Assembly: GCA_946477855.1 (NCBI GenBank)
Contig: CAMKZU010000003.1
Location: forward strand, 1 to 64,000
Reading direction: 5' to 3'
DNA from: an uncultured Lactobacillus sp.
Lineage (GTDB): Bacteria; Bacillota; Bacilli; Lactobacillales; Lactobacillaceae
Length of the DNA stretch: 64,000 nt
Under the pieces are notes generated by a model, which was given only the letters and a program-made list of their open reading frames with translations, was not told the origin of the DNA and did not search any database. Within the stretch, counting starts at the first letter, position 1, and every line of letters begins with the position of its first letter. Shown here piece by piece: positions 1 through 64,000 of this stretch. The position numbers were made by a program, and so were the translations under genes.

Positions 1-10
1 GACATAAGAA

Positions 11-48
11 AACCCCCGAATTGGAATCTTTGTCCAATTCCGGGGGTT
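11..48. terminator. Hairpin at left edge, probable terminator
   Basis: A nearly perfect inverted repeat (AACCCCCGAATTGGA against TCCAATTCCGGGGGTT, one bulged base) encloses a 7-base loop. An A-rich run precedes it. The T-run needed for termination is clearer when read on the minus strand, but no minus-strand gene could begin close enough to use it, so it more likely ends a plus-strand gene lying left of the window. It could also belong to an untranslated leader or small RNA. Confidence 0.45.
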
Positions 49-75
49 AACTTCAGCCACTAAATACTATTTTTT

Positions 76-135
76 ATTGCTTATTTTAAAAAATAATGAT
101 TAAATTATTGGTATCATTTTAAGCAAAAGGAAGAA
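76..135 (+). promoter_or_regulatory. Probable promoter and ribosome-binding site of the ABC exporter operon
   Basis: A TGG-TATCAT extended -10 box lies at 109-117 in a very AT-rich stretch. An AAGGAAG Shine-Dalgarno follows at about 127-133, nine bases before the ATG at 142. No good -35 box is placed 17 bases upstream, as is usual for extended -10 promoters. An alternative pair is TTGCTT at about 77-82 with an AT-rich -10 seventeen bases on. Confidence 0.4.
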
Positions 136-141
136 AAGCCT

Positions 142-849
142 ATGGCAATTATTTTTGATAAGGTAAAGAAAAACTACGGTAAGAAGTCGGTGTTTTTTAA
201 CCTAAATTTTAAAATTCCTTTAGAACCAACAGTAATTGGTTTGGTAGGTCCTAATGGTGTAGGCAAGTCAACCATGTTAAGACTCCTTGCAGGAGTATTG
301 GAACCAACCGAGGGCTTGATCAAAAATGACCAAGCTAAAGAATCATATGTTAAGTGGGCCAGTTTACATTCAAGTTTTGTGGCATCAGGTGAAAGAGGCC
401 TCATGTACAGACTAAATACTATTGAAAACGGGATGTATTTTTCTTCGCTTAAAGGAATTAATATTAAAAAAACAGAAAACAATATTCGAAAAATGGCTGA
501 GGACTTCAACTTTTCAAGTGAACTTAATACTTACTTTCAAAATTTGTCTACTGGCTTGAAGAAAAAGGCTGCTATCTTAGTGGGAGCTGCAATGGAAACA
601 GAAGTTTTACTCTTGGACGAGCCCTCAAACGGACTTGACATAGCGGCCCAAGAAGATTTAGCATCATTTATTCTGGATTTAAAAAATAAATACGGGAATA
701 CTATTTTCATTTCATCGCATGACACTCAAATGCTTTCTGGAGTTGTTGATCATTATCTTTTTTTAAGGGATGGCCAAATAGAGAAAAATGTTGAACATAA
801 AATGGCTGAAAATGACCTAATTTCTGAATACCATGAAATTTATAAGTAA
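142..849 (+). CDS. ABC transporter ATP-binding protein
   Basis: This is the 235-residue nucleotide-binding subunit of an ABC transporter; it hydrolyses ATP on the cytoplasmic face to drive the membrane partner. The Walker A loop GPNGVGKST is at residues 36-44, the signature LSTG near 135, the Walker B VLLLDEPSNGLD near 155, and the H-loop ISSHD near 190. A permease gene starts 15 bases downstream, so the two form one exporter-type system. Lack of a fused membrane domain and the ABC-2 permease suggest export of a small peptide, lipid or drug, but the substrate cannot be told from sequence. Confidence 0.9.
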   Translation: MAIIFDKVKKNYGKKSVFFNLNFKIPLEPTVIGLVGPNGVGKSTMLRLLAGVLEPTEGLIKNDQAKESYVKWASLHSSFVASGERGLMYRLNTIENGMYFSSLKGINIKKTENNIRKMAEDFNFSSELNTYFQNLSTGLKKKAAILVGAAMETEVLLLDEPSNGLDIAAQEDLASFILDLKNKYGNTIFISSHDTQMLSGVVDHYLFLRDGQIEKNVEHKMAENDLISEYHEIYK

Positions 850-863
850 AGGTAGGAAGCAAA

Positions 864-1655
864 ATGAAAAAAGTTAAAGAGCTATTTAATATTTTCTGGG
901 TACAATTATATTTACAGCTAAAACTGCAAGCTCGCTATGTTAATTCAACTGTTAGTTCACTAGTTTTATATGCTGGCGCTTTCTTGATTGTTGTCTTTTT
1001 CACTAATCCTGCACAACTGGGTCAGGCGTATGGTACAAAACATGGAGTCTTATTTACTATTATTGGTTTCTTGTTTTGGAGTATTGGTATCTCTTCATTA
1101 GGTGAATGTAGTAATGCGGTAGAGACTGATGAGCAAACCGGTCTGCTCGAAAGTGAGACTCAGTCTATCTTTCCCTTATGGGTTCTATACTTTATTCAAA
1201 CGTTGGCAGAAAATTTGTTTGTCTGGATCTATCTTTTAATCATAGGCTTTGTAGCCTCATTTTTTTCAATATTCACAGTAGTTGAACTATTAAAGGCTTT
1301 ATTGTTAACCTTTGTCTTTTCCTTAATTTCCAATTTAGGAATGTTTGGTATCGGAATGATTTTTGCTTCTGGTTCTATTAGATTTAAAAGAATGGGCCAG
1401 TGGGCTACTATATTGCAGGCTTTATTGCTCATGTTGTCTAATGTTTATTTACCAGTATATAATGCTTTTCAGGAGGTCATTCCCTATGTCGGTGGCATCG
1501 AAATAGTGCGGCAAATATTTTTGGGCCATGGCGTTTCATTGTCAAAGCTGATAATATTGATAGTAGTAAATGTTGTTTGGTTCTTAGCTGGTATTTTAAT
1601 TTTCAATTATTGCATTAAGAAAGAGCGCAAAAACGGCTCGTTTGATGCTTTTTAA
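864..1655 (+). CDS. ABC-2 type permease subunit
   Basis: This 263-residue protein is almost wholly hydrophobic, with about six predicted membrane helices and short charged ends, as in ABC-2 export permeases. It sits directly after the ATPase gene, with an AGGAAG Shine-Dalgarno ahead of its ATG, and the two should form a 2+2 exporter in the cytoplasmic membrane. The N-terminal amphipathic stretch before the first helix and the acidic patch DETDEQTG near residue 90 look like the coupling region. The transported substrate is unknown. Confidence 0.8.
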   Translation: MKKVKELFNIFWVQLYLQLKLQARYVNSTVSSLVLYAGAFLIVVFFTNPAQLGQAYGTKHGVLFTIIGFLFWSIGISSLGECSNAVETDEQTGLLESETQSIFPLWVLYFIQTLAENLFVWIYLLIIGFVASFFSIFTVVELLKALLLTFVFSLISNLGMFGIGMIFASGSIRFKRMGQWATILQALLLMLSNVYLPVYNAFQEVIPYVGGIEIVRQIFLGHGVSLSKLIILIVVNVVWFLAGILIFNYCIKKERKNGSFDAF

Positions 1656-1666
1656 GTTAAAGAAAG

Positions 1667-2212
1667 GTGATATTTATTTTAACGTTCAAAAATGTTAAAT
1701 GGGGGACAAAGAGATATTTTAAAGTAAAAAAATTATATATGAGTGCATTTCCCAAAAATGAACGATTTCCATTTGTCGGGTTGCTAGCGATGGCGTTGCA
1801 AAAAAGAGTTAATTTGCAAGCAGTCTATGACCATGATAATTTCATCGGGTTAATTTTTTGGACATATGCCGAAAAGATTATTTATATTGGTTATTTAGCA
1901 GTTGACCCAGTTTGGCGTGGCAAGGGCTATGGCAGTCAGACTTTAAACCTGATGAAAAAGCACCATCCAAATCAGGAAATTGTTTTAGACATTGAACCAG
2001 TTATTAAAACAGCAAAAAACTACTCTCAAAGGATCAATAGATTATTATTTTATAAACATAATGGCTTCAAACTAACTCAAGATAATTTAGTTGACGCAGG
2101 AGGTCGTTATTCGATTTTAAGCTCAGATAAACACTTTAAAAAGCGTAATTTAAGTCAACTACTTAAGCGAATGAGTTTTAATTGCTATAAATTTAAAATT
2201 GTTTCCAGATAA
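1667..2212 (+). CDS. GNAT family N-acetyltransferase
   Basis: A GCN5-related acetyltransferase domain is visible. The acetyl-CoA binding motif A reads AVDPVWRGKGYGSQTL (RGKGYG pyrophosphate loop), preceded by a beta strand IYIGYL. The C-terminal extension, KHNGF then a basic tail, is typical of small-molecule or protein N-acetyltransferases in lactobacilli. It lies 11 bases after the permease gene and probably belongs to that operon. The GTG at 1667 overlaps the AAAGGTG ribosome-binding site; an in-frame ATT at 1676 sits at the right distance, so the true start may be non-canonical. The acceptor substrate is unknown. Confidence 0.75.
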   Translation: MIFILTFKNVKWGTKRYFKVKKLYMSAFPKNERFPFVGLLAMALQKRVNLQAVYDHDNFIGLIFWTYAEKIIYIGYLAVDPVWRGKGYGSQTLNLMKKHHPNQEIVLDIEPVIKTAKNYSQRINRLLFYKHNGFKLTQDNLVDAGGRYSILSSDKHFKKRNLSQLLKRMSFNCYKFKIVSR

Positions 2213-2281
2213 TTAATTTAACAAAATACTTTGACAAGCAAATGATGCTTTAAAGTTTACTTTCTAAAGCAGCTAGTTCAT

Positions 2282-2333
2282 AAAAAAGGATAATGAATAA
2301 CTTCACCCTGAAGTTATTTATTATCCTTTTTAT
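2282..2333. terminator. Bidirectional terminator between convergent genes
   Basis: A long stem, GGATAATGAATAACTTCA paired with the matching right arm around a CCC loop, is flanked by A-run and T-run. It lies exactly between the ends of the acetyltransferase (plus) and the OppA gene (minus) and should stop transcription in both directions. Confidence 0.85.
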
Positions 2334-2335
2334 AA

Positions 2336-4105
2336 TTATTTAACGAATCCTACTTTGTACCAGAGAACATGTCCATTGTTGTTTTCAGATGGTTTAAGAG
2401 AATAACCTGAAATACGGTTATTGATTGCTCTGATCTTATAAGAGTTGACTGTTGGAATCATGTAAGCTTGATCAAAGATATACTTTTGCCAATCATGAAA
2501 GACCTTCACACGGTATTTATGATCAAAAGCTTTTTGCGAATCCATTTCTTTAACTAATTTAGTATTTTCCGGTGTCACGAAACGATCGTAGTTGGCTGCG
2601 GTGCTATCACCATACATTCCATCTTGTGATGGTTCTGTGGACATATACCATCCTGTTTCAAACATATCGACTTGCGGATCATCCTTGTTAAGCTTATCGT
2701 AGAATGAATTTGTTTCGGTCAATCGCCCATTCAATAAATTAACATTTAGTCCTATCTTATGCCACTGCTGAATATAGTTCTGTATAATTGGACCTTGTGT
2801 TGAATCACCAGCTTTAGCCATAAATGTGATCTTTAAAGGCTTGCCGTTGGGTTGAACACGCCATTTACCCTTTTTTTTATATCCGGCTTTATCAAGAATA
2901 TCGTTAGCCTTTTTTAAATTATAGTCATAACCCTTAATATTTTTATTGAAATAGTCACCAAATTGAGGAGGAATTAATGTGGTTATATGAAAAGTTAGGC
3001 CGTGGGTGTAATGTTTAGTGACTTCATCAACATTCATGGCATAACCAATGGCTTTACGCAACGATTTATTGTTCATCTTGCTATTTTGATTCATAATACT
3101 TTTATTATGTTTGGCATCCCATTTACCCAATTTAAAGCCAATAAACCAGTATGAAAGAGGGATTTCTGCTATAAATTTAACTTTTTTAGTATGTTTCACT
3201 TCATCCCATTGGGAATTTACAACATTAATGACGTCGAATTTATGACTCTTTATTGACTGCGATGATGAGTTAGGAGAAATTACTTGATAAATAATTTTAT
3301 CCAGCTTTGGCTTGCCACGCCAATAATATTTGTTTGGCACCCAAACAGCTGATTGTCCACGAACTAATTTTTCTAACTTATAGGCTCCAAAATACAAAGG
3401 CTTTTTCCTAATTTTATTAGATGATTGTAATTTGCTAAAAGGGACGTCTTTTAAGTAATGATAAGGAGCGGTATATTCTGAAAAATAACCATTTCCACTA
3501 TTGTACATCCCTGGTTTTAATTGCTTAAAATGTAAAATAACTCTTCTGCCATTTGCGCCATCAGGCATTTCAATACCTGAAATAGACTTAGCTTTTCCTT
3601 CATGATATTCTTTTAGGCCTTTAATAAGTTCAAACTGGCTGGAATATCTTTGAGAATCGGTGCCTTTATTAGATAATATTTCATAGGGATATTCTACATC
3701 CTTAGCCGTCACCTGTTGACCATCTGACCACCTAACTCCTTTTTTAACCTCAATCGTAATAGTTTTATTCTTTTGATTGATTTTCAAAGTTGCAGGTCCT
3801 TTATTAGTGAAACGGTAATTATCATCTGTATCAAATAGGGATTCAGATCCAGGGGAGGAAAGGTCAGCATCAGTTGCAGTTACTTGTAATTGATCAGAAA
3901 AGATACCTGTAAAAGGTGTATCTGTCTGCAGTGCTACTCTAACCGTACCACCCTGTCGGGTCGGCTTATCAGGCATTTTTGCAGGAAATTTGCTTGCTTC
4001 TTTTGCATTATTTTCCTGATTATTGTTACTTTTACCACATGCCGTAAGAGTTAGGGCTGTGGCCGCCAAAATACCAATAGAGCTTAAAACATTGTTTTTT
4101 TTCAT
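2336..4105 (-). CDS. oppA: Peptide ABC transporter substrate-binding lipoprotein (OppA-like)
   Basis: This 589-residue extracellular solute-binding protein (SBP_bac_5 family) should capture oligopeptides for an Opp-type importer. It has a lipoprotein signal with lipobox LTAC and lipidated Cys23, followed by an Asn-rich linker. The family core is visible in the VRWSDGQQVTAKDV and LRKAIGYAMNVDEV stretches. No oppBCDF genes are adjacent, so it stands alone, as extra OppA paralogues in lactobacilli often do, and probably feeds a transporter encoded elsewhere. It has its own promoter region and shares a terminator with the converging gene. Peptide preference cannot be inferred. Confidence 0.88.
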   Translation of the reverse strand: MKKNNVLSSIGILAATALTLTACGKSNNNQENNAKEASKFPAKMPDKPTRQGGTVRVALQTDTPFTGIFSDQLQVTATDADLSSPGSESLFDTDDNYRFTNKGPATLKINQKNKTITIEVKKGVRWSDGQQVTAKDVEYPYEILSNKGTDSQRYSSQFELIKGLKEYHEGKAKSISGIEMPDGANGRRVILHFKQLKPGMYNSGNGYFSEYTAPYHYLKDVPFSKLQSSNKIRKKPLYFGAYKLEKLVRGQSAVWVPNKYYWRGKPKLDKIIYQVISPNSSSQSIKSHKFDVINVVNSQWDEVKHTKKVKFIAEIPLSYWFIGFKLGKWDAKHNKSIMNQNSKMNNKSLRKAIGYAMNVDEVTKHYTHGLTFHITTLIPPQFGDYFNKNIKGYDYNLKKANDILDKAGYKKKGKWRVQPNGKPLKITFMAKAGDSTQGPIIQNYIQQWHKIGLNVNLLNGRLTETNSFYDKLNKDDPQVDMFETGWYMSTEPSQDGMYGDSTAANYDRFVTPENTKLVKEMDSQKAFDHKYRVKVFHDWQKYIFDQAYMIPTVNSYKIRAINNRISGYSLKPSENNNGHVLWYKVGFVK

Positions 4106-4154
4106 GATTTTTCATCCCTTATGAGTACTAATTTATAATGATTTAACAATTCCC

Positions 4155-4160
4155 ATAATA
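4155..4160 (-). promoter_or_regulatory. Extended -10 box for the OppA gene
   Basis: Read on the minus strand, TG-A-TATTAT forms an extended -10 box about 50 bases before the OppA start codon, within a strongly AT-rich gap. The -35 region is weak. The rest of the 4106-4341 gap holds only AT-rich DNA and the dagK terminator. Confidence 0.45.
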
Positions 4161-4275
4161 TCACATTAAATTTATATTTTAAATATAATAAATAAAAATT
4201 AACTTAGAGCTAATTATTTTAATATAATATATCTGCTTTCACTAACAAAAGTAAATTAATTACGTATTTCAGATA

Positions 4276-4306
4276 CAAAAAACCAAGCAATTTTTTGCTT
4301 GGTTTG
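4276..4306 (-). terminator. Terminator after dagK
   Basis: The stem AAACCAAGCAA/TTGCTTGGTTT with a T-run on the minus strand lies 36 bases beyond the lipid kinase stop codon and probably ends the rpoY-rnjA-dagK transcript. Confidence 0.8.
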
Positions 4307-4341
4307 TTAAATTATTATAATAATTTTTTTAATTCTTATTA

Positions 4342-5292
4342 TTAGCGTAAAAGGTTAAAACTTGAGACAGAAAACTCAATATTAAAAAGGTTTGGCTTAA
4401 TTTCCTCTCCGTCTACTTGGGCGTATTCCTTTTTCATGGTAGTAACCCTAATTTTGTCAGCTTCAAAATAATGAAATTGCGGATCATTAACATGTGAGCC
4501 ATCTTTTAGTAAGTTAATAAATAGCTTTACCAGTTTGCCTAAACTAAATTTTTCTACTACGACAGCGTCAATTTTGTGACTATCAATTTTGGCACTGGGC
4601 AAGAGGGGAAGGCCACCACCTAAAAACGGATGATTTGTTGTAGTAACCATAAAAGCATCATCAAAGTATATTTTTTGACCTTTTCGTTCAATTTCAACTC
4701 CGAAAGTATCCTGTTTAGTCACACTCGCAACAACGTTAAGGCCATAAATAAATTTTCCTTCGCTAAGATGATTCAATAGCTTTTTAAGCTTGGAAATATT
4801 GCTATTATGGTTAACAAAAGCATCAAAACCAATCCCAAAACTATTAGCAAAATAATATTTTTGTTCTGCTGTTATTTTGGGTAGGGTAAAAGAGCCACAG
4901 TCTACCTCGTCTGGCTCAAAATTTTCCTTAAAGTGATCTAGCAATACTTTAGGATCAGCGGTCAGATCAGCAGCACGTGCAAAATCATTGCCAGTTCCTG
5001 CTGGTAAGTATGCAATGGGAGTACTAGGATTATCTGAGCGTTTAATCCCATTTAACACTTCATTTAGTGAGCCATCGCCACCAATCACTAATAAAATTTC
5101 ATTTGGCAAATGGCGTTGATTACCATAATGTTGCGCGAGACGAATAGCTTCACCAGCATAATTACTTTTTTGCAAGTCAAAGTTTATATTTTGGTTGATT
5201 AACAAAGAAGTTGTCTGCTCAAGCACTTTTTTAGCACGACCGTTACCAGCTACTTCATTGACTAAAAGATGTATTTTTAATTTATTATCCAT
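4342..5292 (-). CDS. dagK: Diacylglycerol kinase family lipid kinase
   Basis: A 316-residue soluble DAGK/YegS-family kinase. The nucleotide-binding GGDGSLNEVLNG motif is near residue 82 and AGTGNDFARA near 112, both hallmarks of the family's catalytic domain. The C-terminal half holds the beta-sandwich with QVDGEE. Firmicute members phosphorylate diacylglycerol released during lipoteichoic acid synthesis, returning it to phosphatidic acid. It lies 45 bases after rnjA on the same strand, with a weak hairpin between, so it may be partly co-transcribed. Assignment as DgkB-like rather than another YegS member is inference. Confidence 0.85.
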   Translation of the reverse strand: MDNKLKIHLLVNEVAGNGRAKKVLEQTTSLLINQNINFDLQKSNYAGEAIRLAQHYGNQRHLPNEILLVIGGDGSLNEVLNGIKRSDNPSTPIAYLPAGTGNDFARAADLTADPKVLLDHFKENFEPDEVDCGSFTLPKITAEQKYYFANSFGIGFDAFVNHNSNISKLKKLLNHLSEGKFIYGLNVVASVTKQDTFGVEIERKGQKIYFDDAFMVTTTNHPFLGGGLPLLPSAKIDSHKIDAVVVEKFSLGKLVKLFINLLKDGSHVNDPQFHYFEADKIRVTTMKKEYAQVDGEEIKPNLFNIEFSVSSFNLLR

Positions 5293-5337
5293 ATAATTTC
5301 ATTCGTTACATAAAAAGCTCCTCAAAACGGGCTTTTA

Positions 5338-7017
5338 CTATTTTTTCTCAACTAACATTGGTAAGATCATTGGCCGTCTTTTGGTTTTTGAATATAAAAA
5401 GTCTGAAAGGTTATCAACTATTGCATGACGGATCACACTATCTTTAGGATGATCTACCTTGTCCATCTCAGATTTGATAACGTGATAAATGTGTTTTTGG
5501 GCCTGATTAATTAATTCAGTTGATTCCCGCATATAGACAAATCCGCGACTTAAAACATCTGGACCAGCCAAAACACGTTTGTGTTTGTAGTCAACCGTTG
5601 CCACTACAACAACTAAGCCATCTTCAGACAAGACTTGACGGTCATGAACTACTACATTACCAACATCAGCTGTGCCTGAAGTATCAACATAAACATCACC
5701 CGCTGGAATATGACCAGCTATTCTTGACCCTTCAGGACCAAAACACACAACTTCACCGTTTTCAAGAACAAAAGTATTTTCTGCAGGGACGCCTGCTGCT
5801 TGTGCTAATTCAGTATGAATAACTTGCATGCGGTATTCGCCGTGAACAGGGATCATGTACTTAGGCTTGGTCAAACGGACCATCATTTTAAGTTCTTCCT
5901 GACCGCCATGTCCAGAGGTATGAACGTTATTTATTCTACCATGAACAACATTTGCGCCGCCTTCCATTAACTTGTTGATTAAGTGGTTAACGCTTAAAGT
6001 ATTTCCAGGAATTGGGTTCGATGAAAAAATTACTGTGTCGCCTGGTTGTAAACTAATTTGCCGATGTGTTCCGTTGGCAATACGAGAAAGGGCGGCTAAA
6101 GGTTCACCTTGAGAACCGGTACATAAAATCATTACTTGTTCTGCTGGTGTATGGTTAATTTCGTTAGCATCTACAATCAAACCATCAGGTACATTCAAGT
6201 AACCTAAGTCAATCCCATTTTGCACACCATTTTCCATACTACGACCAAAAATGGCAACTTTTCTTCCAGTGTCAATAGCTGCTTCAATGGCAGTTGAAAC
6301 ACGGTATAAGTTAGATGCAAAAGTAGCAAAAATTATTCTTCCGTGTATTCCGGTAATAATATCGTGTAAAGATTTAGCAACGAACCGTTCGGATTTAGTA
6401 AACTGACTGACTTCAGCATTGGTTGAATCAGATAGTAATGCTAAAACACCATCGTTGCCTAATTTTGCTATTCTCTGGAAGTTTGGAGCTGGTTGATTCA
6501 TAACTGGAGTTAAATCAAATTTAAAATCACCAGTAAAAACGACTGCACCTAGTGGTGTATGAACAGCTATACCTAATGTATCAGGAATAGAGTGAGTGGT
6601 TCTGAAAAAGGTAACCGTTAATTTCTTAAATTTTAGTACAGTATCTTCATGTTCTTCATGAAGTTCAGTAGTTCTTAAAATACCATGCTCTTCAAGCTTA
6701 CCTTTAATTAAAGCTAAAGCAAATGGGGTGGCGTAAACTGGAATTTCCGGGATTTTTTCTAGTAAGAAGGGGATCCCGCCAATGTGGTCTTCGTGTCCGT
6801 GACTAACAACTAGAGCTTTAATCTTTTTACGGTTTTTAATTAAATAAGAATAATCTGAAATCACATAATTAATACCAAGAAGATCATCTTCAGGAAACTT
6901 AATACCACAATCCATAATGATGATTTCATCTTGGTATTGTACACAGTACATATTTTTGCCGATTTCGTGCAACCCCCCGATTGCAACAACAGCAACTTCA
7001 TTATTTTTAATACGCAC
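5338..7017 (-). CDS. rnjA: Ribonuclease J1
   Basis: A 559-residue metallo-beta-lactamase/beta-CASP nuclease with 5'-to-3' exonuclease and endonuclease activity in mRNA decay and rRNA maturation. All zinc ligands look intact: SHGHEDHIGG near residue 74, TTHSIPD near 140, TGDFKFD near 162 and VHGEYRM near 368. The C-terminal domain ends with the usual PMILPMLVEKK. It follows rpoY by 5 bases, an arrangement conserved in Bacilli. A second paralogue, with a damaged active site, is encoded at 18757-20541; in Bacillus the two form a J1/J2 complex. Confidence 0.96.
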   Translation of the reverse strand: MRIKNNEVAVVAIGGLHEIGKNMYCVQYQDEIIIMDCGIKFPEDDLLGINYVISDYSYLIKNRKKIKALVVSHGHEDHIGGIPFLLEKIPEIPVYATPFALALIKGKLEEHGILRTTELHEEHEDTVLKFKKLTVTFFRTTHSIPDTLGIAVHTPLGAVVFTGDFKFDLTPVMNQPAPNFQRIAKLGNDGVLALLSDSTNAEVSQFTKSERFVAKSLHDIITGIHGRIIFATFASNLYRVSTAIEAAIDTGRKVAIFGRSMENGVQNGIDLGYLNVPDGLIVDANEINHTPAEQVMILCTGSQGEPLAALSRIANGTHRQISLQPGDTVIFSSNPIPGNTLSVNHLINKLMEGGANVVHGRINNVHTSGHGGQEELKMMVRLTKPKYMIPVHGEYRMQVIHTELAQAAGVPAENTFVLENGEVVCFGPEGSRIAGHIPAGDVYVDTSGTADVGNVVVHDRQVLSEDGLVVVVATVDYKHKRVLAGPDVLSRGFVYMRESTELINQAQKHIYHVIKSEMDKVDHPKDSVIRHAIVDNLSDFLYSKTKRRPMILPMLVEKK

Positions 7018-7022
7018 AGAGA

Positions 7023-7247
7023 CTACTTCTTACTCTCAAAAGTGGTTAATTTAAAATCGGCATGCTCTTTTTCGTAAGTTAGCGAATTGCCAGCCAATTC
7101 TTGGATGAGTTCAATATTATAGGGGGTATTTTCCTCAACCATTGTTCTTGCGGCCACCATGTTATCGGCCTCAAGATAAAGAGTTTGGGTTGTTTCCCGT
7201 CTAGGATTGACAACCTTGTCTTTTTGATACAAAACTTTGTAGATCAT
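7023..7247 (-). CDS. rpoY: RNA polymerase epsilon subunit
   Basis: A 74-residue protein of the DUF1447/YkzG family, identified as the epsilon subunit of Firmicute RNA polymerase. The opening MIYKVLYQ and the central [12 protein letters not shown] segment are characteristic. It is a small accessory subunit of the core enzyme that resembles phage Gp2 in fold. It is the first gene of the rpoY-rnjA pair, separated from rnjA by only 5 bases, and has its own promoter upstream. Confidence 0.93.
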
Positions 7248-7320
7248 ATTTGTATTCTCCTTATTCAGTTAATAAAACGTTCTAATTTTGGACAGCTTAA
7301 AGCTTCCAATAGCTAGTAAA

Positions 7321-7326
7321 ATTCTA
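7321..7326 (-). promoter_or_regulatory. Extended -10 promoter for rpoY-rnjA
   Basis: On the minus strand TGG-TAGAAT makes a clear extended -10 box about 75 bases before the rpoY start. The -35 region is poor. It fits the only sizeable non-coding gap ahead of the operon. Confidence 0.5.
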
Positions 7327-7373
7327 CCATACATGCAAAAACAAGTATAGAATCAAGTTTTGCCAGCTTTATT

Positions 7374-7403
7374 AAAAAAGCCGTCAAAATGATAGCTGAC
7401 GAC
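7374..7403 (-). terminator. Terminator after def
   Basis: On the minus strand a GTCGTCA/TGACGGC stem with G-U pairs is followed by a run of six T. It lies just beyond the def stop codon. Confidence 0.7.
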
Positions 7404-7421
7404 ATAAATATTTGTGAAAAA

Positions 7422-7976
7422 TTAATAAATGACTACGGTATCTTCATCTAATTTAAATGGGTCTTGTTTATTGATGCGGTCATAGAAAAGATGACCCCGC
7501 AAATGTTCAATTTCATGTGAAGCTACGATTGCAGGATAATCCTTTAGACGAATTGTTTTTTCTTCACCAGAAACAGTATAATAATGAATTTTCAATTTAT
7601 CAGGACGGGGCACATAGCCATCAATTACTTTATCAACGCTCAGACAGCCTTCACCTTCGCTTAAACAAGCCTGTCTGACAGATTCGGACAAAATTTCTGG
7701 GTTAACAAAAGTTTCCTTGAAAACTATTTCATTTTGATCATTTGGTACTAACAATGAGGCCATCTGGACGCTCTCACCAACTTGAGGTGCGGCTAAACCA
7801 ACGCCAGCACGTAATTGGTGCTTTTTGGCAATTTTAGGATCTTGGGAGTTAATCAGATATTCCATCATTTCTTTTGCTAAATTTTGATAATGTTCGCTTA
7901 AAGGAAAAGTTAGTGGTTTGGCTACCTTGCGTAATACCGGATTTCCATCTCGGGTAATATCTTTCATTAAAATCAA
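7422..7976 (-). CDS. def: Peptide deformylase
   Basis: A 184-residue metalloenzyme that removes the formyl group from the initiator methionine of new proteins. The three family motifs are present: [10 protein letters not shown] near residue 59, EGCLSV near 110 and HEIEHL near 155, giving the Cys and two His metal ligands. The length and insertions match the type 2 enzymes of Gram-positive bacteria. It is a single-gene unit with its own terminator, divergent from the typA leader. Confidence 0.97.
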
Positions 7977-8088
7977 TTACATTCACTCTTTCATAAAAGT
8001 TTATAGTTATATTTGTAACATAAAATAAACTAATTTGTCTGCTTTTTATTCTATACTAAATTTTTAATTTGAAAAAGAGGGATAAACG

Positions 8089-8187
8089 TTGACCCTTAAA
8101 CAGTTAGGTGGTAAAATCAATGAGCGTAAATATACAGATATGAAACACTTCGATCAGCATGTTTTTGACGTGCCGCCGAAACTGTGA
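8089..8187 (+). CDS. 32-residue leader peptide or small protein upstream of typA
   Basis: A short reading frame starts at TTG 8089 with an excellent AGAGGG ribosome-binding site seven bases upstream and ends at TGA 8187. The product is a basic 32-residue peptide beginning MTLKQLGGKINERKY and ending VFDVPPKL, unlike any family I know. Its stop codon lies inside the 5' arm of a terminator hairpin (8180-8205), and typA starts only 26 bases beyond that hairpin. This layout fits a leader peptide controlling read-through into typA, but it could equally be a free-standing small protein. Coding status rests on the ribosome-binding site and layout only. Confidence 0.6.
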   Translation: MTLKQLGGKINERKYTDMKHFDQHVFDVPPKL

Positions 8188-8205
8188 CCACGTCACAGTT
8201 TTTTT
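8180..8205 (+). terminator. Terminator/attenuator hairpin ahead of typA
   Basis: A perfect 8-base stem AACTGTGA/TCACAGTT with a 5-base loop runs into seven T residues: a strong intrinsic terminator. It overlaps the stop codon of the 32-codon frame and precedes the typA ribosome-binding site by a few bases, leaving no room for a promoter between. A copy of ACAGTT at 8100-8105 could compete for the 5' arm. Confidence 0.8.
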
Positions 8206-8230
8206 ATTGAGGAGTGGAGGAGGAATACTT

Positions 8231-10072
8231 TTGTCAGAAAAAAGAAGAGACGATATTAGGAATATAGCTATCATAGCGCACGTTGACCATGGTAAAACTA
8301 CTCTGGTTAACCAATTGTTGAAACAATCCGACACTCTCCCTGAACATATGGCTTTGGAAGATCGTGCGATGGATTCAAATGATATTGAGCGTGAACGTGG
8401 TATAACTATTTTATCTAAAAACACTGCGGTTAAATATGGTGATACAACCATTAATATTCTGGATACTCCAGGACACGCCGATTTCGGTGGTGAAGTCGAA
8501 AGAATCATGCATATGGTCGACGGTGCTTTATTATTGGTTGATGCTTATGAAGGCACTATGCCACAAACTCGTTTCGTACTTAAAAAGGCATTAGAAGCTG
8601 GAGTTAAGCCAATTGTTGTTATCAACAAGATTGACCGTCCTGGTGCTCGTCCTAAAGAAGTTCTTGACGAAGTGCTGGAATTATTTATTGAATTAGGAGC
8701 AAACGATGAGCAGCTTGACTTCCCAGTAGTTTATGCATCTGCTTTAAATGGTACCTCCTCTTATGATCCTGATCCGTCAAAACAGGAAGAAACTATGAAC
8801 CCTATTTTTGACACGATTATTAAATCAATTCCAGCACCAATTGATAATTCTGAGGAGCCTTTGCAATTCCAAATTACGATGCTCGACTGGGATGATTATG
8901 TTGGTCGTATAGGTGTTGGCCGTATTTATCGCGGGCGAGTTAAGGTTGGCGATAATATTACTGTTATGAAACGTGACGGTTCTACCCAAAACTTTAGAGT
9001 TACCAAACTGTTCGGTTTCTTTGGCTTAAAGCGTAATGAGATTACGGAAGCTAAAGCTGGTGATATCATTGCCATTAGTGGTATTAACGATATTTTTGTC
9101 GGTGAAACTATTGCTTCAGCCGAAAATCCTGAAGCTTTGCCTCTTCTTAAGATTGATCCACCTACACTGCAAATGGATTTTGTAGCTAACGATTCACCTT
9201 TTGCTGGTCGCGAAGGTGACAAAGTTACTCCTAAAAAGTTGGAAGATCGTTTAATTAAGCAAACTAGAACCGATGTTTCTTTGAAAGTTGATCCAACCGA
9301 TCAATTAAACGCTTGGACCGTTTCAGGACGTGGTGAGCTCCACCTTTCAATTTTGGTTGAAGAAATGCGGCGTGAAGGTTTTGAATTGCAATTATCAAGA
9401 CCAAAAGTTATCTACCGTGAAATTGATGGTAAAATGTGTGAACCATTTGAAGCAGTTCAAGTGGATACGCCTGACGAATATGTTGGTTCTGTCATTGATT
9501 CACTTTCTCAAAGAAAAGGAGAAATGAAGAACATGGCATCTACCGGTAACAATCAAACTCGGCTTGACTTCCTAGTTCCATCTCGCGGATTAATTGGCTA
9601 TAACAATGAATTTATGTCTCAAACTGGTGGCTACGGCATTATGAACCATAGTTTTGATTCATATAAACCTGTTGTTAAGAATTGGGAACCGGGTCGTCAA
9701 AATGGTGCTTTAGTTTCCATTAGCCAGGGTAAGTCAACCACATATTCTTTGCAAACTGTTGAGCAACGTGGTGAATTGTTTATTGGAGCCGGAGTTGAAG
9801 TTTATGAAGGAATGATTGTTGGTCAATCCTCTCGTGATCGTGATATCGCAGTTAATGTTATCAAAGGTAAAAACCTGACTAACACTCGTGCTGCGGGTAA
9901 GGACCATGCCGCAGCTATTAGAACTCCTAAAACTTTAACGCTTGAAGAAGCCATAGAGTTCTTAAATGATGATGAATATTGTGAGGTAACACCAGATTCA
10001 ATCAGGTTAAGAAAGAAAATTCTGAACACTTCTGAGAGACAAAAAGCCGATAAGAGACGTAATAAGAAGTAA
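8231..10072 (+). CDS. typA: Ribosome-associated GTPase TypA/BipA
   Basis: A 613-residue translational GTPase related to EF-G that binds the 70S ribosome and helps 50S assembly and stress or cold adaptation. G1 [10 protein letters not shown] is near residue 15, G2 ERERGIT near 50, G3 [12 protein letters not shown] near 75 and G4 NKIDRPGA near 130. The C-terminal CTD unique to BipA follows, with [14 protein letters not shown]. The TTG at 8231 is chosen because GGAGGAGG lies seven to eight bases before it; the frame is open further upstream but overlaps the leader hairpin. Transcription must read through that hairpin. Confidence 0.96.
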
Positions 10073-10085
10073 ATAAATTTTTTAA

Positions 10086-10125
10086 GAAGGGCACTCACTG
10101 ATGAAGTGGTGCTCTTTTTGTTTTA
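10086..10125 (+). terminator. Terminator after typA
   Basis: The stem GGGCACTCAC/GTGGTGCTC around a short loop is followed by a T-rich tail, 15 bases past the typA stop codon. Confidence 0.8.
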
Positions 10126-10173
10126 TAATGCTTATAATAAAGGTTAATTTATTATAGAAGGAGAGGTCGGCTT

Positions 10174-11361
10174 GTGCGGCAAAAACTTCACCATTTAAAT
10201 TACAATATTTTCTTGCCCTATATCTTGTTAGTGGTCTTTGGAATAGTGATGGTCTATTCCGCTAGCTCGGATATTTTGCTTGTGAATGGGTTTAATCCGG
10301 CATTTTACGGTATACGCCAAGCCATGTATGCTTTTTTTGCGGTTTTTGTTTTTTGTGCTCTCTGCTTTTTTTTAAAACTTAATATTTTCAAGAGTCGGAA
10401 GTTTGTCATTTGGTTTCTCGGAATCAGCATTTTATTACTTTTTTATTTGATTTGCTTGAAAATTTTTAAAGGGTCTGCTGCTGCAGTCAATGGTTCTGTC
10501 GGTTGGATTGATTTAAAAATAATTAAGATTCAACCTCTGGAAATTGCCAAATTATCCTTGATAATTTATTTAGCTTATTTTTTAGATCGTCATGATGGTT
10601 CTTTTAACAAAGGGCAAATTATTCAAAACTTATCAAGACCTGCAATTTTAGCTGCTTTTATGATGTTTTTGGTTATCCTTGAGCCTGATTTTGGCGGTAC
10701 CGCTGTTTTGGCAATGATTGTCATCGTCATGTTCTCAGTTTCTGGTGTTCCCGCTAAGAATGCAGTTTTATGTCTTATTGGTATTGCGGTCGGAGTTTAC
10801 CTGCTTGTTTTCCTAATCATCAAATGGAATCCTGAATTTTTGCAAAATAAGTATCAGTATCGTCGTTTTCTTTCTTTTCTGCACCCGTTTGAACTGGAGC
10901 AAAAAGGAGGAGCACAACTGGTTAATTCATACTATGCTATCCATAATGGTGGTTTATTTGGTGTAGGTCTGGGTAATAGCATGCAAAAAAGAGGCTATCT
11001 GCCCGAGCCTTATACAGACTTCATTTTAGCAGTAATTGCAGAAGAAATAGGGGTTATCGGTGCACTGCTAGTAATTGGTCTAATTTTTTATTTAATTTGG
11101 AGTATTATGGAAGTTGGTATTCATGCAAGCTCACAATTCAATGCTTTAGTATGTTTTGGAGTAACAACAATTATTTTTACACAGACAGTTTTTAATGTGG
11201 GTGCTGTACTCGGTTTATTACCCATTACCGGGGTCACGCTGCCATTTATTTCCTATGGAGGATCGTCTTTAATAATTTTGTCAGCAGCTATCGGAATTGT
11301 ATTGAATATATCAGCAAATGAACGAATTAAAAATGAGGAAAGGTTTGCAAATGGGCGTTGA
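10174..11361 (+). CDS. ftsW: Septal peptidoglycan polymerase FtsW (SEDS family)
   Basis: A 395-residue SEDS membrane protein with about ten helices. These are glycosyltransferases that polymerise lipid II at the septum with a class B PBP. Conserved SEDS stretches are present: PLEIAKLSLIIYLAY, LEPDFGGTAV, and PEPYTDFILAVIAEEIG in the large outer loop, then PFISYGGSS. Start is GTG 10174 with AGGAGAGG upstream. The neighbours ylbG-rsmD-coaD match the region next to ftsW in Bacilli, which favours FtsW over RodA. The ylbG start overlaps its last 11 bases. Confidence 0.88.
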   Translation: MRQKLHHLNYNIFLPYILLVVFGIVMVYSASSDILLVNGFNPAFYGIRQAMYAFFAVFVFCALCFFLKLNIFKSRKFVIWFLGISILLLFYLICLKIFKGSAAAVNGSVGWIDLKIIKIQPLEIAKLSLIIYLAYFLDRHDGSFNKGQIIQNLSRPAILAAFMMFLVILEPDFGGTAVLAMIVIVMFSVSGVPAKNAVLCLIGIAVGVYLLVFLIIKWNPEFLQNKYQYRRFLSFLHPFELEQKGGAQLVNSYYAIHNGGLFGVGLGNSMQKRGYLPEPYTDFILAVIAEEIGVIGALLVIGLIFYLIWSIMEVGIHASSQFNALVCFGVTTIIFTQTVFNVGAVLGLLPITGVTLPFISYGGSSLIILSAAIGIVLNISANERIKNEERFANGR

Positions 11362-11692
11362 AGAAGATTTAGCTAATAAAAATATTATTCAAAGACAAAG
11401 TCTTATTGTTTATTTGAATTCAATTAGTGATCAATATAAATTGAGACGATATGGTGACATTGTTTATTTTTCTAAAAAATTTGCTTATTGTATTTTATAT
11501 GTCAATAAAAAAGAAAGTGAGCAAGTATGCCAAGATTTGAATTCACTTGATTTTGTTAAAAAAGTAGAAAAATCAACTTGGAATCAAATTGATCTTTCCA
11601 GCGATCATATTGAAAAGCAAATTACAGAATTAGCCCAAGAAGCCGAAAAAGCATTACAAGAACGTCAGGAAGATACAGAACAACTATTATGA
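11351..11692 (+). CDS. ylbG: YlbG family (DUF2129) protein
   Basis: About 113 residues. The central block (RQSLIVYL, LRRYGDIVYFSKK, CILYVNK) matches the small YlbG/DUF2129 family found next to rsmD in many Bacilli. Function is unknown. The ATG at 11351 is chosen because GAGGAAAGG lies about ten bases upstream; the frame is open earlier, within ftsW. It overlaps ftsW by 11 bases and rsmD by 4, so the three are translationally linked. The C-terminal Glu/Gln-rich tail beyond the domain is probably disordered. Confidence 0.85.
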   Translation: MGVEEDLANKNIIQRQSLIVYLNSISDQYKLRRYGDIVYFSKKFAYCILYVNKKESEQVCQDLNSLDFVKKVEKSTWNQIDLSSDHIEKQITELAQEAEKALQERQEDTEQLL

Positions 11693-12237
11693 GAATTATT
11701 TCCGGAAAGTATGCCAAACGCAATTTATTTACTCTTAAAAGCCAAATAACAAGACCAACAAGTGACAAGGTTAAAGAATCTCTGTTTAATTCGTTAGGTC
11801 AATTTTTTAACGGTGGAGCAGTTTTAGATTTATATGGGGGAAGTGGCGCTCTAGCAATTGAAGCTGTTTCTCGGGGATGCTCTCATGCAGTTATAGTTGA
11901 CATTAATTATCAGGCCGTTAACGTTATTCGTAAAAATGTGGCTTTGACAAAAGAGCCTGAACGTTTTTCAGTATATAAAATGTCCAGTAATGCTGCTTTG
12001 AACAAATTTGCCAAGGGAAAGCAGAAATTTGATCTTGTTTTCTTAGACCCACCTTATGCTAAACAGAAAATTGCGACGGATATGGCAAAAATGGTTGACC
12101 TGGAGTTGTTGAATAATGGGTCAGTAGTAGTGGCTGAAACTGATGATCACACGGCTTTAAAAACAATCAGTAGCTTTCAGCTAATTAAAGAAAAGCACCT
12201 AGGTAAAACCATCGTTCGTTTTTATCGAAAGGAATAG
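11689..12237 (+). CDS. rsmD: 16S rRNA (guanine-966-N2)-methyltransferase
   Basis: A 182-residue Rossmann-fold methyltransferase that uses S-adenosylmethionine to methylate G966 of 16S rRNA. It opens with the family signature MRIISGKYAKR, has the SAM loop DLYGGSGALAIEA near residue 47, and the catalytic DPPYA near 120. The ATG overlaps the ylbG stop (ATGA). It is followed after 2 bases by coaD, a pairing conserved across Firmicutes. Confidence 0.95.
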   Translation: MRIISGKYAKRNLFTLKSQITRPTSDKVKESLFNSLGQFFNGGAVLDLYGGSGALAIEAVSRGCSHAVIVDINYQAVNVIRKNVALTKEPERFSVYKMSSNAALNKFAKGKQKFDLVFLDPPYAKQKIATDMAKMVDLELLNNGSVVVAETDDHTALKTISSFQLIKEKHLGKTIVRFYRKE

Positions 12238-12239
12238 TA

Positions 12240-12734
12240 ATGAGTGTAGCAATATTTCCAGGGAGTTTTGATCCCATCACTAACGGTCACGTTGATATAA
12301 TTAATCAAGCTGCTGCGATATTTGACAAGGTTTATGTAGTGGTAATGGTCAATACTGCTAAAAAATATCTTTTTACAAATAAAGAAAGAACTGACTTGAT
12401 TAATGATGCCGTCAAAGGTCTAAAAAATGTTCAAGTGCTGCTAAAGCCTGACCAGCTTACTGTTAATGTTGCACATGATTTAGGCGCAAATACAATTATA
12501 CGTGGCGTAAGAAATACTACAGACTTTTTATTTGAACAGCAGATTGCCGAAATGAATAAAAAAATGGCAAGCGACGTAAGTACCGTTTTGCTTTTTACTG
12601 AGCCGGAAAATAGCTTTGTTGCGTCCAGTATTATAAAAGAAATTGCGCAGTTTAATGGTGATTTTGGCAGTTTCTTGCCGACTAAAGCGGCACAGGCATT
12701 GAAAGAAAAAATTGGTTATAGCAAACATGAATAA
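12240..12734 (+). CDS. coaD: Phosphopantetheine adenylyltransferase
   Basis: A 164-residue nucleotidyltransferase that joins ATP and 4'-phosphopantetheine to give dephospho-CoA, the penultimate step of coenzyme A synthesis. The substrate-binding FPGSFDPITNGH motif (the T/HxGH nucleotide-binding signature) is at residues 6-17, RGVRNTTDF near 90, and the C-terminal SSIIKEIA near 127. Length is typical. It overlaps the next gene by 8 bases. Confidence 0.97.
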   Translation: MSVAIFPGSFDPITNGHVDIINQAAAIFDKVYVVVMVNTAKKYLFTNKERTDLINDAVKGLKNVQVLLKPDQLTVNVAHDLGANTIIRGVRNTTDFLFEQQIAEMNKKMASDVSTVLLFTEPENSFVASSIIKEIAQFNGDFGSFLPTKAAQALKEKIGYSKHE

Positions 12735-13773
12735 AGAAAAGAAAGTGAACAAGAAGTTTTCAAAAACCCGAAAATGGTTACTTATAATTCTGACTTTTTT
12801 TCTCGTTTTTATTGGCTTAAATTGGCCAACAAACTATTATATTGAAATGCCAGGCAGTGCTGTTTCAATTGGTCAGTTTGTAAAAAGTGATGTTAAGCCG
12901 CCAAGTAATTTTTATTTAGTGACAGTCAGTGAAACTAGTCAGCCGGCAACAGTATGGGAATATCTTTTCAGTTTCACCCAAAAACATGCTAGTCGTATTC
13001 CAAAGAGTGAATTGCTAGGTAATTCAAATAGCAGCCAATACCAAGAATTGCAGAATTGGTATATGCAAACTAGTCAACAAAATGCAATTTACTATGCGGC
13101 CAAAAAGGCGGGACTAAAACCTAAACTGCACTATAAAGGTGTTTATGTTATGCAGGTGCAAAAAGGCTCAAGTTTTAAAGGCAAATTGCAAGTCGGAGAT
13201 ACTGTCTTAGGTGCTGATGGTCATCAATTTCACTCTACGGAAGAAATGATCAGTTATTTTCAAAAAAAGCGGATAGGCTCTAAAACGGAAATTAATGTCT
13301 TGCGAGAACAGAAAAAAATCAATTTTAAAGGAAAAATTGTTAAGGTTGAAGGAACTGGCAAACCTGGAATAGGAATACAGTTGGTAGAACATATACAGGT
13401 TGAGACAAAACCAAAAGTTACAATTAATGCCGGTGCAATTGGGGGACCATCAGCCGGATTAATGTTCACTTTGACCAGTTATGAAGTTTTTTCAGGTAAG
13501 CACTTAGCTAAAGGTCATAAGATTGCTGGAACTGGGACAATCAGTCCATCAGGAAAAGTGGGTATGATTGGTGGCGTTGATAAAAAAGTTGTGGCTGCTG
13601 ATCGTGCTGGTGCTGAAGTCTTTTTTGCACCTGTTGATACAGCGGGGATGAAAAAAAGTTCAAGTAATTATTTGCTTGCTAAAAAGACAGCCAAGCAAAT
13701 TGGAACCAAGATGAAAATTGTTCCTGTGCGTACCTTTGAAGATGCACTCCATTATTTACAAGAAAATTATTGA
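12727..13773 (+). CDS. sepM: PDZ-Lon membrane protease (YlbL/SepM type)
   Basis: About 348 residues: one N-terminal membrane helix (residues 15-33), a PDZ domain around 120-200, then a Lon-type catalytic domain with Ser in GGPSAGL and Lys in GGVDKKVVAA. Family members such as streptococcal SepM and Bacillus YlbL cleave peptides outside the membrane; SepM trims a competence pheromone. The ATG at 12727 overlaps the coaD stop; a TTG at 12712 is possible but has no better ribosome-binding site. A terminator follows before comEA. The substrate here is unknown. Confidence 0.88.
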   Translation: MNKEKKVNKKFSKTRKWLLIILTFFLVFIGLNWPTNYYIEMPGSAVSIGQFVKSDVKPPSNFYLVTVSETSQPATVWEYLFSFTQKHASRIPKSELLGNSNSSQYQELQNWYMQTSQQNAIYYAAKKAGLKPKLHYKGVYVMQVQKGSSFKGKLQVGDTVLGADGHQFHSTEEMISYFQKKRIGSKTEINVLREQKKINFKGKIVKVEGTGKPGIGIQLVEHIQVETKPKVTINAGAIGGPSAGLMFTLTSYEVFSGKHLAKGHKIAGTGTISPSGKVGMIGGVDKKVVAADRAGAEVFFAPVDTAGMKKSSSNYLLAKKTAKQIGTKMKIVPVRTFEDALHYLQENY

Positions 13774-13781
13774 TAAATATC

Positions 13782-13813
13782 AAAAAAGTCCAAATGTTTT
13801 TTGGGCTTTTTTG
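13782..13813 (+). terminator. Terminator between sepM and comEA
   Basis: AAAAAAGTCC pairs with GGGCTTTTTT (one G-U) around an 8-base loop. It lies just after the sepM stop codon and ends in a T-run. Confidence 0.75.
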
Positions 13814-13839
13814 CGTACTTAAAAATAGGAGTTGAAATA

Positions 13840-14565
13840 ATGGATTGGGAAAGAATAAAAACATTTATTGATGAGCATAAAACGTATTTTTTTATTGGAT
13901 TAGCATGTTTAATGGTTGTTTTTTGGTTTGAAGTCAAAAAATCGAATTCTAATGAAAATATTAATGATTTTAACGATGAAAATACTGAGCTTTTGCAAAG
14001 TAAAAAAGACAGTAATGACGATTTGATTGACAATACGAATTCAGGGGAAACAAAAACAGAAAGAGTGGCTGCAGCTAAGCCTAAAAGTGTCACCTGTGAT
14101 ATATCAGGTGCCGTTAACCATCAAGGAGTATACACACTTAAAAGTGGCGCAAGATTAAATGAGCTGATCGCTGCAGCAGGAGGTACTAAAAGCAACGCTC
14201 AGTTGAAAAGGGTTAACCGTGCTTTGATATTAAAGGACCAGGATAAAATTCATATTCCTTATAAAGGTGAAAAAATTAAAGCAGAGCAAGTAGTAGAATC
14301 AGTTTCATCTAATACCTCTAGCTCGGTTTCCGCTGAAATTAGTGATAACAAAGATGGCCAAACGACTGCCAGCAATAAAGTGAATATTAATACTGCAAAT
14401 GTAGCACAATTACAGCAACTTAATGGTATTGGAGAGAAAAAAGCACAGCAAATTATTGCTTATCGTCAAAAAAACGGTCAATTTAAATCCATAGAAGAAC
14501 TAAAACAAGTATCTGGAATTGGAGAAAAAACTTTTGTCGCCCTTAAAGACCAATTGGAAGTTTGA
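13840..14565 (+). CDS. comEA: Competence DNA receptor ComEA
   Basis: A 241-residue membrane-anchored DNA-binding protein that catches double-stranded DNA during transformation. It has one N-terminal membrane helix (about residues 14-31), a charged linker, an SLBB domain (ISGAVNHQGVYTLKSGAR), and C-terminal tandem helix-hairpin-helix motifs with NGIGEKKAQQIIAYR and SGIGEKTF. The ATG at 13840 follows an AGGAG ribosome-binding site. comEC overlaps its 3' end, as in other Firmicutes. Confidence 0.95.
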   Translation: MDWERIKTFIDEHKTYFFIGLACLMVVFWFEVKKSNSNENINDFNDENTELLQSKKDSNDDLIDNTNSGETKTERVAAAKPKSVTCDISGAVNHQGVYTLKSGARLNELIAAAGGTKSNAQLKRVNRALILKDQDKIHIPYKGEKIKAEQVVESVSSNTSSSVSAEISDNKDGQTTASNKVNINTANVAQLQQLNGIGEKKAQQIIAYRQKNGQFKSIEELKQVSGIGEKTFVALKDQLEV

Positions 14566-16822
14566 TGTTCTAAAACCCGGTTTTTTTCTTGTATTAGCTT
14601 TATTATTGGTTGACTTAAGTTTCTTGTACTATCAATGCAATACCTTAATGCAAAGGCTAGTCTGTCTATTAATAGCATGTTATCTTTCATATTTGCTTTT
14701 TTATAAATTCAATTCTTTAAAATGGTTTTCTCTCGTTGTTCTTTGCGTAACTTTTTTTGTTACTTACATTGATAAAAAGCAAACTAACTTTACCATCAGA
14801 CCCAGGTCAATAATAGTTTTTTATCCTGATCAAGTAGAAATTTTTGACGATTGGTTTACAGTCGATGGCCAAGCAGCAGGCGGTAAAATAAAAGTTTCCG
14901 GAAAAATAAATTCTAGCCAGATAAAACAATTGAAATTAGGTTACAAAGTTGTACTTTATAATTTAGCTGGTGATATAAATCCGATTGAACCCGCTTCTAA
15001 TTATGGCCAATTTGATTTGCAAAGGTTCTATCGCTCTAAAAATATTACTCAAGAAGTCAAATTGACCAGCTATAAAGTTAAAATTGAAAAGCGTGGTCTC
15101 AGGAATTATTTACATCATTTGCGGTTCAAATTAAAAGTTTTTTTGCAAAAAATGCCCCCAATCATATCTTTTTTTAGTAGTGAACTGATATTAGGTGAGA
15201 ATCCGAGTCAAAGATTTCAATCAATACTAAATAATTATCGTGATCTTGGTGTAATTCATATTCTGAGTATTTCCGGTCTGCATGTTGGTATCTATACACT
15301 GTTAATCAGTACCTGTTGTTATTTTTTTAAATTAACTCAAGAAGAGACATTTGTTTTTTGTTTAATTATTTTGCTTATAGGAATTTTTCTCAGTAATGGT
15401 CAAGTAGGCTTTATTAGAGCAAGTTTGACCTATATTTTGGGTCAGTTTCTTAGTATAAATAAATTACAAATTAACAAAAGTGATTTACTTGGACTTACTG
15501 CTGTTTTGCACTTGATTTTCGATCCTCGTTTGATGATGAATACTGGTGCAATTTTGAGCTATATTTTAGCCTTGGGCTTGGAAATGATTAACCATATGAC
15601 TAAATTTAAACAGTCAGTTTCTTTAAATAATCTTTTGTTGCCCTTGCTTCTATTTTATTTTTTTCAATTTAATCTACTAACCGTTTTCTTCAATTTGTTA
15701 ATTGTGCCCTATTTCAATTGGGTCGTGATGCCGTTAACTTTTTTAAATTTGTTGCTCTTTAGTATTAGTCCAAAATGCAGTTTTTTAATTGAAAGAGTAC
15801 TTAAGCAAGGAGAAAAAGTAATTGCACAAATTTCTAATAGTAAAATTGGTCTTTTAACATTTGGCAAAATAAACTGGTGGCAATGCCTGTTTTTATTAAT
15901 TATGACGTCTATCATATTGATTCGGATAAATGAAAAGCCAAACTGTCAAAAATTAACAAAAAATTTTATAAGCTGCCTTTTATTTACATACGGACTAATT
16001 TTTTTAACAATTCATTTTCCGTTGCAGGGTCAGGTGACTTTTATTGATGTTGGTCAAGGTGACAGTATTTTTATTTCTACTCCATTTTTTAGAAAGGTTT
16101 ATTTAATAGACGTCGGCGGAAAACTTAATTTTAACGGCAAAAAAATAAACCCCCAGGTTAATAAAATTACACTGCCATTTTTGAAGGCTCAAGGTATAAG
16201 CAAAATTAATGGGATATTTATTACGCATCAAGATGCAGACCATGTAGGTGATTTGAGACCACTTTTGAGTCAAATCAAAGTGAAAAAATTATATATAGCC
16301 CAAGGATTGATTCAAAATCCTTCTTTTCAAAAAAGGATCATTGGCAAAATCAAGAAAAGCCAAATTAGACAATTGTTAGCCGGGAATAAAGTTAATGACT
16401 CTCAAATATCTTTTCAGACTGTTTATCCTTTTAAGCCAGGCATAGGTAAAAATGAAGATTCTCTTTCTCTAACATTTAAACTGGCAGGTAAAAGGTGGCT
16501 TTTTACTGGAGATTTAGGTCAAGAAGGAGAGTTGGAAATTATAAATCAATATCATTTGCATGCAGATTACTTTAAACTAGGTCATCACGGTAGTCGTACT
16601 GCTTCAAATAAAGAATTCTTAAAAGCTCTACATCCAGAGAGAGTTTTTATTTCTGCTGGTCGCAAGAATCGTTTTGGTCATCCTCACATAGAGACAATTG
16701 AAACTTTGCAGGCTCAACATATTCCGTGGGCATCGACTCAAGACTGTGGTATGATTACTTGGACTTATGGTGCTTTTACAAGGCCTAAATTTAAGAGATT
16801 TTTACCGGTGATAAAAAAATGA
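14534..16822 (+). CDS. comEC: Competence channel protein ComEC
   Basis: About 762 residues. ComEC forms the channel that passes single-stranded DNA into the cytoplasm. The N-terminal DUF4131 region is followed by the competence domain with multiple helices (HILSISGLHVGIYT) and a C-terminal metallo-beta-lactamase domain keeping DVGQGDS, THQDADHVGDL and GHHGSRTAS, so its nuclease site looks intact. The TTG at 14534 is preferred because GGAG lies nine bases upstream; the frame opens at TTG 14519. It overlaps comEA by 32 bases and holA by 4. Confidence 0.93.
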   Translation: MSPLKTNWKFDVLKPGFFLVLALLLVDLSFLYYQCNTLMQRLVCLLIACYLSYLLFYKFNSLKWFSLVVLCVTFFVTYIDKKQTNFTIRPRSIIVFYPDQVEIFDDWFTVDGQAAGGKIKVSGKINSSQIKQLKLGYKVVLYNLAGDINPIEPASNYGQFDLQRFYRSKNITQEVKLTSYKVKIEKRGLRNYLHHLRFKLKVFLQKMPPIISFFSSELILGENPSQRFQSILNNYRDLGVIHILSISGLHVGIYTLLISTCCYFFKLTQEETFVFCLIILLIGIFLSNGQVGFIRASLTYILGQFLSINKLQINKSDLLGLTAVLHLIFDPRLMMNTGAILSYILALGLEMINHMTKFKQSVSLNNLLLPLLLFYFFQFNLLTVFFNLLIVPYFNWVVMPLTFLNLLLFSISPKCSFLIERVLKQGEKVIAQISNSKIGLLTFGKINWWQCLFLLIMTSIILIRINEKPNCQKLTKNFISCLLFTYGLIFLTIHFPLQGQVTFIDVGQGDSIFISTPFFRKVYLIDVGGKLNFNGKKINPQVNKITLPFLKAQGISKINGIFITHQDADHVGDLRPLLSQIKVKKLYIAQGLIQNPSFQKRIIGKIKKSQIRQLLAGNKVNDSQISFQTVYPFKPGIGKNEDSLSLTFKLAGKRWLFTGDLGQEGELEIINQYHLHADYFKLGHHGSRTASNKEFLKALHPERVFISAGRKNRFGHPHIETIETLQAQHIPWASTQDCGMITWTYGAFTRPKFKRFLPVIKK

Positions 16823-17805
16823 CATTACTTTCTTTATTTAAAGGTTCTAATACGAAAGTTGCTCATACCCTGATTAGTGGCAACGACGCTTTCTTAAATG
16901 AATATCTTGCTGATTCATATATTCATGAAACAGAATTCTCCGCATATGAAAAAGTTTCTGTTGATTGCGATTCAGAAGGATTAGATGAATTAATTGCTGA
17001 TCTCACTGAGTCGAGCCTTTTTAGTCAAAAAAAAATAATAACAATTAAAAATCCATTTTTTTTAACTGCCAAAGTTCCTAAAAAATTCCAAAAGCAAATT
17101 TCAAAGTTGCAGAATGTTTTTGCAAATATTGCAGAGCTGGATGATGTTTTAGTAATTGTTGCTTCATATGAAAAAATTGATCGGCGCAAGAAAATAACCA
17201 AGCTTATTACCAAAAATTTCAATGTGGTGGAAACTAAAATCAGACCATTTGAATTGAGTAAAACTGTCAGAAATTTGATCTCCATGGAAGGGTATCAAAT
17301 TACAAGTTCTGCTCTAAATCTTTTATTAGAACGCAGCGATCAAGTACTAGATACTGTTTTAGGTAATTACAATAAACTGAAAATGGTTGCGAACGATAAA
17401 AAAATCACGACTGAATTGGTCAAAAAAAATGTTGATTTGTCTTTGGCGCAAAATATTTTTGCTATATTGGATTCAGCGTTAAGTAACAATTACCAGGAAG
17501 CTCTGGCAAGATTAAGTAATCAGTTGCACAACGGCAATAATCCAATACAGATTCTTGCGGTGTTTGAAAATCAGTTGGAAATGATTTTGATTGTTAAGGT
17601 ACTTAGTGAGAGAGGTCGCAGTGAAGCTGAAATTGTGCAAACTTTGGGAGTACATCCTTATCGCGTTAAGTTGGCTCTTAAAAATAGATTATCACTAGGC
17701 AAAGTAGCAAAATTATTAAAACAAGCAATTAAGCTGGATTTTAATTATAAGAGCGGACAATACCAAGAAAGCAATTTTTTAAAACTGTTTATTCTCAGCG
17801 TATAA
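16819..17805 (+). CDS. holA: DNA polymerase III delta subunit
   Basis: A 328-residue clamp-loader subunit that opens the sliding clamp. It resembles Firmicute HolA (YqeN): N-terminal LISGNDAFLNEY, middle three-helix lid region, and C-terminal collar with GNNPIQILAVFENQ and LGVHPYRVKLA. It is coupled to comEC through a 4-base overlap, an arrangement common in lactobacilli and Bacillus (comEC-holA-rpsT). A strong terminator follows. Confidence 0.93.
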   Translation: MTLLSLFKGSNTKVAHTLISGNDAFLNEYLADSYIHETEFSAYEKVSVDCDSEGLDELIADLTESSLFSQKKIITIKNPFFLTAKVPKKFQKQISKLQNVFANIAELDDVLVIVASYEKIDRRKKITKLITKNFNVVETKIRPFELSKTVRNLISMEGYQITSSALNLLLERSDQVLDTVLGNYNKLKMVANDKKITTELVKKNVDLSLAQNIFAILDSALSNNYQEALARLSNQLHNGNNPIQILAVFENQLEMILIVKVLSERGRSEAEIVQTLGVHPYRVKLALKNRLSLGKVAKLLKQAIKLDFNYKSGQYQESNFLKLFILSV

Positions 17806-17817
17806 ATTTTGGTAAAT

Positions 17818-17853
17818 AAAAAGACAGAAATGATTTCATTTCTGTCTTTTTAA
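17818..17853. terminator. Bidirectional terminator, holA/rpsT
   Basis: A perfect stem AAAAAGACAGAAATGA/TCATTTCTGTCTTTTT with a tiny loop separates the convergent holA and rpsT genes, with T-runs in both directions. Confidence 0.9.
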
Positions 17854-17874
17854 ATTATTAATTAAGCAAGATCA

Positions 17875-18126
17875 TTATTTTGCGAGTTTTGCTAAACGGC
17901 TCTTATCACGGTTAGCTTTATTCTTATGAATAAGACCTTTAGAAGCAGCTTTATCTAATGCACGAGCAGCAGCTACGTGTAATTCGGAGGCGTTCTCAGC
18001 ACCAGCAGCTTGAGCAGTCTTGAACTTTTTGACTGCAGTTCTCAACTGATTCATTTGAGCAGCATTGCGCTTTCTTGTAGCATCTTGAGTCTTAACACGC
18101 TTAATAGCTGATTTGATTTGTGGCAT
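17875..18126 (-). CDS. rpsT: 30S ribosomal protein S20
   Basis: An 83-residue, very basic protein starting [13 protein letters not shown], the standard S20 start, and containing [24 protein letters not shown] near its end. It binds 16S rRNA early in 30S assembly. The start at 18126 has an ideal GGAGGTG ribosome-binding site; the open frame further upstream is non-coding leader. The gene stands alone, convergent with holA and divergent from rpsO. Confidence 0.97.
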
Positions 18127-18163
18127 AAATTTCACCTCCATTGATCGTAATTCTACTTTATAG

Positions 18164-18192
18164 ATTATACTGAAAGATAATTGTAGATGCAA
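18164..18192 (-). promoter_or_regulatory. rpsT promoter
   Basis: On the minus strand TTGCAT and TATAAT are separated by exactly 17 bases, close to the sigma-A consensus. Transcription would start about 30 bases before the rpsT start codon. Confidence 0.8.
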
Positions 18193-18204
18193 GATAAATA
18201 ATAC

Positions 18205-18233
18205 TTGCTTTTTAAAAAAATTGTCTGTATTAT
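18205..18233 (+). promoter_or_regulatory. rpsO promoter
   Basis: TTGCTT at 18205-18210 and TATTAT at 18228-18233 are 17 bases apart. The pair lies back to back with the rpsT promoter, so the two small-subunit proteins share a divergent control region. Confidence 0.55.
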
Positions 18234-18240
18234 ACTATTG

Positions 18241-18326
18241 TTGTGAACCGTTAACGCTGTTTGCACGCTCACACCTGACGGTTAACGTTGTTAACGGCAA
18301 TTATTTTAGTGAAAGGTGAAAATATT
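18241..18326 (+). promoter_or_regulatory. Structured rpsO leader, candidate S15 autoregulatory RNA
   Basis: The leader contains three copies of the palindrome GTTAAC (18250-18255, 18281-18286, 18290-18295). CCGTTAAC at 18248-18255 can pair with GTTAACGG at 18290-18297, or the last two copies can pair with each other. Such alternatives just before rpsO fit the S15 feedback leaders known in several bacterial groups, which S15 binds to block its own translation. This copy is assigned by position and pairing only. Confidence 0.5.
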
Positions 18327-18596
18327 ATGGCAATTTCAAAAGCTGAAAAAGATGAAATCATTCAAAAATTTGCGACTCACGAAGGTGATACAGGTTCAAC
18401 TGAGGTTCAAGTGGCAATCTTGACTACAGATATTAACAATCTGACTGAGCATATGAGAAATCACTCACATGACCACCATTCTTATGTTGGCCTGCTGAAG
18501 AAAATCGGTCACCGTCGTAACTTGCTTCGTTATTTACAAAACAAAGATATTAATCGCTATCGTGAATTAATTAAGAAGTTAGGCTTACGTCGTTAA
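18327..18596 (+). CDS. rpsO: 30S ribosomal protein S15
   Basis: An 89-residue protein starting [13 protein letters not shown], with the S15 core [35 protein letters not shown] and C-terminal LIKKLGLRR. It binds helices 20-22 of 16S rRNA in the platform. The ATG at 18327 follows AAAGGTG. A terminator follows directly. Confidence 0.98.
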
Positions 18597-18610
18597 TTTT
18601 AATTGAGATC

Positions 18611-18650
18611 TAAAAAAGCTGGTTCGAGTATTGAATCGGCTTTTTTATTT
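18611..18650 (+). terminator. Terminator after rpsO
   Basis: AAAAAAGCTGGTTC pairs with TGAATCGGCTTTTTT (with a G-U pair) and is followed by T residues, just past the rpsO stop codon. Confidence 0.85.
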
Positions 18651-18678
18651 TTGTCATAATACCATTTTATGCTAGAAT
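18651..18678 (+). promoter_or_regulatory. rnjB promoter
   Basis: TTGTCA at 18651-18656 and an extended -10 TGC-TAGAAT ending at 18678 are 16 bases apart. The leader to the start at 18757 is about 70 bases. Confidence 0.65.
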
Positions 18679-18756
18679 AAAAAAAGATACTTTTTACGTT
18701 GTGATCATCTGATCCATAAATAACAACTGAATAGCAATTAAAGAAAAGGAAATATA

Positions 18757-20541
18757 ATGACTGATCAAGTTAAAATTATGATTCTGAGCGGTGTTCGTGA
18801 GCAAGGAAAAGACATGTTCGCTGTTCAAGTTAATGATGAAATTTTTGTTCTTGATGCTGGTCTTAAATATCCTGACAGCACATTGTTTGGAATTGATCTG
18901 GTTATTCCAGATCTAGACTTTTTTGAGCAATATGGTGATCAGGTGGTCGGCATCTTTTTAACACACGGACATGCTGATTCGATTGGAGCTTTGCCTTATA
19001 TTTTAAGAAAGTATGATATACCTGTTTTTGGGTCACAACTTACAATTGAACTGGCAAAAATAACAGTTAAAAGGGAAAATAAGCGCTGTAAAAACAGTCT
19101 CTTCCACGTGATTGATGCTGAAACAGAGATTGATTTTAAAAATGCCAATATTTCATTCTTCCCGACCACTCATTCTATTCCTGATTCACTGGGAATAGAT
19201 GTACATACTCCTGCAGGAGAGGTGGTTTATACCGGAGACTTTAAGTTTGATCCTTCAGCAGCTCCTAAATACCGTACGGATTTAGACAGATTGGCAGAAA
19301 TTGGACAAAAGAAGGTTTTGGCACTTTTAAGTGACTCCTCAAATGCAGAGGCATCTTTGCCTAATGTTGCCGAACAGGAAATTGGCGATTACGTAACAAA
19401 TGTTTTTCGTAATGCCCAGGGCAGAGTAATCGTCGCTGCCAAAGCATCTAATCTGATTAGAATTCAGGAAGTACTAAATGCCGCTTATAAAACTGGCAGA
19501 CACGTTTTGTTGACGGGCAGGGACTTAGCAAAAATAGTCCGCACCGCCATGAATCTTGGCTATTTGAATGTTCCTAAAGGCTTGTTGATGCGTGTTAAAG
19601 ACTTAAAAGAAACTCCGGATGAAAAAACGGTTATTCTTGAAACCGGTCAAATGGGTGAGCCTTTAAATTCCTTGCAAAAGATGGCCAAAAAACGTCACAG
19701 TATGATTACAATTCACAAGGGAGACTTGGTCTTTATCGCCACAACGCCTTCTCACGCAGTAGAGACTATTGTGGCTCAAACTAGCGATATGGTTTATCGT
19801 GCTGGTGGGACTGTAATTCAATTAGGTAAAGCAAAACATACCAGTGGACATGCCACTGGTCGTGATTTACAACTGCTTATTGACATTATAAAGCCAAAGT
19901 TTTTAGTACCTGTAATTGGCGAATATCGATTATTAGAAATTCACAAGGATTTGGCAATCAGAGCAGGACTCAAAAAAGAAGATATTTTTATTACTAAAAA
20001 TGGTGATTGCTTAAGCTATGACTTTAATCAAAAACGGCTTTATTTGACGGATCCTGTTCCCGGAGAGGACACAATGATTGATGGTTCCGGAATTGGTGAT
20101 GTCGGCAATATTGTTTTACGCGATCGCGAGGTTTTATCTGATGATGGCATCTTTATTGCAGTGGTGACTATTGATCGTCGCAAGAAAAAAATTATTGCTC
20201 AGCCACAGGTTACAAGTAGAGGATTTGTTTACATTAAGGCCAATCAGCAGTTAATGCGCGACAGCATTGAGCTGATTAAAAAGACCATTAATAATAATTT
20301 TGAGCACAAAAAATTTGACTGGACAGAGATTAAGCAAGATGTGCGCAATGATTTAGAAAAGTTTCTTTATCGCAAAACAAATAGACGGCCAGTAGTTTTG
20401 CCAGTAGTAATGGAGGTAAACCAAAACCGGCATCGGGCTATGCAAAAGAGAAATAGCAAAAATGATGCGCCAAAAAAGGAAATTCATCACCCAGTTGATG
20501 TTAATAAAACCGGTCAAAGAATTATCAAGAAAGATAAATGA
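18757..20541 (+). CDS. rnjB: Ribonuclease J2 (degenerate active site)
   Basis: A 594-residue beta-CASP metallo-beta-lactamase protein, clearly a paralogue of the RNase J1 at 5338-7017. The metal-binding motif reads THGHADSIGAL instead of SHGHEDHIGG, losing one His, and VIGEYRL replaces VHGEYRM, losing another. TTHSIPD and TGDFKFD are retained. This matches B. subtilis J2, a poorly active partner that supports J1 in a complex. It has a Lys-rich C-terminal tail of about 40 residues and overlaps the following TPR gene by 4 bases. Confidence 0.94.
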   Translation: MTDQVKIMILSGVREQGKDMFAVQVNDEIFVLDAGLKYPDSTLFGIDLVIPDLDFFEQYGDQVVGIFLTHGHADSIGALPYILRKYDIPVFGSQLTIELAKITVKRENKRCKNSLFHVIDAETEIDFKNANISFFPTTHSIPDSLGIDVHTPAGEVVYTGDFKFDPSAAPKYRTDLDRLAEIGQKKVLALLSDSSNAEASLPNVAEQEIGDYVTNVFRNAQGRVIVAAKASNLIRIQEVLNAAYKTGRHVLLTGRDLAKIVRTAMNLGYLNVPKGLLMRVKDLKETPDEKTVILETGQMGEPLNSLQKMAKKRHSMITIHKGDLVFIATTPSHAVETIVAQTSDMVYRAGGTVIQLGKAKHTSGHATGRDLQLLIDIIKPKFLVPVIGEYRLLEIHKDLAIRAGLKKEDIFITKNGDCLSYDFNQKRLYLTDPVPGEDTMIDGSGIGDVGNIVLRDREVLSDDGIFIAVVTIDRRKKKIIAQPQVTSRGFVYIKANQQLMRDSIELIKKTINNNFEHKKFDWTEIKQDVRNDLEKFLYRKTNRRPVVLPVVMEVNQNRHRAMQKRNSKNDAPKKEIHHPVDVNKTGQRIIKKDK

Positions 20542-21374
20542 TGACGTCACTGAGTCAAAAAAATTTAATTAATCTGGCCAAAAGAAATGAAGCAAATGGC
20601 GATATGGTTCAGGCTATTCAAAATCTTGAAGAAGCTTTAAGGGATGGTCACAGTAACGAAGTTGTTCTTAATTTATGCGATTTCTATCTTAAGAACAAGC
20701 AAAGCTATTCTGCCTATGAATTAATTAAAGAAGAAAAAGATCTTTTTACTGATTCGGAAATTTTCGCTAAATATAGTAAAATTTTAAGTGAAAATCATTT
20801 TTTAATTGAGGCTTTAGAAGTTAAAAATATTACTGACTATGAATTGCCATATTCGGTAGAACCAGTTAACTTAATAGTTCAACAGAAAATAATGGTTACT
20901 TTTAGGCAAAAAGCTAAACCAACAAAATACGACTACGATCAGCTATTTAAACTTGATTTATCTAACTTTAAAAATTTTGCCCAGAGTTTATTGATTGATC
21001 CGAGTTTAAATTTCGCAGTTCGACTAGTTTTATGTGAAGATTTATTCAGGCTCGGTCTAAAAAATAAATTTAAAGTTCTGGTATTAGGGCAAGAAGAGGA
21101 ATTTATTCCCCGAAAAATAAATTTACTTGAAAAGGAGCCGGTGTATCGTGAAGTTGTTTCTGGCATTGGTTCACGGTACTACCACCAGCCTAGTCAACTT
21201 CCGGCTGTGTTAGGCGAAGTTAATTTGATTTTAGGCAGTCTTTATCCTAAACTAAATAAGTATGTTGATGATCCTGACAGTTTTGCTAGTGATATTGCTT
21301 CTTATATTGATAATCACGATGGTAGAAGTAATCAAAAGCTGTTTGAGAAAATCGATAATAATATATCCGAATAA
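20538..21374 (+). CDS. Tetratricopeptide-like protein of unknown function
   Basis: A 278-residue soluble, mostly helical protein. The first 80 residues hold TPR-type repeats (AKRNEANGDMVQAIQNLEEAL, then VVLNLCDFYLKNKQSYSAYELI). The remainder is acidic and helical with no motif I recognise. It follows rnjB with a 4-base overlap and precedes tuf, a position kept in Lactobacillus genomes, so it may work with RNA decay or translation; that is only inferred from context. A start at 20541 (second ATG) is equally possible. Confidence 0.75.
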   Translation: MMTSLSQKNLINLAKRNEANGDMVQAIQNLEEALRDGHSNEVVLNLCDFYLKNKQSYSAYELIKEEKDLFTDSEIFAKYSKILSENHFLIEALEVKNITDYELPYSVEPVNLIVQQKIMVTFRQKAKPTKYDYDQLFKLDLSNFKNFAQSLLIDPSLNFAVRLVLCEDLFRLGLKNKFKVLVLGQEEEFIPRKINLLEKEPVYREVVSGIGSRYYHQPSQLPAVLGEVNLILGSLYPKLNKYVDDPDSFASDIASYIDNHDGRSNQKLFEKIDNNISE

Positions 21375-21390
21375 AATTGGATGAAATGCC

Positions 21391-21418
21391 TTTACTTTTT
21401 CAAAGTATTTAGTATAAT
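21391..21418 (+). promoter_or_regulatory. tuf promoter
   Basis: TTTACT at 21391-21396 and TATAAT at 21413-21418 are 16 bases apart. A perfect -10 box suits a highly expressed gene. It implies a leader of about 135 bases. Confidence 0.65.
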
Positions 21419-21424
21419 AGCAAA

Positions 21425-21559
21425 GGACGTTTTCATTAGGCATGGCTCTATGCATTAAAATACTAGGCATTTGCCAATGAAAGTAGTACAATATTCAACA
21501 GAGAACTATCCGTTACTTACTCAACGGACTTCTTGCAAATTTACAGGAGGGTCATTTTA
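21425..21559 (+). promoter_or_regulatory. Structured tuf leader
   Basis: Two stems are visible. TTTCATT-A-GGCA (21431-21442) pairs with TGCC-AATGAAA (21472-21482) through 11 pairs and one bulge. TCCGTT (21509-21514) pairs with AACGGA (21523-21528). The leader ends in an ideal AGGAGGG ribosome-binding site. There is no T-run, so control of stability or translation is likelier than termination. Function unknown. Confidence 0.5.
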
Positions 21560-22750
21560 ATGGCAGAAAAAGAACATTACGTTAGAACAAAGCCACACGT
21601 AAACATTGGTACTATCGGTCACGTTGACCATGGTAAGACCACTTTAACAGCGGCTATTACTAAAGTTTTATCAGAAAAGGGCTTGGCTAAAGCTGAAGAT
21701 TACTCAGAAATCGATGCTGCTCCAGAAGAAAAAGAACGTGGTATTACTATCAATACCGCTCACGTAGAGTACGAAACTGAAAATCGTCACTACGCCCACA
21801 TGGATGCCCCAGGTCACGCCGATTACATCAAGAACATGATTACTGGTGCCGCACAAATGGATGGAGCTATTTTAGTTGTTGCCGCAACTGATGGTCCTAT
21901 GCCACAAACTCGTGAACACATTTTACTTGCTCGTCAAGTTGGTGTTAACTACATTGTTGTTTTCTTAAACAAGACTGACTTAGTTGACGACCCAGAATTA
22001 ATTGACTTGGTTGAAATGGAAGTTCGTGACTTGTTGACTGAATACGATTATCCTGGTGATGACATTCCAGTTATCCGTGGTTCAGCATTGAAAGCTTTAC
22101 AAGGTGACAAGGAACAAGAAGAAGTTATCATGAAGTTGATGGACACAGTTGATGAATACATTCCAACTCCTGAACGTCAAACTGATAAGCCATTCTTGAT
22201 GCCAGTTGAAGATGTCTTCACTATTACTGGTCGTGGTACTGTTGCTTCTGGTCGTATTGATCGTGGTACAGTTAAGATTGGTGATGAAGTTGAAATTGTC
22301 GGCTTGGTAGATAAAGTTCTTAAATCAGTTGTTACTGGTTTGGAAATGTTCCACAAGACTTTGGACTTAGGTGAAGCCGGAGATAACGTTGGTGTATTGC
22401 TTCGTGGTATCGACCGTGATCAAGTTGTTCGTGGACAAGTTTTAGCTGCACCTGGCTCAATTCAAACTCACCACGAATTTAAAGGACAAGTTTACGTATT
22501 GAAGAAAGAGGAAGGCGGACGTCATACCCCATTCTTCTCAGACTACCGTCCACAATTCTATTTCCACACTACTGATATCACTGGTGAAATTGAATTACCA
22601 GAGGGTACTGAAATGGTTATGCCTGGCGATAACACAGAGTTTACTGTTAAATTAATCAAACCAGCAGCCATTGAAAAGGGTACTAAGTTCACTATCCGTG
22701 AAGGTGGTCGTACTGTTGGTGCTGGTCAAGTTACTGAAATTCTTGACTAG
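21560..22750 (+). CDS. tuf: Translation elongation factor Tu
   Basis: A 396-residue GTPase that delivers aminoacyl-tRNA to the ribosome. G1 [10 protein letters not shown]2 RGITI, G3 DAPGHADY and G4 NKTD are intact, followed by the two beta-barrel domains. The ATG at 21560 has AGGAGGG upstream. Codon use is strongly biased, as expected for one of the most abundant proteins. It stands alone, not in a str operon, which is usual for lactobacilli. Confidence 0.99.
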
Positions 22751-22767
22751 TTCGTTAAAAACAGTTT

Positions 22768-22806
22768 AAAAAGATGTACTTCTTCATAGAAGTACATCTT
22801 TTTTTG
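22768..22806 (+). terminator. Terminator after tuf
   Basis: AAAAAGATGTACTTCT pairs perfectly with AGAAGTACATCTTTTT around a short loop: a strong intrinsic terminator. Confidence 0.92.
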
Positions 22807-22893
22807 CCTAAGTTTGTTTTTTGCGAGCGTTTAATGTAAGATAATTTAGTATGTAACGATGCAATTTAACTTGACATTGGAGGTATTTAATTA

Positions 22894-24219
22894 ATGTCTG
22901 TAAAATGGAATAAGACCGATAAAACTACCGGTGAACTTACTTTTGATATTCCCCAAACTGATGTAAAGCGTGGGCTAGATCAAGCATTTAGGAGGGTAAA
23001 GAACAGTTTGCGCGTTCCTGGCTTTAGAAAGGGACATGTTTCGCGCGTGATTTTTGATCAATATTATGGTGAAGAATCATTGTATGAAAATGCATTGAAT
23101 ATTGTTTTACCTGATGCCTATGAGTCAGCACTTAAAGAAGCTGATATTGCGGCTGTAGGTCAACCACAAATTTTACCTGTTTCAATGGAAAAGGGTAAAG
23201 ATTGGCAAATGAAAGCCACTGTTACTGTTGAACCTGAGGTAAAACTTGGCGAATATAAAGGAATTGAAGTGCCTAAGCAAAATACCCGAGTATATGCTAA
23301 AGATATTGATGCTAAACTAAAAGAAGAGCGTGAAAAGAATGCCGAGTTAGTATTGAAGAAGAGTGCAGCAGCTAAGGGTGATACAGTTACCATTGACTAT
23401 AAAGGAACAGTTGACGGTAAAGCTTTTGATGGCGGTTCAGCAGAGGACTACTCTCTTGAATTAGGATCAAATACATTTATTCCTGGTTTTGAGGATCAAT
23501 TAATCGGTCACAAAGCTGGTGATGAAGTAGATGTAGTTGTAACATTTCCAGAAGATTATGGTGCAAAAGATTTAGCTGGTAAGGAAGCTCATTTTGCTAC
23601 TAAAGTTCACGAAGTTAAATCAAAACAGTTGCCAAAATTAGATGATGAATTTGCTAAAGATGTAGATGACTCAGTTGAAACTCTTGATGATTTAAAAGAA
23701 AAGATCAAGAAGGACTTAAAGGCGCAAAAGGAAGAAGCAGCACAAGACGAAATTGAACAAGCGGCAATTGAAGGTGCTGTTGCCAATGCTACTATTGATA
23801 AAATTCCTGATGCTATGATTCAAGAAGATATCAATACGCAAATGAATCAATATTTAGGAAATATGCAGCGTCAAGGTATTAGCCCTGAGACATATTACAA
23901 GATAACTAATACTACAGAAGATCAATTACGTTCACAATTCAGTAAAGATGCTGAAGAAAGAGTTAAAACTAACCTAGTACTTGAGGCAATTGTCAAAAAA
24001 GAGGACATTAAAGCCACCAAAGAAGAAATTGACAAGGAAATAAAAAACTTGGCTAGTGAATATAACATGGATGAAAAAACTGTCCGTAATACTCTGACTG
24101 ATGATATGCTTTCACATGACATTAATGTCCGTAAGGCTATTAATATTGTTGCTGACAACGCAAAACAAGTTTCTAAATCTAAGACTAAAAAAGACGAAAA
24201 CAAGTCTGATAAAAAGTAG
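22894..24219 (+). CDS. tig: Trigger factor
   Basis: A 441-residue ribosome-associated chaperone with peptidyl-prolyl isomerase activity. The ribosome-binding loop GFRKGHV is at residues 43-49, the FKBP domain with [17 protein letters not shown] near 162 and [16 protein letters not shown] near 195, then the long helical C-terminal chaperone arms, ending in a Lys-rich tail. Order tuf-tig-clpX-engB is standard in lactobacilli. Confidence 0.97.
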
Positions 24220-24236
24220 AGTTTTAAAATCTGAGT

Positions 24237-24266
24237 AAAAAGGTGGTGTCATACTGCCTTTTTATT
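24237..24266 (+). terminator. Terminator after tig
   Basis: AAAAAGGTGG pairs with CTGCCTTTTT (two G-U pairs), followed by T-rich DNA. Confidence 0.7.
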
Positions 24267-24339
24267 TTATAAGCATATAATTCCTATACCACCCGTATTT
24301 TATGCTAACCTTAGACTTGTAGATACAAGGAGGAATAGA

Positions 24340-25617
24340 ATGGCATCACAATTTACTGATCAAGAGGTTATTAGATGTTCCTTTTGTGACAAAACACAAG
24401 ATCAAGTTAAAAAAATGATTGCTGGCAACGGGGTTTATATTTGTAATGAATGTGTAGATTTATCTAAAAAGATTATTGACGATGAGTTGAAATCTGATTC
24501 TTTAAAAAAGGCACAAGATTTACCTAAACCAATGGAAATTAAAAAGCAGCTTGACCAGTATGTTATTGGCCAAGAGCGTGCAAAAAAGATTTTATCAGTT
24601 GCAGTTTATAATCATTATAAGCGTGTTACACAAATGGATGTGGATTCTTCGACTGAATTGCAAAAATCAAATATTGCTTTGATTGGACCAACTGGTTCAG
24701 GTAAAACATACTTGGCTCAAACTTTAGCCCGTATTTTAGATGTGCCTTTTGCCATAGCTGATGCAACTACTTTAACTGAGGCAGGCTATGTTGGTGAAGA
24801 TGTTGAAAACATTTTACTTAAATTATTACAGAATGCAGATTATGACATCGAACGTGCAGAACGGGGAATAATTTACATTGATGAAATTGATAAAATTTCT
24901 AAAAAGTCTGAAAATGTTTCAATTACTAGAGATGTTTCCGGTGAAGGCGTTCAGCAATCATTATTGAAAATTTTGGAAGGTACTATTGCTTCCGTTCCAC
25001 CACAAGGTGGTCGTAAACATCCTCAACAAGAATTAATACAGATAAATACCACTAACATTTTATTTATAGTTGGTGGAGCTTTCGATGGTATCGAACAAAT
25101 TGTCAAAAGTCGTTTAGGTAAAAAAGTAATCGGTTTTAGTGCTGAAAATGAGCTTAATAAAGTGCAAGATGATTCTTGGACTAAACATTTAACGACAGGG
25201 GACTTGGTTAAATTTGGGCTGATTCCAGAATTTATTGGTCGTATTCCTATTATTGCTACCTTAGATAAGTTAGATAGAAACGATTTAGTTAGAATATTAA
25301 CTGAACCTAAGAACGCGCTGGTAAAGCAATATAAAAAATTGATGTCGCTTGATCAGGTTAACTTAGAATTTACCCCGGATGCTTTAAAAGCTATTGCGGA
25401 TTTGGCCATTGACCGTAATATGGGAGCACGTGGCTTGCGGACAATAATTGAAAATGCAATGATGGGTATCATGTATAAAACGCCAAGTGAGCCTGATATT
25501 GAGAACGTAAAAGTTACTAAAGATGTCATTGAAAAAAATGCCGAACCGCATGTAACAAGACGTAAAGATGATGATCAGGAAAATGATGACGAAATAAAGG
25601 CAGCTAATGATCATTAA
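24340..25617 (+). CDS. clpX: ClpX ATP-dependent unfoldase
   Basis: A 425-residue AAA+ protein that unfolds substrates for ClpP. The N-terminal C4 zinc domain has CSFC near residue 13 and CNEC near 35. Walker A GPTGSGKT is near 110, Walker [11 protein letters not shown] near 175, and the pore loop GYVGEDVE near 145; IGF of the ClpP-docking loop appears in KKVIGFSAE. Length and order are typical. It overlaps engB by 11 bases. Confidence 0.98.
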
Positions 25618-26191
25618 AGAGAGTTCATATGCAATTAGTGCTGTGCGGGAAGATCAATATCCAACTGATAATTTGCCCGAGATTGCACTTTCTGGGCGTT
25701 CTAATGTGGGTAAATCAAGTTTAATAAATACATTATTGAATCGCAAAAACTTGGCGCGCACTTCTGCACAACCCGGAAAAACGCAAACACTTAATTTTTA
25801 TTTAGTCAATCAAGACTTTTATTTGGTTGACGTGCCAGGATATGGGTATGCCAAAGTTTCGCAAAAAATGCGCGAACAGTTTGGTATGATGATTCAAGAT
25901 TACCTTGAAACTAGGGCAAACTTACAGGGATTAATTATCTTAGTGGATGCCAGACATGAACCTACTAAAAATGATGTGGCTATGTATAACTATGCACTAT
26001 ATCTAAATATTCCTATTCTTGTAGTTTGTACTAAAATTGATAAGGTTAAGAAAAATCAGCAAAATCAAGTGCTTGCTATTTTAAAACGAAAATTTGATTT
26101 AAATCATAATAATGTTGAAGTTCTTACTTTTAGTTCTGTCCAAAAACTGCATGTTCAAGAAGTATGGCAATGGATTGAACAAAACCTGTAA
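25607..26191 (+). CDS. engB: Ribosome biogenesis GTPase EngB/YsxC
   Basis: A 194-residue GTPase of the TrmE-Era family required for late 50S assembly. G1 [10 protein letters not shown] is near residue 30, G2 within [14 protein letters not shown]3 [11 protein letters not shown] near 73, and G4 TKIDK near 141. It starts inside the last codons of clpX (11-base overlap), the conserved clpX-engB coupling. A bidirectional terminator follows. Confidence 0.96.
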
Positions 26192-26203
26192 AATTTGCAA
26201 GAG

Positions 26204-26233
26204 AAAATGGTTCTCATTGGAGAACCATTTTTA
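26204..26233. terminator. Bidirectional terminator, engB and the 42-residue gene
   Basis: AAAATGGTTCTC and GAGAACCATTTTT form a perfect stem with a 4-base loop. It serves engB on the plus strand and the small gene on the minus strand; its right end overlaps the small gene's stop codon. Confidence 0.85.
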
Positions 26234-26359
26234 ATTGCTTTTATCTTTGTCTACTTTTTCCTTGTTTTTTGCTAATTTTTTCTTTTTATCTTCAGGCACG
26301 GTGGCAAATTTGTCGAATAATTTTTCTAATTCGTCTTGTTTTTTAAAAGTTAAACCCAT
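26231..26359 (-). CDS. 42-residue SPJ_0845-like small protein
   Basis: A minus-strand frame starts MGLTFKKQDELEKLFDKFA and ends in a lysine-rich tail, 42 residues in all. The start is preceded by AGAAAGGAA, a good ribosome-binding site. The opening and the D-E/D-LEK pattern resemble the small SPJ_0845 family annotated in streptococci and lactobacilli, whose role is unknown. The charged, low-complexity C-terminus suggests a small amphipathic helix with a disordered tail. The 212-base gap between its start and uvrC is AT-rich and holds only promoter-like DNA. Confidence 0.75.
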   Translation of the reverse strand: MGLTFKKQDELEKLFDKFATVPEDKKKKLAKNKEKVDKDKSN

Positions 26360-26571
26360 AATAATATTTCCTTTCTGATCTTAATTATAATAAAAAACAA
26401 AAGCACAAGCCAGAAAATACTTTAATTTGTTAGTTTTAAATAAATTTAATTATGTAAAGTTATATTCTGAAATTATAATTTTATAATATTCAAAGTCCTA
26501 CTAAGCAAAAGCGAATTTTAAACCATTAATTGTATGTTAAAATATGATAGCGAATTTGGGGGAGTGATTTT

Positions 26572-28374
26572 TTGGCAACTCAGTTAATTGAAAATAAATT
26601 AAAGCTTTTGCCTGCTAAGCCTGGCTGTTACTTAATGAAAGATGTAAATGGTAAGGTAATTTATGTTGGCAAGTCGAAAAATCTTAGGAGTAGAGTGCGC
26701 TCCTATTTTAAAAGTACTCAAGTGGGCAGAAGAGCTGAATTAGTAGAAAACATTCGTGATTATGATATTATCACTGTTTCAACTGATAAAGAGGCCTTTT
26801 TGCTTGAGGTAACGCTTATCAAGAAATACCAGCCATATTACAATGTGCAGCTAAAGCAGGGAACAGGCTATCCGTATATTGAAATTACTAATGAACGTGA
26901 TCCCCAGACTAAATTAACCAGTATTATTAGAAAAGATGGGGGCTATTATTTTGGGCCTTATCCTAATGTCTATGCTGCACAGGCGACCCTAAAGTTTATT
27001 CAAAAAGTTTTTCCTCTGAGACGTTGTCATGGTAAGCAAGGCAGACCCTGTTTATATTATCATATGGGGCAATGCTTAGGAGCATGTTTTAAAAAGGTGC
27101 CAAAATCAGTCTATGATGCTCAAATAAAAAAGATTAAAAGCTTTCTAAATGGAGATATTGGTTGGGTTAAGAAAGATCTTAATGAAAAAATGACAAGTGC
27201 TTCTAAAAATCTTGAATTTGAGCGAGCAGCTGAAATTCGAGACCAGCTTAATTACATTGAAGAAACCGTTGAAAAGCAAAAAATTATCTCAAATGATAAC
27301 ACTCAGCGTGATATTTTTAATTTTTATGTTGATAAATCATGGATAGCTATTCAAATTTTCTTTTTGCGGCAAGCCAAGTTGCTTAGAAGTGAAACAAGAA
27401 TGTATCCACTGACTGATACTAATGATCCTGAGGACACATTTGCTTCCTTTGTTGTTCAATTTTATGGGCAAAAGAATCGAATACTGCCAAAAGAAGTTTT
27501 AGTACCTGCCAAAATTGACAATGAGGCACTGAGTGAAGTTTTGCATGTGCCAGTGAGAACGCCAAAAAGAGGTCAAAAACGTTCTTTGTTAAATATGGCA
27601 AAAGACAATGCAAAGCTTAAACTGGATGAAAAGTTTCGCTTATTAGAATTAGGTAATAGAAAAACAAAGGGTGCACAGAAAGAAATTTTTGATTCTTTAG
27701 GCTTGCCATATGGTCATATCATTGAAAGCTTTGACCACTCACATATCCAAGGAGCTGATCCGGTTTCAGCCTTAGTTGTTTTTAAAGACGGTGAACCAGA
27801 TAAAAATTCTTATCGTAAATATAAATTAAAGGGTGAAGTTGAGCATCAAAATGGTGGTGATGAGGTTCGTAATACTCGTGAAGTTGTTCGCAGAAGATAT
27901 AGCAGACTACTTAAGGAACATAAACCAATGCCAGATCTAATATTGATGGATGGTGGTCAAATTCAAGTAGATGCTTGTGAAGATATTTTACGCAATGAGC
28001 TGAACCTTAATATTCCAGTTGCTGGTATGGTCAAAGATAACAAGCACAGAACAAACCATCTTTTGTATGGAGATCCGATTAATGGTGTGCCTTTGAAATT
28101 AATACCCTTGGATCCAAAATCTCAGGGCTTCTATTTAATGACTAGAATTCAGGATGAAGTACACCGCTTCGCAATTACGTTTCATAGAAGGACCCATGCT
28201 AAAAATGCTTTATCGAGCAAACTTGATTCCATTAAAGGAATCGGTCCAAAAAGTAGAAATAAGCTTTTACGAAGATTTGGCTCTTTGAAAAAAATTAAAG
28301 AGGCCTCAATTGATGAACTACGTTCTGCAGGTTTAACATTACCCCAGGCTCAGACAGTTAAATTGACCTTGTAA
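26572..28374 (+). CDS. uvrC: Excinuclease ABC subunit C
   Basis: A 600-residue nucleotide excision repair nuclease making both incisions. The GIY-YIG domain lies at the N-terminus (GCYLMKDVNGKVIYVGKS), a Cys-rich segment near 152-165, the UVR motif near residue 205, the RNase H-like 5' nuclease domain (ESFDHSHIQG, LILMDGGQIQ), and C-terminal helix-hairpin-helix motifs (IKGIGPKSRNKLLRRFG). The TTG start at 26572 has GGGGGAG upstream. No terminator is obvious before obgE. Confidence 0.97.
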   Translation: MATQLIENKLKLLPAKPGCYLMKDVNGKVIYVGKSKNLRSRVRSYFKSTQVGRRAELVENIRDYDIITVSTDKEAFLLEVTLIKKYQPYYNVQLKQGTGYPYIEITNERDPQTKLTSIIRKDGGYYFGPYPNVYAAQATLKFIQKVFPLRRCHGKQGRPCLYYHMGQCLGACFKKVPKSVYDAQIKKIKSFLNGDIGWVKKDLNEKMTSASKNLEFERAAEIRDQLNYIEETVEKQKIISNDNTQRDIFNFYVDKSWIAIQIFFLRQAKLLRSETRMYPLTDTNDPEDTFASFVVQFYGQKNRILPKEVLVPAKIDNEALSEVLHVPVRTPKRGQKRSLLNMAKDNAKLKLDEKFRLLELGNRKTKGAQKEIFDSLGLPYGHIIESFDHSHIQGADPVSALVVFKDGEPDKNSYRKYKLKGEVEHQNGGDEVRNTREVVRRRYSRLLKEHKPMPDLILMDGGQIQVDACEDILRNELNLNIPVAGMVKDNKHRTNHLLYGDPINGVPLKLIPLDPKSQGFYLMTRIQDEVHRFAITFHRRTHAKNALSSKLDSIKGIGPKSRNKLLRRFGSLKKIKEASIDELRSAGLTLPQAQTVKLTL

Positions 28375-28450
28375 TATTGATTTTTACCGCAATTGATCGG
28401 ACTTTTTGTGGTATAGTAATATAGTTAAGAAAGACGGAAGGAGAATCTAG

Positions 28451-29755
<1,305 letters not shown>

Positions 29756-29777
29756 TAAATAGAAAAGTTTTGAAAAA

Positions 29778-31697
29778 ATGGCAAAAAATCGATACATTAC
29801 AGGATATTCTGGACTTAGAGCTTTGGCAGTAATCGGCGTGATTCTATATCACTTCGATCCTAATACTTTTGTGGGCGGATATCTTGGCGTACCGATTTTT
29901 TTTGTTTTATCAGGTTACCTGGTAACTTGCCAAATACTAAAGTCATATGAAGAAAAGGGCTTTTATAATAATAAAAAGTTTTATTTGAGTAGAATTAAAA
30001 AAATATATCCGCCATTGATTGCAGTACTCTGGCTTTCTGCAGCATATATCGTTTTATTTCAACGTAATTTACTTGTCAAACTGGGTCAAATAGTTATGGC
30101 CAACTTGCTCAATGTTTATAATTTTTGGCAGATTTTAAATGGTCAGAGTTACTTTGAGCGCTTTGCCGCTAACGAATCTCCGTTTGTCCATTTGTGGACA
30201 ATGTCAATTAACGGTCAGTTTTATATACTATGGCCAATAGTTATTTTTTTGTTAGTGAAATATGGCAAAAAAAGAAAAAACATTTTTAGTATTTTACTAA
30301 TTTTATCTGCACTTTCAGCAGTTGAAATGGCAATAATGTTTAGAGCCGGATTTGATGTTAATCGCATTTATTACGGGACAGACACCAGATTCTTTTCTTT
30401 GGGCTTGGGTGCTGCTCTTGCTGTGATTTGGCCACTGAATAAGTTGAAGAGCAATATCAAGCGCAGTGATTCTATTACGTTAGATATTATTGGTCTGATT
30501 TCTTTTTGTGAAATCATATTTTTATTTCTTTCTCCCATAATGAATGCAGAGAATGCATTTACCTATTTGGGCGGCATGTTTTTGTTCACGTTGTTTACAA
30601 CCATATTGGTGGGTGTGATTGCACATCCAGGGAGTCACTGGAATAAATGGCTAACGAATCCTGTTTTTAATTGGATTGGTTCGAGAAGTTATGAAATTTA
30701 TCTTTATCAGTTTCCAGTAATGATCTTTTTTGAGGATAAAGTTTCCAATATGGCAGATCATGTTTTGCTTTATCGTTTTATTGAGCTAGTTTTAATAGTT
30801 ATTTTAAGTGAGCTTGCATATAGATTGGTAGAACGACCATGTGGCAAAATTTCCTGGCCAAAAATTAAAAAATATTTGCAGCAGATTTTTGATAAAAAAT
30901 CAAAAAATTACTTTCAAAAAGGGAAAGCAGTTCTCACGGGCTTGATTTTTTTAACCGGTAGCATTGCAATTTTAATTTCTCCTGCTGTAAAGGCCCAAAA
31001 TTTTAATCAAAGCCAGTTGGCTCGCAGAATCAGAGCAAATCGTAAACAACAAAGAAAAGATAATAATGAGTTAATTAAGGAATACCAAGAAATTAGTCCA
31101 AGAGAGCAAAAAAAGGCTAAACTAATAAAAGAAGCTAAACAAGCAGCAAAGAATCACCCAATAAAAAAATCTTTTGAGAAATTTGGTATTTCACAAATTG
31201 AAATTCAATTAGCACGTAAAATTGATTTAACTGCTATTGGCGATTCAGTTATGGCCGGTTCTAGCAATGATTTGAAAGATTTGTTACCTAAGGCTGTGAT
31301 TGATGCGGCTATTTCACGTCAACTGAATGTTTCGTTCGATTTATTAAAGCATTATCAGAATGAAAATGTTTTAGGAAAGAATGTATTAATAGGTTTAGGT
31401 ACTAATGGTCCTTTTAAAATGTCTGATATAGATGATTTAATGAAGCAGTTAGGACATAAAAGACAGGTATTTTGGATAAACGTTTATGTACCGGCCAAAC
31501 CGTGGCAAAATGAGGTTAACAACTTATTGAATGAAGCTGCGAAAAAATACCATAATTTTAAAGTAATTAATTGGCATTCATATGCAGAAAAGCATCCAAA
31601 TTGGTTTTACGAAGATAAAACGCACCCAACACCAATAGGATCAAAGCACTACAGTGCTTTAATTGTCAAAAAAGTAGTGGAAAATGCTAGGTATTAG
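29778..31697 (+). CDS. oatA: OatA-like peptidoglycan or surface O-acetyltransferase
   Basis: A 639-residue two-part membrane protein. Residues 1-360 form an acyltransferase-3 domain with about ten helices and the conserved GYSGLRALAVIGVILYH at the start. After a further helix and a Lys-rich coil, an SGNH domain carries the catalytic Ser in GDSVMAG, a GTNG oxyanion segment, and DKTHPTPIG with the Asp-His pair. OatA proteins of this design acetylate peptidoglycan and give lysozyme resistance; the actual target here is inferred. It sits 22 bases after obgE with only a weak ribosome-binding site. Confidence 0.85.
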   Translation: MAKNRYITGYSGLRALAVIGVILYHFDPNTFVGGYLGVPIFFVLSGYLVTCQILKSYEEKGFYNNKKFYLSRIKKIYPPLIAVLWLSAAYIVLFQRNLLVKLGQIVMANLLNVYNFWQILNGQSYFERFAANESPFVHLWTMSINGQFYILWPIVIFLLVKYGKKRKNIFSILLILSALSAVEMAIMFRAGFDVNRIYYGTDTRFFSLGLGAALAVIWPLNKLKSNIKRSDSITLDIIGLISFCEIIFLFLSPIMNAENAFTYLGGMFLFTLFTTILVGVIAHPGSHWNKWLTNPVFNWIGSRSYEIYLYQFPVMIFFEDKVSNMADHVLLYRFIELVLIVILSELAYRLVERPCGKISWPKIKKYLQQIFDKKSKNYFQKGKAVLTGLIFLTGSIAILISPAVKAQNFNQSQLARRIRANRKQQRKDNNELIKEYQEISPREQKKAKLIKEAKQAAKNHPIKKSFEKFGISQIEIQLARKIDLTAIGDSVMAGSSNDLKDLLPKAVIDAAISRQLNVSFDLLKHYQNENVLGKNVLIGLGTNGPFKMSDIDDLMKQLGHKRQVFWINVYVPAKPWQNEVNNLLNEAAKKYHNFKVINWHSYAEKHPNWFYEDKTHPTPIGSKHYSALIVKKVVENARY

Positions 31698-31708
31698 ATA
31701 GGTAGAGT

Positions 31709-32650
31709 ATGGAGTTACAATTTTTAGGAACTGGAGCAGGGCAACCCTCAAAGAAACGTAATGTATCAAGTATTGCGCTAAAAATGCTTGATGAGATCAA
31801 TGAGATTTGGTTATTTGATGTGGGAGAAGCAACACAACACCAAATTTTACGAACCAATATTAGATTGCGTAAAGTCACAAAAATATTTATTTCCCACAAT
31901 CATGGGGATCATATTTTTGGCTTGCCAGGATTGTTAGCAACTAGATCATTTCAAGGGGATGTTGGGCCGATTACAATATACGGGCCAGCAGGCTTAGAAC
32001 AATTTGTACGGACAGCTTTAAAAATTTCACGAACAAAAATTAGCTATCCTATTAAATTTGTTGTTCTAGAAGAAGGTGGTTTGATTTTTCATGAAAAGGG
32101 CTTTAAAGTTTATACAGAAAAATTGGCCCATCGTGTACCTAGTTTTGGCTTTCGGGTAGTTGAAGATGATCATCCGGGAGAACTTTTAATGGATAAACTA
32201 GCGCAATATAATGTACCTAATGGCCCGCTACTTGGTAAACTAAAAAATGGTGAAAAAATCGTTCTGGATAATGGTACTATATTAGATGGAAACGACTTTT
32301 TGGGTCCTAATAAAAAAGGTAGAATTATTACTATTATTTATGATACGCGGGCCACTCCTGCAATAGCACAATTAGCACAGAACGCTGATGTCTTGGTACA
32401 TGAATCTACTTTTGCCGGTAATGAGGCAGATTTAGCTCATTCATATTATCATTCTACGGCAGTTGAAGCAGCGAAGATTGCGCGTGATAATAATGTAAAA
32501 CGTTTATATTTAAATCATATTTCTGCTAGATATTTAGGTGTTAAAGCCAAAAAATTGGAAAACCAGGCACAAAAAATATTTGCAAATACTAGATTAGCTA
32601 ATGATTTCGACCGAATTGTAATTCCGATGAAAGGAGAAAAAGATGAGTGA
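31709..32650 (+). CDS. rnz: Ribonuclease Z
   Basis: A 313-residue metallo-beta-lactamase endonuclease that trims the 3' end of tRNA precursors. The zinc motif SHNHGDHIFGLPGLL (HxHxDH) is near residue 62, with further ligands at AHRVPSFGF, YDTR and STF..HSTAVEAA near the end. The fixed start MELQFLGTGAGQPSKKRN is typical. It overlaps the SDR gene by 8 bases, a pair conserved in lactobacilli. Confidence 0.96.
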   Translation: MELQFLGTGAGQPSKKRNVSSIALKMLDEINEIWLFDVGEATQHQILRTNIRLRKVTKIFISHNHGDHIFGLPGLLATRSFQGDVGPITIYGPAGLEQFVRTALKISRTKISYPIKFVVLEEGGLIFHEKGFKVYTEKLAHRVPSFGFRVVEDDHPGELLMDKLAQYNVPNGPLLGKLKNGEKIVLDNGTILDGNDFLGPNKKGRIITIIYDTRATPAIAQLAQNADVLVHESTFAGNEADLAHSYYHSTAVEAAKIARDNNVKRLYLNHISARYLGVKAKKLENQAQKIFANTRLANDFDRIVIPMKGEKDE

Positions 32651-33437
32651 TTCTCTTAGAAATAAAGTAGTGGTAATAACAGGAGCTTCAAGTGGGATAG
32701 GCCATTCTATCGCATTGGAAAGTGCCGGCAGAGGAGCAACAGTTATTTTAATTGCCAGAAATAAGGCAAAGCTGGAAAAGGTTGCTTCTGAAGCACACGA
32801 GTTGTCAGGAGCTGACTCTTATACTATAGTGACTGATATGAGTCAAAGCGACCAGATAGATGCTGCTTTTACAAAAATTATTAGATTAACCAAACACGTG
32901 GACTATTTAGTTAACTGTGCGGGTTTTGGCAAATTTGAAAACTTTGTAGAATCAAACCGCCGCGAAGTTACAGCCATGTTTCAAGTTAATGTTTTAGGAT
33001 TAATGTATTTTAGCCGACTAGTTGGTCGATTAATGATGGAGCAAAAGTCTGGGCAGATTATTAATATTGGTTCAATTGCAGGGAAGGTTCCGACAGTAAA
33101 ATCAGCAGCATACAGTGCATCAAAAGCAGCTGTAATTCAATTTTCAAACGTTTTGCGTTTGGAGTTAAAACCGTTTGGGGTTAAAGTCATGACGGTTAAT
33201 CCAGGACCCGTTTACACTAATTTCTTTAATATTGCTGATAAAAGCGGGCATTATGCTGACAGCGTACAAAAATTTATGCTGGATCCAGATGATGTTGCCT
33301 GGCAAGTAGTTCATTTCTTTGGTAGTAATAAGCGCGAGCTTAATTTACCAGTTAGTTTAGCAATATTAGCTAAACTATATAACCTGTTTCCAACAATAGG
33401 TGATAAAGTGTCGCTTAAGTTTGCTTCCAGAAAGTAG
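32643..33437 (+). CDS. Short-chain dehydrogenase/reductase
   Basis: A 264-residue classical SDR. The NAD(P)-binding TGASSGIGHS is at residues 13-22, NCAG near 91, catalytic Ser in IGSIAG near 140, and YSASK near 155. It resembles the DltE/YqjQ group that often follows rnz in Bacilli; no substrate is known for that group. It overlaps rnz by 8 bases and touches the next gene. Confidence 0.9.
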   Translation: MSDSLRNKVVVITGASSGIGHSIALESAGRGATVILIARNKAKLEKVASEAHELSGADSYTIVTDMSQSDQIDAAFTKIIRLTKHVDYLVNCAGFGKFENFVESNRREVTAMFQVNVLGLMYFSRLVGRLMMEQKSGQIINIGSIAGKVPTVKSAAYSASKAAVIQFSNVLRLELKPFGVKVMTVNPGPVYTNFFNIADKSGHYADSVQKFMLDPDDVAWQVVHFFGSNKRELNLPVSLAILAKLYNLFPTIGDKVSLKFASRK

Positions 33438-33667
33438 TGCAAGGTATGAAAAGTAAAACTAGACAGATTAAGCTCATTTTTACATTGATTTTAACCTTAT
33501 TGGCAGTAATTTTCGTGGTTTTAAATACTAACAATGTTGCCATTAATTTTGGTTTATTCCAGTTTAAATTACCTTTGATCATTATTTTAGTAGTAATGAT
33601 CATTATTGGAGTTTTAATTGGCTATTTTTGGGGTTCTTATGGTCATAATCAAGACAAGAATAACTAA
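33437..33667 (+). CDS. LapA-like (DUF1049) small membrane protein
   Basis: A 76-residue protein with two membrane helices (about residues 12-30 and 43-66) joined by the NNVAINFGLFQFKLPL loop, the hallmark of DUF1049/LapA-domain proteins. In E. coli LapA helps regulate lipopolysaccharide synthesis, which is absent here, so its role in Firmicutes is unknown. GTG 33437 overlaps the SDR stop; an ATG at 33446 is the alternative. Confidence 0.78.
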   Translation: MQGMKSKTRQIKLIFTLILTLLAVIFVVLNTNNVAINFGLFQFKLPLIIILVVMIIIGVLIGYFWGSYGHNQDKNN

Positions 33668-33673
33668 TATAGC

Positions 33674-33702
33674 TTGATTTATTTGGGATACAATAGTATC
33701 AT
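33674..33702 (+). promoter_or_regulatory. rpmF promoter
   Basis: TTGATT at 33674-33679 and TATCAT at 33697-33702 are exactly 17 bases apart, about 75 bases upstream of the L32 start codon. Confidence 0.6.
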
Positions 33703-33718
33703 TAACAAGCGTGAAGTA

Positions 33719-33745
33719 TTTTGGGCGACTAAAAGCAGCCTAAAA
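33719..33745 (+). promoter_or_regulatory. Hairpin in the rpmF leader
   Basis: TTTTGGGC pairs with GCCTAAAA (one G-U) around an 11-base loop. There is no T-run after it, so it is not a terminator. It may be a small translational control element for L32; nothing more can be said. Confidence 0.4.
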
Positions 33746-33776
33746 TCGTAATTCTACAAAAAAGGAGATCAGTTCA

Positions 33777-33968
33777 ATGGCAGTTCCTAAAAGACATACT
33801 TCTAAGCAAAAGAAACGTTCACGTCGTGGTCATATTAAGTTAACTGTACCAGCAATGCACTATGATGCAACCACTGGTGAATATCGCTTAAGCCACCGCG
33901 TTTCACCTAAAGGATATTACAAGGGTCGTCAAGTTGTTAGTCAAACTAACTCAAATGACAACCAATAG
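33777..33968 (+). CDS. rpmF: 50S ribosomal protein L32, zinc-free form
   Basis: A 63-residue protein with the L32 start [19 protein letters not shown]. In zinc-binding L32 two CxxC pairs follow; here all four cysteines are absent ([21 protein letters not shown]), so this is the C-minus form. It needs no zinc and lets cells keep making ribosomes under zinc limitation. It has an AAGGAGA ribosome-binding site, its own promoter and a terminator. Confidence 0.96.
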
Positions 33969-33970
33969 TT

Positions 33971-34001
33971 AAAAGGCACCAAAATCAGGTGTCTTTTTTA
34001 T
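33971..34001 (+). terminator. Terminator after rpmF
   Basis: AAAAGGCACC pairs with GGTGTCTTTT (one G-U) and is followed by T residues. Confidence 0.82.
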
Positions 34002-34050
34002 TTCGGGAAAAATCTGGTAATTTCTTATTTAGAAAGATGAAAATGGTGAA

Positions 34051-35598
34051 ATGAAACTCGTATTCTTACATTCAAGTGATATTCATGGCTTTATTTTCCC
34101 CACGGACTATCAAAAGCAAAATGCTTATTCTGCTCCTTTTGGACTGACCAGATTAAGCAGCATAATAAAACAGCAGCGTAATAAATATGGGGCTGAAAAT
34201 GTAATTGTTACCGATTCAGGCGATTGTCTTCAAGGTTCACCTTTAGCGGCTTATGTACATGAGTCTAATAATGATGCCAATTTAAAAGCATTTGCAGCTT
34301 ACTATAACCAGATTAATTATGATGCAAGATGTCTAGGCAATCATGATTTTAATTTTGGATTAAGCTATTTAAAAAGATATTTAACTTACAGTAAAGCTCC
34401 TTTTTTAAATAGTAATATATTGGCTAAGAAAAATGATCTGCCAGCTTTCGGGCAAAATTATATCATTATCAATAAAAACGGTATAAAGGTGGGAATTATT
34501 GGTATTACTACACAACGGGTACCTTTCTGGGAGCCGGCAGAGCATGTTGCAGGATTAAAGTTTATGTCTGCTTTTGAGCAGGTTAAGCAGATAACAGCTT
34601 TTTTGAGGCCTAAAGTTGATGTCTTGGCTGTGCTTTATCATGGCGGTTTTGAAGCTGATCCTCACACAGGAACACGTAAAGAGCCACACACAGGGGAAAA
34701 TGAAGGATATCGTATTTTGCATGAAATTCCTGATATCGATGTAATGCTGACAGGGCATCAGCACCGCAGACTAAGTTTAGTCGAACGTAAAACTGCTATT
34801 GTGCAACCGGGTTATCGCGGGGAAGCCATTGGCAAGATAGTGCTGGATTTTGACAAACAAAAAAAGAAAATAATAACAATGTCTACTGAGTTGATTGACG
34901 CTCGAGACTATGAACCCGATGGCAAAATTAATGATTCCAGTTTATCATTGGAGCAGCAGGCACAAAAATGGCTTGACCAGCCAATTGCTTATTTAGACGA
35001 ACCTGCTCTTATTTTGAATGCAGATGAAGCAAGAATTAAGGGTTCACCGTTTATTAATTTATTGCAAGACATGCAACTGTATTTTACAAAAGCTGATATC
35101 TCAGCAACAGCATTGATGAGTGAAACAGCTCAAGGATTTAATAAAAAAGTTTCAATGCGTAATATTTTGCTGAACTATCCTTTTGCCAACCAATTATGCA
35201 TAGTTAAAGTAACTGGTAAGGAATTACGCAATATCGTCGAATATTCGCTCAAATTTTTAACTAAAGAAAATGGAGGCAACATTACTTTTGATCCTGCATA
35301 TCGCAATCAGCTTTTTAACTTTGATCTTTTTTACCCACTTAATTATGAAGCCGATATTGCAAGACCACTTGGTGATCGTTTAATTAAGCTTGAATTAAAC
35401 GGACACCCAATTTTGGCAAGAAAAACATATCGCCTGGCCGTTAATAACTATCGTGCTATGGGAGGTGGCTTCTACCCAGAATACAACGTTAACAAGATTG
35501 AAAAAACCCTGGATAAAGACTATGTGGAAATGTTTAAAGAGTTTCTGACTATAGGTCACCCAAAAGTTAATTTTTCACGAAATTATCGTTTTAGCTAA
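34051..35598 (+). CDS. Metallophosphatase / 5'-nucleotidase family protein
   Basis: A 515-residue two-domain protein. The N-terminal calcineurin-like phosphoesterase domain has SSDIHG near residue 8, DSGDCLQG near 55, GNHDFNFG near 95, and TGHQHRR near 233, the metal and catalytic residues. The C-terminal 5'-nucleotidase domain ends with NNYRAMGGGFYPEYN. It lacks a signal peptide and cell-wall anchor, so it is cytoplasmic like B. subtilis YunD, unlike most UshA/CpdB relatives. Substrate (nucleotide, UDP-sugar or NAD) is undetermined. Confidence 0.88.
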   Translation: MKLVFLHSSDIHGFIFPTDYQKQNAYSAPFGLTRLSSIIKQQRNKYGAENVIVTDSGDCLQGSPLAAYVHESNNDANLKAFAAYYNQINYDARCLGNHDFNFGLSYLKRYLTYSKAPFLNSNILAKKNDLPAFGQNYIIINKNGIKVGIIGITTQRVPFWEPAEHVAGLKFMSAFEQVKQITAFLRPKVDVLAVLYHGGFEADPHTGTRKEPHTGENEGYRILHEIPDIDVMLTGHQHRRLSLVERKTAIVQPGYRGEAIGKIVLDFDKQKKKIITMSTELIDARDYEPDGKINDSSLSLEQQAQKWLDQPIAYLDEPALILNADEARIKGSPFINLLQDMQLYFTKADISATALMSETAQGFNKKVSMRNILLNYPFANQLCIVKVTGKELRNIVEYSLKFLTKENGGNITFDPAYRNQLFNFDLFYPLNYEADIARPLGDRLIKLELNGHPILARKTYRLAVNNYRAMGGGFYPEYNVNKIEKTLDKDYVEMFKEFLTIGHPKVNFSRNYRFS

Positions 35599-35599
35599 C

Positions 35600-35636
35600 T
35601 AAAAAGTCATCAGCTATCAGCTAATGACTTTTTTAG
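35600..35636. terminator. Bidirectional terminator, 5'-nucleotidase/yjzD
   Basis: AAAAAGTCAT(C)AGCT pairs with AGCTAATGACTTTTT, with a short loop. It lies between two convergent genes and has T-runs on both sides. Confidence 0.82.
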
Positions 35637-35843
35637 TTATTTAAGTTTAGAATACTTACTTTTGTCTTTATGAGAATGAGCCGTAATTGCGGGAATAATG
35701 GCTGCAAATAACAGACCAAAAATCAAACCGACAACAGCAGCTTCACTTAGATTAAAAACATGTTGGGTTAGTGGAGCGGCAATAAAACCTACAATTAACA
35801 TGTAGACAACGCTCCAGCAAATAGTTACGATATAACGACCCAT
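35637..35843 (-). CDS. yjzD: YjzD-like (DUF2929) membrane protein
   Basis: A 68-residue protein with two membrane helices separated by the short QHVFNLSEAAVVG turn and ending in a basic HSHKDKSKYSK tail, as in the DUF2929/YjzD family of Bacilli; function unknown. The start at 35843 has GAAGGAAA upstream. It is divergent from dnaE, with which it shares a promoter region. Confidence 0.78.
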   Translation of the reverse strand: MGRYIVTICWSVVYMLIVGFIAAPLTQHVFNLSEAAVVGLIFGLLFAAIIPAITAHSHKDKSKYSKLK

Positions 35844-35869
35844 AGCGTTTCCTTCTTTCATACCATTGA

Positions 35870-35898
35870 ATTTTAACAAATATTATGCACGTTTTCAA
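35870..35898 (-). promoter_or_regulatory. yjzD promoter
   Basis: On the minus strand TTGAAA and TAAAAT are exactly 17 bases apart, about 25 bases before the yjzD start. Confidence 0.7.
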
Positions 35899-35915
35899 TC
35901 CAAAAGACAGCTTTT

Positions 35916-35924
35916 TGGTATACT
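35916..35924 (+). promoter_or_regulatory. dnaE promoter (extended -10)
   Basis: TGG-TATACT at 35916-35924 is a strong extended -10 box. The start codon of dnaE follows at 35950, giving a short leader of about 20 bases. Confidence 0.6.
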
Positions 35925-35949
35925 TATTTATATGGAAGGTGACCTGAAT

Positions 35950-38900
35950 ATGAAATTCGCTGCATTGCAAAACCTTAGCTCTTTTACGCTTTTAGACAGT
36001 CCGGTAAAAATTAAGGACTTACTGACTACTGCAAAAAAATTAGGTTATGGAGCTGTAGGTTTAACTGATATTAACGTAACCTATGGACTAGTTAATTTTT
36101 TTGAAGTTGCTCAAAAAGTTGGTATTAAGCCACTTTTAGGGATGCAATTAAGATTAAACGGATTAATTGACAGTGCTCACCAATATGATCTAATTGCTTT
36201 AGCAAAGACTGATGAGGGTTACCGCAATATCTTGCGCTTATCAAGTAGGATTAACCTTTTGACAGACAATGGCAATAAGCAAAAAATTTTAACTATGGCA
36301 GATTTGACCAAGGATTTAAATGATTTGATATTTATTATACCGGCAAATTTGCACAGTGAGTTATTAAACTTGCAGATGCAGAATGAGTCCTTAGGAACAG
36401 ATTTTTTGCGTCAGTTAGTTGGCTTAATTCCTGAATCTAGTTCCTTATATATCGGAGTCTATGGCAGTGAAAAGCAGGAAAATTATATTCAATATATCAA
36501 AGCTCTGTCAAAGCAGTTTGCTTTACCATTAGTTAGCGTTGAAGATACTTGTTATTTAAAACCCCGTGATCAATTCTTGCGCAAAACTTTACAGGCAATT
36601 AAAAAAGGAGAAATATTACAAGATATCACAGATTTAGCTAAACAATCTGGCTCACATTATTTGCCTGCTATTGAGGAATTGAGCGAACGCTACCATAAAT
36701 TAAATTTAGATGAAGCTTTAGAAAACACCAAAAAAATAGCTTCTATGTGCAATGCAAAAATTGTATTTCAAACCCCAGTTTTGCCTAAATTTAAGCAGGA
36801 TCAATATTCAACTTCCAAAGATTATCTGCAATTTTTGGCTCAAAAGGGTTTACAAAGACGCTTTGGTCAACATAAGATACCTGCTAATTATCAAAAACAG
36901 CTAAATTATGAGTTGCAAGTAATAGATCAAATGGGTTTTGATGATTACTTTTTGATTGTTTGGGATGTTGTAAACTACTGTCATCGAGTGGGGATTACGA
37001 TGGGTCCAGGCAGAGGTTCAGCTTGTGGCTCGTTAGTTTCGTATTCTTTAAACATCACAGAGGTTGATCCGATTAAATATAACTTGCTTTTTGAGCGCTT
37101 TTTAAATCCTGCCAGACATGAGATGCCTGATATTGATTTGGATATTCCGGATAATCGTCGTGATGACGTGATAAAATACATGTTTAATAAATACGGTATA
37201 GATCATGCTGCTCAGATCCTCACTTTTGGGACGCTAGCAGCTAAGCAAGTTTTGCGTGATACAGGCAGAGTATTTGGTCTCCAAGAAATGCAATTAAGTG
37301 AATGGTCTAAAAGCGTACCTTTCGCAAAAGGCAAAATAAGTCTGGCTCAGGCTTATAAAGAATCCAAAAAAATGCAAATGCTGGTGAATGCAAATGACAT
37401 GAACAAGTTGCTTTATGAAACGGCAAGTGGATTAGAAGGCCTGCCACGCCACTATTCAATCCATGCCGCAGGTTTAGTTCTTAGCGATAATTCTATTGCT
37501 GCCATTGCCGGCTTGCAATCAGGACAATTGGGAATACCGATAACTCAGCAAACCAAAAGATATGTTGAATCATTGGGATTGTTAAAGATAGATTTTTTAG
37601 GTTTGAGAAATTTAACTATTCTTGGCGATACGGAGAAAATGATCAGCGAACAAGGAAAAAAGATCGATGTTAATCAGATTCCCCTAGATGACCCAGCTAC
37701 TTTAAGTATTTTCCAAAAGGGTGAAACAGAACTCGTCTTTCAATTTGAATCTGGTGGAATACGCAATGTTCTGCGAGAATTGCATCCAGACAATTTTGAA
37801 GATTTGGTAGCAGTCAATGCACTTTATCGTCCAGGTCCAATGCAGAATATCAAAACTTTTATTGCACGCAAGAAAGGCATACAGAAAGTCACATACCCTG
37901 ATCCCAGCTTAAAACCAATTTTGGCTTCGACATACGGTATTTTGGTTTATCAGGAACAAGTGATGCAGACTGCTCGTGTTATGGCTGGCTTTTCTTTAGG
38001 AGAAGCCGACATTTTACGCAGAGCAATGTCAAAAAAAGATCAAACGGTTATTGAACAGGAAAAGTCTAAATTTATTACTGGAGCAGTAAAAAACGGGCGG
38101 ACTGTTCAGGTTGCAACCCGTGTATACGACTACATTGAACAATTTGCCAATTATGGTTTCAACCGGTCACATGCTGTTGCTTATACAATGATCGCCTTTT
38201 GGCTAGCATACTTACAGGTTCATTATCCTGCTGAATTTTATGCCGCTATGTTAAATTCAAATATTGGCAATCAAAATAAAGCTAATGAATATATAATGCG
38301 CGCACAAGAAGATGGCGTTAAAATTTTGCCACCTGATATTAATAAAAGCAATTTGGGTTATCAAGTAATTGATGGACACATTTTAGTGGGTTTGCGTGCA
38401 ATTAAAGGAATTAGAATAGATTTTCTTAAAGAAATAATAGCCAAGCGTCAAACTAAAACCTTTGATTCTCTTAGCAATTTTTTACGTCAAATTGATCCCA
38501 AATTTATTAAAGCCAACAGCATTACTAATGTGGTTGAATCTTTGATCAAATCGGGTTGCTTTGATCGACTTAACAAAAATCGTAACGAGTTATTACAAAA
38601 TTGCTCTGAAATAATTGAAAACGTTAAATTAACTGGAGAAAATCTTGCTTTATCAGAAGGGTTAGGTGGCGTTCCCATTAAGCCCGCTGAAGAACCTAGC
38701 AAACAAGAAATGGCTCTGATGGAAGAGAAAACTTTAGGTTTCTCTACTTTAACCTCCCCATTAATTACCGTCCAAAAATATGCCCAAAAGTTTAATGCTA
38801 AGCCGCTAAATGAATTTGAAATACATGATGGAGGAATAGCTGTTGGTAAACTGATGTCATTAAAACTAGTTAGGACCAAAAAGGGTCAAACAATGGCCTT

Positions 38901-39090
38901 TGGCAGTTTTGCTGATACCAACAGTAAGCAGGATATTGTAATTTTCCCTAATGTTTATGATAAAATTCAATCGAATTTAAAGGAGGGTAATATTTATCTA
39001 TTAGGTGTTAAAGTTCAAAATGATCGTTTCGACTCTAGTAAAAAACAGTATATTCTAACTAATTTAAAAGTTGTAAATTTAAAAGAGTAA
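35950..39090 (+). CDS. dnaE: DNA polymerase III alpha subunit DnaE
   Basis: A 1046-residue C-family polymerase. In Bacilli, DnaE extends primers before PolC takes over. The catalytic aspartates lie in MPDIDLDIPD near residue 397, with GPGRGSACGS just before; the thumb, fingers, helix-hairpin-helix and OB domains follow (LVFQFESGG, YRPGPMQNI). The N-terminal PHP domain lacks the metal-binding His pattern (LQNLSSFTLLD), so it is probably inactive. The ATG at 35950 follows GGAAGGTG. The 161-base gap to pfkA holds no clear terminator. Confidence 0.96.
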   Translation: MKFAALQNLSSFTLLDSPVKIKDLLTTAKKLGYGAVGLTDINVTYGLVNFFEVAQKVGIKPLLGMQLRLNGLIDSAHQYDLIALAKTDEGYRNILRLSSRINLLTDNGNKQKILTMADLTKDLNDLIFIIPANLHSELLNLQMQNESLGTDFLRQLVGLIPESSSLYIGVYGSEKQENYIQYIKALSKQFALPLVSVEDTCYLKPRDQFLRKTLQAIKKGEILQDITDLAKQSGSHYLPAIEELSERYHKLNLDEALENTKKIASMCNAKIVFQTPVLPKFKQDQYSTSKDYLQFLAQKGLQRRFGQHKIPANYQKQLNYELQVIDQMGFDDYFLIVWDVVNYCHRVGITMGPGRGSACGSLVSYSLNITEVDPIKYNLLFERFLNPARHEMPDIDLDIPDNRRDDVIKYMFNKYGIDHAAQILTFGTLAAKQVLRDTGRVFGLQEMQLSEWSKSVPFAKGKISLAQAYKESKKMQMLVNANDMNKLLYETASGLEGLPRHYSIHAAGLVLSDNSIAAIAGLQSGQLGIPITQQTKRYVESLGLLKIDFLGLRNLTILGDTEKMISEQGKKIDVNQIPLDDPATLSIFQKGETELVFQFESGGIRNVLRELHPDNFEDLVAVNALYRPGPMQNIKTFIARKKGIQKVTYPDPSLKPILASTYGILVYQEQVMQTARVMAGFSLGEADILRRAMSKKDQTVIEQEKSKFITGAVKNGRTVQVATRVYDYIEQFANYGFNRSHAVAYTMIAFWLAYLQVHYPAEFYAAMLNSNIGNQNKANEYIMRAQEDGVKILPPDINKSNLGYQVIDGHILVGLRAIKGIRIDFLKEIIAKRQTKTFDSLSNFLRQIDPKFIKANSITNVVESLIKSGCFDRLNKNRNELLQNCSEIIENVKLTGENLALSEGLGGVPIKPAEEPSKQEMALMEEKTLGFSTLTSPLITVQKYAQKFNAKPLNEFEIHDGGIAVGKLMSLKLVRTKKGQTMAFGSFADTNSKQDIVIFPNVYDKIQSNLKEGNIYLLGVKVQNDRFDSSKKQYILTNLKVVNLKE

Positions 39091-39096
39091 TTTTTG

Positions 39097-39110
39097 AGTA
39101 AGCGTAAACA
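39097..39110 (+). promoter_or_regulatory. Weak cre-like site upstream of pfkA
   Basis: AGTAAGCGTAAACA matches the CcpA operator consensus TGWAANCGNTNWCA at all but two fixed positions. It lies 23 bases from a better copy at 39120-39133, about two helical turns, on the same face of DNA. Confidence 0.4.
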
Positions 39111-39119
39111 AATAGTCGA

Positions 39120-39133
39120 TGTTAACGCTAACA
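39120..39133 (+). promoter_or_regulatory. cre site (CcpA operator) upstream of pfkA-pyk
   Basis: TGTTAACGCTAACA matches the cre consensus TGWAANCGNTNWCA with one mismatch and is nearly palindromic. It lies upstream of a possible -35 (TTGTGA, 39172), a position where CcpA usually activates. CcpA activation of pfk-pyk transcription is known in other lactic acid bacteria; for this site it is inferred. Confidence 0.65.
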
Positions 39134-39251
39134 TTGAAAAAGACCGTCAAATCAAGAATTTTAATCATTTTTTGTGAGATTTTTTCATGAAAGAATGTTA
39201 AAATTTAGTGGATGTGAGAAATTACACAATAAATCTTGATGAGGTGAATTC

Positions 39252-40211
39252 ATGAAGCGAATTGGAATTTTAACGAGCGGTGGCGATGCTCCTGGCATGA
39301 ATGCAGCTGTAAGGGCTGTTACAAAAACTGCTATTCATCACGGACTTGGTGTTGTTGGTATTCGTTATGGTTATGCTGGGCTTGTAGCGGGTGACTTTGT
39401 TACCTTGACTGCTGAAAATGTTGACCATATGATTAGCGCTGGTGGTACTTTTCTTTACAGTGCCCGCTACCCTGAGTTTGCACAAAAAGAAGTGCAAGAA
39501 AAGGGAGTGGAACAGTTAAAAAAGCATGACATTGATACTGTAATTGTTATCGGTGGTGATGGTTCTTATCATGGTGCGCTGGCTTTAACTCGTTTGGGGA
39601 TTAACTCAATTGGTTTGCCAGGAACCATTGATAATGATATTCCTTATACTGAATATACTATTGGACTTGATACTGCCTGCAATACGGCTATGCAAGCTAT
39701 CGACAGAATTCGTGATACTGCCAGCAGTCATCACCGCGTTTTTGTTGTTAATGTTATGGGACGTAATTGTGGCGACATTGCTATGCGTGTAGGTTTAGCA
39801 AGTGGTGCTGATGCAATTGTTGTTCCAGAAAGAAGTTATGACATTAAAGCAATTGCTGAAAGATTAAAGCGCAGTTTTAAAGATGGCAAAGATAATGGTA
39901 TTATCATATTAGCTGAAGGTGTCATGGATGCCGCTGATTTTAGAGCTGAACTCTTAAAATACGGCGAATTCGACTGCAGGGCGAATGTTATTGGTCATAT
40001 GCAGCGTGGTGGTGCACCAACGGTTACTGATAGGATTAATGCCACAAAGATGGGAAATTATGCGGTCAAGTTACTTCTTGATGGTAAAGGCGGTTTAGCT
40101 GTCGGCATGGAGAATGGAAAATTGGAAACCCATGATATTCTTGATCTTTTTGATGAAAAACATGCCAGTGAAGAATCGTTAATTGATATAAATGAAGAAA
40201 TGACTAAATAA
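39252..40211 (+). CDS. pfkA: 6-phosphofructokinase
   Basis: A 319-residue ATP-dependent kinase that phosphorylates fructose-6-phosphate, the committed step of glycolysis. The ATP site GGDAPGMNAAVRA is near residue 11, the catalytic GTIDNDI near 125, and NVMGRNCGDIAMRVG near 165. The length matches the bacterial tetrameric enzyme. It is followed after 29 bases by pyk with no terminator, so both are made from one transcript. Confidence 0.98.
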   Translation: MKRIGILTSGGDAPGMNAAVRAVTKTAIHHGLGVVGIRYGYAGLVAGDFVTLTAENVDHMISAGGTFLYSARYPEFAQKEVQEKGVEQLKKHDIDTVIVIGGDGSYHGALALTRLGINSIGLPGTIDNDIPYTEYTIGLDTACNTAMQAIDRIRDTASSHHRVFVVNVMGRNCGDIAMRVGLASGADAIVVPERSYDIKAIAERLKRSFKDGKDNGIIILAEGVMDAADFRAELLKYGEFDCRANVIGHMQRGGAPTVTDRINATKMGNYAVKLLLDGKGGLAVGMENGKLETHDILDLFDEKHASEESLIDINEEMTK

Positions 40212-40240
40212 TTAGTCGATTTTGAGGAGAATTTTACATA

Positions 40241-42010
40241 ATGAAGAAAACTAAAATTGTTAGTACCTTAGGGCCAGCTTCAAATGATATTGAAACTATT
40301 ACAGCTTTGGCTAAGTCAGGCGTAAATGTATTTCGTTTCAACTTTTCACATGGTGATCATGCTGAGCATCTGTCACGGATGAAAATGGTTCGTCAAGTCG
40401 AAAAAGAAACTGGCTTAGTACTTGGTATCGCATTAGACACCAAAGGTGCTGAGATTAGAACCACTGATCAAGAAGGTGGCAAGTTTACCATTAATACTGG
40501 AGACCAAATTCGTGTATCGATGGATGATTCCAAGCCGGGTAACAAGGACATGATCCATGTTACTTACGAAGGTCTTTATGGTGACACCCACGTTGGTGGT
40601 CATGTTTTAATTGATGATGGTTTAGTTGACTTATTAATTAAAGAAAAAGACGAAGAAAAGAAAGAGCTAGTTTGTGAAGCGCAAAACACTGGTGTTATCG
40701 GTTCTAAAAAGGGTGTTAATGCACCAGGAGTTGAAATTCGCCTGCCAGGAATTACTGAAAAAGATACTGATGACATCAAATTTGGTTTAGCTCATGGCAT
40801 TAACTTTATCTTTGCTTCGTTTGCACGTAAGGCGCAGGATATACTTGATATCCGTAAGCTGTGTGAAGATGCAGGTTGTGATTATGTTAAGATTTATCCT
40901 AAGATTGAATCACAAGAAGGTATTGATAATGCAGATGAAATCTTACAAGTTTCAGATGGCTTGATGGTTGCTCGTGGTGACATGGGTGTTGAAATTCCAT
41001 TTATTGATGTGCCATTTGTTCAAAAAGATTTAATCAAGAGGGCAAACGCACTTGGTAAGCCAGTAATTACTGCTACGCAAATGCTTGACTCAATGCAAGA
41101 AAATCCTCGTCCAACTCGTGCTGAAGTTTCTGATGTTGCCAATGCAGTTCTTGATGGTACTGATGCCACTATGCTTTCTGGTGAATCTGCTAATGGTTTG
41201 TACCCAGTTAAAGCTGTTTCTGCTATGGCTGAAATTGATGAAAGAACTGAACAAGAACTTCTTAAGCGTAATACTCTAGCTTTGCAAAGATTTGAAGAAT
41301 ACAAAGGTTCAAACGTTACTGAAGCTATTGGTGAATCTGTTGTGCGGACAGCCCAAGAATTAGGCGTTAAGACTATTATTACGGCTACTAATTCTGGCTA
41401 TACTGCTAGAATGATTTCCAAGTACCGTCCGAATGCAAACATCTTGGCTTTAACTTTTGATGAGAAGATCCAACACTCACTTGGTATTTCTTGGGGTGTT
41501 CAGCCTTTGCTGACTGATAAACCAGCTTCTACTGATGATATGTTTGATCTAGCAGCAAAAGTTGCTAAAGAACACGGTTACGTTAAAGATGGTGATCTTG
41601 TCATTATCGTTGCTGGTGTACCCGTTGGCGACTCAGGCACAACCAACTTGATGAAATTGCAGATTATCGGTAGCAAGTTAGCTCAAGGTCTGGGCGTTGG
41701 TAATGGTTCTGTTGTCGGTAAAACAGTTGTTGTTAATAGTGCTGAAGAAGCTATTAGCAAGGTTAAAGAAGGAGATATCATGGTCGCAAAAACTACTGAT
41801 CCTGATTACATGCCTGCAATTAAGAAGGCTTCAGGTTTAGTTGTTGAAGCATCTGGTTTGACTTCACACGCAGCTGTTGTTGGTTTATCATTAGGAATTC
41901 CGGTTGTAGTTGGAGTTACTGATGCAACAGAAAAGATTGGCAGTGGTATTACTATTACTGTTGACGCTCGTCGTGGTGCAATCTATCAAGGCGAAGTTTC
42001 AAACCTTTAA
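40241..42010 (+). CDS. pyk: Pyruvate kinase
   Basis: A 589-residue enzyme converting phosphoenolpyruvate and ADP to pyruvate and ATP. The core carries RFNFSHG, the K-containing KIYPKIE segment and MVARGDMGVEI, then the MLDSMQENPRPTRAEVSDVANAV region (positions about 275-300). After residue 475 an extra PEP-utilising-like domain appears (ASGLTSHAAVVG), as in Bacillus and Lactobacillus enzymes. It shares the cre-controlled promoter with pfkA. Confidence 0.98.
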   Translation: MKKTKIVSTLGPASNDIETITALAKSGVNVFRFNFSHGDHAEHLSRMKMVRQVEKETGLVLGIALDTKGAEIRTTDQEGGKFTINTGDQIRVSMDDSKPGNKDMIHVTYEGLYGDTHVGGHVLIDDGLVDLLIKEKDEEKKELVCEAQNTGVIGSKKGVNAPGVEIRLPGITEKDTDDIKFGLAHGINFIFASFARKAQDILDIRKLCEDAGCDYVKIYPKIESQEGIDNADEILQVSDGLMVARGDMGVEIPFIDVPFVQKDLIKRANALGKPVITATQMLDSMQENPRPTRAEVSDVANAVLDGTDATMLSGESANGLYPVKAVSAMAEIDERTEQELLKRNTLALQRFEEYKGSNVTEAIGESVVRTAQELGVKTIITATNSGYTARMISKYRPNANILALTFDEKIQHSLGISWGVQPLLTDKPASTDDMFDLAAKVAKEHGYVKDGDLVIIVAGVPVGDSGTTNLMKLQIIGSKLAQGLGVGNGSVVGKTVVVNSAEEAISKVKEGDIMVAKTTDPDYMPAIKKASGLVVEASGLTSHAAVVGLSLGIPVVVGVTDATEKIGSGITITVDARRGAIYQGEVSNL

Positions 42011-42025
42011 TTAAAATCACGAGTT

Positions 42026-42057
42026 AAAATAGCCAGTGCTTGTTACTGGCTATTTTT
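42026..42057 (+). terminator. Terminator after pyk
   Basis: AAAATAGCCAGT pairs with ACTGGCTATTTT around a 7-base loop and ends in T residues: a strong intrinsic terminator. Confidence 0.92.
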
Positions 42058-42098
42058 GTATGATTTAAATTTTAGGAAAAATCAGTAGCAAATTTAGA

Positions 42099-42128
42099 TT
42101 GACTAATATCAATTTATTCCTTTAAAAT
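42099..42128 (+). promoter_or_regulatory. cvfB operon promoter
   Basis: TTGACT at 42099-42104 and TAAAAT at 42123-42128 are 18 bases apart. A second possible -10 (TATACT, 42131-42136) lies just beyond. The operon start codon is at 42174. Confidence 0.55.
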
Positions 42129-42173
42129 GATATACTTGTTATCAGATCCCATTATAGATGTAGGAGAAAAATC

Positions 42174-43061
42174 ATGCTTGGCACAATTGCAACTGGAAAA
42201 ATAATAGACCAAAACGAAGATTCTTTTTTTGTTCAAATTGACGGAATTACGTATGAACTGAAAAGAAAAGAAATTACACAGGAAGAAAAGCCACAGCTTG
42301 GAGATCAAATCAAGGGATTTTTATACGATGATAAGCAGCACAATCGTGAAATGACGCAATTCTTACCTTTTGCTCAACAAGATCAATATGGCTGGAGTAA
42401 AGTCACTGAGGTAAAATATAACTTAGGTGTTTTCGTAGATATTGGCTTGCCCGATAAAGACGTTGTAATTTCAATGGACGATTTACCCTACGACAAAGAA
42501 CGCTGGCCTCAACCAGAAGATCAGCTTTTGGTTCACCTTGAAACAGATGAGAAAAATCGTATTTGGGCAAAACTGGCAGATGAAAATATTTTTGAACAGT
42601 TAGCAGCTCATTTTCCTGACGATATGAAAAATAAAGATATTTTTGGAACCGTATATGCGTCTCGTGAAGTAGGGGCATTTGTAATCACCAAAGAATATTA
42701 TTTAGGTTTTGTTCATCCATCACAAATGGCGCGTCCTTTACGTTTAGGCGAGCAATTCAAAGGCAGGGTTGTTGGTATTAGCCAATATGGTCGCTTAAAT
42801 CTAAGTACTTTGCCACGAGCTTTCGAGGAAATTGACGATGATGCACAAATGATTTTAATGAGTTTGCGTAGGAAAAAAGATAAAACCTTACCTTTTTACG
42901 ATAAATCTGACGCGCAGGATATTAAAAATTATTTTGGTATTTCTAAATCGGCTTTTAAACGAGCTTTAGGCCATTTGCTAAAAGCTAAATATATAGTGGA
43001 GGATAAGGCTGCTGGCTCTATCTCCCTGTTAAAGGATCCAGAAAATGCCGAAAAAGATTGA
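42174..43061 (+). CDS. cvfB: S1-like RNA-binding protein CvfB/YitL
   Basis: A 295-residue protein of the CvfB family: three S1-type beta-barrel regions (for example NLGVFVDIGLPDKDVVIS and AFVITKEYYLGFVHPSQM) followed by a C-terminal winged helix (FGISKSAFKRALGHLLK). The Staphylococcus aureus member binds RNA and affects virulence gene expression. It opens an overlapping operon with xerD, ribT, scpA, scpB and rluB; the overlap with xerD is 17 bases. Confidence 0.9.
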   Translation: MLGTIATGKIIDQNEDSFFVQIDGITYELKRKEITQEEKPQLGDQIKGFLYDDKQHNREMTQFLPFAQQDQYGWSKVTEVKYNLGVFVDIGLPDKDVVISMDDLPYDKERWPQPEDQLLVHLETDEKNRIWAKLADENIFEQLAAHFPDDMKNKDIFGTVYASREVGAFVITKEYYLGFVHPSQMARPLRLGEQFKGRVVGISQYGRLNLSTLPRAFEEIDDDAQMILMSLRRKKDKTLPFYDKSDAQDIKNYFGISKSAFKRALGHLLKAKYIVEDKAAGSISLLKDPENAEKD

Positions 43062-43953
43062 TTTATCAGAGCAAGTTGAAGATTATTTAAGATATAGTCA
43101 GGTTGAACGTGGCCTTAGTAATAATACGATAACAGCGTACAGGCAGGATTTAACTTCTTTCATTAGTTTTCTTCAACAGGAAAATTTTACTTCTTGGCCA
43201 ACTCAAGCCCTTGACATTGATGCTTTTTTGGCAGAGCAGCGCGATCAAAATAAAGCTACGAGCTCTATTAGTCGTTTAATAACCAGCTTGCGTAAATTCT
43301 ATCAGTGGCTGGCAAGACAAAATATTCAAAAGCTCAATCCAATGCTCGAAATAGATTCTCCTAAAAAGCGTCATACCTTACCCGTGGCCTTGACAATTAA
43401 TGAAGTTAATAAATTACTCCAGCAGCCTGATACTAAAAAGAAGTTGGGCTTACGTGATAGAGCTTTACTTGAAACTCTGTATGCTACGGGAATAAGAGTG
43501 AGCGAATTAATTAATCTCAAATTTACCGATTTACATGGAGAATTGAAATTGGTCAAAATTTTTGGCAAAGGATCAAAAGAACGTTTAATTCCTATTAGCG
43601 CAGTAGCTTTGTCCTGGATTGACAGTTATAAGGAAAAGGTTCGTGATCCTTTAATATTAAAGATCGGCAGAAATAATGATTTTATTTTTCTGAACAGTCG
43701 CGGAGGTTCTCTAACCCGACAAGCAGTTTGGCAAATTATTAAGCATTACTGCAAGCTGGCTGGTATTCAAAAAAATGTTACTCCACATACTTTAAGACAT
43801 ACATTTGCAACACATTTACTGGAAAATGGGGCAGATTTACGTGTTGTTCAAGAAATTTTAGGGCATTCAGATATCAGTACGACACAAATTTATACCAATT
43901 TGTCGCAGAAACATATTCTACAAGTATACGAAAAAACGCATCCGCGGACATAA
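43045..43953 (+). CDS. xerD: Site-specific tyrosine recombinase XerD
   Basis: A 302-residue recombinase that with XerC resolves chromosome dimers at dif. The SAM-like core-binding domain is N-terminal; the catalytic residues are R in ATGIRVSEL, K in GKGSKER, H-x-x-R in HTLRHTFATHLL, H in LGHSDIS and Y in TQIYTNL. Position beside scpAB identifies it as XerD rather than a phage integrase. A second recombinase (XerC) is at the right end of the window. Confidence 0.94.
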   Translation: MPKKIDLSEQVEDYLRYSQVERGLSNNTITAYRQDLTSFISFLQQENFTSWPTQALDIDAFLAEQRDQNKATSSISRLITSLRKFYQWLARQNIQKLNPMLEIDSPKKRHTLPVALTINEVNKLLQQPDTKKKLGLRDRALLETLYATGIRVSELINLKFTDLHGELKLVKIFGKGSKERLIPISAVALSWIDSYKEKVRDPLILKIGRNNDFIFLNSRGGSLTRQAVWQIIKHYCKLAGIQKNVTPHTLRHTFATHLLENGADLRVVQEILGHSDISTTQIYTNLSQKHILQVYEKTHPRT

Positions 43954-43962
43954 GGTGATTAA

Positions 43963-44325
43963 ATGCTAATTGAATGCAAAAATGATAAAGAAAAGGTAGC
44001 TATGGGATTACTATCTTATTTGCCTGATTTTAAAAATCTGGCTAATCTCAAAGATGAAATTCAATTAAATAAAAATAGTACCGAATTTTGCTTGTATCTC
44101 TATCGTTCCAAAGCTCCCAATTTTATCGGTGTCATAGGTACACAGATAAGCAAACACTTTGTAATCATTCGTTACCTTTCTTTTGCTCCCGATTATCGTC
44201 AAGCTAAATACGAGGCCAGAGCAGTTCAAGAGTTGGCACAAAACAGTCCCAGCAAAGTTATTACAGCTGTTCCTGAATATATCTATCTCATTAAGTATTT
44301 GAAAAAAGGTACTAAAAATGAGTGA
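43963..44325 (+). CDS. ribT: RibT-like protein
   Basis: A 120-residue protein with a short acetyltransferase-like fold (FIGVIGTQ, RYLSFAPDYR, AVQELA), matching RibT, which in Bacillus lies between the riboflavin genes and scpA. Here the riboflavin biosynthesis genes are absent and only ribT remains next to scpA. Its role is unclear; acetyltransferase activity is predicted from related structures. It overlaps scpA by 8 bases. Confidence 0.78.
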   Translation: MLIECKNDKEKVAMGLLSYLPDFKNLANLKDEIQLNKNSTEFCLYLYRSKAPNFIGVIGTQISKHFVIIRYLSFAPDYRQAKYEARAVQELAQNSPSKVITAVPEYIYLIKYLKKGTKNE

Positions 44326-45055
44326 TAATCTTACTCTTGAGTTGCCTAACTTTGAAGGACCCTTGGATTTGCTGTTACATTTAATAAAAGTGCAAAAAAT
44401 TGATATTTATGATATTCCCATTGCTCAAATTACCAGCCAATATCTAGCTTATTTACATCAAATGCAAAAGCTCAATTTAAAAATTGCCGGAGAATATTTT
44501 GTCATGTCGGCGATGCTTTTGCGAATCAAATCTCAATCTCTACTTCCGCAAAATGATTTTACTGAAAATGATGATGAACAGGAAGATCCCAGGGATGAGT
44601 TAGTGCAGCAGCTTATTACTTATTCAGTTTTCAAAAAAGTATCAGCATACTTTAAAAAGCGCAATGAAGAAGTGCCAATCACTGCCGCTAAAGAGGAGAG
44701 CGTACCAGAAAGTAAAAAAATTCAGCCATTGCCAAAAGGACAGATTACTTCAACAGAATTAGCTAATACTTTTGTTATTGTTTTACAAAGGATGAAAATT
44801 AGACAGCCTGATATTGTTTCAGTTGAAGTTAAAGAAACTTCTGTCAAAGAAATGAGTGACTTTTTGCAAAAAGAATTGCTGAGGCATAAGCAGATAAGCT
44901 TTTTCACCTGTTGTCAAAAAATGCAGAATTTATCTGATGTTATTGGTCTGTTTTTGGCACTGCTTGAACTTTGTAAAAATCAGGAAATTCGGGTAAAACA
45001 AAAGAGGATATTTGGCGACCTGAACTTGGAAAGAGTTGGTAGTAATGATAAGTAA
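44318..45055 (+). CDS. scpA: Segregation and condensation protein A
   Basis: A 245-residue kleisin that bridges the heads of the SMC dimer in the bacterial condensin. The N-terminal signature [26 protein letters not shown]-type segment spans residues 6-31; the C-terminal winged helix binds the SMC head. A charged middle region joins them. The gene overlaps ribT and scpB, as in most Firmicutes. Confidence 0.96.
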
Positions 45056-45653
45056 AATGGCGCAGTTAGAAGCGCTGTTATATGTTGCCGGTGATAATGG
45101 TATTGACAGCAGCAACTTATGCGAACTTTTGCAGATTGGTAAACCTGCATTGCGTGAACTAAGCAAAAATTTACGAGAAAAACTACAAAAAAATCCTGAT
45201 TCCGGACTACAAATCCAACATCTCAATGATATTTACAAACTGACAACCAGGCCAGAGGCAAGTAAGATAATTGAAAACTTTTTTCAAAAAGATTTGACTA
45301 AAAGCTTAAGTCAATCAGCACTAGAAATTTTATCTATTATTGCTTATCGCCAGCCTATCACTCGTGTAGAAATTGATGACATCAGAGGGGTTAATTCATC
45401 TGGAGCTTTACAAACGCTGATGTGGCGTGGACTGGTAAAAATTAATGGAAAAAAAGATGCTCCAGGTCACCCAAATTTGTACGTGACAAGTGAGTATTTT
45501 TTACAGTACTTCGGGTATCATAGTTTGGCTGATTTACCACTGATAGAAGATTTTGAAGATGATAGCATTAATAGTGAAGGTGAAATAGATTTGTTTGCAG
45601 CTAAAGGTCAAGCTGATAAAAATATTGCAAAAACTCAAAAAGGAGCAAAATAA
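45045..45653 (+). CDS. scpB: Segregation and condensation protein B
   Basis: About 202 residues: two winged-helix domains ([41 protein letters not shown] region at about residues 87-113) and an acidic tail. ScpB dimers bind ScpA in condensin. The ATG at 45045 is preferred over TTG 45036 because GGAAAGAG lies at a good distance and typical homologues start here. It overlaps scpA by 11 bases and rluB by 1. Confidence 0.95.
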
Positions 45654-46372
45654 TGGTTTTAGAACGGTTGCAAAAAGTAATAGCTGAGGCGGGCATTGCC
45701 TCACGGCGCAAGGCTGAAAAAATGATTTCTGAAGGTCGAGTCACTGTTGATGGCAATGTAGTAACCAAACTTGGTACTAAAGTGGATTCTTTTAGTAATA
45801 TTACGGTTGATGGGGAACCCATTGAAAGAGAAAGTTTGCATACCTATCTCTTTTACAAGCCTCGCGGAGTGGTTTCAACTGCAAATGATGATAAGGGCAG
45901 AAAAACAGTTGTCGATTATTTTAAAGAGCTGCCTTATCGTCTCTATCCTATTGGCAGACTAGACTATGATACTTCTGGTTTGCTTCTAATGACTAATGAT
46001 GGTGAACTGGCCAATTTATTGATGCATCCAAGAAATAACGTAGCCAAGGTTTATGTTGCCAAGATTTCTGGCATTCTCACCCCAGATGAAATCAGTCAGC
46101 TAAAGCATGGGGTTAAAATTGATCGTCATCGCTGTGCTCCCGCAAAAGTTAAGGTTATTAGAACGGATCGTAAAAAGAATAATCAAATAGTGCAATTGAC
46201 AATTCATGAAGGCCAGTATCACCAGGTGAAGAGAATGTTCAAGGCTGTTCACCACCTGGTGGAGAAATTAGCACGTGAGAAATATGCTTTTCTTACTCTC
46301 GATTCTCTTATTTCAGGAACATACCGCGAATTGTCTCATGAAGAAGTTGACAGATTAAAAAACGTAGATTAG
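45653..46372 (+). CDS. rluB: 23S rRNA pseudouridine synthase RluB
   Basis: A 239-residue RsuA-type synthase that makes pseudouridine in 23S rRNA (position 2605 by E. coli numbering). The S4 RNA-binding domain (ERLQKVIAEAGIASRRKAE) is N-terminal. The catalytic Asp is in GRLDYDTSGLLL near residue 103. It ends the cvfB-rluB operon. Placement as RluB rather than RsuA comes from the neighbouring scpB. Confidence 0.93.
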   Translation: MVLERLQKVIAEAGIASRRKAEKMISEGRVTVDGNVVTKLGTKVDSFSNITVDGEPIERESLHTYLFYKPRGVVSTANDDKGRKTVVDYFKELPYRLYPIGRLDYDTSGLLLMTNDGELANLLMHPRNNVAKVYVAKISGILTPDEISQLKHGVKIDRHRCAPAKVKVIRTDRKKNNQIVQLTIHEGQYHQVKRMFKAVHHLVEKLAREKYAFLTLDSLISGTYRELSHEEVDRLKNVD

Positions 46373-46405
46373 TATAGTATGTGAAATTTGATAAATAAGT
46401 TTGTT

Positions 46406-46512
46406 GTCTTCATGGCAGGGTGAAAGTCCCGACCGGTGGTGCAAGTCCACGACCCACGCAAGTGGTGGAATCTATTGAGATACCGATAGTTAGAGTCTAG
46501 ATGAAAGAAGAC
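46406..46512 (+). promoter_or_regulatory. FMN riboswitch (RFN element)
   Basis: The strongly conserved RFN core is present: GGCAGGGTGAAAGTCCC-GACCGGTGGT, AGTCCACGACCC, a variable stem, and GATACCGATAGTTAGAGTC. P1 closes by GTCTTC at 46406-46411 pairing with GAAGAC at 46507-46512. ACAGAC at 46511-46516 can pair with GTCTGT at 46555-46560 in the terminator, so FMN binding should free the terminator and switch off ribU. Confidence 0.96.
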
Positions 46513-46550
46513 AGACTAAACTAAAAGCCAAGATCTTAAGCTTACTTTTA

Positions 46551-46588
46551 CTCGGTCTGTTGCTAGAAGCAACAGACCGAGTTTTTTT
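46551..46588 (+). terminator. FMN-riboswitch terminator upstream of ribU
   Basis: A perfect 13-base stem CTCGGTCTGTTGC/GCAACAGACCGAG with a 5-base loop is followed by seven T residues. It is the expression platform of the FMN riboswitch. Confidence 0.92.
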
Positions 46589-46601
46589 GGAGGTAAGAAT
46601 T

Positions 46602-47285
46602 TTGCAAAAAAAAAGCAGAAATAATTTAGTTAATATTTTGGCTTATACTTTAATTGGTACAATTGCCTATGTATTAATGCTTTTGGAGATACCATTGCCA
46701 ATAACTAGTTTTTTAAAATTTGACTTCTCGGACGTCGTAATTACAATTGGTACATTTTTATTCGGGCCCGGACCTGGTATCTTTATCGCTTTTGTAAGAA
46801 TGCTGATTAATTTAATATATAAAGGCTTTGCTTTGCCTAGTTTAGTGGGTCAGTCTGCAGCTTTTCTGGCATCAATATCTTTTGCGTTGCCATTTTATTA
46901 TTTAACAAAAAATATTAGCAAAGATGAAAAGAATTTTTCTAAAAAATATTTAAAACCAATTTTAGGTATTGTTCTTGGAATTATAGCAATGGCCTTCGTG
47001 CTATCTGTACTAAATGCATTAGTTTTGACACCGTTTTATGCAGTAACTACTGTACCAAACCTGCCAGCAATACATGGATATTCTGGTTTGCTTTCTTTTA
47101 CTGAAAAAGTTTACTTGGGTAAGTTGTTGCATATTCCTTCAATGAGCGCATATATTTTTGGCATAATAGTTCCGTTTAATTTGTTAAAAGGAACTATTAA
47201 CGGTGTTGTAGTTTATTTACTGTTTGAAACTGTTTTAAGAACATTCAAACCTTTTGTCAGAAAAAATTTCAATCTTAAAAACTAA
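46602..47285 (+). CDS. ribU: ECF transporter S component for riboflavin
   Basis: A 227-residue membrane protein with about six helices that binds riboflavin for the shared ECF energy-coupling module. The RibU signature is clear (KFDFSDVVITIGTFLFGPGPGI near residue 45; LLKGTINGVVVYL near the end). TTG 46602 is chosen because GGAGGT lies seven bases upstream, just after the riboswitch terminator. With no riboflavin biosynthesis genes nearby, uptake may be the main source of the vitamin here. Confidence 0.95.
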   Translation: MQKKSRNNLVNILAYTLIGTIAYVLMLLEIPLPITSFLKFDFSDVVITIGTFLFGPGPGIFIAFVRMLINLIYKGFALPSLVGQSAAFLASISFALPFYYLTKNISKDEKNFSKKYLKPILGIVLGIIAMAFVLSVLNALVLTPFYAVTTVPNLPAIHGYSGLLSFTEKVYLGKLLHIPSMSAYIFGIIVPFNLLKGTINGVVVYLLFETVLRTFKPFVRKNFNLKN

Positions 47286-47301
47286 ATTTTAAAATATTGT
47301 A

Positions 47302-47332
47302 AATCGGTCTAGTAAATGACCGATTTTTTTGT
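47302..47332 (+). terminator. Terminator after ribU
   Basis: AATCGGTC pairs with GACCGATT around an 8-base loop, followed by a T-run. Confidence 0.85.
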
Positions 47333-47388
47333 CCACTTAAATGTTAAATATGCTAAAATTAAACAGGTTAGGTAAGGAGGTTTTTCAG

Positions 47389-47871
47389 ATGAATAATTAC
47401 CCTAAGGGGCCATATCAGCATTATAAGCGTCCACAAAAGCCAAGAGTAGAAACTTATTCCTCTGTATCAAAAGGCTGGATTGCTTTGATAATACTGGTTA
47501 TAGTTGTTCTTATTAGTCTTGTGCCTGTGGTTCATCACTTGGCAGCAAACAATAATTCACATGAAAAAGTAGTTGAAGTCCGTAAGACTACCAAAAAAGC
47601 ACATACTAAGACAAAAGCTAAGGTTGCGCCTGTAAAGAACAAAAAAATCAAACCCAAGGCTAAGCCGAAGCCGAAGGCAAAATCCTCTAAAAAAACTCCA
47701 ACTAAACCTAAAAAGAAACGCGTTACGATTAACCAATATGTCGTACAAGACGGAGATTCTTTGACTAGTATTGCCAGTCACTTTAATATTACAGTTGGTC
47801 ATTTGGCAGAATTGAATCAACTCGATCCTAATAGTCAGGTGGATACAGGACAAACTTTACGAATTAGATAA
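47389..47871 (+). CDS. LysM-domain membrane-anchored protein
   Basis: A 160-residue protein: a short cytoplasmic start, one membrane helix (about residues 28-52), a Lys/Pro-rich linker of about 55 residues, and a single C-terminal LysM domain (YVVQDGDSLTSIASHFNITVGHLAELN). LysM binds peptidoglycan, so the protein likely spans membrane and wall. No catalytic domain is present. The ATG at 47389 follows AAGGAGG. The linker's basic repeats resemble those of cell-wall spacers. Confidence 0.88.
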   Translation: MNNYPKGPYQHYKRPQKPRVETYSSVSKGWIALIILVIVVLISLVPVVHHLAANNNSHEKVVEVRKTTKKAHTKTKAKVAPVKNKKIKPKAKPKPKAKSSKKTPTKPKKKRVTINQYVVQDGDSLTSIASHFNITVGHLAELNQLDPNSQVDTGQTLRIR

Positions 47872-47884
47872 TTTAGAAAGGATT

Positions 47885-47905
47885 GGGACTTAGGTCCCTT
47901 TTTTA
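47885..47905 (+). terminator. Short terminator between the LysM gene and cmk
   Basis: GGGAC pairs with GTCCC around a 4-base loop, then T residues. The cmk start follows within 6 bases, so some read-through is needed for cmk expression. Confidence 0.65.
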
Positions 47906-47910
47906 TTGGA

Positions 47911-48585
47911 ATGCAAATAGCAATTGATGGTCCAGCTTCAGCTGGAAAAAGTACTGTAGCAAAAATTATTGCCCATAAGCTCAATTTTACCTATATTGAT
48001 ACCGGCGCAATGTACCGCGCATCGACTTGGATTGCACGAGAAAATAACATTAATTATGGTGATGAACAGGGCATTTTAGCTGCAATTGACCACGAACAGA
48101 TTGAATTTAAGTTTAAAAATGGTCAGCAGAAAATATATGCCGGTAATAAAGATATAACTCAAGAAATACGGACTCCTGATATTTCAGCTAATGTGTCTCA
48201 AGTTTCAGCATTAGCCGGAATCAGGAAAAAAATGGTTAGTCTGCAAAGACATATGGCCGGTGAAATGAATGTGGTGATGGATGGACGTGATATTGGTACT
48301 ACTGTTCTACCTCACGCTGCAGTTAAAATTTTTTTGGTTGCTTCGGTTCATTCCCGTGCTGAAAGAAGAATGAAGGACTTTCAGGAAAGAGGAATTAAAA
48401 CTAGTCAATCTCTTGCAGAAATTGAACATGATATCGCGGAAAGGGATTACAAAGACTCACACCGCCAACTTTCACCCTTAAAAAAAGCGGAGGATGCAAT
48501 CGAAATTGATACTACTTCTATGACTATTGACCAAGTCGTCGAAGCAATTTTATCTGAAATTAAAAAAAGTCAAAAAAAACTATAA
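47911..48585 (+). CDS. cmk: Cytidylate kinase
   Basis: A 224-residue nucleoside monophosphate kinase phosphorylating CMP and dCMP. The P-loop GPASAGKST is at residues 6-14, YIDTGAMYRA near 31, and the catalytic MDGRDIGT near 127. Length is typical. It is followed by the S1-domain protein gene, the conserved cmk-rpsA-der order. The Shine-Dalgarno is poor (TTGGA directly before ATG). Confidence 0.96.
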   Translation: MQIAIDGPASAGKSTVAKIIAHKLNFTYIDTGAMYRASTWIARENNINYGDEQGILAAIDHEQIEFKFKNGQQKIYAGNKDITQEIRTPDISANVSQVSALAGIRKKMVSLQRHMAGEMNVVMDGRDIGTTVLPHAAVKIFLVASVHSRAERRMKDFQERGIKTSQSLAEIEHDIAERDYKDSHRQLSPLKKAEDAIEIDTTSMTIDQVVEAILSEIKKSQKKL

Positions 48586-48657
48586 AAAAGAATATAAAAC
48601 AGTAGAAAAATATCAAACTTTCATTTAGAATTAGAGTATGATATTGGGAGGTAAATA

Positions 48658-49863
48658 ATGTCAGAAAACAGTAATCAATTTTTAGATGCATTAAAGCAAA
48701 TGCAAGGAGTTGAGGTCGGAGATATTGTAGATGTTGAAGTCTTAGACGTTGAAGAAGGTCAAATCGATGTTGGTGTTGAAAATGCCGGTATTGAAGGTGT
48801 AATTCCTCGTCGTGAATACACTTCAGATCGCAACGTTGACCTACGTGAAGCAGTTAAACCAGGCGATAAGCTCAAAGCTTTAGTTTTAAGAAAAGCCGGC
48901 GGAGACAAAGAGAATGGTGAATTCTTCTTCTCAGTTACCCGCTTGAAGGAAAGAGAAGCATACGATGAACTGCAAAAAGATTTTGAAGCCGGAAAGACAA
49001 TTGAAGGCACAGTTACTTCTTCAGTTCGTGGTGGTTTGTTAGTAGATGTAGGCACTAGAGGATTTTTGCCTGCGTCATTAATTTCTAACCGTTATGTTTC
49101 GGATCTTAAGCCATTTATCGGCAAAACCATGAAACTTAAAATTACTGAAATTGATCCAAGTAAGAACCGCTTAATCCTTTCTCACAAAGATTTAATTGAA
49201 GAAGAACGTGAAGAAGCTTTTGACAAGGTTGCATCACAGTTAGTTGTGGGTGATGTTGTTGAAGGCAAGGTTTCCCGTTTAACTAATTTTGGAGCTTTTG
49301 TTGATGTTGGCGGTGTTGATGGTTTAGTCCACATTTCCGAGATCTCATACAAACATGTTGATAAGCCAAGCGATGTTTTAAAGGCTGGTCAAGATGTCAA
49401 AGTTAAAGTAATTGGTATTGATGATGATAGACATCGCATCTCCCTTTCAATTAAGCAAACTGAACCTTCTCCTTTTGAACAAGCTACAGCTGACTTACAC
49501 GAAGGCGATGTGTTTGAAGGCGAAGTTAAATCTTTAACTAACTTCGGTGCTTTTGTTGAAGTAGCTGATAATATTCAAGGTTTAGTTCACGTTTCTGAAA
49601 TATCATATAAACACGTAGACAAGCCAAGTGATGTTTTAAAGGTTGGTCAAAAAGTTAAAGTCAAGGTCTTAAACATTGACCCTGGTGAGCATCGCATTTC
49701 ACTTTCTATGAAGGCTGCTGAGCCCAAGAATTCTGAAAATGAAGGCAATCGTTCACACAGTTCATATAACCGCAATTCAGTAAATAAAAAATATATGAAC
49801 AATGATGACAGCGGCTTTGCTTTAGGTGACATCATAGGTGACCAATTAAAAGATCGTCGTTAA
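48658..49863 (+). CDS. rpsA: Ribosomal protein S1-like protein (four S1 domains)
   Basis: A 401-residue protein with four S1 domains, in the shorter Gram-positive form (YpfD), whose link to the ribosome is weaker than in E. coli. Domains 3 and 4 are strikingly alike (NFGAFVDV...HISEISYKHVDKPSDVLKAGQ and NFGAFVEV...HVSEISYKHVDKPSDVLKVGQ). A Ser/Asn-rich tail follows residue 360. A GGGAGGT ribosome-binding site precedes the ATG. Confidence 0.93.
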   Translation: MSENSNQFLDALKQMQGVEVGDIVDVEVLDVEEGQIDVGVENAGIEGVIPRREYTSDRNVDLREAVKPGDKLKALVLRKAGGDKENGEFFFSVTRLKEREAYDELQKDFEAGKTIEGTVTSSVRGGLLVDVGTRGFLPASLISNRYVSDLKPFIGKTMKLKITEIDPSKNRLILSHKDLIEEEREEAFDKVASQLVVGDVVEGKVSRLTNFGAFVDVGGVDGLVHISEISYKHVDKPSDVLKAGQDVKVKVIGIDDDRHRISLSIKQTEPSPFEQATADLHEGDVFEGEVKSLTNFGAFVEVADNIQGLVHVSEISYKHVDKPSDVLKVGQKVKVKVLNIDPGEHRISLSMKAAEPKNSENEGNRSHSSYNRNSVNKKYMNNDDSGFALGDIIGDQLKDRR

Positions 49864-49867
49864 TTTA

Positions 49868-49900
49868 ATAAAAAAGCCGACTCTTAAGTCGGTTTTTTTA
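49868..49900 (+). terminator. Terminator after rpsA
   Basis: AAAAAAGCCGACT pairs with AGTCGGTTTTTTT around a small loop. Confidence 0.85.
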
Positions 49901-49921
49901 TTTGTAAAAGGAGGCTGAAAA

Positions 49922-51232
49922 ATGGTTTTACCCGTAGTTGCAATTGTAGGACAGCCTAATGTTGGTAAATCAACGCTTTTCAACCGTATTATTAATCAAC
50001 GTTTAGCAATAGTAGAAGATAAACCTGGAGTAACTAGAGACCGAAACTATGCTCCAGCTGAGTGGCTGGGACATAAATTTGATCTAATAGATACTGGTGG
50101 AATTACATGGGCAAATAGTAATATTGAAGAAGAAATCAGGGCGCAAGCGGAAATAGCAATTGAAGAAGCTGACGTCATTGTGTTTTTAACTAATGTTACT
50201 AATCATGTTACTAATCTTGATGAACGGATAGCCCAAATGCTTTATCAAACTAAAAAGCCAGTGATTTTAGCAGTTAACAAAGCAGATAATCCTGAACAAC
50301 GCATGGACATTTATGACTTTTACAGTTTAGGTTTTGGTGATCCAATACCAATCTCCAGTGTACATGGAACAGGTATTGGAGATTTACTTGATCAAATAGT
50401 CGCAAGTTTGCCTAAAGATATAAGCTTGAACGATAATGAGCAAATATCATTTAGTGTTATTGGTAGGCCCAATGTAGGTAAATCTTCAATTGTTAATCGC
50501 TTAGTAGGCGAAAAACGGGTGATCGTTAATAACGAAGAAGGAACCACCCGAGATGCTGTTGACACACCCTTTAAAACTAAAGACGGCACAAAATTTAGAA
50601 TTGTAGATACGGCAGGTATCAGACGGCGAGGAAAAGTTTACGAAAAAACTGAAAAATATTCCGTAATGAGAGCGATGGGGGCAATTGAACATTCTGATGT
50701 TGTCTGCTTGGTTCTTGATGCCAGTACAGGCATTAGGGAACAGGATAAACATGTTGCCGGCTATGCTCATGATGCTGGACGTGGCCTTATAATTTTAGTT
50801 AATAAATGGGACTTACCAAAGAAAACCAGTAATAGTGGCAAAGACTTTGAACAAACTATTCGAACTGAATTTCAGTATCTCGATTATGCTCCAATCTTGT
50901 TTGTCTCGGCTAAAACTGGTCAAAATATAGAAAAGATTCCCAAACTAGTACAAACAGTTTATCGGAACCAACAACAAAGAATTAAGTCCAGTGTATTAAA
51001 TGATCTATTATTAGAAGCAAGCAAATTGGTGCCTACACCAATGATTAAAGGCAAGAGATTGCGGGTTTATTACATGACCCAGGTATCTGTTAATCCACCA
51101 ACATTTGTAGTTTTCGTAAATGATCCTGAATTAATGCATTTCTCTTATCAACGCTTTTTGATCAATCAGTTACGTGAGAATTTTGACTTTACAGGAACAC
51201 CAATTAAGATAATTGCACGAAAAAGAAAATAG
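49922..51232 (+). CDS. der: Ribosome biogenesis GTPase Der (EngA)
   Basis: A 436-residue GTPase with two tandem G domains and a KH-like C-terminal domain, needed for 50S maturation. G1 is GQPNVGKST near residue 10 and GRPNVGKSS near 181; G3 motifs are DTGG and [11 protein letters not shown]4 NKAD and NKWD. AGGAGG precedes the ATG. The linkage to hup after a promoter gap is common in lactobacilli. Confidence 0.97.
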
Positions 51233-51279
51233 TTTGTATCTACCAAATGCATAAAAATCACATTTTTAGATTAAATTGC

Positions 51280-51308
51280 TTGTTGTATCAAGGGTTTTGT
51301 GCTATTTT
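51280..51308 (+). promoter_or_regulatory. hup promoter
   Basis: TTGTTG at 51280-51285 and TATTTT at 51303-51308, extended by TGC, are exactly 17 bases apart. The leader to the hup start codon is about 100 bases. Confidence 0.6.
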
Positions 51309-51311
51309 GAA

Positions 51312-51410
51312 ATCAAGGAAATAGTGGTTTGAATAATCATTTATTCCTTGTTCCTTATTTGAGGAACTAATCAGGAATCTTAAAGTAAGGTTCAAGTTTC
51401 AGGAGGTGAA
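51312..51410 (+). promoter_or_regulatory. Structured hup leader
   Basis: Two stems are visible: CAAGGA(A)ATA with TATTCCTTG at about 51313-51353, and GTTCCT/AGGAAC around a 6-base loop just beyond. The leader ends in CAGGAGGTG, an ideal ribosome-binding site. Neither stem carries a T-run. Function unknown. Confidence 0.4.
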
Positions 51411-51416
51411 TTCCCA

Positions 51417-51692
51417 ATGGCAAATAAAGCAGAATTAGTCACTGAAGTTGCAGCAAAAACTAAGTTAACCAAAAAAGATGCAGCTACAGCTGTTGATGCA
51501 ATTTTTAGTTCTATCCAAGATGACCTTTCTAAAGGTAAAAAAGTACAATTAATTGGCTTCGGAACTTTTGAAGTGCGTAAGCGTGCAGCCCGTAAAGGAC
51601 GTAATCCACAAACTGGCAAAGAAATTCAAATTCCAGCAAGTGTTGTGCCAGCATTTAGACCTGGTAAAGCTCTTAAAGAAGCTGTTAAATAG
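51417..51692 (+). CDS. hup: DNA-binding protein HU
   Basis: A 91-residue histone-like protein that bends DNA and organises the nucleoid. The start [20 protein letters not shown], the [23 protein letters not shown] arm region (residues 46-69) and the final [14 protein letters not shown] are textbook HU. It has a strong promoter and ribosome-binding site and its own terminator. Confidence 0.98.
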
Positions 51693-51708
51693 CTTAATAG
51701 TTTTATCT

Positions 51709-51744
51709 AAAAAGATGGTGGCTAATTCGCCATCATCTTTTTTG
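51709..51744 (+). terminator. Terminator after hup
   Basis: AAAAAGATGGTGGC pairs with GCCATCATCTTTTTT (one bulge) around a short loop. Confidence 0.88.
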
Positions 51745-51815
51745 TGTTATCATTTAATAATGATTAATTGTCACGGTGATTGGCAAACTTAGATCGAAAA
51801 AATGGAGGAATGAGA

Positions 51816-53072
51816 ATGAGCTACTCTGAACAGCTTCTTGATGCAATTGAGCAGCAGGACTTTTCTCAAGAAAAAATATTATTAAAAAAGGCTTTGGAGA
51901 ATGATAAACCCGAAATTTTAGCGTCATTAGCTGAAAATTTAGTGGGATTAGGTTTTTCAGATTTAGCTAAAGAAATATATCGCAGCTTAATTGCCCGCTT
52001 TCCCCAAGAGGATTTATTCAAAATCTATTTAGCCGAGATTTTATTAAATGATGGCAAAGATGATGATGGTCTAACTTTGCTCTATAATATTGCCCCTGAC
52101 TCTTCCTCTTATCTTGACAGCCTATTAGTTCAAGCTGATTATTATCAAACCAATGGATTGGTTGAAACAGCCTATCGAAAACTGTTAGAAGCAGAGAAAA
52201 TTGCCCCTGATGAGGATGTCGTAAAGTTTGGTTTGGCTGAACTGGATTATCTTAGTGGCAATTATGAACGGGCTCTTAATAGATATCAAGATTTAATAAA
52301 ACGCCATAAAACGTTTAGTGAAGTGAATTTAAATGATCGACTTTTTCAAACACTGGCAAAATTAGGACGCTATGAAGAAGCCGGAGAAATCATTGCTAAA
52401 AATGGCAATGATATTCTCGATATTGATAGCAAATATCAGGCTGCATTAGTAATGTTAACTTTACATAAAGACGACCAAGCAATTAAATACTTAAATGAGG
52501 TAATTGACCAGAGTCCCGATTATGTAAATGCATACCGCTTGCTTACTACAGCTTACGAACACAAGAACAATAATGAACAGGAGTTGCGTTCTGCTCAGGC
52601 AGGTATTGCCTACAATGAACTAGATCCAGTTTTATACAAAAAGGGTGCGCAAGCAGCAATTAAACTAAACGAATTAGATACTGCTGAAAACTTGCTAAAA
52701 AAGGGGATTAAAAATATTCCTGAAAATTTTGACTTACGCATCCAATTATCTAATCTTTATGTTGCAGAAAATAAGAATGAAGAAAATATTGCTCTTTTTG
52801 CTAAAATTGACGATGAAGATTTAGAGCCGCAAGTTCATTGGAATTTAGCTCTTTCTTACCAAAATTTAGATCAGAGCGCTAAAGCCAAAAGTGAATTTTT
52901 ACTGGCTTATCCTGAATTTAAAAATAATAGTGCCTTTTTAAAGCAAATGATACGCTTTTTTAATACTGAACCCAATGCCAAAGATATTGTCAGTGAGTTA
53001 CTAAATTCTTATTTGAAACTTGAACCCGAAGATACTGAAATGCAGGAGTTATATGATGAATTACGGGTATAA
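51816..53072 (+). CDS. Tetratricopeptide repeat protein
   Basis: A 418-residue acidic protein made of about ten to eleven TPR helical hairpins (for example ADYYQTNGLVETAYRKLLEAE, LAELDYLSGNYERALNRY). TPRs mediate protein contacts; no other domain is seen. It follows hup in many lactobacilli and resembles Bacillus YpiA. ATG 51816 is chosen since GGAGG is seven bases before it. The role is not known. Confidence 0.88.
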   Translation: MSYSEQLLDAIEQQDFSQEKILLKKALENDKPEILASLAENLVGLGFSDLAKEIYRSLIARFPQEDLFKIYLAEILLNDGKDDDGLTLLYNIAPDSSSYLDSLLVQADYYQTNGLVETAYRKLLEAEKIAPDEDVVKFGLAELDYLSGNYERALNRYQDLIKRHKTFSEVNLNDRLFQTLAKLGRYEEAGEIIAKNGNDILDIDSKYQAALVMLTLHKDDQAIKYLNEVIDQSPDYVNAYRLLTTAYEHKNNNEQELRSAQAGIAYNELDPVLYKKGAQAAIKLNELDTAENLLKKGIKNIPENFDLRIQLSNLYVAENKNEENIALFAKIDDEDLEPQVHWNLALSYQNLDQSAKAKSEFLLAYPEFKNNSAFLKQMIRFFNTEPNAKDIVSELLNSYLKLEPEDTEMQELYDELRV

Positions 53073-53143
53073 TTGAGAAAATACAAACACTTAGCAAATA
53101 AAAATATCGCATCCTTTTGTCCCAATCTCACTATTTATAAATT

Positions 53144-53188
53144 TAACAGGCTAATAAATCATTATAGGTTTATTAGCCTGTTGTTTTT
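53144..53188. terminator. Bidirectional terminator, TPR gene/YitT gene
   Basis: AACAGGCTAATAAA pairs with TTTATTAGCCTGTT around a loop, with T-rich flanks on both sides, between convergent genes. Confidence 0.88.
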
Positions 53189-53222
53189 GCCAACTTTCAC
53201 TGAATTAGCTTGATGTTAAGGA

Positions 53223-54110
53223 TTATTTTCTAATCAAAAGATGATGGCTTTTTTGCTTATAGGTAAAACCTTCTCCTAAGACTTCATGTACTTCAATGAC
53301 GCTTACAAAAGCCTGAGGGTCTTCAGCAGCTATTAACTCTTTTACTAAAGGAATTTCTCGTGGTGAAACTACCAGATAAATTACTGGTCGCTTAGTTTTT
53401 TTATAGCCACCTCGAGCTTCAAAATAAGTAAAGCCGCGGTCTAATTTAATGTCTATCATTTTGGCTATTTGTTGATAATTATCCGAAATAATAATTAAGC
53501 CACGTGCAGAATAAGCTCCTTGTTGAACTGCATCCATCACCTTGGAAAGAATGAATGCAGCCACCAGGGTATACATAATATGCTTAAGGTCCAAATACGA
53601 TAACGATGATAATAAAATAATCGTGTCACAGAACAATAAAACTTTGCCAGAAGACATGCCATATTTCATTTGCATAATGCGAGCAATGATATCTGTCCCT
53701 CCGGAAGTTCCGTTATATCGAAAAATTAGGCCCAGACCAATACCAGAAAGTGTTCCAGCAAGTATTGCGGATAAGAAGAGGTCGTGTTCTAGGTTCAATT
53801 GATATATAATAGGGATTAAGCGCCAGAACCACAAGAAAAATGACAGCCATAAAGTTCCCCAGATAGTATAGGCTAACAGTCTTTTTCCCATGAAACGATA
53901 GCCTAAAATAATTAAAGGGATATTTAATAACAGAGATGACAGGCCCATATTAACGCCCCAGAAGTGTTTCAATAGCAAAGTAATGCCACTAATGCCACCA
54001 TCTGTGAGCTGGTTTGGCACTGAAATCATGTCAAGGCTGAAACCATAAATTCCACAGCCAATCATAATCATTATAAGTTCAAAAATAATTCTTTTATTGT
54101 TTTTTTGCAT
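53223..54110 (-). CDS. YitT family membrane protein
   Basis: About 295 residues: five to six membrane helices (DUF161 repeats) with the typical GGTDIIA motif, then a C-terminal DUF2179 domain (RGLIIISDNYQQIAKMI, then AEDPQAFVSVIEV). The family is widespread in Firmicutes and its function is unknown. The start at 54110 is chosen because GGAAAAG lies upstream and typical homologues begin with a short charged segment; the frame is open a further 36 codons. Confidence 0.87.
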   Translation of the reverse strand: MQKNNKRIIFELIMIMIGCGIYGFSLDMISVPNQLTDGGISGITLLLKHFWGVNMGLSSLLLNIPLIILGYRFMGKRLLAYTIWGTLWLSFFLWFWRLIPIIYQLNLEHDLFLSAILAGTLSGIGLGLIFRYNGTSGGTDIIARIMQMKYGMSSGKVLLFCDTIILLSSLSYLDLKHIMYTLVAAFILSKVMDAVQQGAYSARGLIIISDNYQQIAKMIDIKLDRGFTYFEARGGYKKTKRPVIYLVVSPREIPLVKELIAAEDPQAFVSVIEVHEVLGEGFTYKQKSHHLLIRK

Positions 54111-54193
54111 AATAAAACTTTTCCTTTTAAGTTGGTACCTTAAAACTACCACAAATAGAAAATAAAAACACAGATAAATGAGTTGATAAAATA

Positions 54194-55393
54194 ATGTTAA
54201 AAATAAATAATTTACCACCGATTTTTACAGTCGCGTTTCCAGTGCTAAAGCAGTTAGAACAAGCTGGTTATGAAGCTTATTTTGTCGGAGGGTCAGTCCG
54301 TGACTTGATTTTAAACAGGCCCATTCATGACATTGATATTGCTACCAGCGCATACCCGGAAGAAGTAAAAAGACTCTTTCCCAAAACTATTGATACGGGA
54401 ATTAAACATGGTACAGTTACTGTTTTAAATGATGGTGCTAGTTACGAAATTACCACTTTTAGAACAGAATCAGGCTACCAAGACTTTCGCAGACCGGATC
54501 ATGTCACTTTTGTGCAAAATCTGGCTGAAGATTTGAAAAGACGCGACTTTACCATCAATGCATTAGCAATGAATAGAGCCGGTGAAGTAATCGATCTTTT
54601 TAATGGATTAGGGGATTTGCAAAAACACCTTATTAAAGCAGTAGGAGATCCCATGAAAAGATTTCATGAAGATGCTTTACGTATGATGAGAGCAGTCCGC
54701 TTCATGAGTCAGCTTAATTTTGATCTTGAATCTCAAACTAAAGAAGCAGTAAGTGACTTACATCAACTATTGTCCAAAATTTCAGTCGAAAGAATCCGTG
54801 ATGAATTTGTCAAAATGGGTACTGGAATAAATTCTCGGGATGCCTTCAAAATCTTTTTACAAACTAAGTTAAGTGAAAGTGTACCGGATTTTGCCGGTAA
54901 AAGTGATTTATTGGCAATTTATCCTAAATTAAAATTTAATCCCAGTATGGAAACAAGTCTATGGTCTATAATTATTATTTTGTTAAAAATTTCAGATGAC
55001 CAAATAGCGCGTTTCATGCGTGATTGGAAAAATTCAAATGCTATGACAGAAAAAGTTAGAAAAATTGTGACTCTGTTTGATTTGATTTCTGAAAAATCGC
55101 CTTCTGATCTTGAGCTGTTTAATGCTGGCAAAGACGTTTTGCTAAACACAATAGATGTGGCGCATATTTTAGGACAGCCAATCAACTCCGAAGCATTGGT
55201 CGACCGCTATACTGCTTTGCCAATCAAGTCAATGTCAGAATTAGCTGTTGACGGGCAATTCTTAATTGCTAACGGTATAAAACCTGGACCGAAATTGGGC
55301 CAAATACTCAATGAAATTAAGCAAAAAGTTATTTCAGGTGAATTAGCTAATTCTAAGGATGATATTCAAGACTATTTGCAGCAAGTAGAATAA
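54194..55393 (+). CDS. cca: CCA-adding tRNA nucleotidyltransferase
   Basis: A 399-residue class II nucleotidyltransferase that builds or repairs the tRNA 3' CCA end. The head domain has GGSVRD near residue 32 and the metal-binding DIDIAT near 45; [10 protein letters not shown] near 112; and [14 protein letters not shown] near 155. It is divergent from the YitT gene and convergent with trhA; the stop codons of cca and trhA are 2 bases apart. The ribosome-binding site is weak. Confidence 0.96.
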
Positions 55394-55395
55394 AC

Positions 55396-56064
55396 CTAGA
55401 CGTAGAATAACACAGAGAAAAACATTAAAGTTGAGCCTAAGATGACAAACAGGTGCCAGATTACGTGAATAAAGGGAATCCTTTTCATTGTATATAAAAG
55501 AGCACCTACTGTATAAGCTACGCCTCCGCTAACTAGTAGCCAAAATCCAACAGGGCTGAGGCGCACGTATAAATGGTTACCGGCTAAAATTACCAGCCAG
55601 CCCATAGCTACATATAAAACAGTATCTAATATGACATGTTTACCTCGGTTAAAAATGTAGTAAATGATACCAAATATTGCAATTATCCAAACCAGAGTGA
55701 ACAACATTATGCCCCATTTTCCACCAATCGCTACCAGAGAAAAGGGAGTGTATGATCCTGCAATTAACAAAAAAATTGATGAATGATCAAAAATTTGGAA
55801 AACATTGCGGGCCCGAGTAAAAATTAGACTATGAAAAAGTGTGGAGAAAAGATAAAGCAGAAGCAAACATGAACCATAAATAGTAAATGTAACAATTCTC
55901 AGTGGACTATGAGTTGAAGCGGCTTTAATAATTAATAGCACTAATCCTGCAACTGCCAGGCAAAAACCTATTCCATGCGTGACAGCACTAAGAATATTAT
56001 CTACTAAGTAATATGTTTTGGACCTCTGCGCAGGTTCTTGCCACAATTTCTGCAATTTCATCAT
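55396..56064 (-). CDS. trhA: Hemolysin III family (TrhA) membrane protein
   Basis: A 222-residue seven-helix protein of the PAQR/hemolysin III family. The family signatures are DNILSAVTHGIGF near residue 25, FHSLIF and FDHSSIFLLIAGSYTPF near 92, and the C-terminal HVIWHLFVILGS with the metal-binding His. Members influence membrane fluidity; the haemolysin name is historical. It ends 2 bases from cca with no terminator between. Confidence 0.9.
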   Translation of the reverse strand: MMKLQKLWQEPAQRSKTYYLVDNILSAVTHGIGFCLAVAGLVLLIIKAASTHSPLRIVTFTIYGSCLLLLYLFSTLFHSLIFTRARNVFQIFDHSSIFLLIAGSYTPFSLVAIGGKWGIMLFTLVWIIAIFGIIYYIFNRGKHVILDTVLYVAMGWLVILAGNHLYVRLSPVGFWLLVSGGVAYTVGALLYTMKRIPFIHVIWHLFVILGSTLMFFSVLFYV

Positions 56065-56181
56065 GAAACAGTTTGTTCGCTTTCTTTTTTTTACTAGTTT
56101 TTTTGCTATAATAATTATAATTAATACAGTTCACATTCTATCATAAATGAGAACATCAAATCAGAATTGAGGGCGAGTACG

Positions 56182-57042
56182 TTGTCAGAAATAAAAATTT
56201 TGACTGATTCTTCCGCGCAGTTAACACCGGAAGAAATTAAAAAATATCATATTACCGTTGTGCCTTTATCGGTCACAATCGATGGTGATACTTATCTTGA
56301 TGGAGTGGAAATAACCAGACAGCAATTTGTCCAAAAAATGAGTGAGTCTAAACAACTCCCAACTACGAGTCAACCACCTATAGGAACCATGGTTGATACG
56401 ATTAATGAGTTAACTAAAGATGGTAGCGAAGTCATTGGCATATTTTTGGCAAAGGTATTAAGCGGTACAATTGACGCAGCTCGTCAGGCTGTGAAATTAA
56501 CTGGTAAATCAGATCTGGTACATATAGTTGACTCTGAATTAACTGACCGCTCTGAGGGATTTCAGGTATTAGCCGCTGCACGGGATATTGCCGCTGGCAA
56601 AAGTATTCCTGAAATTTTGGCTCATATTGAAAAAATCAAAAAAACACAGCGTTTGCATCTTCTAATTGTTAATTTGGAAAATGTTATTAAAGGTGGACGC
56701 TTAGGTCCTTTGGCTGGTAAAATTGTCAACATGCTTAATATACATATTGAATTGCAAATGCCGAATGGTCATTTGAAAATTGCCAAAAAAGGAAGAGGCA
56801 AAAAATTTTCTTTAGCTTTTGATAAGCGCGTTTTAGATGATATTGAAGCTAATAAAGAAAAAATTAAAGAAGTAGGTATCTCATACGTTGCAACGGGCAG
56901 CACACCGCAGAAGCTACTTGATTTTGCCCAAAAAATTAAAGATATTAATTCCAAAATTGATGTTTTAGTGCGAGAAACCAGTCCTATTATTGCAACGCAT
57001 GCAGGGATGGGTGCTTATGCAGTTTTGTATTATACGGAGTAA
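56182..57042 (+). CDS. DegV family fatty-acid-binding protein
   Basis: A 286-residue DegV domain protein: ILTDSSAQLTPEEI at the start, then LPTTSQPPIG, and GGRLGPLAG and THAGMGAYAVLYY near the end. DegV proteins bind fatty acids for the FakA kinase in Firmicutes. fakA is not adjacent, so the partner must be elsewhere. TTG 56182 is chosen because GAGGG precedes it by eight bases; an earlier TTG at 56167 lacks this. Confidence 0.9.
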   Translation: MSEIKILTDSSAQLTPEEIKKYHITVVPLSVTIDGDTYLDGVEITRQQFVQKMSESKQLPTTSQPPIGTMVDTINELTKDGSEVIGIFLAKVLSGTIDAARQAVKLTGKSDLVHIVDSELTDRSEGFQVLAAARDIAAGKSIPEILAHIEKIKKTQRLHLLIVNLENVIKGGRLGPLAGKIVNMLNIHIELQMPNGHLKIAKKGRGKKFSLAFDKRVLDDIEANKEKIKEVGISYVATGSTPQKLLDFAQKIKDINSKIDVLVRETSPIIATHAGMGAYAVLYYTE

Positions 57043-57045
57043 AAA

Positions 57046-57276
57046 TTGGCATATAGAGAGAGCTTTTATCGCTATTTAATGACTCAGCGGAATGCTGATT
57101 CAAATGATGAAGTTGCACAGTTTGCAAATAATGCGCAAAATGACCAGACTTTTCCTAAGCAAGAGCAGAATTATGAAAAATTATCTGATTATCTTGAGCT
57201 GAATGCTGGTTATTTACCAAGCATGAGCATTTTTGACAAAGCATATCAAATGTATCGTGAAAAGATGACGTATTAA
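57046..57276 (+). CDS. yozE: YozE-like (SAM-like fold) protein
   Basis: A 76-residue protein with the YozE/DUF1250 pattern: [13 protein letters not shown] at the start, [19 protein letters not shown] in the middle, and [11 protein letters not shown] near the end. B. subtilis YozE has a sterile-alpha-motif-like helical fold; function unknown. It starts with TTG 57046, its GGAG ribosome-binding site overlapping the degV stop region, so it is co-transcribed with the DegV gene. Confidence 0.88.
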
Positions 57277-57279
57277 ATT

Positions 57280-57308
57280 AGGGCTCCTAAGTGATATAGG
57301 GCCCTTTT
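57280..57308 (+). terminator. Weak terminator after yozE
   Basis: An AGGGCTC/GGGCCCT stem (with a G-U pair) is followed by four T residues. It is modest and may let some transcripts continue into rbgA. Confidence 0.5.
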
Positions 57309-57327
57309 CGCGTAAGAAAGGCAAAAA

Positions 57328-58167
57328 ATGGTTAATATTCAGTGGTATCCCGGGCACATGAATAAAGCTCGGAATCAACTTGAAGATAAAATGAATTTAA
57401 TTGATGTCATTATAGAAGTTTTAGATGCACGTATTCCTCAATCCTCACGCAATCCGATGATCGAAAAACTTGTAGGTGACAAGCCACATTTAATTATTTT
57501 GAATAAAGCTGATTTGGCAGATCCAGTGATGACTAAAAGGTGGCAAAAAAAATTTACCACTAAGGGAAAGTTTGTGATGGCTCTGGATTCTCTTCATAAT
57601 ACCAATATGCAAGTGCTAGTGAAGATGATTAAAAAAGCTGCTGCAGCGAAAATTAAAAAATTACAACAAAAAGGTGCAACTAGTCCTGTCATCAGAGTTG
57701 CAATAGCTGGAATTCCCAATTGTGGCAAGTCCACAATTATTAACCGTCTGGTTGGTCGCAATGTGACGCAGGTTGGCAATAAGCCAGGCGTAACCAAAGG
57801 ACAAAATTGGCTCAAAACTGCCGATAATATTCAAATTTTAGATACTCCCGGAATTCTGTGGCCTAAATTCGAAGATCAAACAGTCGGTCTAAAGCTTGCG
57901 GCACTGGGAGCAATAAAGGATACTGTCTTTAGCGCTGATGATGTTGCCTTATTTTTATTAGCAAAGTTACGTAAACACTATTTAAATGATTTAAGCAAGT
58001 TTGCTAGAACTTCCAAAGCAGAAATTCAACATATTAATGATACTGATCTGTTACTGGCACTGACTGAGGAATATGGTATGCGTGACGATTATGATCGTTT
58101 TTCTATGTATTTATTGCAAAGATTGCGTAAAGGAAAAGTAGGAAGGATTACTTTGGATCGGTTATGA
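57328..58167 (+). CDS. rbgA: Ribosome biogenesis GTPase RbgA (YlqF)
   Basis: A 279-residue circularly permuted GTPase that helps assemble the 50S subunit. The motif order is G4 (NKADL near residue 59) before G1 (GIPNCGKST near 127), then G3 DTPG. The N-terminal WYPGHMNKA is typical. It overlaps rnhB by 4 bases, the conserved rbgA-rnhB pair of Bacilli. Confidence 0.96.
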
Positions 58168-58919
58168 CAATTGGTGAAATAAAAAAATTACTGGCACAGG
58201 GCTCAGTCAATCATGAAGATTTGAAAATTTTAGAAAATGATACTCGTGTGGGTGTTCAAAAGCTTTTGCTAAGTTATCATAATCGCCAGCAAAAATTAGC
58301 TAAGAAAAAAGCCGCCTTTATAAAAAGATTTGCCTATGAAAAAACTTTTTGGGCCAAAAACAAAACTGTCGCCGGTGTAGATGAAGTCGGCAGAGGACCA
58401 TTAGCTGGTCCTGTTGTGACAGCCGCCGTGATTATTGATGACAATTTTGATTTGACAGATGTCAATGATTCTAAAAAATTAAGTGCCAAGCGCCGCCAAG
58501 AATTATTCCCCTTAATTTTAAAGGAAGCGGTTAGTGTGGCAATCGGTTTAAAAAGTCCGCAAGTGATTGATGAAATAAATATTTATGAAGCAGATCGTTT
58601 GGCAATGGCTGAAGCTGTCAAGAATTTAGACGTCAAGCCTGACGCTTTGCTTGTTGATGCTATGCAGGTACCAGTTCAATTGCCGCAGGTTCGGCTAATA
58701 AAGGGTGACGCCAAATCAAATTCAATTGCTGCTGCTTCAATTGTTGCCAAAGTTTTCAGGGATAACTTGATGGCAGACTATGCCAAAATTTATCCTGAGT
58801 ATCATTTTGATGAAAATGCTGGCTATGGCACTCAAGCTCATCTTCAAGCATTGGCAAAATATGGTCCAACGCTAATTCACCGAAAAACATTTGCACCAGT
58901 GAATTCTTTTTATAAATAA
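58164..58919 (+). CDS. rnhB: Ribonuclease HII
   Basis: A 251-residue enzyme that cuts RNA in RNA-DNA hybrids, including single ribonucleotides in DNA. The metal-binding [15 protein letters not shown] is near residue 72, [11 protein letters not shown] near 99, and the second acidic pair [10 protein letters not shown] and [14 protein letters not shown] near 165-195. An extra N-terminal segment of about 60 residues matches Gram-positive RNase HII. Overlaps rbgA by 4 bases. Confidence 0.96.
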
Positions 58920-58927
58920 AAAAATAT

Positions 58928-58964
58928 GCCTCCTTTTTACGTATTTGTATTTAGGAGGTTTTTT
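58928..58964 (+). terminator. Hairpin overlapping the dprA ribosome-binding site
   Basis: GCCTCCT (58928-58934) pairs with AGGAGGT (58953-58959) and six T residues follow. It looks like a terminator for rnhB, but the right arm is also the Shine-Dalgarno of dprA, whose ATG is at 58965. Folding would therefore hide the dprA start or stop transcription. Confidence 0.55.
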
Positions 58965-59816
58965 ATGAAGATTACCAATTTTCTTTTGCGCTTAAAATTA
59001 CAAAAAGGTATTGGATATGTTAAGATGTTACAAGTTGCTAGTCAGTTGCAACTTGCTGATATTGATATTCAGACTATTAAAAACTTAAATTTGACCAGTA
59101 ATTTGATAAAAGTCTGTATGAATGCTTATAATGACAGATATGCGGATAAAATGATCAGAAGAATAGAAAAGCAATGTCGGGTTATTAGCTTTTTTGACGT
59201 GGAATATCCCGAAAAGCTACGTCAAATTTATCAGCCACCTTTAATTTTGTTTTTACAAGGGAATTTGGAATTACTTCAGCAAAAAATCGTTACAATTGTA
59301 GGTTCCCGTCAAGCCACTAATTATAGCAACTTGGTTTTGAATAAACTTGTGCCTAATCTAATAAAAGATGATTTTATTATTGCCAGTGGACTAGCTAAGG
59401 GCGTGGACGTTATGGCACATAAGGCAGCACTAAAATTTAACGGTCAAACAATTGCGGTGGTTGGTAATGGGTTAAACCATTTTTATCCGCAAATAAACCA
59501 ACATGTGCAAAAAGAAATTGCTCAAAAAGGCCTATTAGTGAGTGAATATTTGCCTGATACTCCACCCAGACCTTATAGATTTCCCCAGCGAAACAGAATT
59601 TTGGCTGGAATAGCTGACAGTGTAATTGTTACTGAGGCAAAGCAGAAGTCAGGTTCTCTAATTACAGCAAACCTAGCTCTACAAGAAAATCGGGACATTT
59701 ATGCTTTACCAGGTCCTATTACCAGTGAACTATCTCAAGGACCCAATAAACTAATTCAAGCGGGTGCTTATCCAATCACTGATTTTGACTTGCAACTTGA
59801 AAGATTTGACAATTAG
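58965..59816 (+). CDS. dprA: DNA processing protein DprA
   Basis: A 283-residue Rossmann-fold protein that loads RecA on incoming single-stranded DNA during transformation. The core is GSRQATNYSN near residue 112, ASGLAKGVDVMAHKAAL near 140, and FPQRNRILAGIADSVIVTEA and GSLITANLALQ further on. The C-terminal winged helix of longer homologues is missing. The ATG at 58965 follows AGGAGG. Position before topA is conserved in Bacilli. Confidence 0.95.
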   Translation: MKITNFLLRLKLQKGIGYVKMLQVASQLQLADIDIQTIKNLNLTSNLIKVCMNAYNDRYADKMIRRIEKQCRVISFFDVEYPEKLRQIYQPPLILFLQGNLELLQQKIVTIVGSRQATNYSNLVLNKLVPNLIKDDFIIASGLAKGVDVMAHKAALKFNGQTIAVVGNGLNHFYPQINQHVQKEIAQKGLLVSEYLPDTPPRPYRFPQRNRILAGIADSVIVTEAKQKSGSLITANLALQENRDIYALPGPITSELSQGPNKLIQAGAYPITDFDLQLERFDN

Positions 59817-59876
59817 TAGTTAAATATTCTATTCTCAAATGAGTATTTAAAAAAGAATTTAATGAGGAGGCTTTTG

Positions 59877-61988
59877 ATGCCTACTAAATCAAAGCCAAAG
59901 AAACGTAAGAAGACACTAGTAATAGTTGAGTCTCCGGCTAAGGCTAAAACTATTGAAAAATATTTAGGACGTAATTATCGTGTAATTGCTTCTAAAGGTC
60001 ATATTCGTGACTTGCCAAAGTCGCAAATGGGAATTGATTTTGACAATAATTATAAGCCAAAATATATTTCTATCAGGGGTAAAGGCGATACCATTAAGGA
60101 ACTTAAGTCGGAAGCTAAAAAAGCCAAAGATGTTTATTTGGCATCCGACCCTGACCGTGAAGGTGAAGCAATTGCTTGGCATGTTGCTCATGTGCTCAAT
60201 TTAGATCAAAAGGATAAAAATCGGGTTACGTTCAATGAGGTAACAAAGGACGCTGTTAAAAACAGTTTTAAGAACCCGAGAACAATCGACATGGATACTG
60301 TCAATGCTCAACAAGCTCGCCGTATTTTAGACAGAATTGTTGGTTATTCGCTCTCGCCAATTTTGTGGGAAAAGGTCAAAAAAGGTTTGAGTGCCGGACG
60401 TGTTCAGTCAGTTGCATTAAAATTGGTAATTGATCGCGAAAAAGAGATCAAAAACTTTAAGCCACAGGAATATTGGACAATTGAGGCAGAATTTAAGAAA
60501 TTAAAAAAGACTTTTAATGGTCAGTTTTGGGGTATTAACGGCAAAAAAACTGATTTACCTGATAATGATTCTGTCAAAAAAGTTTTGGCTAAAATTGATA
60601 AAAAGAAAAACTTTCAAGTCGAAAATGTTGTTAAACGTGAGCGTCGACGTCAGCCTGCCGCTCCCTTTACCACTTCGACGATGCAGCAGGAAGCAAACAA
60701 ACGTCTGAATTATCGTACTAGAAGGACGATGAGTATTGCCCAGCAGCTTTATGAAGGCATTAGCCTAGGTAAACAGGGTACAGTCGGTTTGATTACCTAT
60801 ATGAGAACTGATTCTAAGCGGACATCCCCAGTTGCACAGGCGGAAGCCTCTAAATTTTTAAATGAAAATTATGGTAAAGAGTATGCTGCTAAAGGAGCGC
60901 GCCATTTCAAAAATCAAGAGGATGCTCAAGATGCCCATGAAGCTATCAGGCCAACAAGTGTTTATCGCACCCCAGAGTCCCTCAAATCTGTTTTAACTAC
61001 TGAACAATATCGTTTGTATAAATTGATTTGGTCTAGATTTTTGGCTAGCGAAATGACTCCAGCTGTTTACGACACAGTAAGAGCAGATATTACGCAAAAC
61101 GGAGTGATATTCAGGACTACCGGCTCAAAAATGAAATTTGCCGGCTTCACAAAAGTTTATGATAATCAACAGGAAAAAAATGTTGAATTACCTGAATTAA
61201 ATGATGGAGATATGGTTAAATTAGCCAAATCTGATAATAAACAACATTTCACCATGCCCCCTGCCAGATACACTGAGGCCAGTTTAGTCCATTCGCTAGA
61301 AGAAAATGGTGTTGGTCGTCCTTCCACTTATGCACCAACTATTGATACGATTCAACGTCGTTATTATGTTAAATTGGACGGTAAATCAATTGTCCCGACT
61401 GAACTGGGAGAAATTGTAGATAATTTAATTGAGAAATTTTTCCCTGACATTGTTAACATTGATTTTACTGCGCAATTGGAAAATGATCTTGACGGTATTG
61501 AAGAAGGCAAGAAAAATTGGGTCAAAGTAATTGATGATTATTATCATCCCTTTAAAAAAGAGCTTGATAGAGCTGACGCCGATATTAAAAAAGTGCAAAT
61601 TAAAGATGAACCGGCTGGCTTTAATTGTGATATCTGTGGTGCCCCGATGGTTATTAAAATGGGACGCTATGGCAAATTTTATGCCTGCTCACGTTTTCCG
61701 GATTGTCGCAATACGAAGGCAATTGTAAAAAAGGTTGGCGTAATTTGTCCGAAATGTGGCAAAGGTGACGTGATTGAGAAAAAATCAAAGCGTAACCGCA
61801 AGTTCTATGGTTGTTCCCGTTATCCTGATTGTGACTTTGTTTCTTGGGACAAGCCTATTAACCGCAATTGTCCTAATTGTGGCCATTTTCTCGTTGAAAA
61901 AAGAAATAAAAAGGGACCTGTTGTTCTTTGTCCAAATGGCGATTATAAAGAAGAAACAAGTGCTGAAAAAGATACTGTAGAAAGTTAA
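59877..61988 (+). CDS. topA: DNA topoisomerase I
   Basis: A 703-residue type IA topoisomerase relaxing negative supercoils. TOPRIM motif [15 protein letters not shown] is near residue 21 and [12 protein letters not shown] near 100; the active Tyr is in [12 protein letters not shown] near 305. Three C-terminal zinc-ribbon-like modules follow residue 580: two with four Cys (CDICG...CSRFPDC, CPKCG...CSRYPDC) and a third with only three (CPNCG...CPNGDY). ATG 59877 follows GAGGAGG. Confidence 0.97.
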
Positions 61989-61997
61989 ATTTATGTT

Positions 61998-62031
61998 AAT
62001 ATCATCAGGTCATTTATGATTTGATGATATT
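61998..62031 (+). terminator. Possible terminator after topA
   Basis: AATATCATCA pairs with TGATGATATT around a 14-base loop. Only a weak T-rich tail follows, so termination may be partial. Confidence 0.4.
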
Positions 62032-62075
62032 CTTGTATATAAAGTAAAATATTTTTAGTAAAGGAATATGATCAT

Positions 62076-63392
62076 ATGCCTGAAAGAGTAACTGTAATTG
62101 GTGGCGGCCTGGCCGGAAGCGAGGCAGCCTGGCAACTTGCAAAACGTGGAATCACAGTCGATTTTTACGAAATGCGCCCCCAAAAAATGACCCCGGCGCA
62201 TAAAACTGACCGGCTAGCTGAACTGGTATGCACTAACTCAATGCGCTCAAATCAGTTATCTAATGCGGTTGGCTTATTAAAAGAGGAAATGCGGCAGCTT
62301 GATTCGCTGATTATGAAAGCAGCTGATCATTCCCAAGTTCCTGCCGGTGGGGCCTTGGCAGTTGACAGAACTCAATTCAGTGACTATGTCACAAGCAAGC
62401 TGCTGGCTCTGCCAAATATTAATTTTCATACTGAAGAAATTACCCAGATTCCAACCGATCGAATTGCAATTATTGCTACGGGTCCCTTGACTAGCGATAA
62501 ATTGGCTGAGGAAATACAAAAGTTTTCAGGCAATGAAAGCCTGCACTTTTTTGACGCAGCAGCACCAATAATTGCCGCCGATTCGATTGATATGGATATA
62601 GTCTATAAAAAATCTCGCTATGACAAAGGTGAAGCTGCATATTTAAATTGTCCTATGACAAAGCAAGAATATGAAAACTTTGCTCAGGAATTGATTAGTG
62701 CAGAAACTGCAGAAGTACACAGCTTTGAAAATAGTGAGGTTTTTGAGGGCTGTATGCCGATTGAAGTGATGGCGAAAAGAGGCATGAAAACCATGCTTTT
62801 TGGTCCCCTTAAACCTGTAGGACTGGAAAACCCAGCTACTGGAAAAACTCCTTATGCTGTTGTTCAGCTTAGACAAGATAATGCTGTAGCCTCGATGTAT
62901 AATATCGTCGGCTTCCAGACTCACCTAAAATATGGTGAACAAAAACGAGTTTTTGCCATGATTCCAGGTCTGGCTCATGCTCGTTTTATCAGGTATGGCA
63001 AAATGCACCGCAATACCTACATGGCTTCACCAGCTGCATTATCTGCTAGCTATGAGGCTAAAAAGCAACCTGGATTGTTTTTTGCGGGACAAGTGACTGG
63101 AGTTGAAGGCTATGTTGAAAGTGCTGGCAGTGGACTGGTTTCTGGCATTAACGCTGCTAGAAGAGCCAGTGGTCAAGAACCGGTTGCTTTTCCTAAACTA
63201 ACTGCTTTAGGATCAATGGCTAATTACGTAACTACTGCTGACATCAAGCATTTTCAACCCATGAATGCCAGTTTCGCTTTAATTCCAGGTCTTGAAGGTC
63301 CTAAAGTGCGCAACAAGAAAGAACGTCACTTAAAGATCAGTCAGCGCGGCTTAGAATGTCTGAAGGAATTTCAACAGGAAGTGTTGCAATAA
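62076..63392 (+). CDS. trmFO: Methylenetetrahydrofolate-tRNA-(uracil-5-)-methyltransferase
   Basis: A 438-residue flavoenzyme that makes ribothymidine-54 in tRNA using methylene-THF and FAD. The FAD-binding [17 protein letters not shown] is at residues 8-24, the conserved CTNSMRSN near 52, and [17 protein letters not shown] near 345. It is followed directly by xerC, the topA-trmFO-xerC order known in Firmicutes. Confidence 0.97.
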
Positions 63393-64000
63393 ATGGATGC
63401 TAAAAAAGATGAGCTGATAAACCTGTTCACATCCTATTTGCGTAATGAACGCCAGTATAGTCCCCAAACAATACTGGCTTATCAAACCGATTTGCTTGAG
63501 GCTGAGAATTTTTGGCAGAAAAATGGCGGCTTTAATGGTTGGACAAAAATAAACAGACGTGATGTTGAAATTTTTTTACAAAACTTAACAGAACGCAATT
63601 TAGCACGTACGACGCAGTCACGTAAAATGTCCAGTCTCAGGTCCTTTTATCACTTTTTAACTAGGCGAAAAATTGTTAAAATAGATCCAACGCAGACAAT
63701 TGCTCTGCGTTCTAAAGAACGAAAGTTACCCCAGTTTTTTTATGCACCAGAGATGAAACAAGTATTTGACTCTTTAAGTGGAAATGAACCCTTAACTTTG
63801 CGTAATTTAGCGTTAATTGAATTGTTTTATACTACTGGGATGAGGGTTAGCGAGGTAAGCAACTTAACAAGAAAGCAAGTAGACTTAGATTTAAAGATAA
63901 TTCTAGTTCACGGTAAAGGTAATAAAGACAGGTACGTGGCGTTCGATGATAAAACTAAAGCTGCCTTAGTTAATTATTGGGAAAACGGTCGCAATCAACT
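63393..64000 (+). CDS. xerC: Tyrosine recombinase XerC (partial, runs off the right edge)
   Basis: At least 202 codons are present; the 3' end lies outside the window. The N-terminal SAM-like domain (NERQYSPQTILAYQTDL) and the first part of the catalytic domain are seen, with Arg in TTGMRVSEV and Lys in GKGNKDR; the HxxR, His and Tyr are beyond the edge. The ATG starts immediately after the trmFO stop codon, with AGGAAGTG upstream. Position after trmFO identifies XerC, partner of the XerD at 43045-43953. In Firmicutes hslV and hslU usually follow. Confidence 0.93.
   Translation, partial: MDAKKDELINLFTSYLRNERQYSPQTILAYQTDLLEAENFWQKNGGFNGWTKINRRDVEIFLQNLTERNLARTTQSRKMSSLRSFYHFLTRRKIVKIDPTQTIALRSKERKLPQFFYAPEMKQVFDSLSGNEPLTLRNLALIELFYTTGMRVSEVSNLTRKQVDLDLKIILVHGKGNKDRYVAFDDKTKAALVNYWENGRNQ

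Follow-up and report, generated by a model that had tools for sequence, protein, structure and literature searches.

The window analyzed in this study, a stretch of 64,000 nucleotides from an uncultured Lactobacillus sp., carries the peptide deformylase gene def on the minus strand (7422-7976) and the typA gene on the plus strand (8231-10072, start codon TTG), and the region of interest lies between them. TypA/BipA is a widely conserved GTPase. Both genes were confirmed by family models, and the identity of the downstream gene as TypA/BipA by TIGR01394 (920.4 bits against a cut-off of 757.3). The TypA protein of the window is 100% identical to TypA in the records of L. kimbladii and L. laiwuensis, two honey-bee species, and the genome is close to both. 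Judging from sequence comparison, we consider it fairly probable that positions 8089-8230 contain the promoter, the leader RNA, and a transcription attenuator of typA.

The promoter and the terminator upstream of typA

In a consensus scan of positions 7000-9000, the sole promoter-like site on the plus strand is 8089-8117, which has 10 of 12 matches plus the TGn extension. It consists of the -35 box TTGACC (8089-8094), corresponding to TTGACG inside the suhB gene of other genera, and the extended -10 box TGG-TAAAAT (8109-8117), with a 17-nt spacer. The scan returned six sites on both strands, compared with 6.6 in shuffled sequences, so that the weight of this site comes from its conservation. 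From 61 sampled genomes of the genus, 59 typA-upstream loci were obtained, the exceptions being G006, which has no full typA match, and G032, which begins at a contig end. Two further loci were dropped, namely L040, ending within the leader, and L091, failing the protein anchor. All 57 loci that were scored have both the promoter and the hairpin described below. The spacer is 17 nt long in 53 of them and 18 nt in the other four, and its sequence is variable; this combination of a fixed length and a free sequence is the behavior of a promoter and not of a coding start. Transcription is predicted to start at 8123-8125, as deduced from the position of the -10 box, and is followed by the conserved 5' element CGTAA (8125-8129), whose GTA stands at the same place in the alignments.

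The earlier note had interpreted the same segment as a 32-codon leader peptide with an excellent ribosome-binding site, where a translating ribosome would mask the terminator. The open frame exists (8089-8187), and in the window its stop codon does fall inside the 5' arm of the hairpin, but its TTG (8089-8091) forms the first three bases of the -35 box. A frame of at least 25 codons ending in the 5' arm was found in just six of the 57 genus loci. In the others, the frame starting at this TTG stops at different places after 2 to 40 codons (50 loci) or runs without a stop through the stretch read (L074). A Shine-Dalgarno-like stretch precedes the TTG in 14 of the 57 loci. Other small frames with a Shine-Dalgarno sequence after the predicted transcription start were seen in four loci, at differing places. 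No conserved translated ORF was found in the transcript, and the 32-codon frame has no match in Pfam. Hence, although the window and a few relatives combine an open frame, a Shine-Dalgarno-like stretch and a stop codon in the 5' arm, the conserved length and variable sequence of the spacer, together with the rarity of the frame, make translation-coupled control of typA by a leader peptide extremely improbable, and the leader peptide was rejected. The sequence ACAGTT (8100-8105), regarded in the earlier note as an alternative partner of the 5' arm, fails as such, because it belongs to the promoter spacer and thus precedes the predicted transcript start; in two close relatives (L035 and L037) it reads CTGTT. 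As a caution for annotation, the -35 box TTGACC can be mistaken for a TTG start codon.

The terminator hairpin, here called P2, occupies positions 8178-8202 of the plus strand, with the core CTGTGAC (8182-8188) and GTCACAG (8192-8198) and a T-run at 8199-8205. The strong hairpin with seven T residues of the initial description is confirmed, but the stem, described there as eight perfect base pairs, comprises 11 pairs if the A-T pairs and the G-T pair at its outer end are included, closed by a 3-nt loop. The segment 8176-8208 folds at -13.1 kcal/mol, the mean for shuffled sequences being -2.7, and none of 200 shuffles matched this value. By these features P2 is a strong predicted intrinsic terminator, and it likely terminates transcription in the cell. 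The Shine-Dalgarno region of typA, GGAGGAGGAA (8216-8225, plus strand), which is retained in the genus leader alignment, and the TTG start codon at 8231 follow closely behind the hairpin, as had been pointed out. Also in agreement with the initial description, the consensus scan shows no promoter-like site on the plus strand between the hairpin and typA. Since 25 bases separate the end of the T-run from the start codon and no promoter-like sequence is found among them, expression of typA in the genus needs read-through. The sequence has the arrangement of an intrinsic-terminator attenuator, with a terminator between the promoter and typA and no other promoter visible.

The constant stem and the structure of the leader RNA

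The sequence of the P2 stem is highly conserved. In 53 of the 61 genus genomes, the pattern CTGTGACN{3,4}GTCACAG has a single occurrence, which is at typA. Five of the remaining eight have variants of it at typA (L067, L068, L088, L089, and L090), and three could not be judged (G006, G032, and G040). The exact core is present in 33 of the 40 genus loci that come from named records and extend far enough upstream, and the other seven have a variant, also at typA. The five pairs CTGTG/CACAG are invariant in an alignment of 49 leaders. The terminator of def served as a control. It was detected in 18 of 44 loci, and its stems vary in both sequence and length, with the exception of two near-identical pairs from close relatives. 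This control is partial, because the scan missed the def terminator in 21 loci, near relatives of the window among them (def itself was not found in the other five); the def terminator of the window is visible in the consensus scan.

Outside the family, the relaxed pattern CTGTGACN{3,8}GTCACAGTTTTT is present in six of 398 genomes of the class, three of which are Lactobacillus, and in the one of the three non-Lactobacillus matches that was inspected it is located behind another gene. The hairpin is absent from all 19 loci of Enterococcus and its kin (L214-L232). That the stem is so constant suggests recognition of its sequence by a protein, an RNA, or a state of the elongation complex. A candidate pause-site consensus stands at UUUUUUUAUG. 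A DNA operator formed by the two half-sites is an unlikely candidate, because these stand 3 to 17 nt apart.

Two further helices are predicted in the leader. The P1 hairpin (8157-8173, plus strand) precedes P2, and the P0 helix is formed by CTTCGAT (8148-8154) and, between the T-run and the Shine-Dalgarno sequence, ATTGAGG (8206-8212), both on the plus strand; across the leaders, CTTCGAT pairs with ATTGA(A/G)G, beside the typA Shine-Dalgarno sequence. P1 folds more stably than its dinucleotide shuffles, with a mean z-score of -1.49 in 40 genus segments, and it ranks tenth of 200 or better in 14 of them. In a covariance-model alignment of 49 leaders, 92.4% of the cells pair and two-sided changes occur in 11 pairs (6.6 in shuffles). 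On this alignment, which was itself fitted to the structure, paired changes were counted in 77 cells, where shuffles gave 23.8 and slid versions no more than 27, and double changes affect five of the seven P0 pairs and all five P1 pairs. The alignment (A4) includes L096 of another genus and excludes the short leaders L084 and L087, and all 49 loci given to the covariance model matched.

The other alignments comprised 48 of the 50 non-identical genus leaders and the 31 leaders of one clade. In an unfitted alignment of one clade, double changes were found in two pairs, a number reached by 32 of 500 shuffles, and there were fewer pair types than in the shuffles. In single sequences, the P0 complementarity is significant in two of 47 genus leaders, with a mean length of 7.2 versus 5.9. 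P0 was not found outside the genus, where the longest complementarity is 5.72 versus 5.62 in shuffles, one of 29 loci being significant. P1 is well supported in the genus, and P0 is likely within it.

Folding of the whole leader is modestly above shuffles (z-scores of -1.67 for 8124-8240 and -1.34 for 8076-8240). In MFE folds of truncated leaders from one clade, an antiterminator is drawn around P1 by pairing of CACUUCG with CGAAacuGUG. Its mean pairing is no better than in shuffles, 0.57 versus 0.60 in 45 genus leaders and 0.63 versus 0.63 in 36 others; therefore, we claim neither an antiterminator that uses the 5' arm of the terminator nor a switch.

The promoter inside the suhB-like gene of other Lactobacillaceae

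In many other Lactobacillaceae, typA is preceded by a gene of the inositol monophosphatase family PF00459 (150.6 bits in L194). Because no NCBIfam equivalog reaches its cut-off for this gene, SuhB-like is used here as a family name and not as an assigned function. Outside the genus, 60 typA loci were picked by hand from 120 matches so as to be spread over the genera. The suhB-type promoter TTGAC[GT]-18-TANNAT was identified in 41 of these loci, inside the 3' end of suhB wherever that gene was parsed, and is absent from the other 19. A strict scan detected a terminator between this promoter and typA in 30 of the 41 loci, of the CTGTGA type in 24, and missed a CTGTGA hairpin in five more (L098, L099, L116, L121, and L150); neither a strict-scan terminator nor a CTGTGA core was seen in the remaining six. 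Other hairpins behind the promoter are GCTAGGG-like (L129, L132, L137, and L143) or GATCGGG-like (L133 and L136), and thus the layout of promoter, terminator, and typA is maintained with stems that differ from group to group. Where the hairpin and typA are 80-170 nt apart, as in some genera, a downstream promoter is possible, and weak candidates for one were seen. The pattern TTGACG-18-TANNAT-55..85-CTGTGA was found in 155 of 301 genomes of the family, compared with 10 matches of the reversed control; the gene behind each match was not always checked, and some of the listed matches are clearly elsewhere. The promoter-attenuator, which this pattern recognizes in 22 of the 40 sampled genera, offers a direct handle on the control of typA.

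The predicted start and the hairpin are separated by 45-76 nt in 30 other-genus loci. This distance, together with the fact that the conserved parts are the promoter, the 5' element, and the hairpin, would also fit a promoter-terminator unit whose product is a trans-acting small RNA of approximately 80 nt, with typA expressed as a by-product of read-through. However, no other promoter of typA is visible in the genus Lactobacillus, and conserved bases are found beyond the U-run (AT in 25 of 29 other-genus loci, and the P0 strand in the genus), which the terminated RNA would lack. Such a small RNA is therefore an unlikely main product of the region. The bases just past the U-run extend to ATG in 15 of the 29 other-genus loci, perhaps representing a pause site.

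The hairpin is positioned -5 to +20 nt relative to the suhB stop codon in all 17 loci in which both were parsed. In the suhB-bearing genera, ribosomes finishing suhB could thus cover the 5' arm, so that suhB messages would be read through and those from the internal promoter would stop. Since many terminators are found shortly after a stop codon, this distance by itself carries little weight, and the hairpin is kept in the genus Lactobacillus, which has no suhB; we consider coupling to suhB translation improbable. The same position of the hairpin indicates that it began as the terminator of suhB, and it could have been kept as a fixed valve, with a constant and unregulated partial read-through suiting a low level of TypA. 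The lack of support above shuffles for an antiterminator agrees with a fixed valve, but a plain terminator is free to drift as long as pairing is kept, as the def terminators do, whereas the typA stem is constant and the promoter feeding the hairpin is under selection. On balance, a fixed valve appears rather unlikely.

This selection is visible in the codons of suhB. In 29 hairpin-bearing suhB sequences, seven of them from named records, the codons overlapped by the promoter read NTT-GAC and NTG-NTA-(TCA or NAA) without exception, and the amino acids at these frozen codons vary (Ile/Val/Leu; Met/Val; Ser/Lys/Gln/Glu). The Asp residue under the promoter is encoded by GAC in 29 of 29 sequences (background 22%), whereas an invariant Asp elsewhere in the same proteins is encoded by GAT in 22 and by GAC in seven. 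At the predicted RNA start, Val is encoded by GTA in 26 of the 29 sequences (background 18%). Because the sequences are related, these counts should not be read as independent trials. As judged from this codon usage, the buried promoter constrains the synonymous codons of the suhB 3' end.

No PF00459 gene was found in the 61 genomes of the genus Lactobacillus, 49 of which are at least 90% complete, and one was present in each of the 14 control genomes. Since the promoter is kept there, it has outlived the gene that held it. We suggest that the element has a long history in the family, with the promoter within the 3' end of suhB and the terminator after the suhB stop codon in many other genera, and that the genus Lactobacillus lost the suhB-like gene and retained the promoter and the terminator as the control region of typA. 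This is a case of a promoter buried in the coding sequence of a neighbor, recognizable by synonymous codons, and surviving the neighbor.

Probable conditional read-through and a possible ribosome-assembly signal

According to the proposed mechanism, RNA polymerase would start at approximately 8123-8125 and produce an untranslated leader of about 55 nt with P1, followed by P2. Transcripts ending in the U-run could not express typA, whereas read-through transcripts could, and the latter might fold into a three-way junction in which P1 and P2 are closed by P0, beside the Shine-Dalgarno sequence of typA. The attenuator is probably conditional, that is, read-through into typA is regulated rather than constant. 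We think that conditional read-through is the likeliest reading of the locus, followed by the fixed valve.

A candidate signal comes from 23S rRNA. The sequence UACCGAAACUGUG is common to the typA leaders of one clade (L051-type) and 23S rRNA (L241), and its match is absent from the rest of the genus and from other genera. Identity to 23S rRNA extends over at least 13 nt in 17 of 57 leaders and over at least 11 nt in 36 of 57; the chance rate per 107 nt of the window is 0.004 for 13-mers and 0.05 for the 11-mer of the window itself, and the identity surfaced after scanning nine patterns. In part of one clade, the stem is preceded by ACCGAA, and both together are identical to the 23S strand over 13 nt. 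This strand hardly varies: it was parsed in seven of 30 loci and reads ACCGAAACTGTGGAT in six and ACCGAAACTGCGGGT in one. The identity may be due to chance. Ribosomal protein L20 is reported to rescue a bipA deletion of E. coli (PMC6962249). Because of this reported link between L20 and BipA and the 13-nt identity in part of one clade, we offer a ribosome-assembly signal for typA read-through as a lead, no more. In its most specific form, which is possible if doubtful, the terminator hairpin would be a sensor: a factor acting in trans and tied to ribosome assembly would read CUGUGAC/GUCACAG, along with the ACCGAA in front of it in part of one clade, and set the read-through, with TypA going up when assembly of the large subunit falters. 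If so, the typA leaders would form an undescribed class of leader RNAs in Lactobacillaceae, with a terminator that serves as switch and recognition site at once.

The only Rfam match at gathering score in the window is an FMN riboswitch (RF00050, 84.5 bits) at 46402-46516 on the plus strand, an ordinary known element. At 8080-8260, Rfam gave three unrelated weak matches (E-values of 2.2 to 9.3) and no match to a leader family such as T-box, riboswitch, or ribosomal protein leaders. A close analogy is the L20-interacting leader of infC-rpmI-rplT in Bacillus subtilis (RF00558), likewise a terminator leading ribosome-biogenesis genes; as described in PMC6097659, this terminator forms upon L20 binding and growth is cold-sensitive when it is broken. 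Unlike that leader, the typA leader has no match to RF00558, and the motifs CCGAA, GAAACTG, and CTGTGA are absent from the retrieved strand (in some cases antisense) of six RF00558 loci in five Lactobacillaceae genomes. The premature-terminator attenuators of Naville and Gautheret (PMC2965389), a set that includes lactobacilli, belong to the same general class, with a terminator between promoter and gene; the main text of that paper contains none of the terms typA, bipA, GTPase, and GTP-binding. The vmlR leader of B. subtilis (PMC9226507) also places a ribosome-related factor under pausing and transcription attenuation, but it is part of an antibiotic response, and no conserved translated ORF was found in the leader of typA.

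In the open-licence literature searched, we found no description of a typA attenuator, in line with the earlier note, which knew of none, and nothing on the control of typA in lactic acid bacteria. Thus, as far as searched, the kind is known, namely attenuation of a ribosome-biogenesis gene by a terminator, and the instance, the buried promoter, and the constant stem are undescribed. In a peptide-supply proteome of L. delbrueckii, TypA is listed with a ratio of 1.8 (PMC5561223), which fits changing TypA levels and is silent on their cause. Finally, a Lactobacillus-type typA (87% identity) with its leader is present in the record JAEDAG010000001.1 (L187), titled Faecalicatena absiana, which looks misnamed or contaminated.
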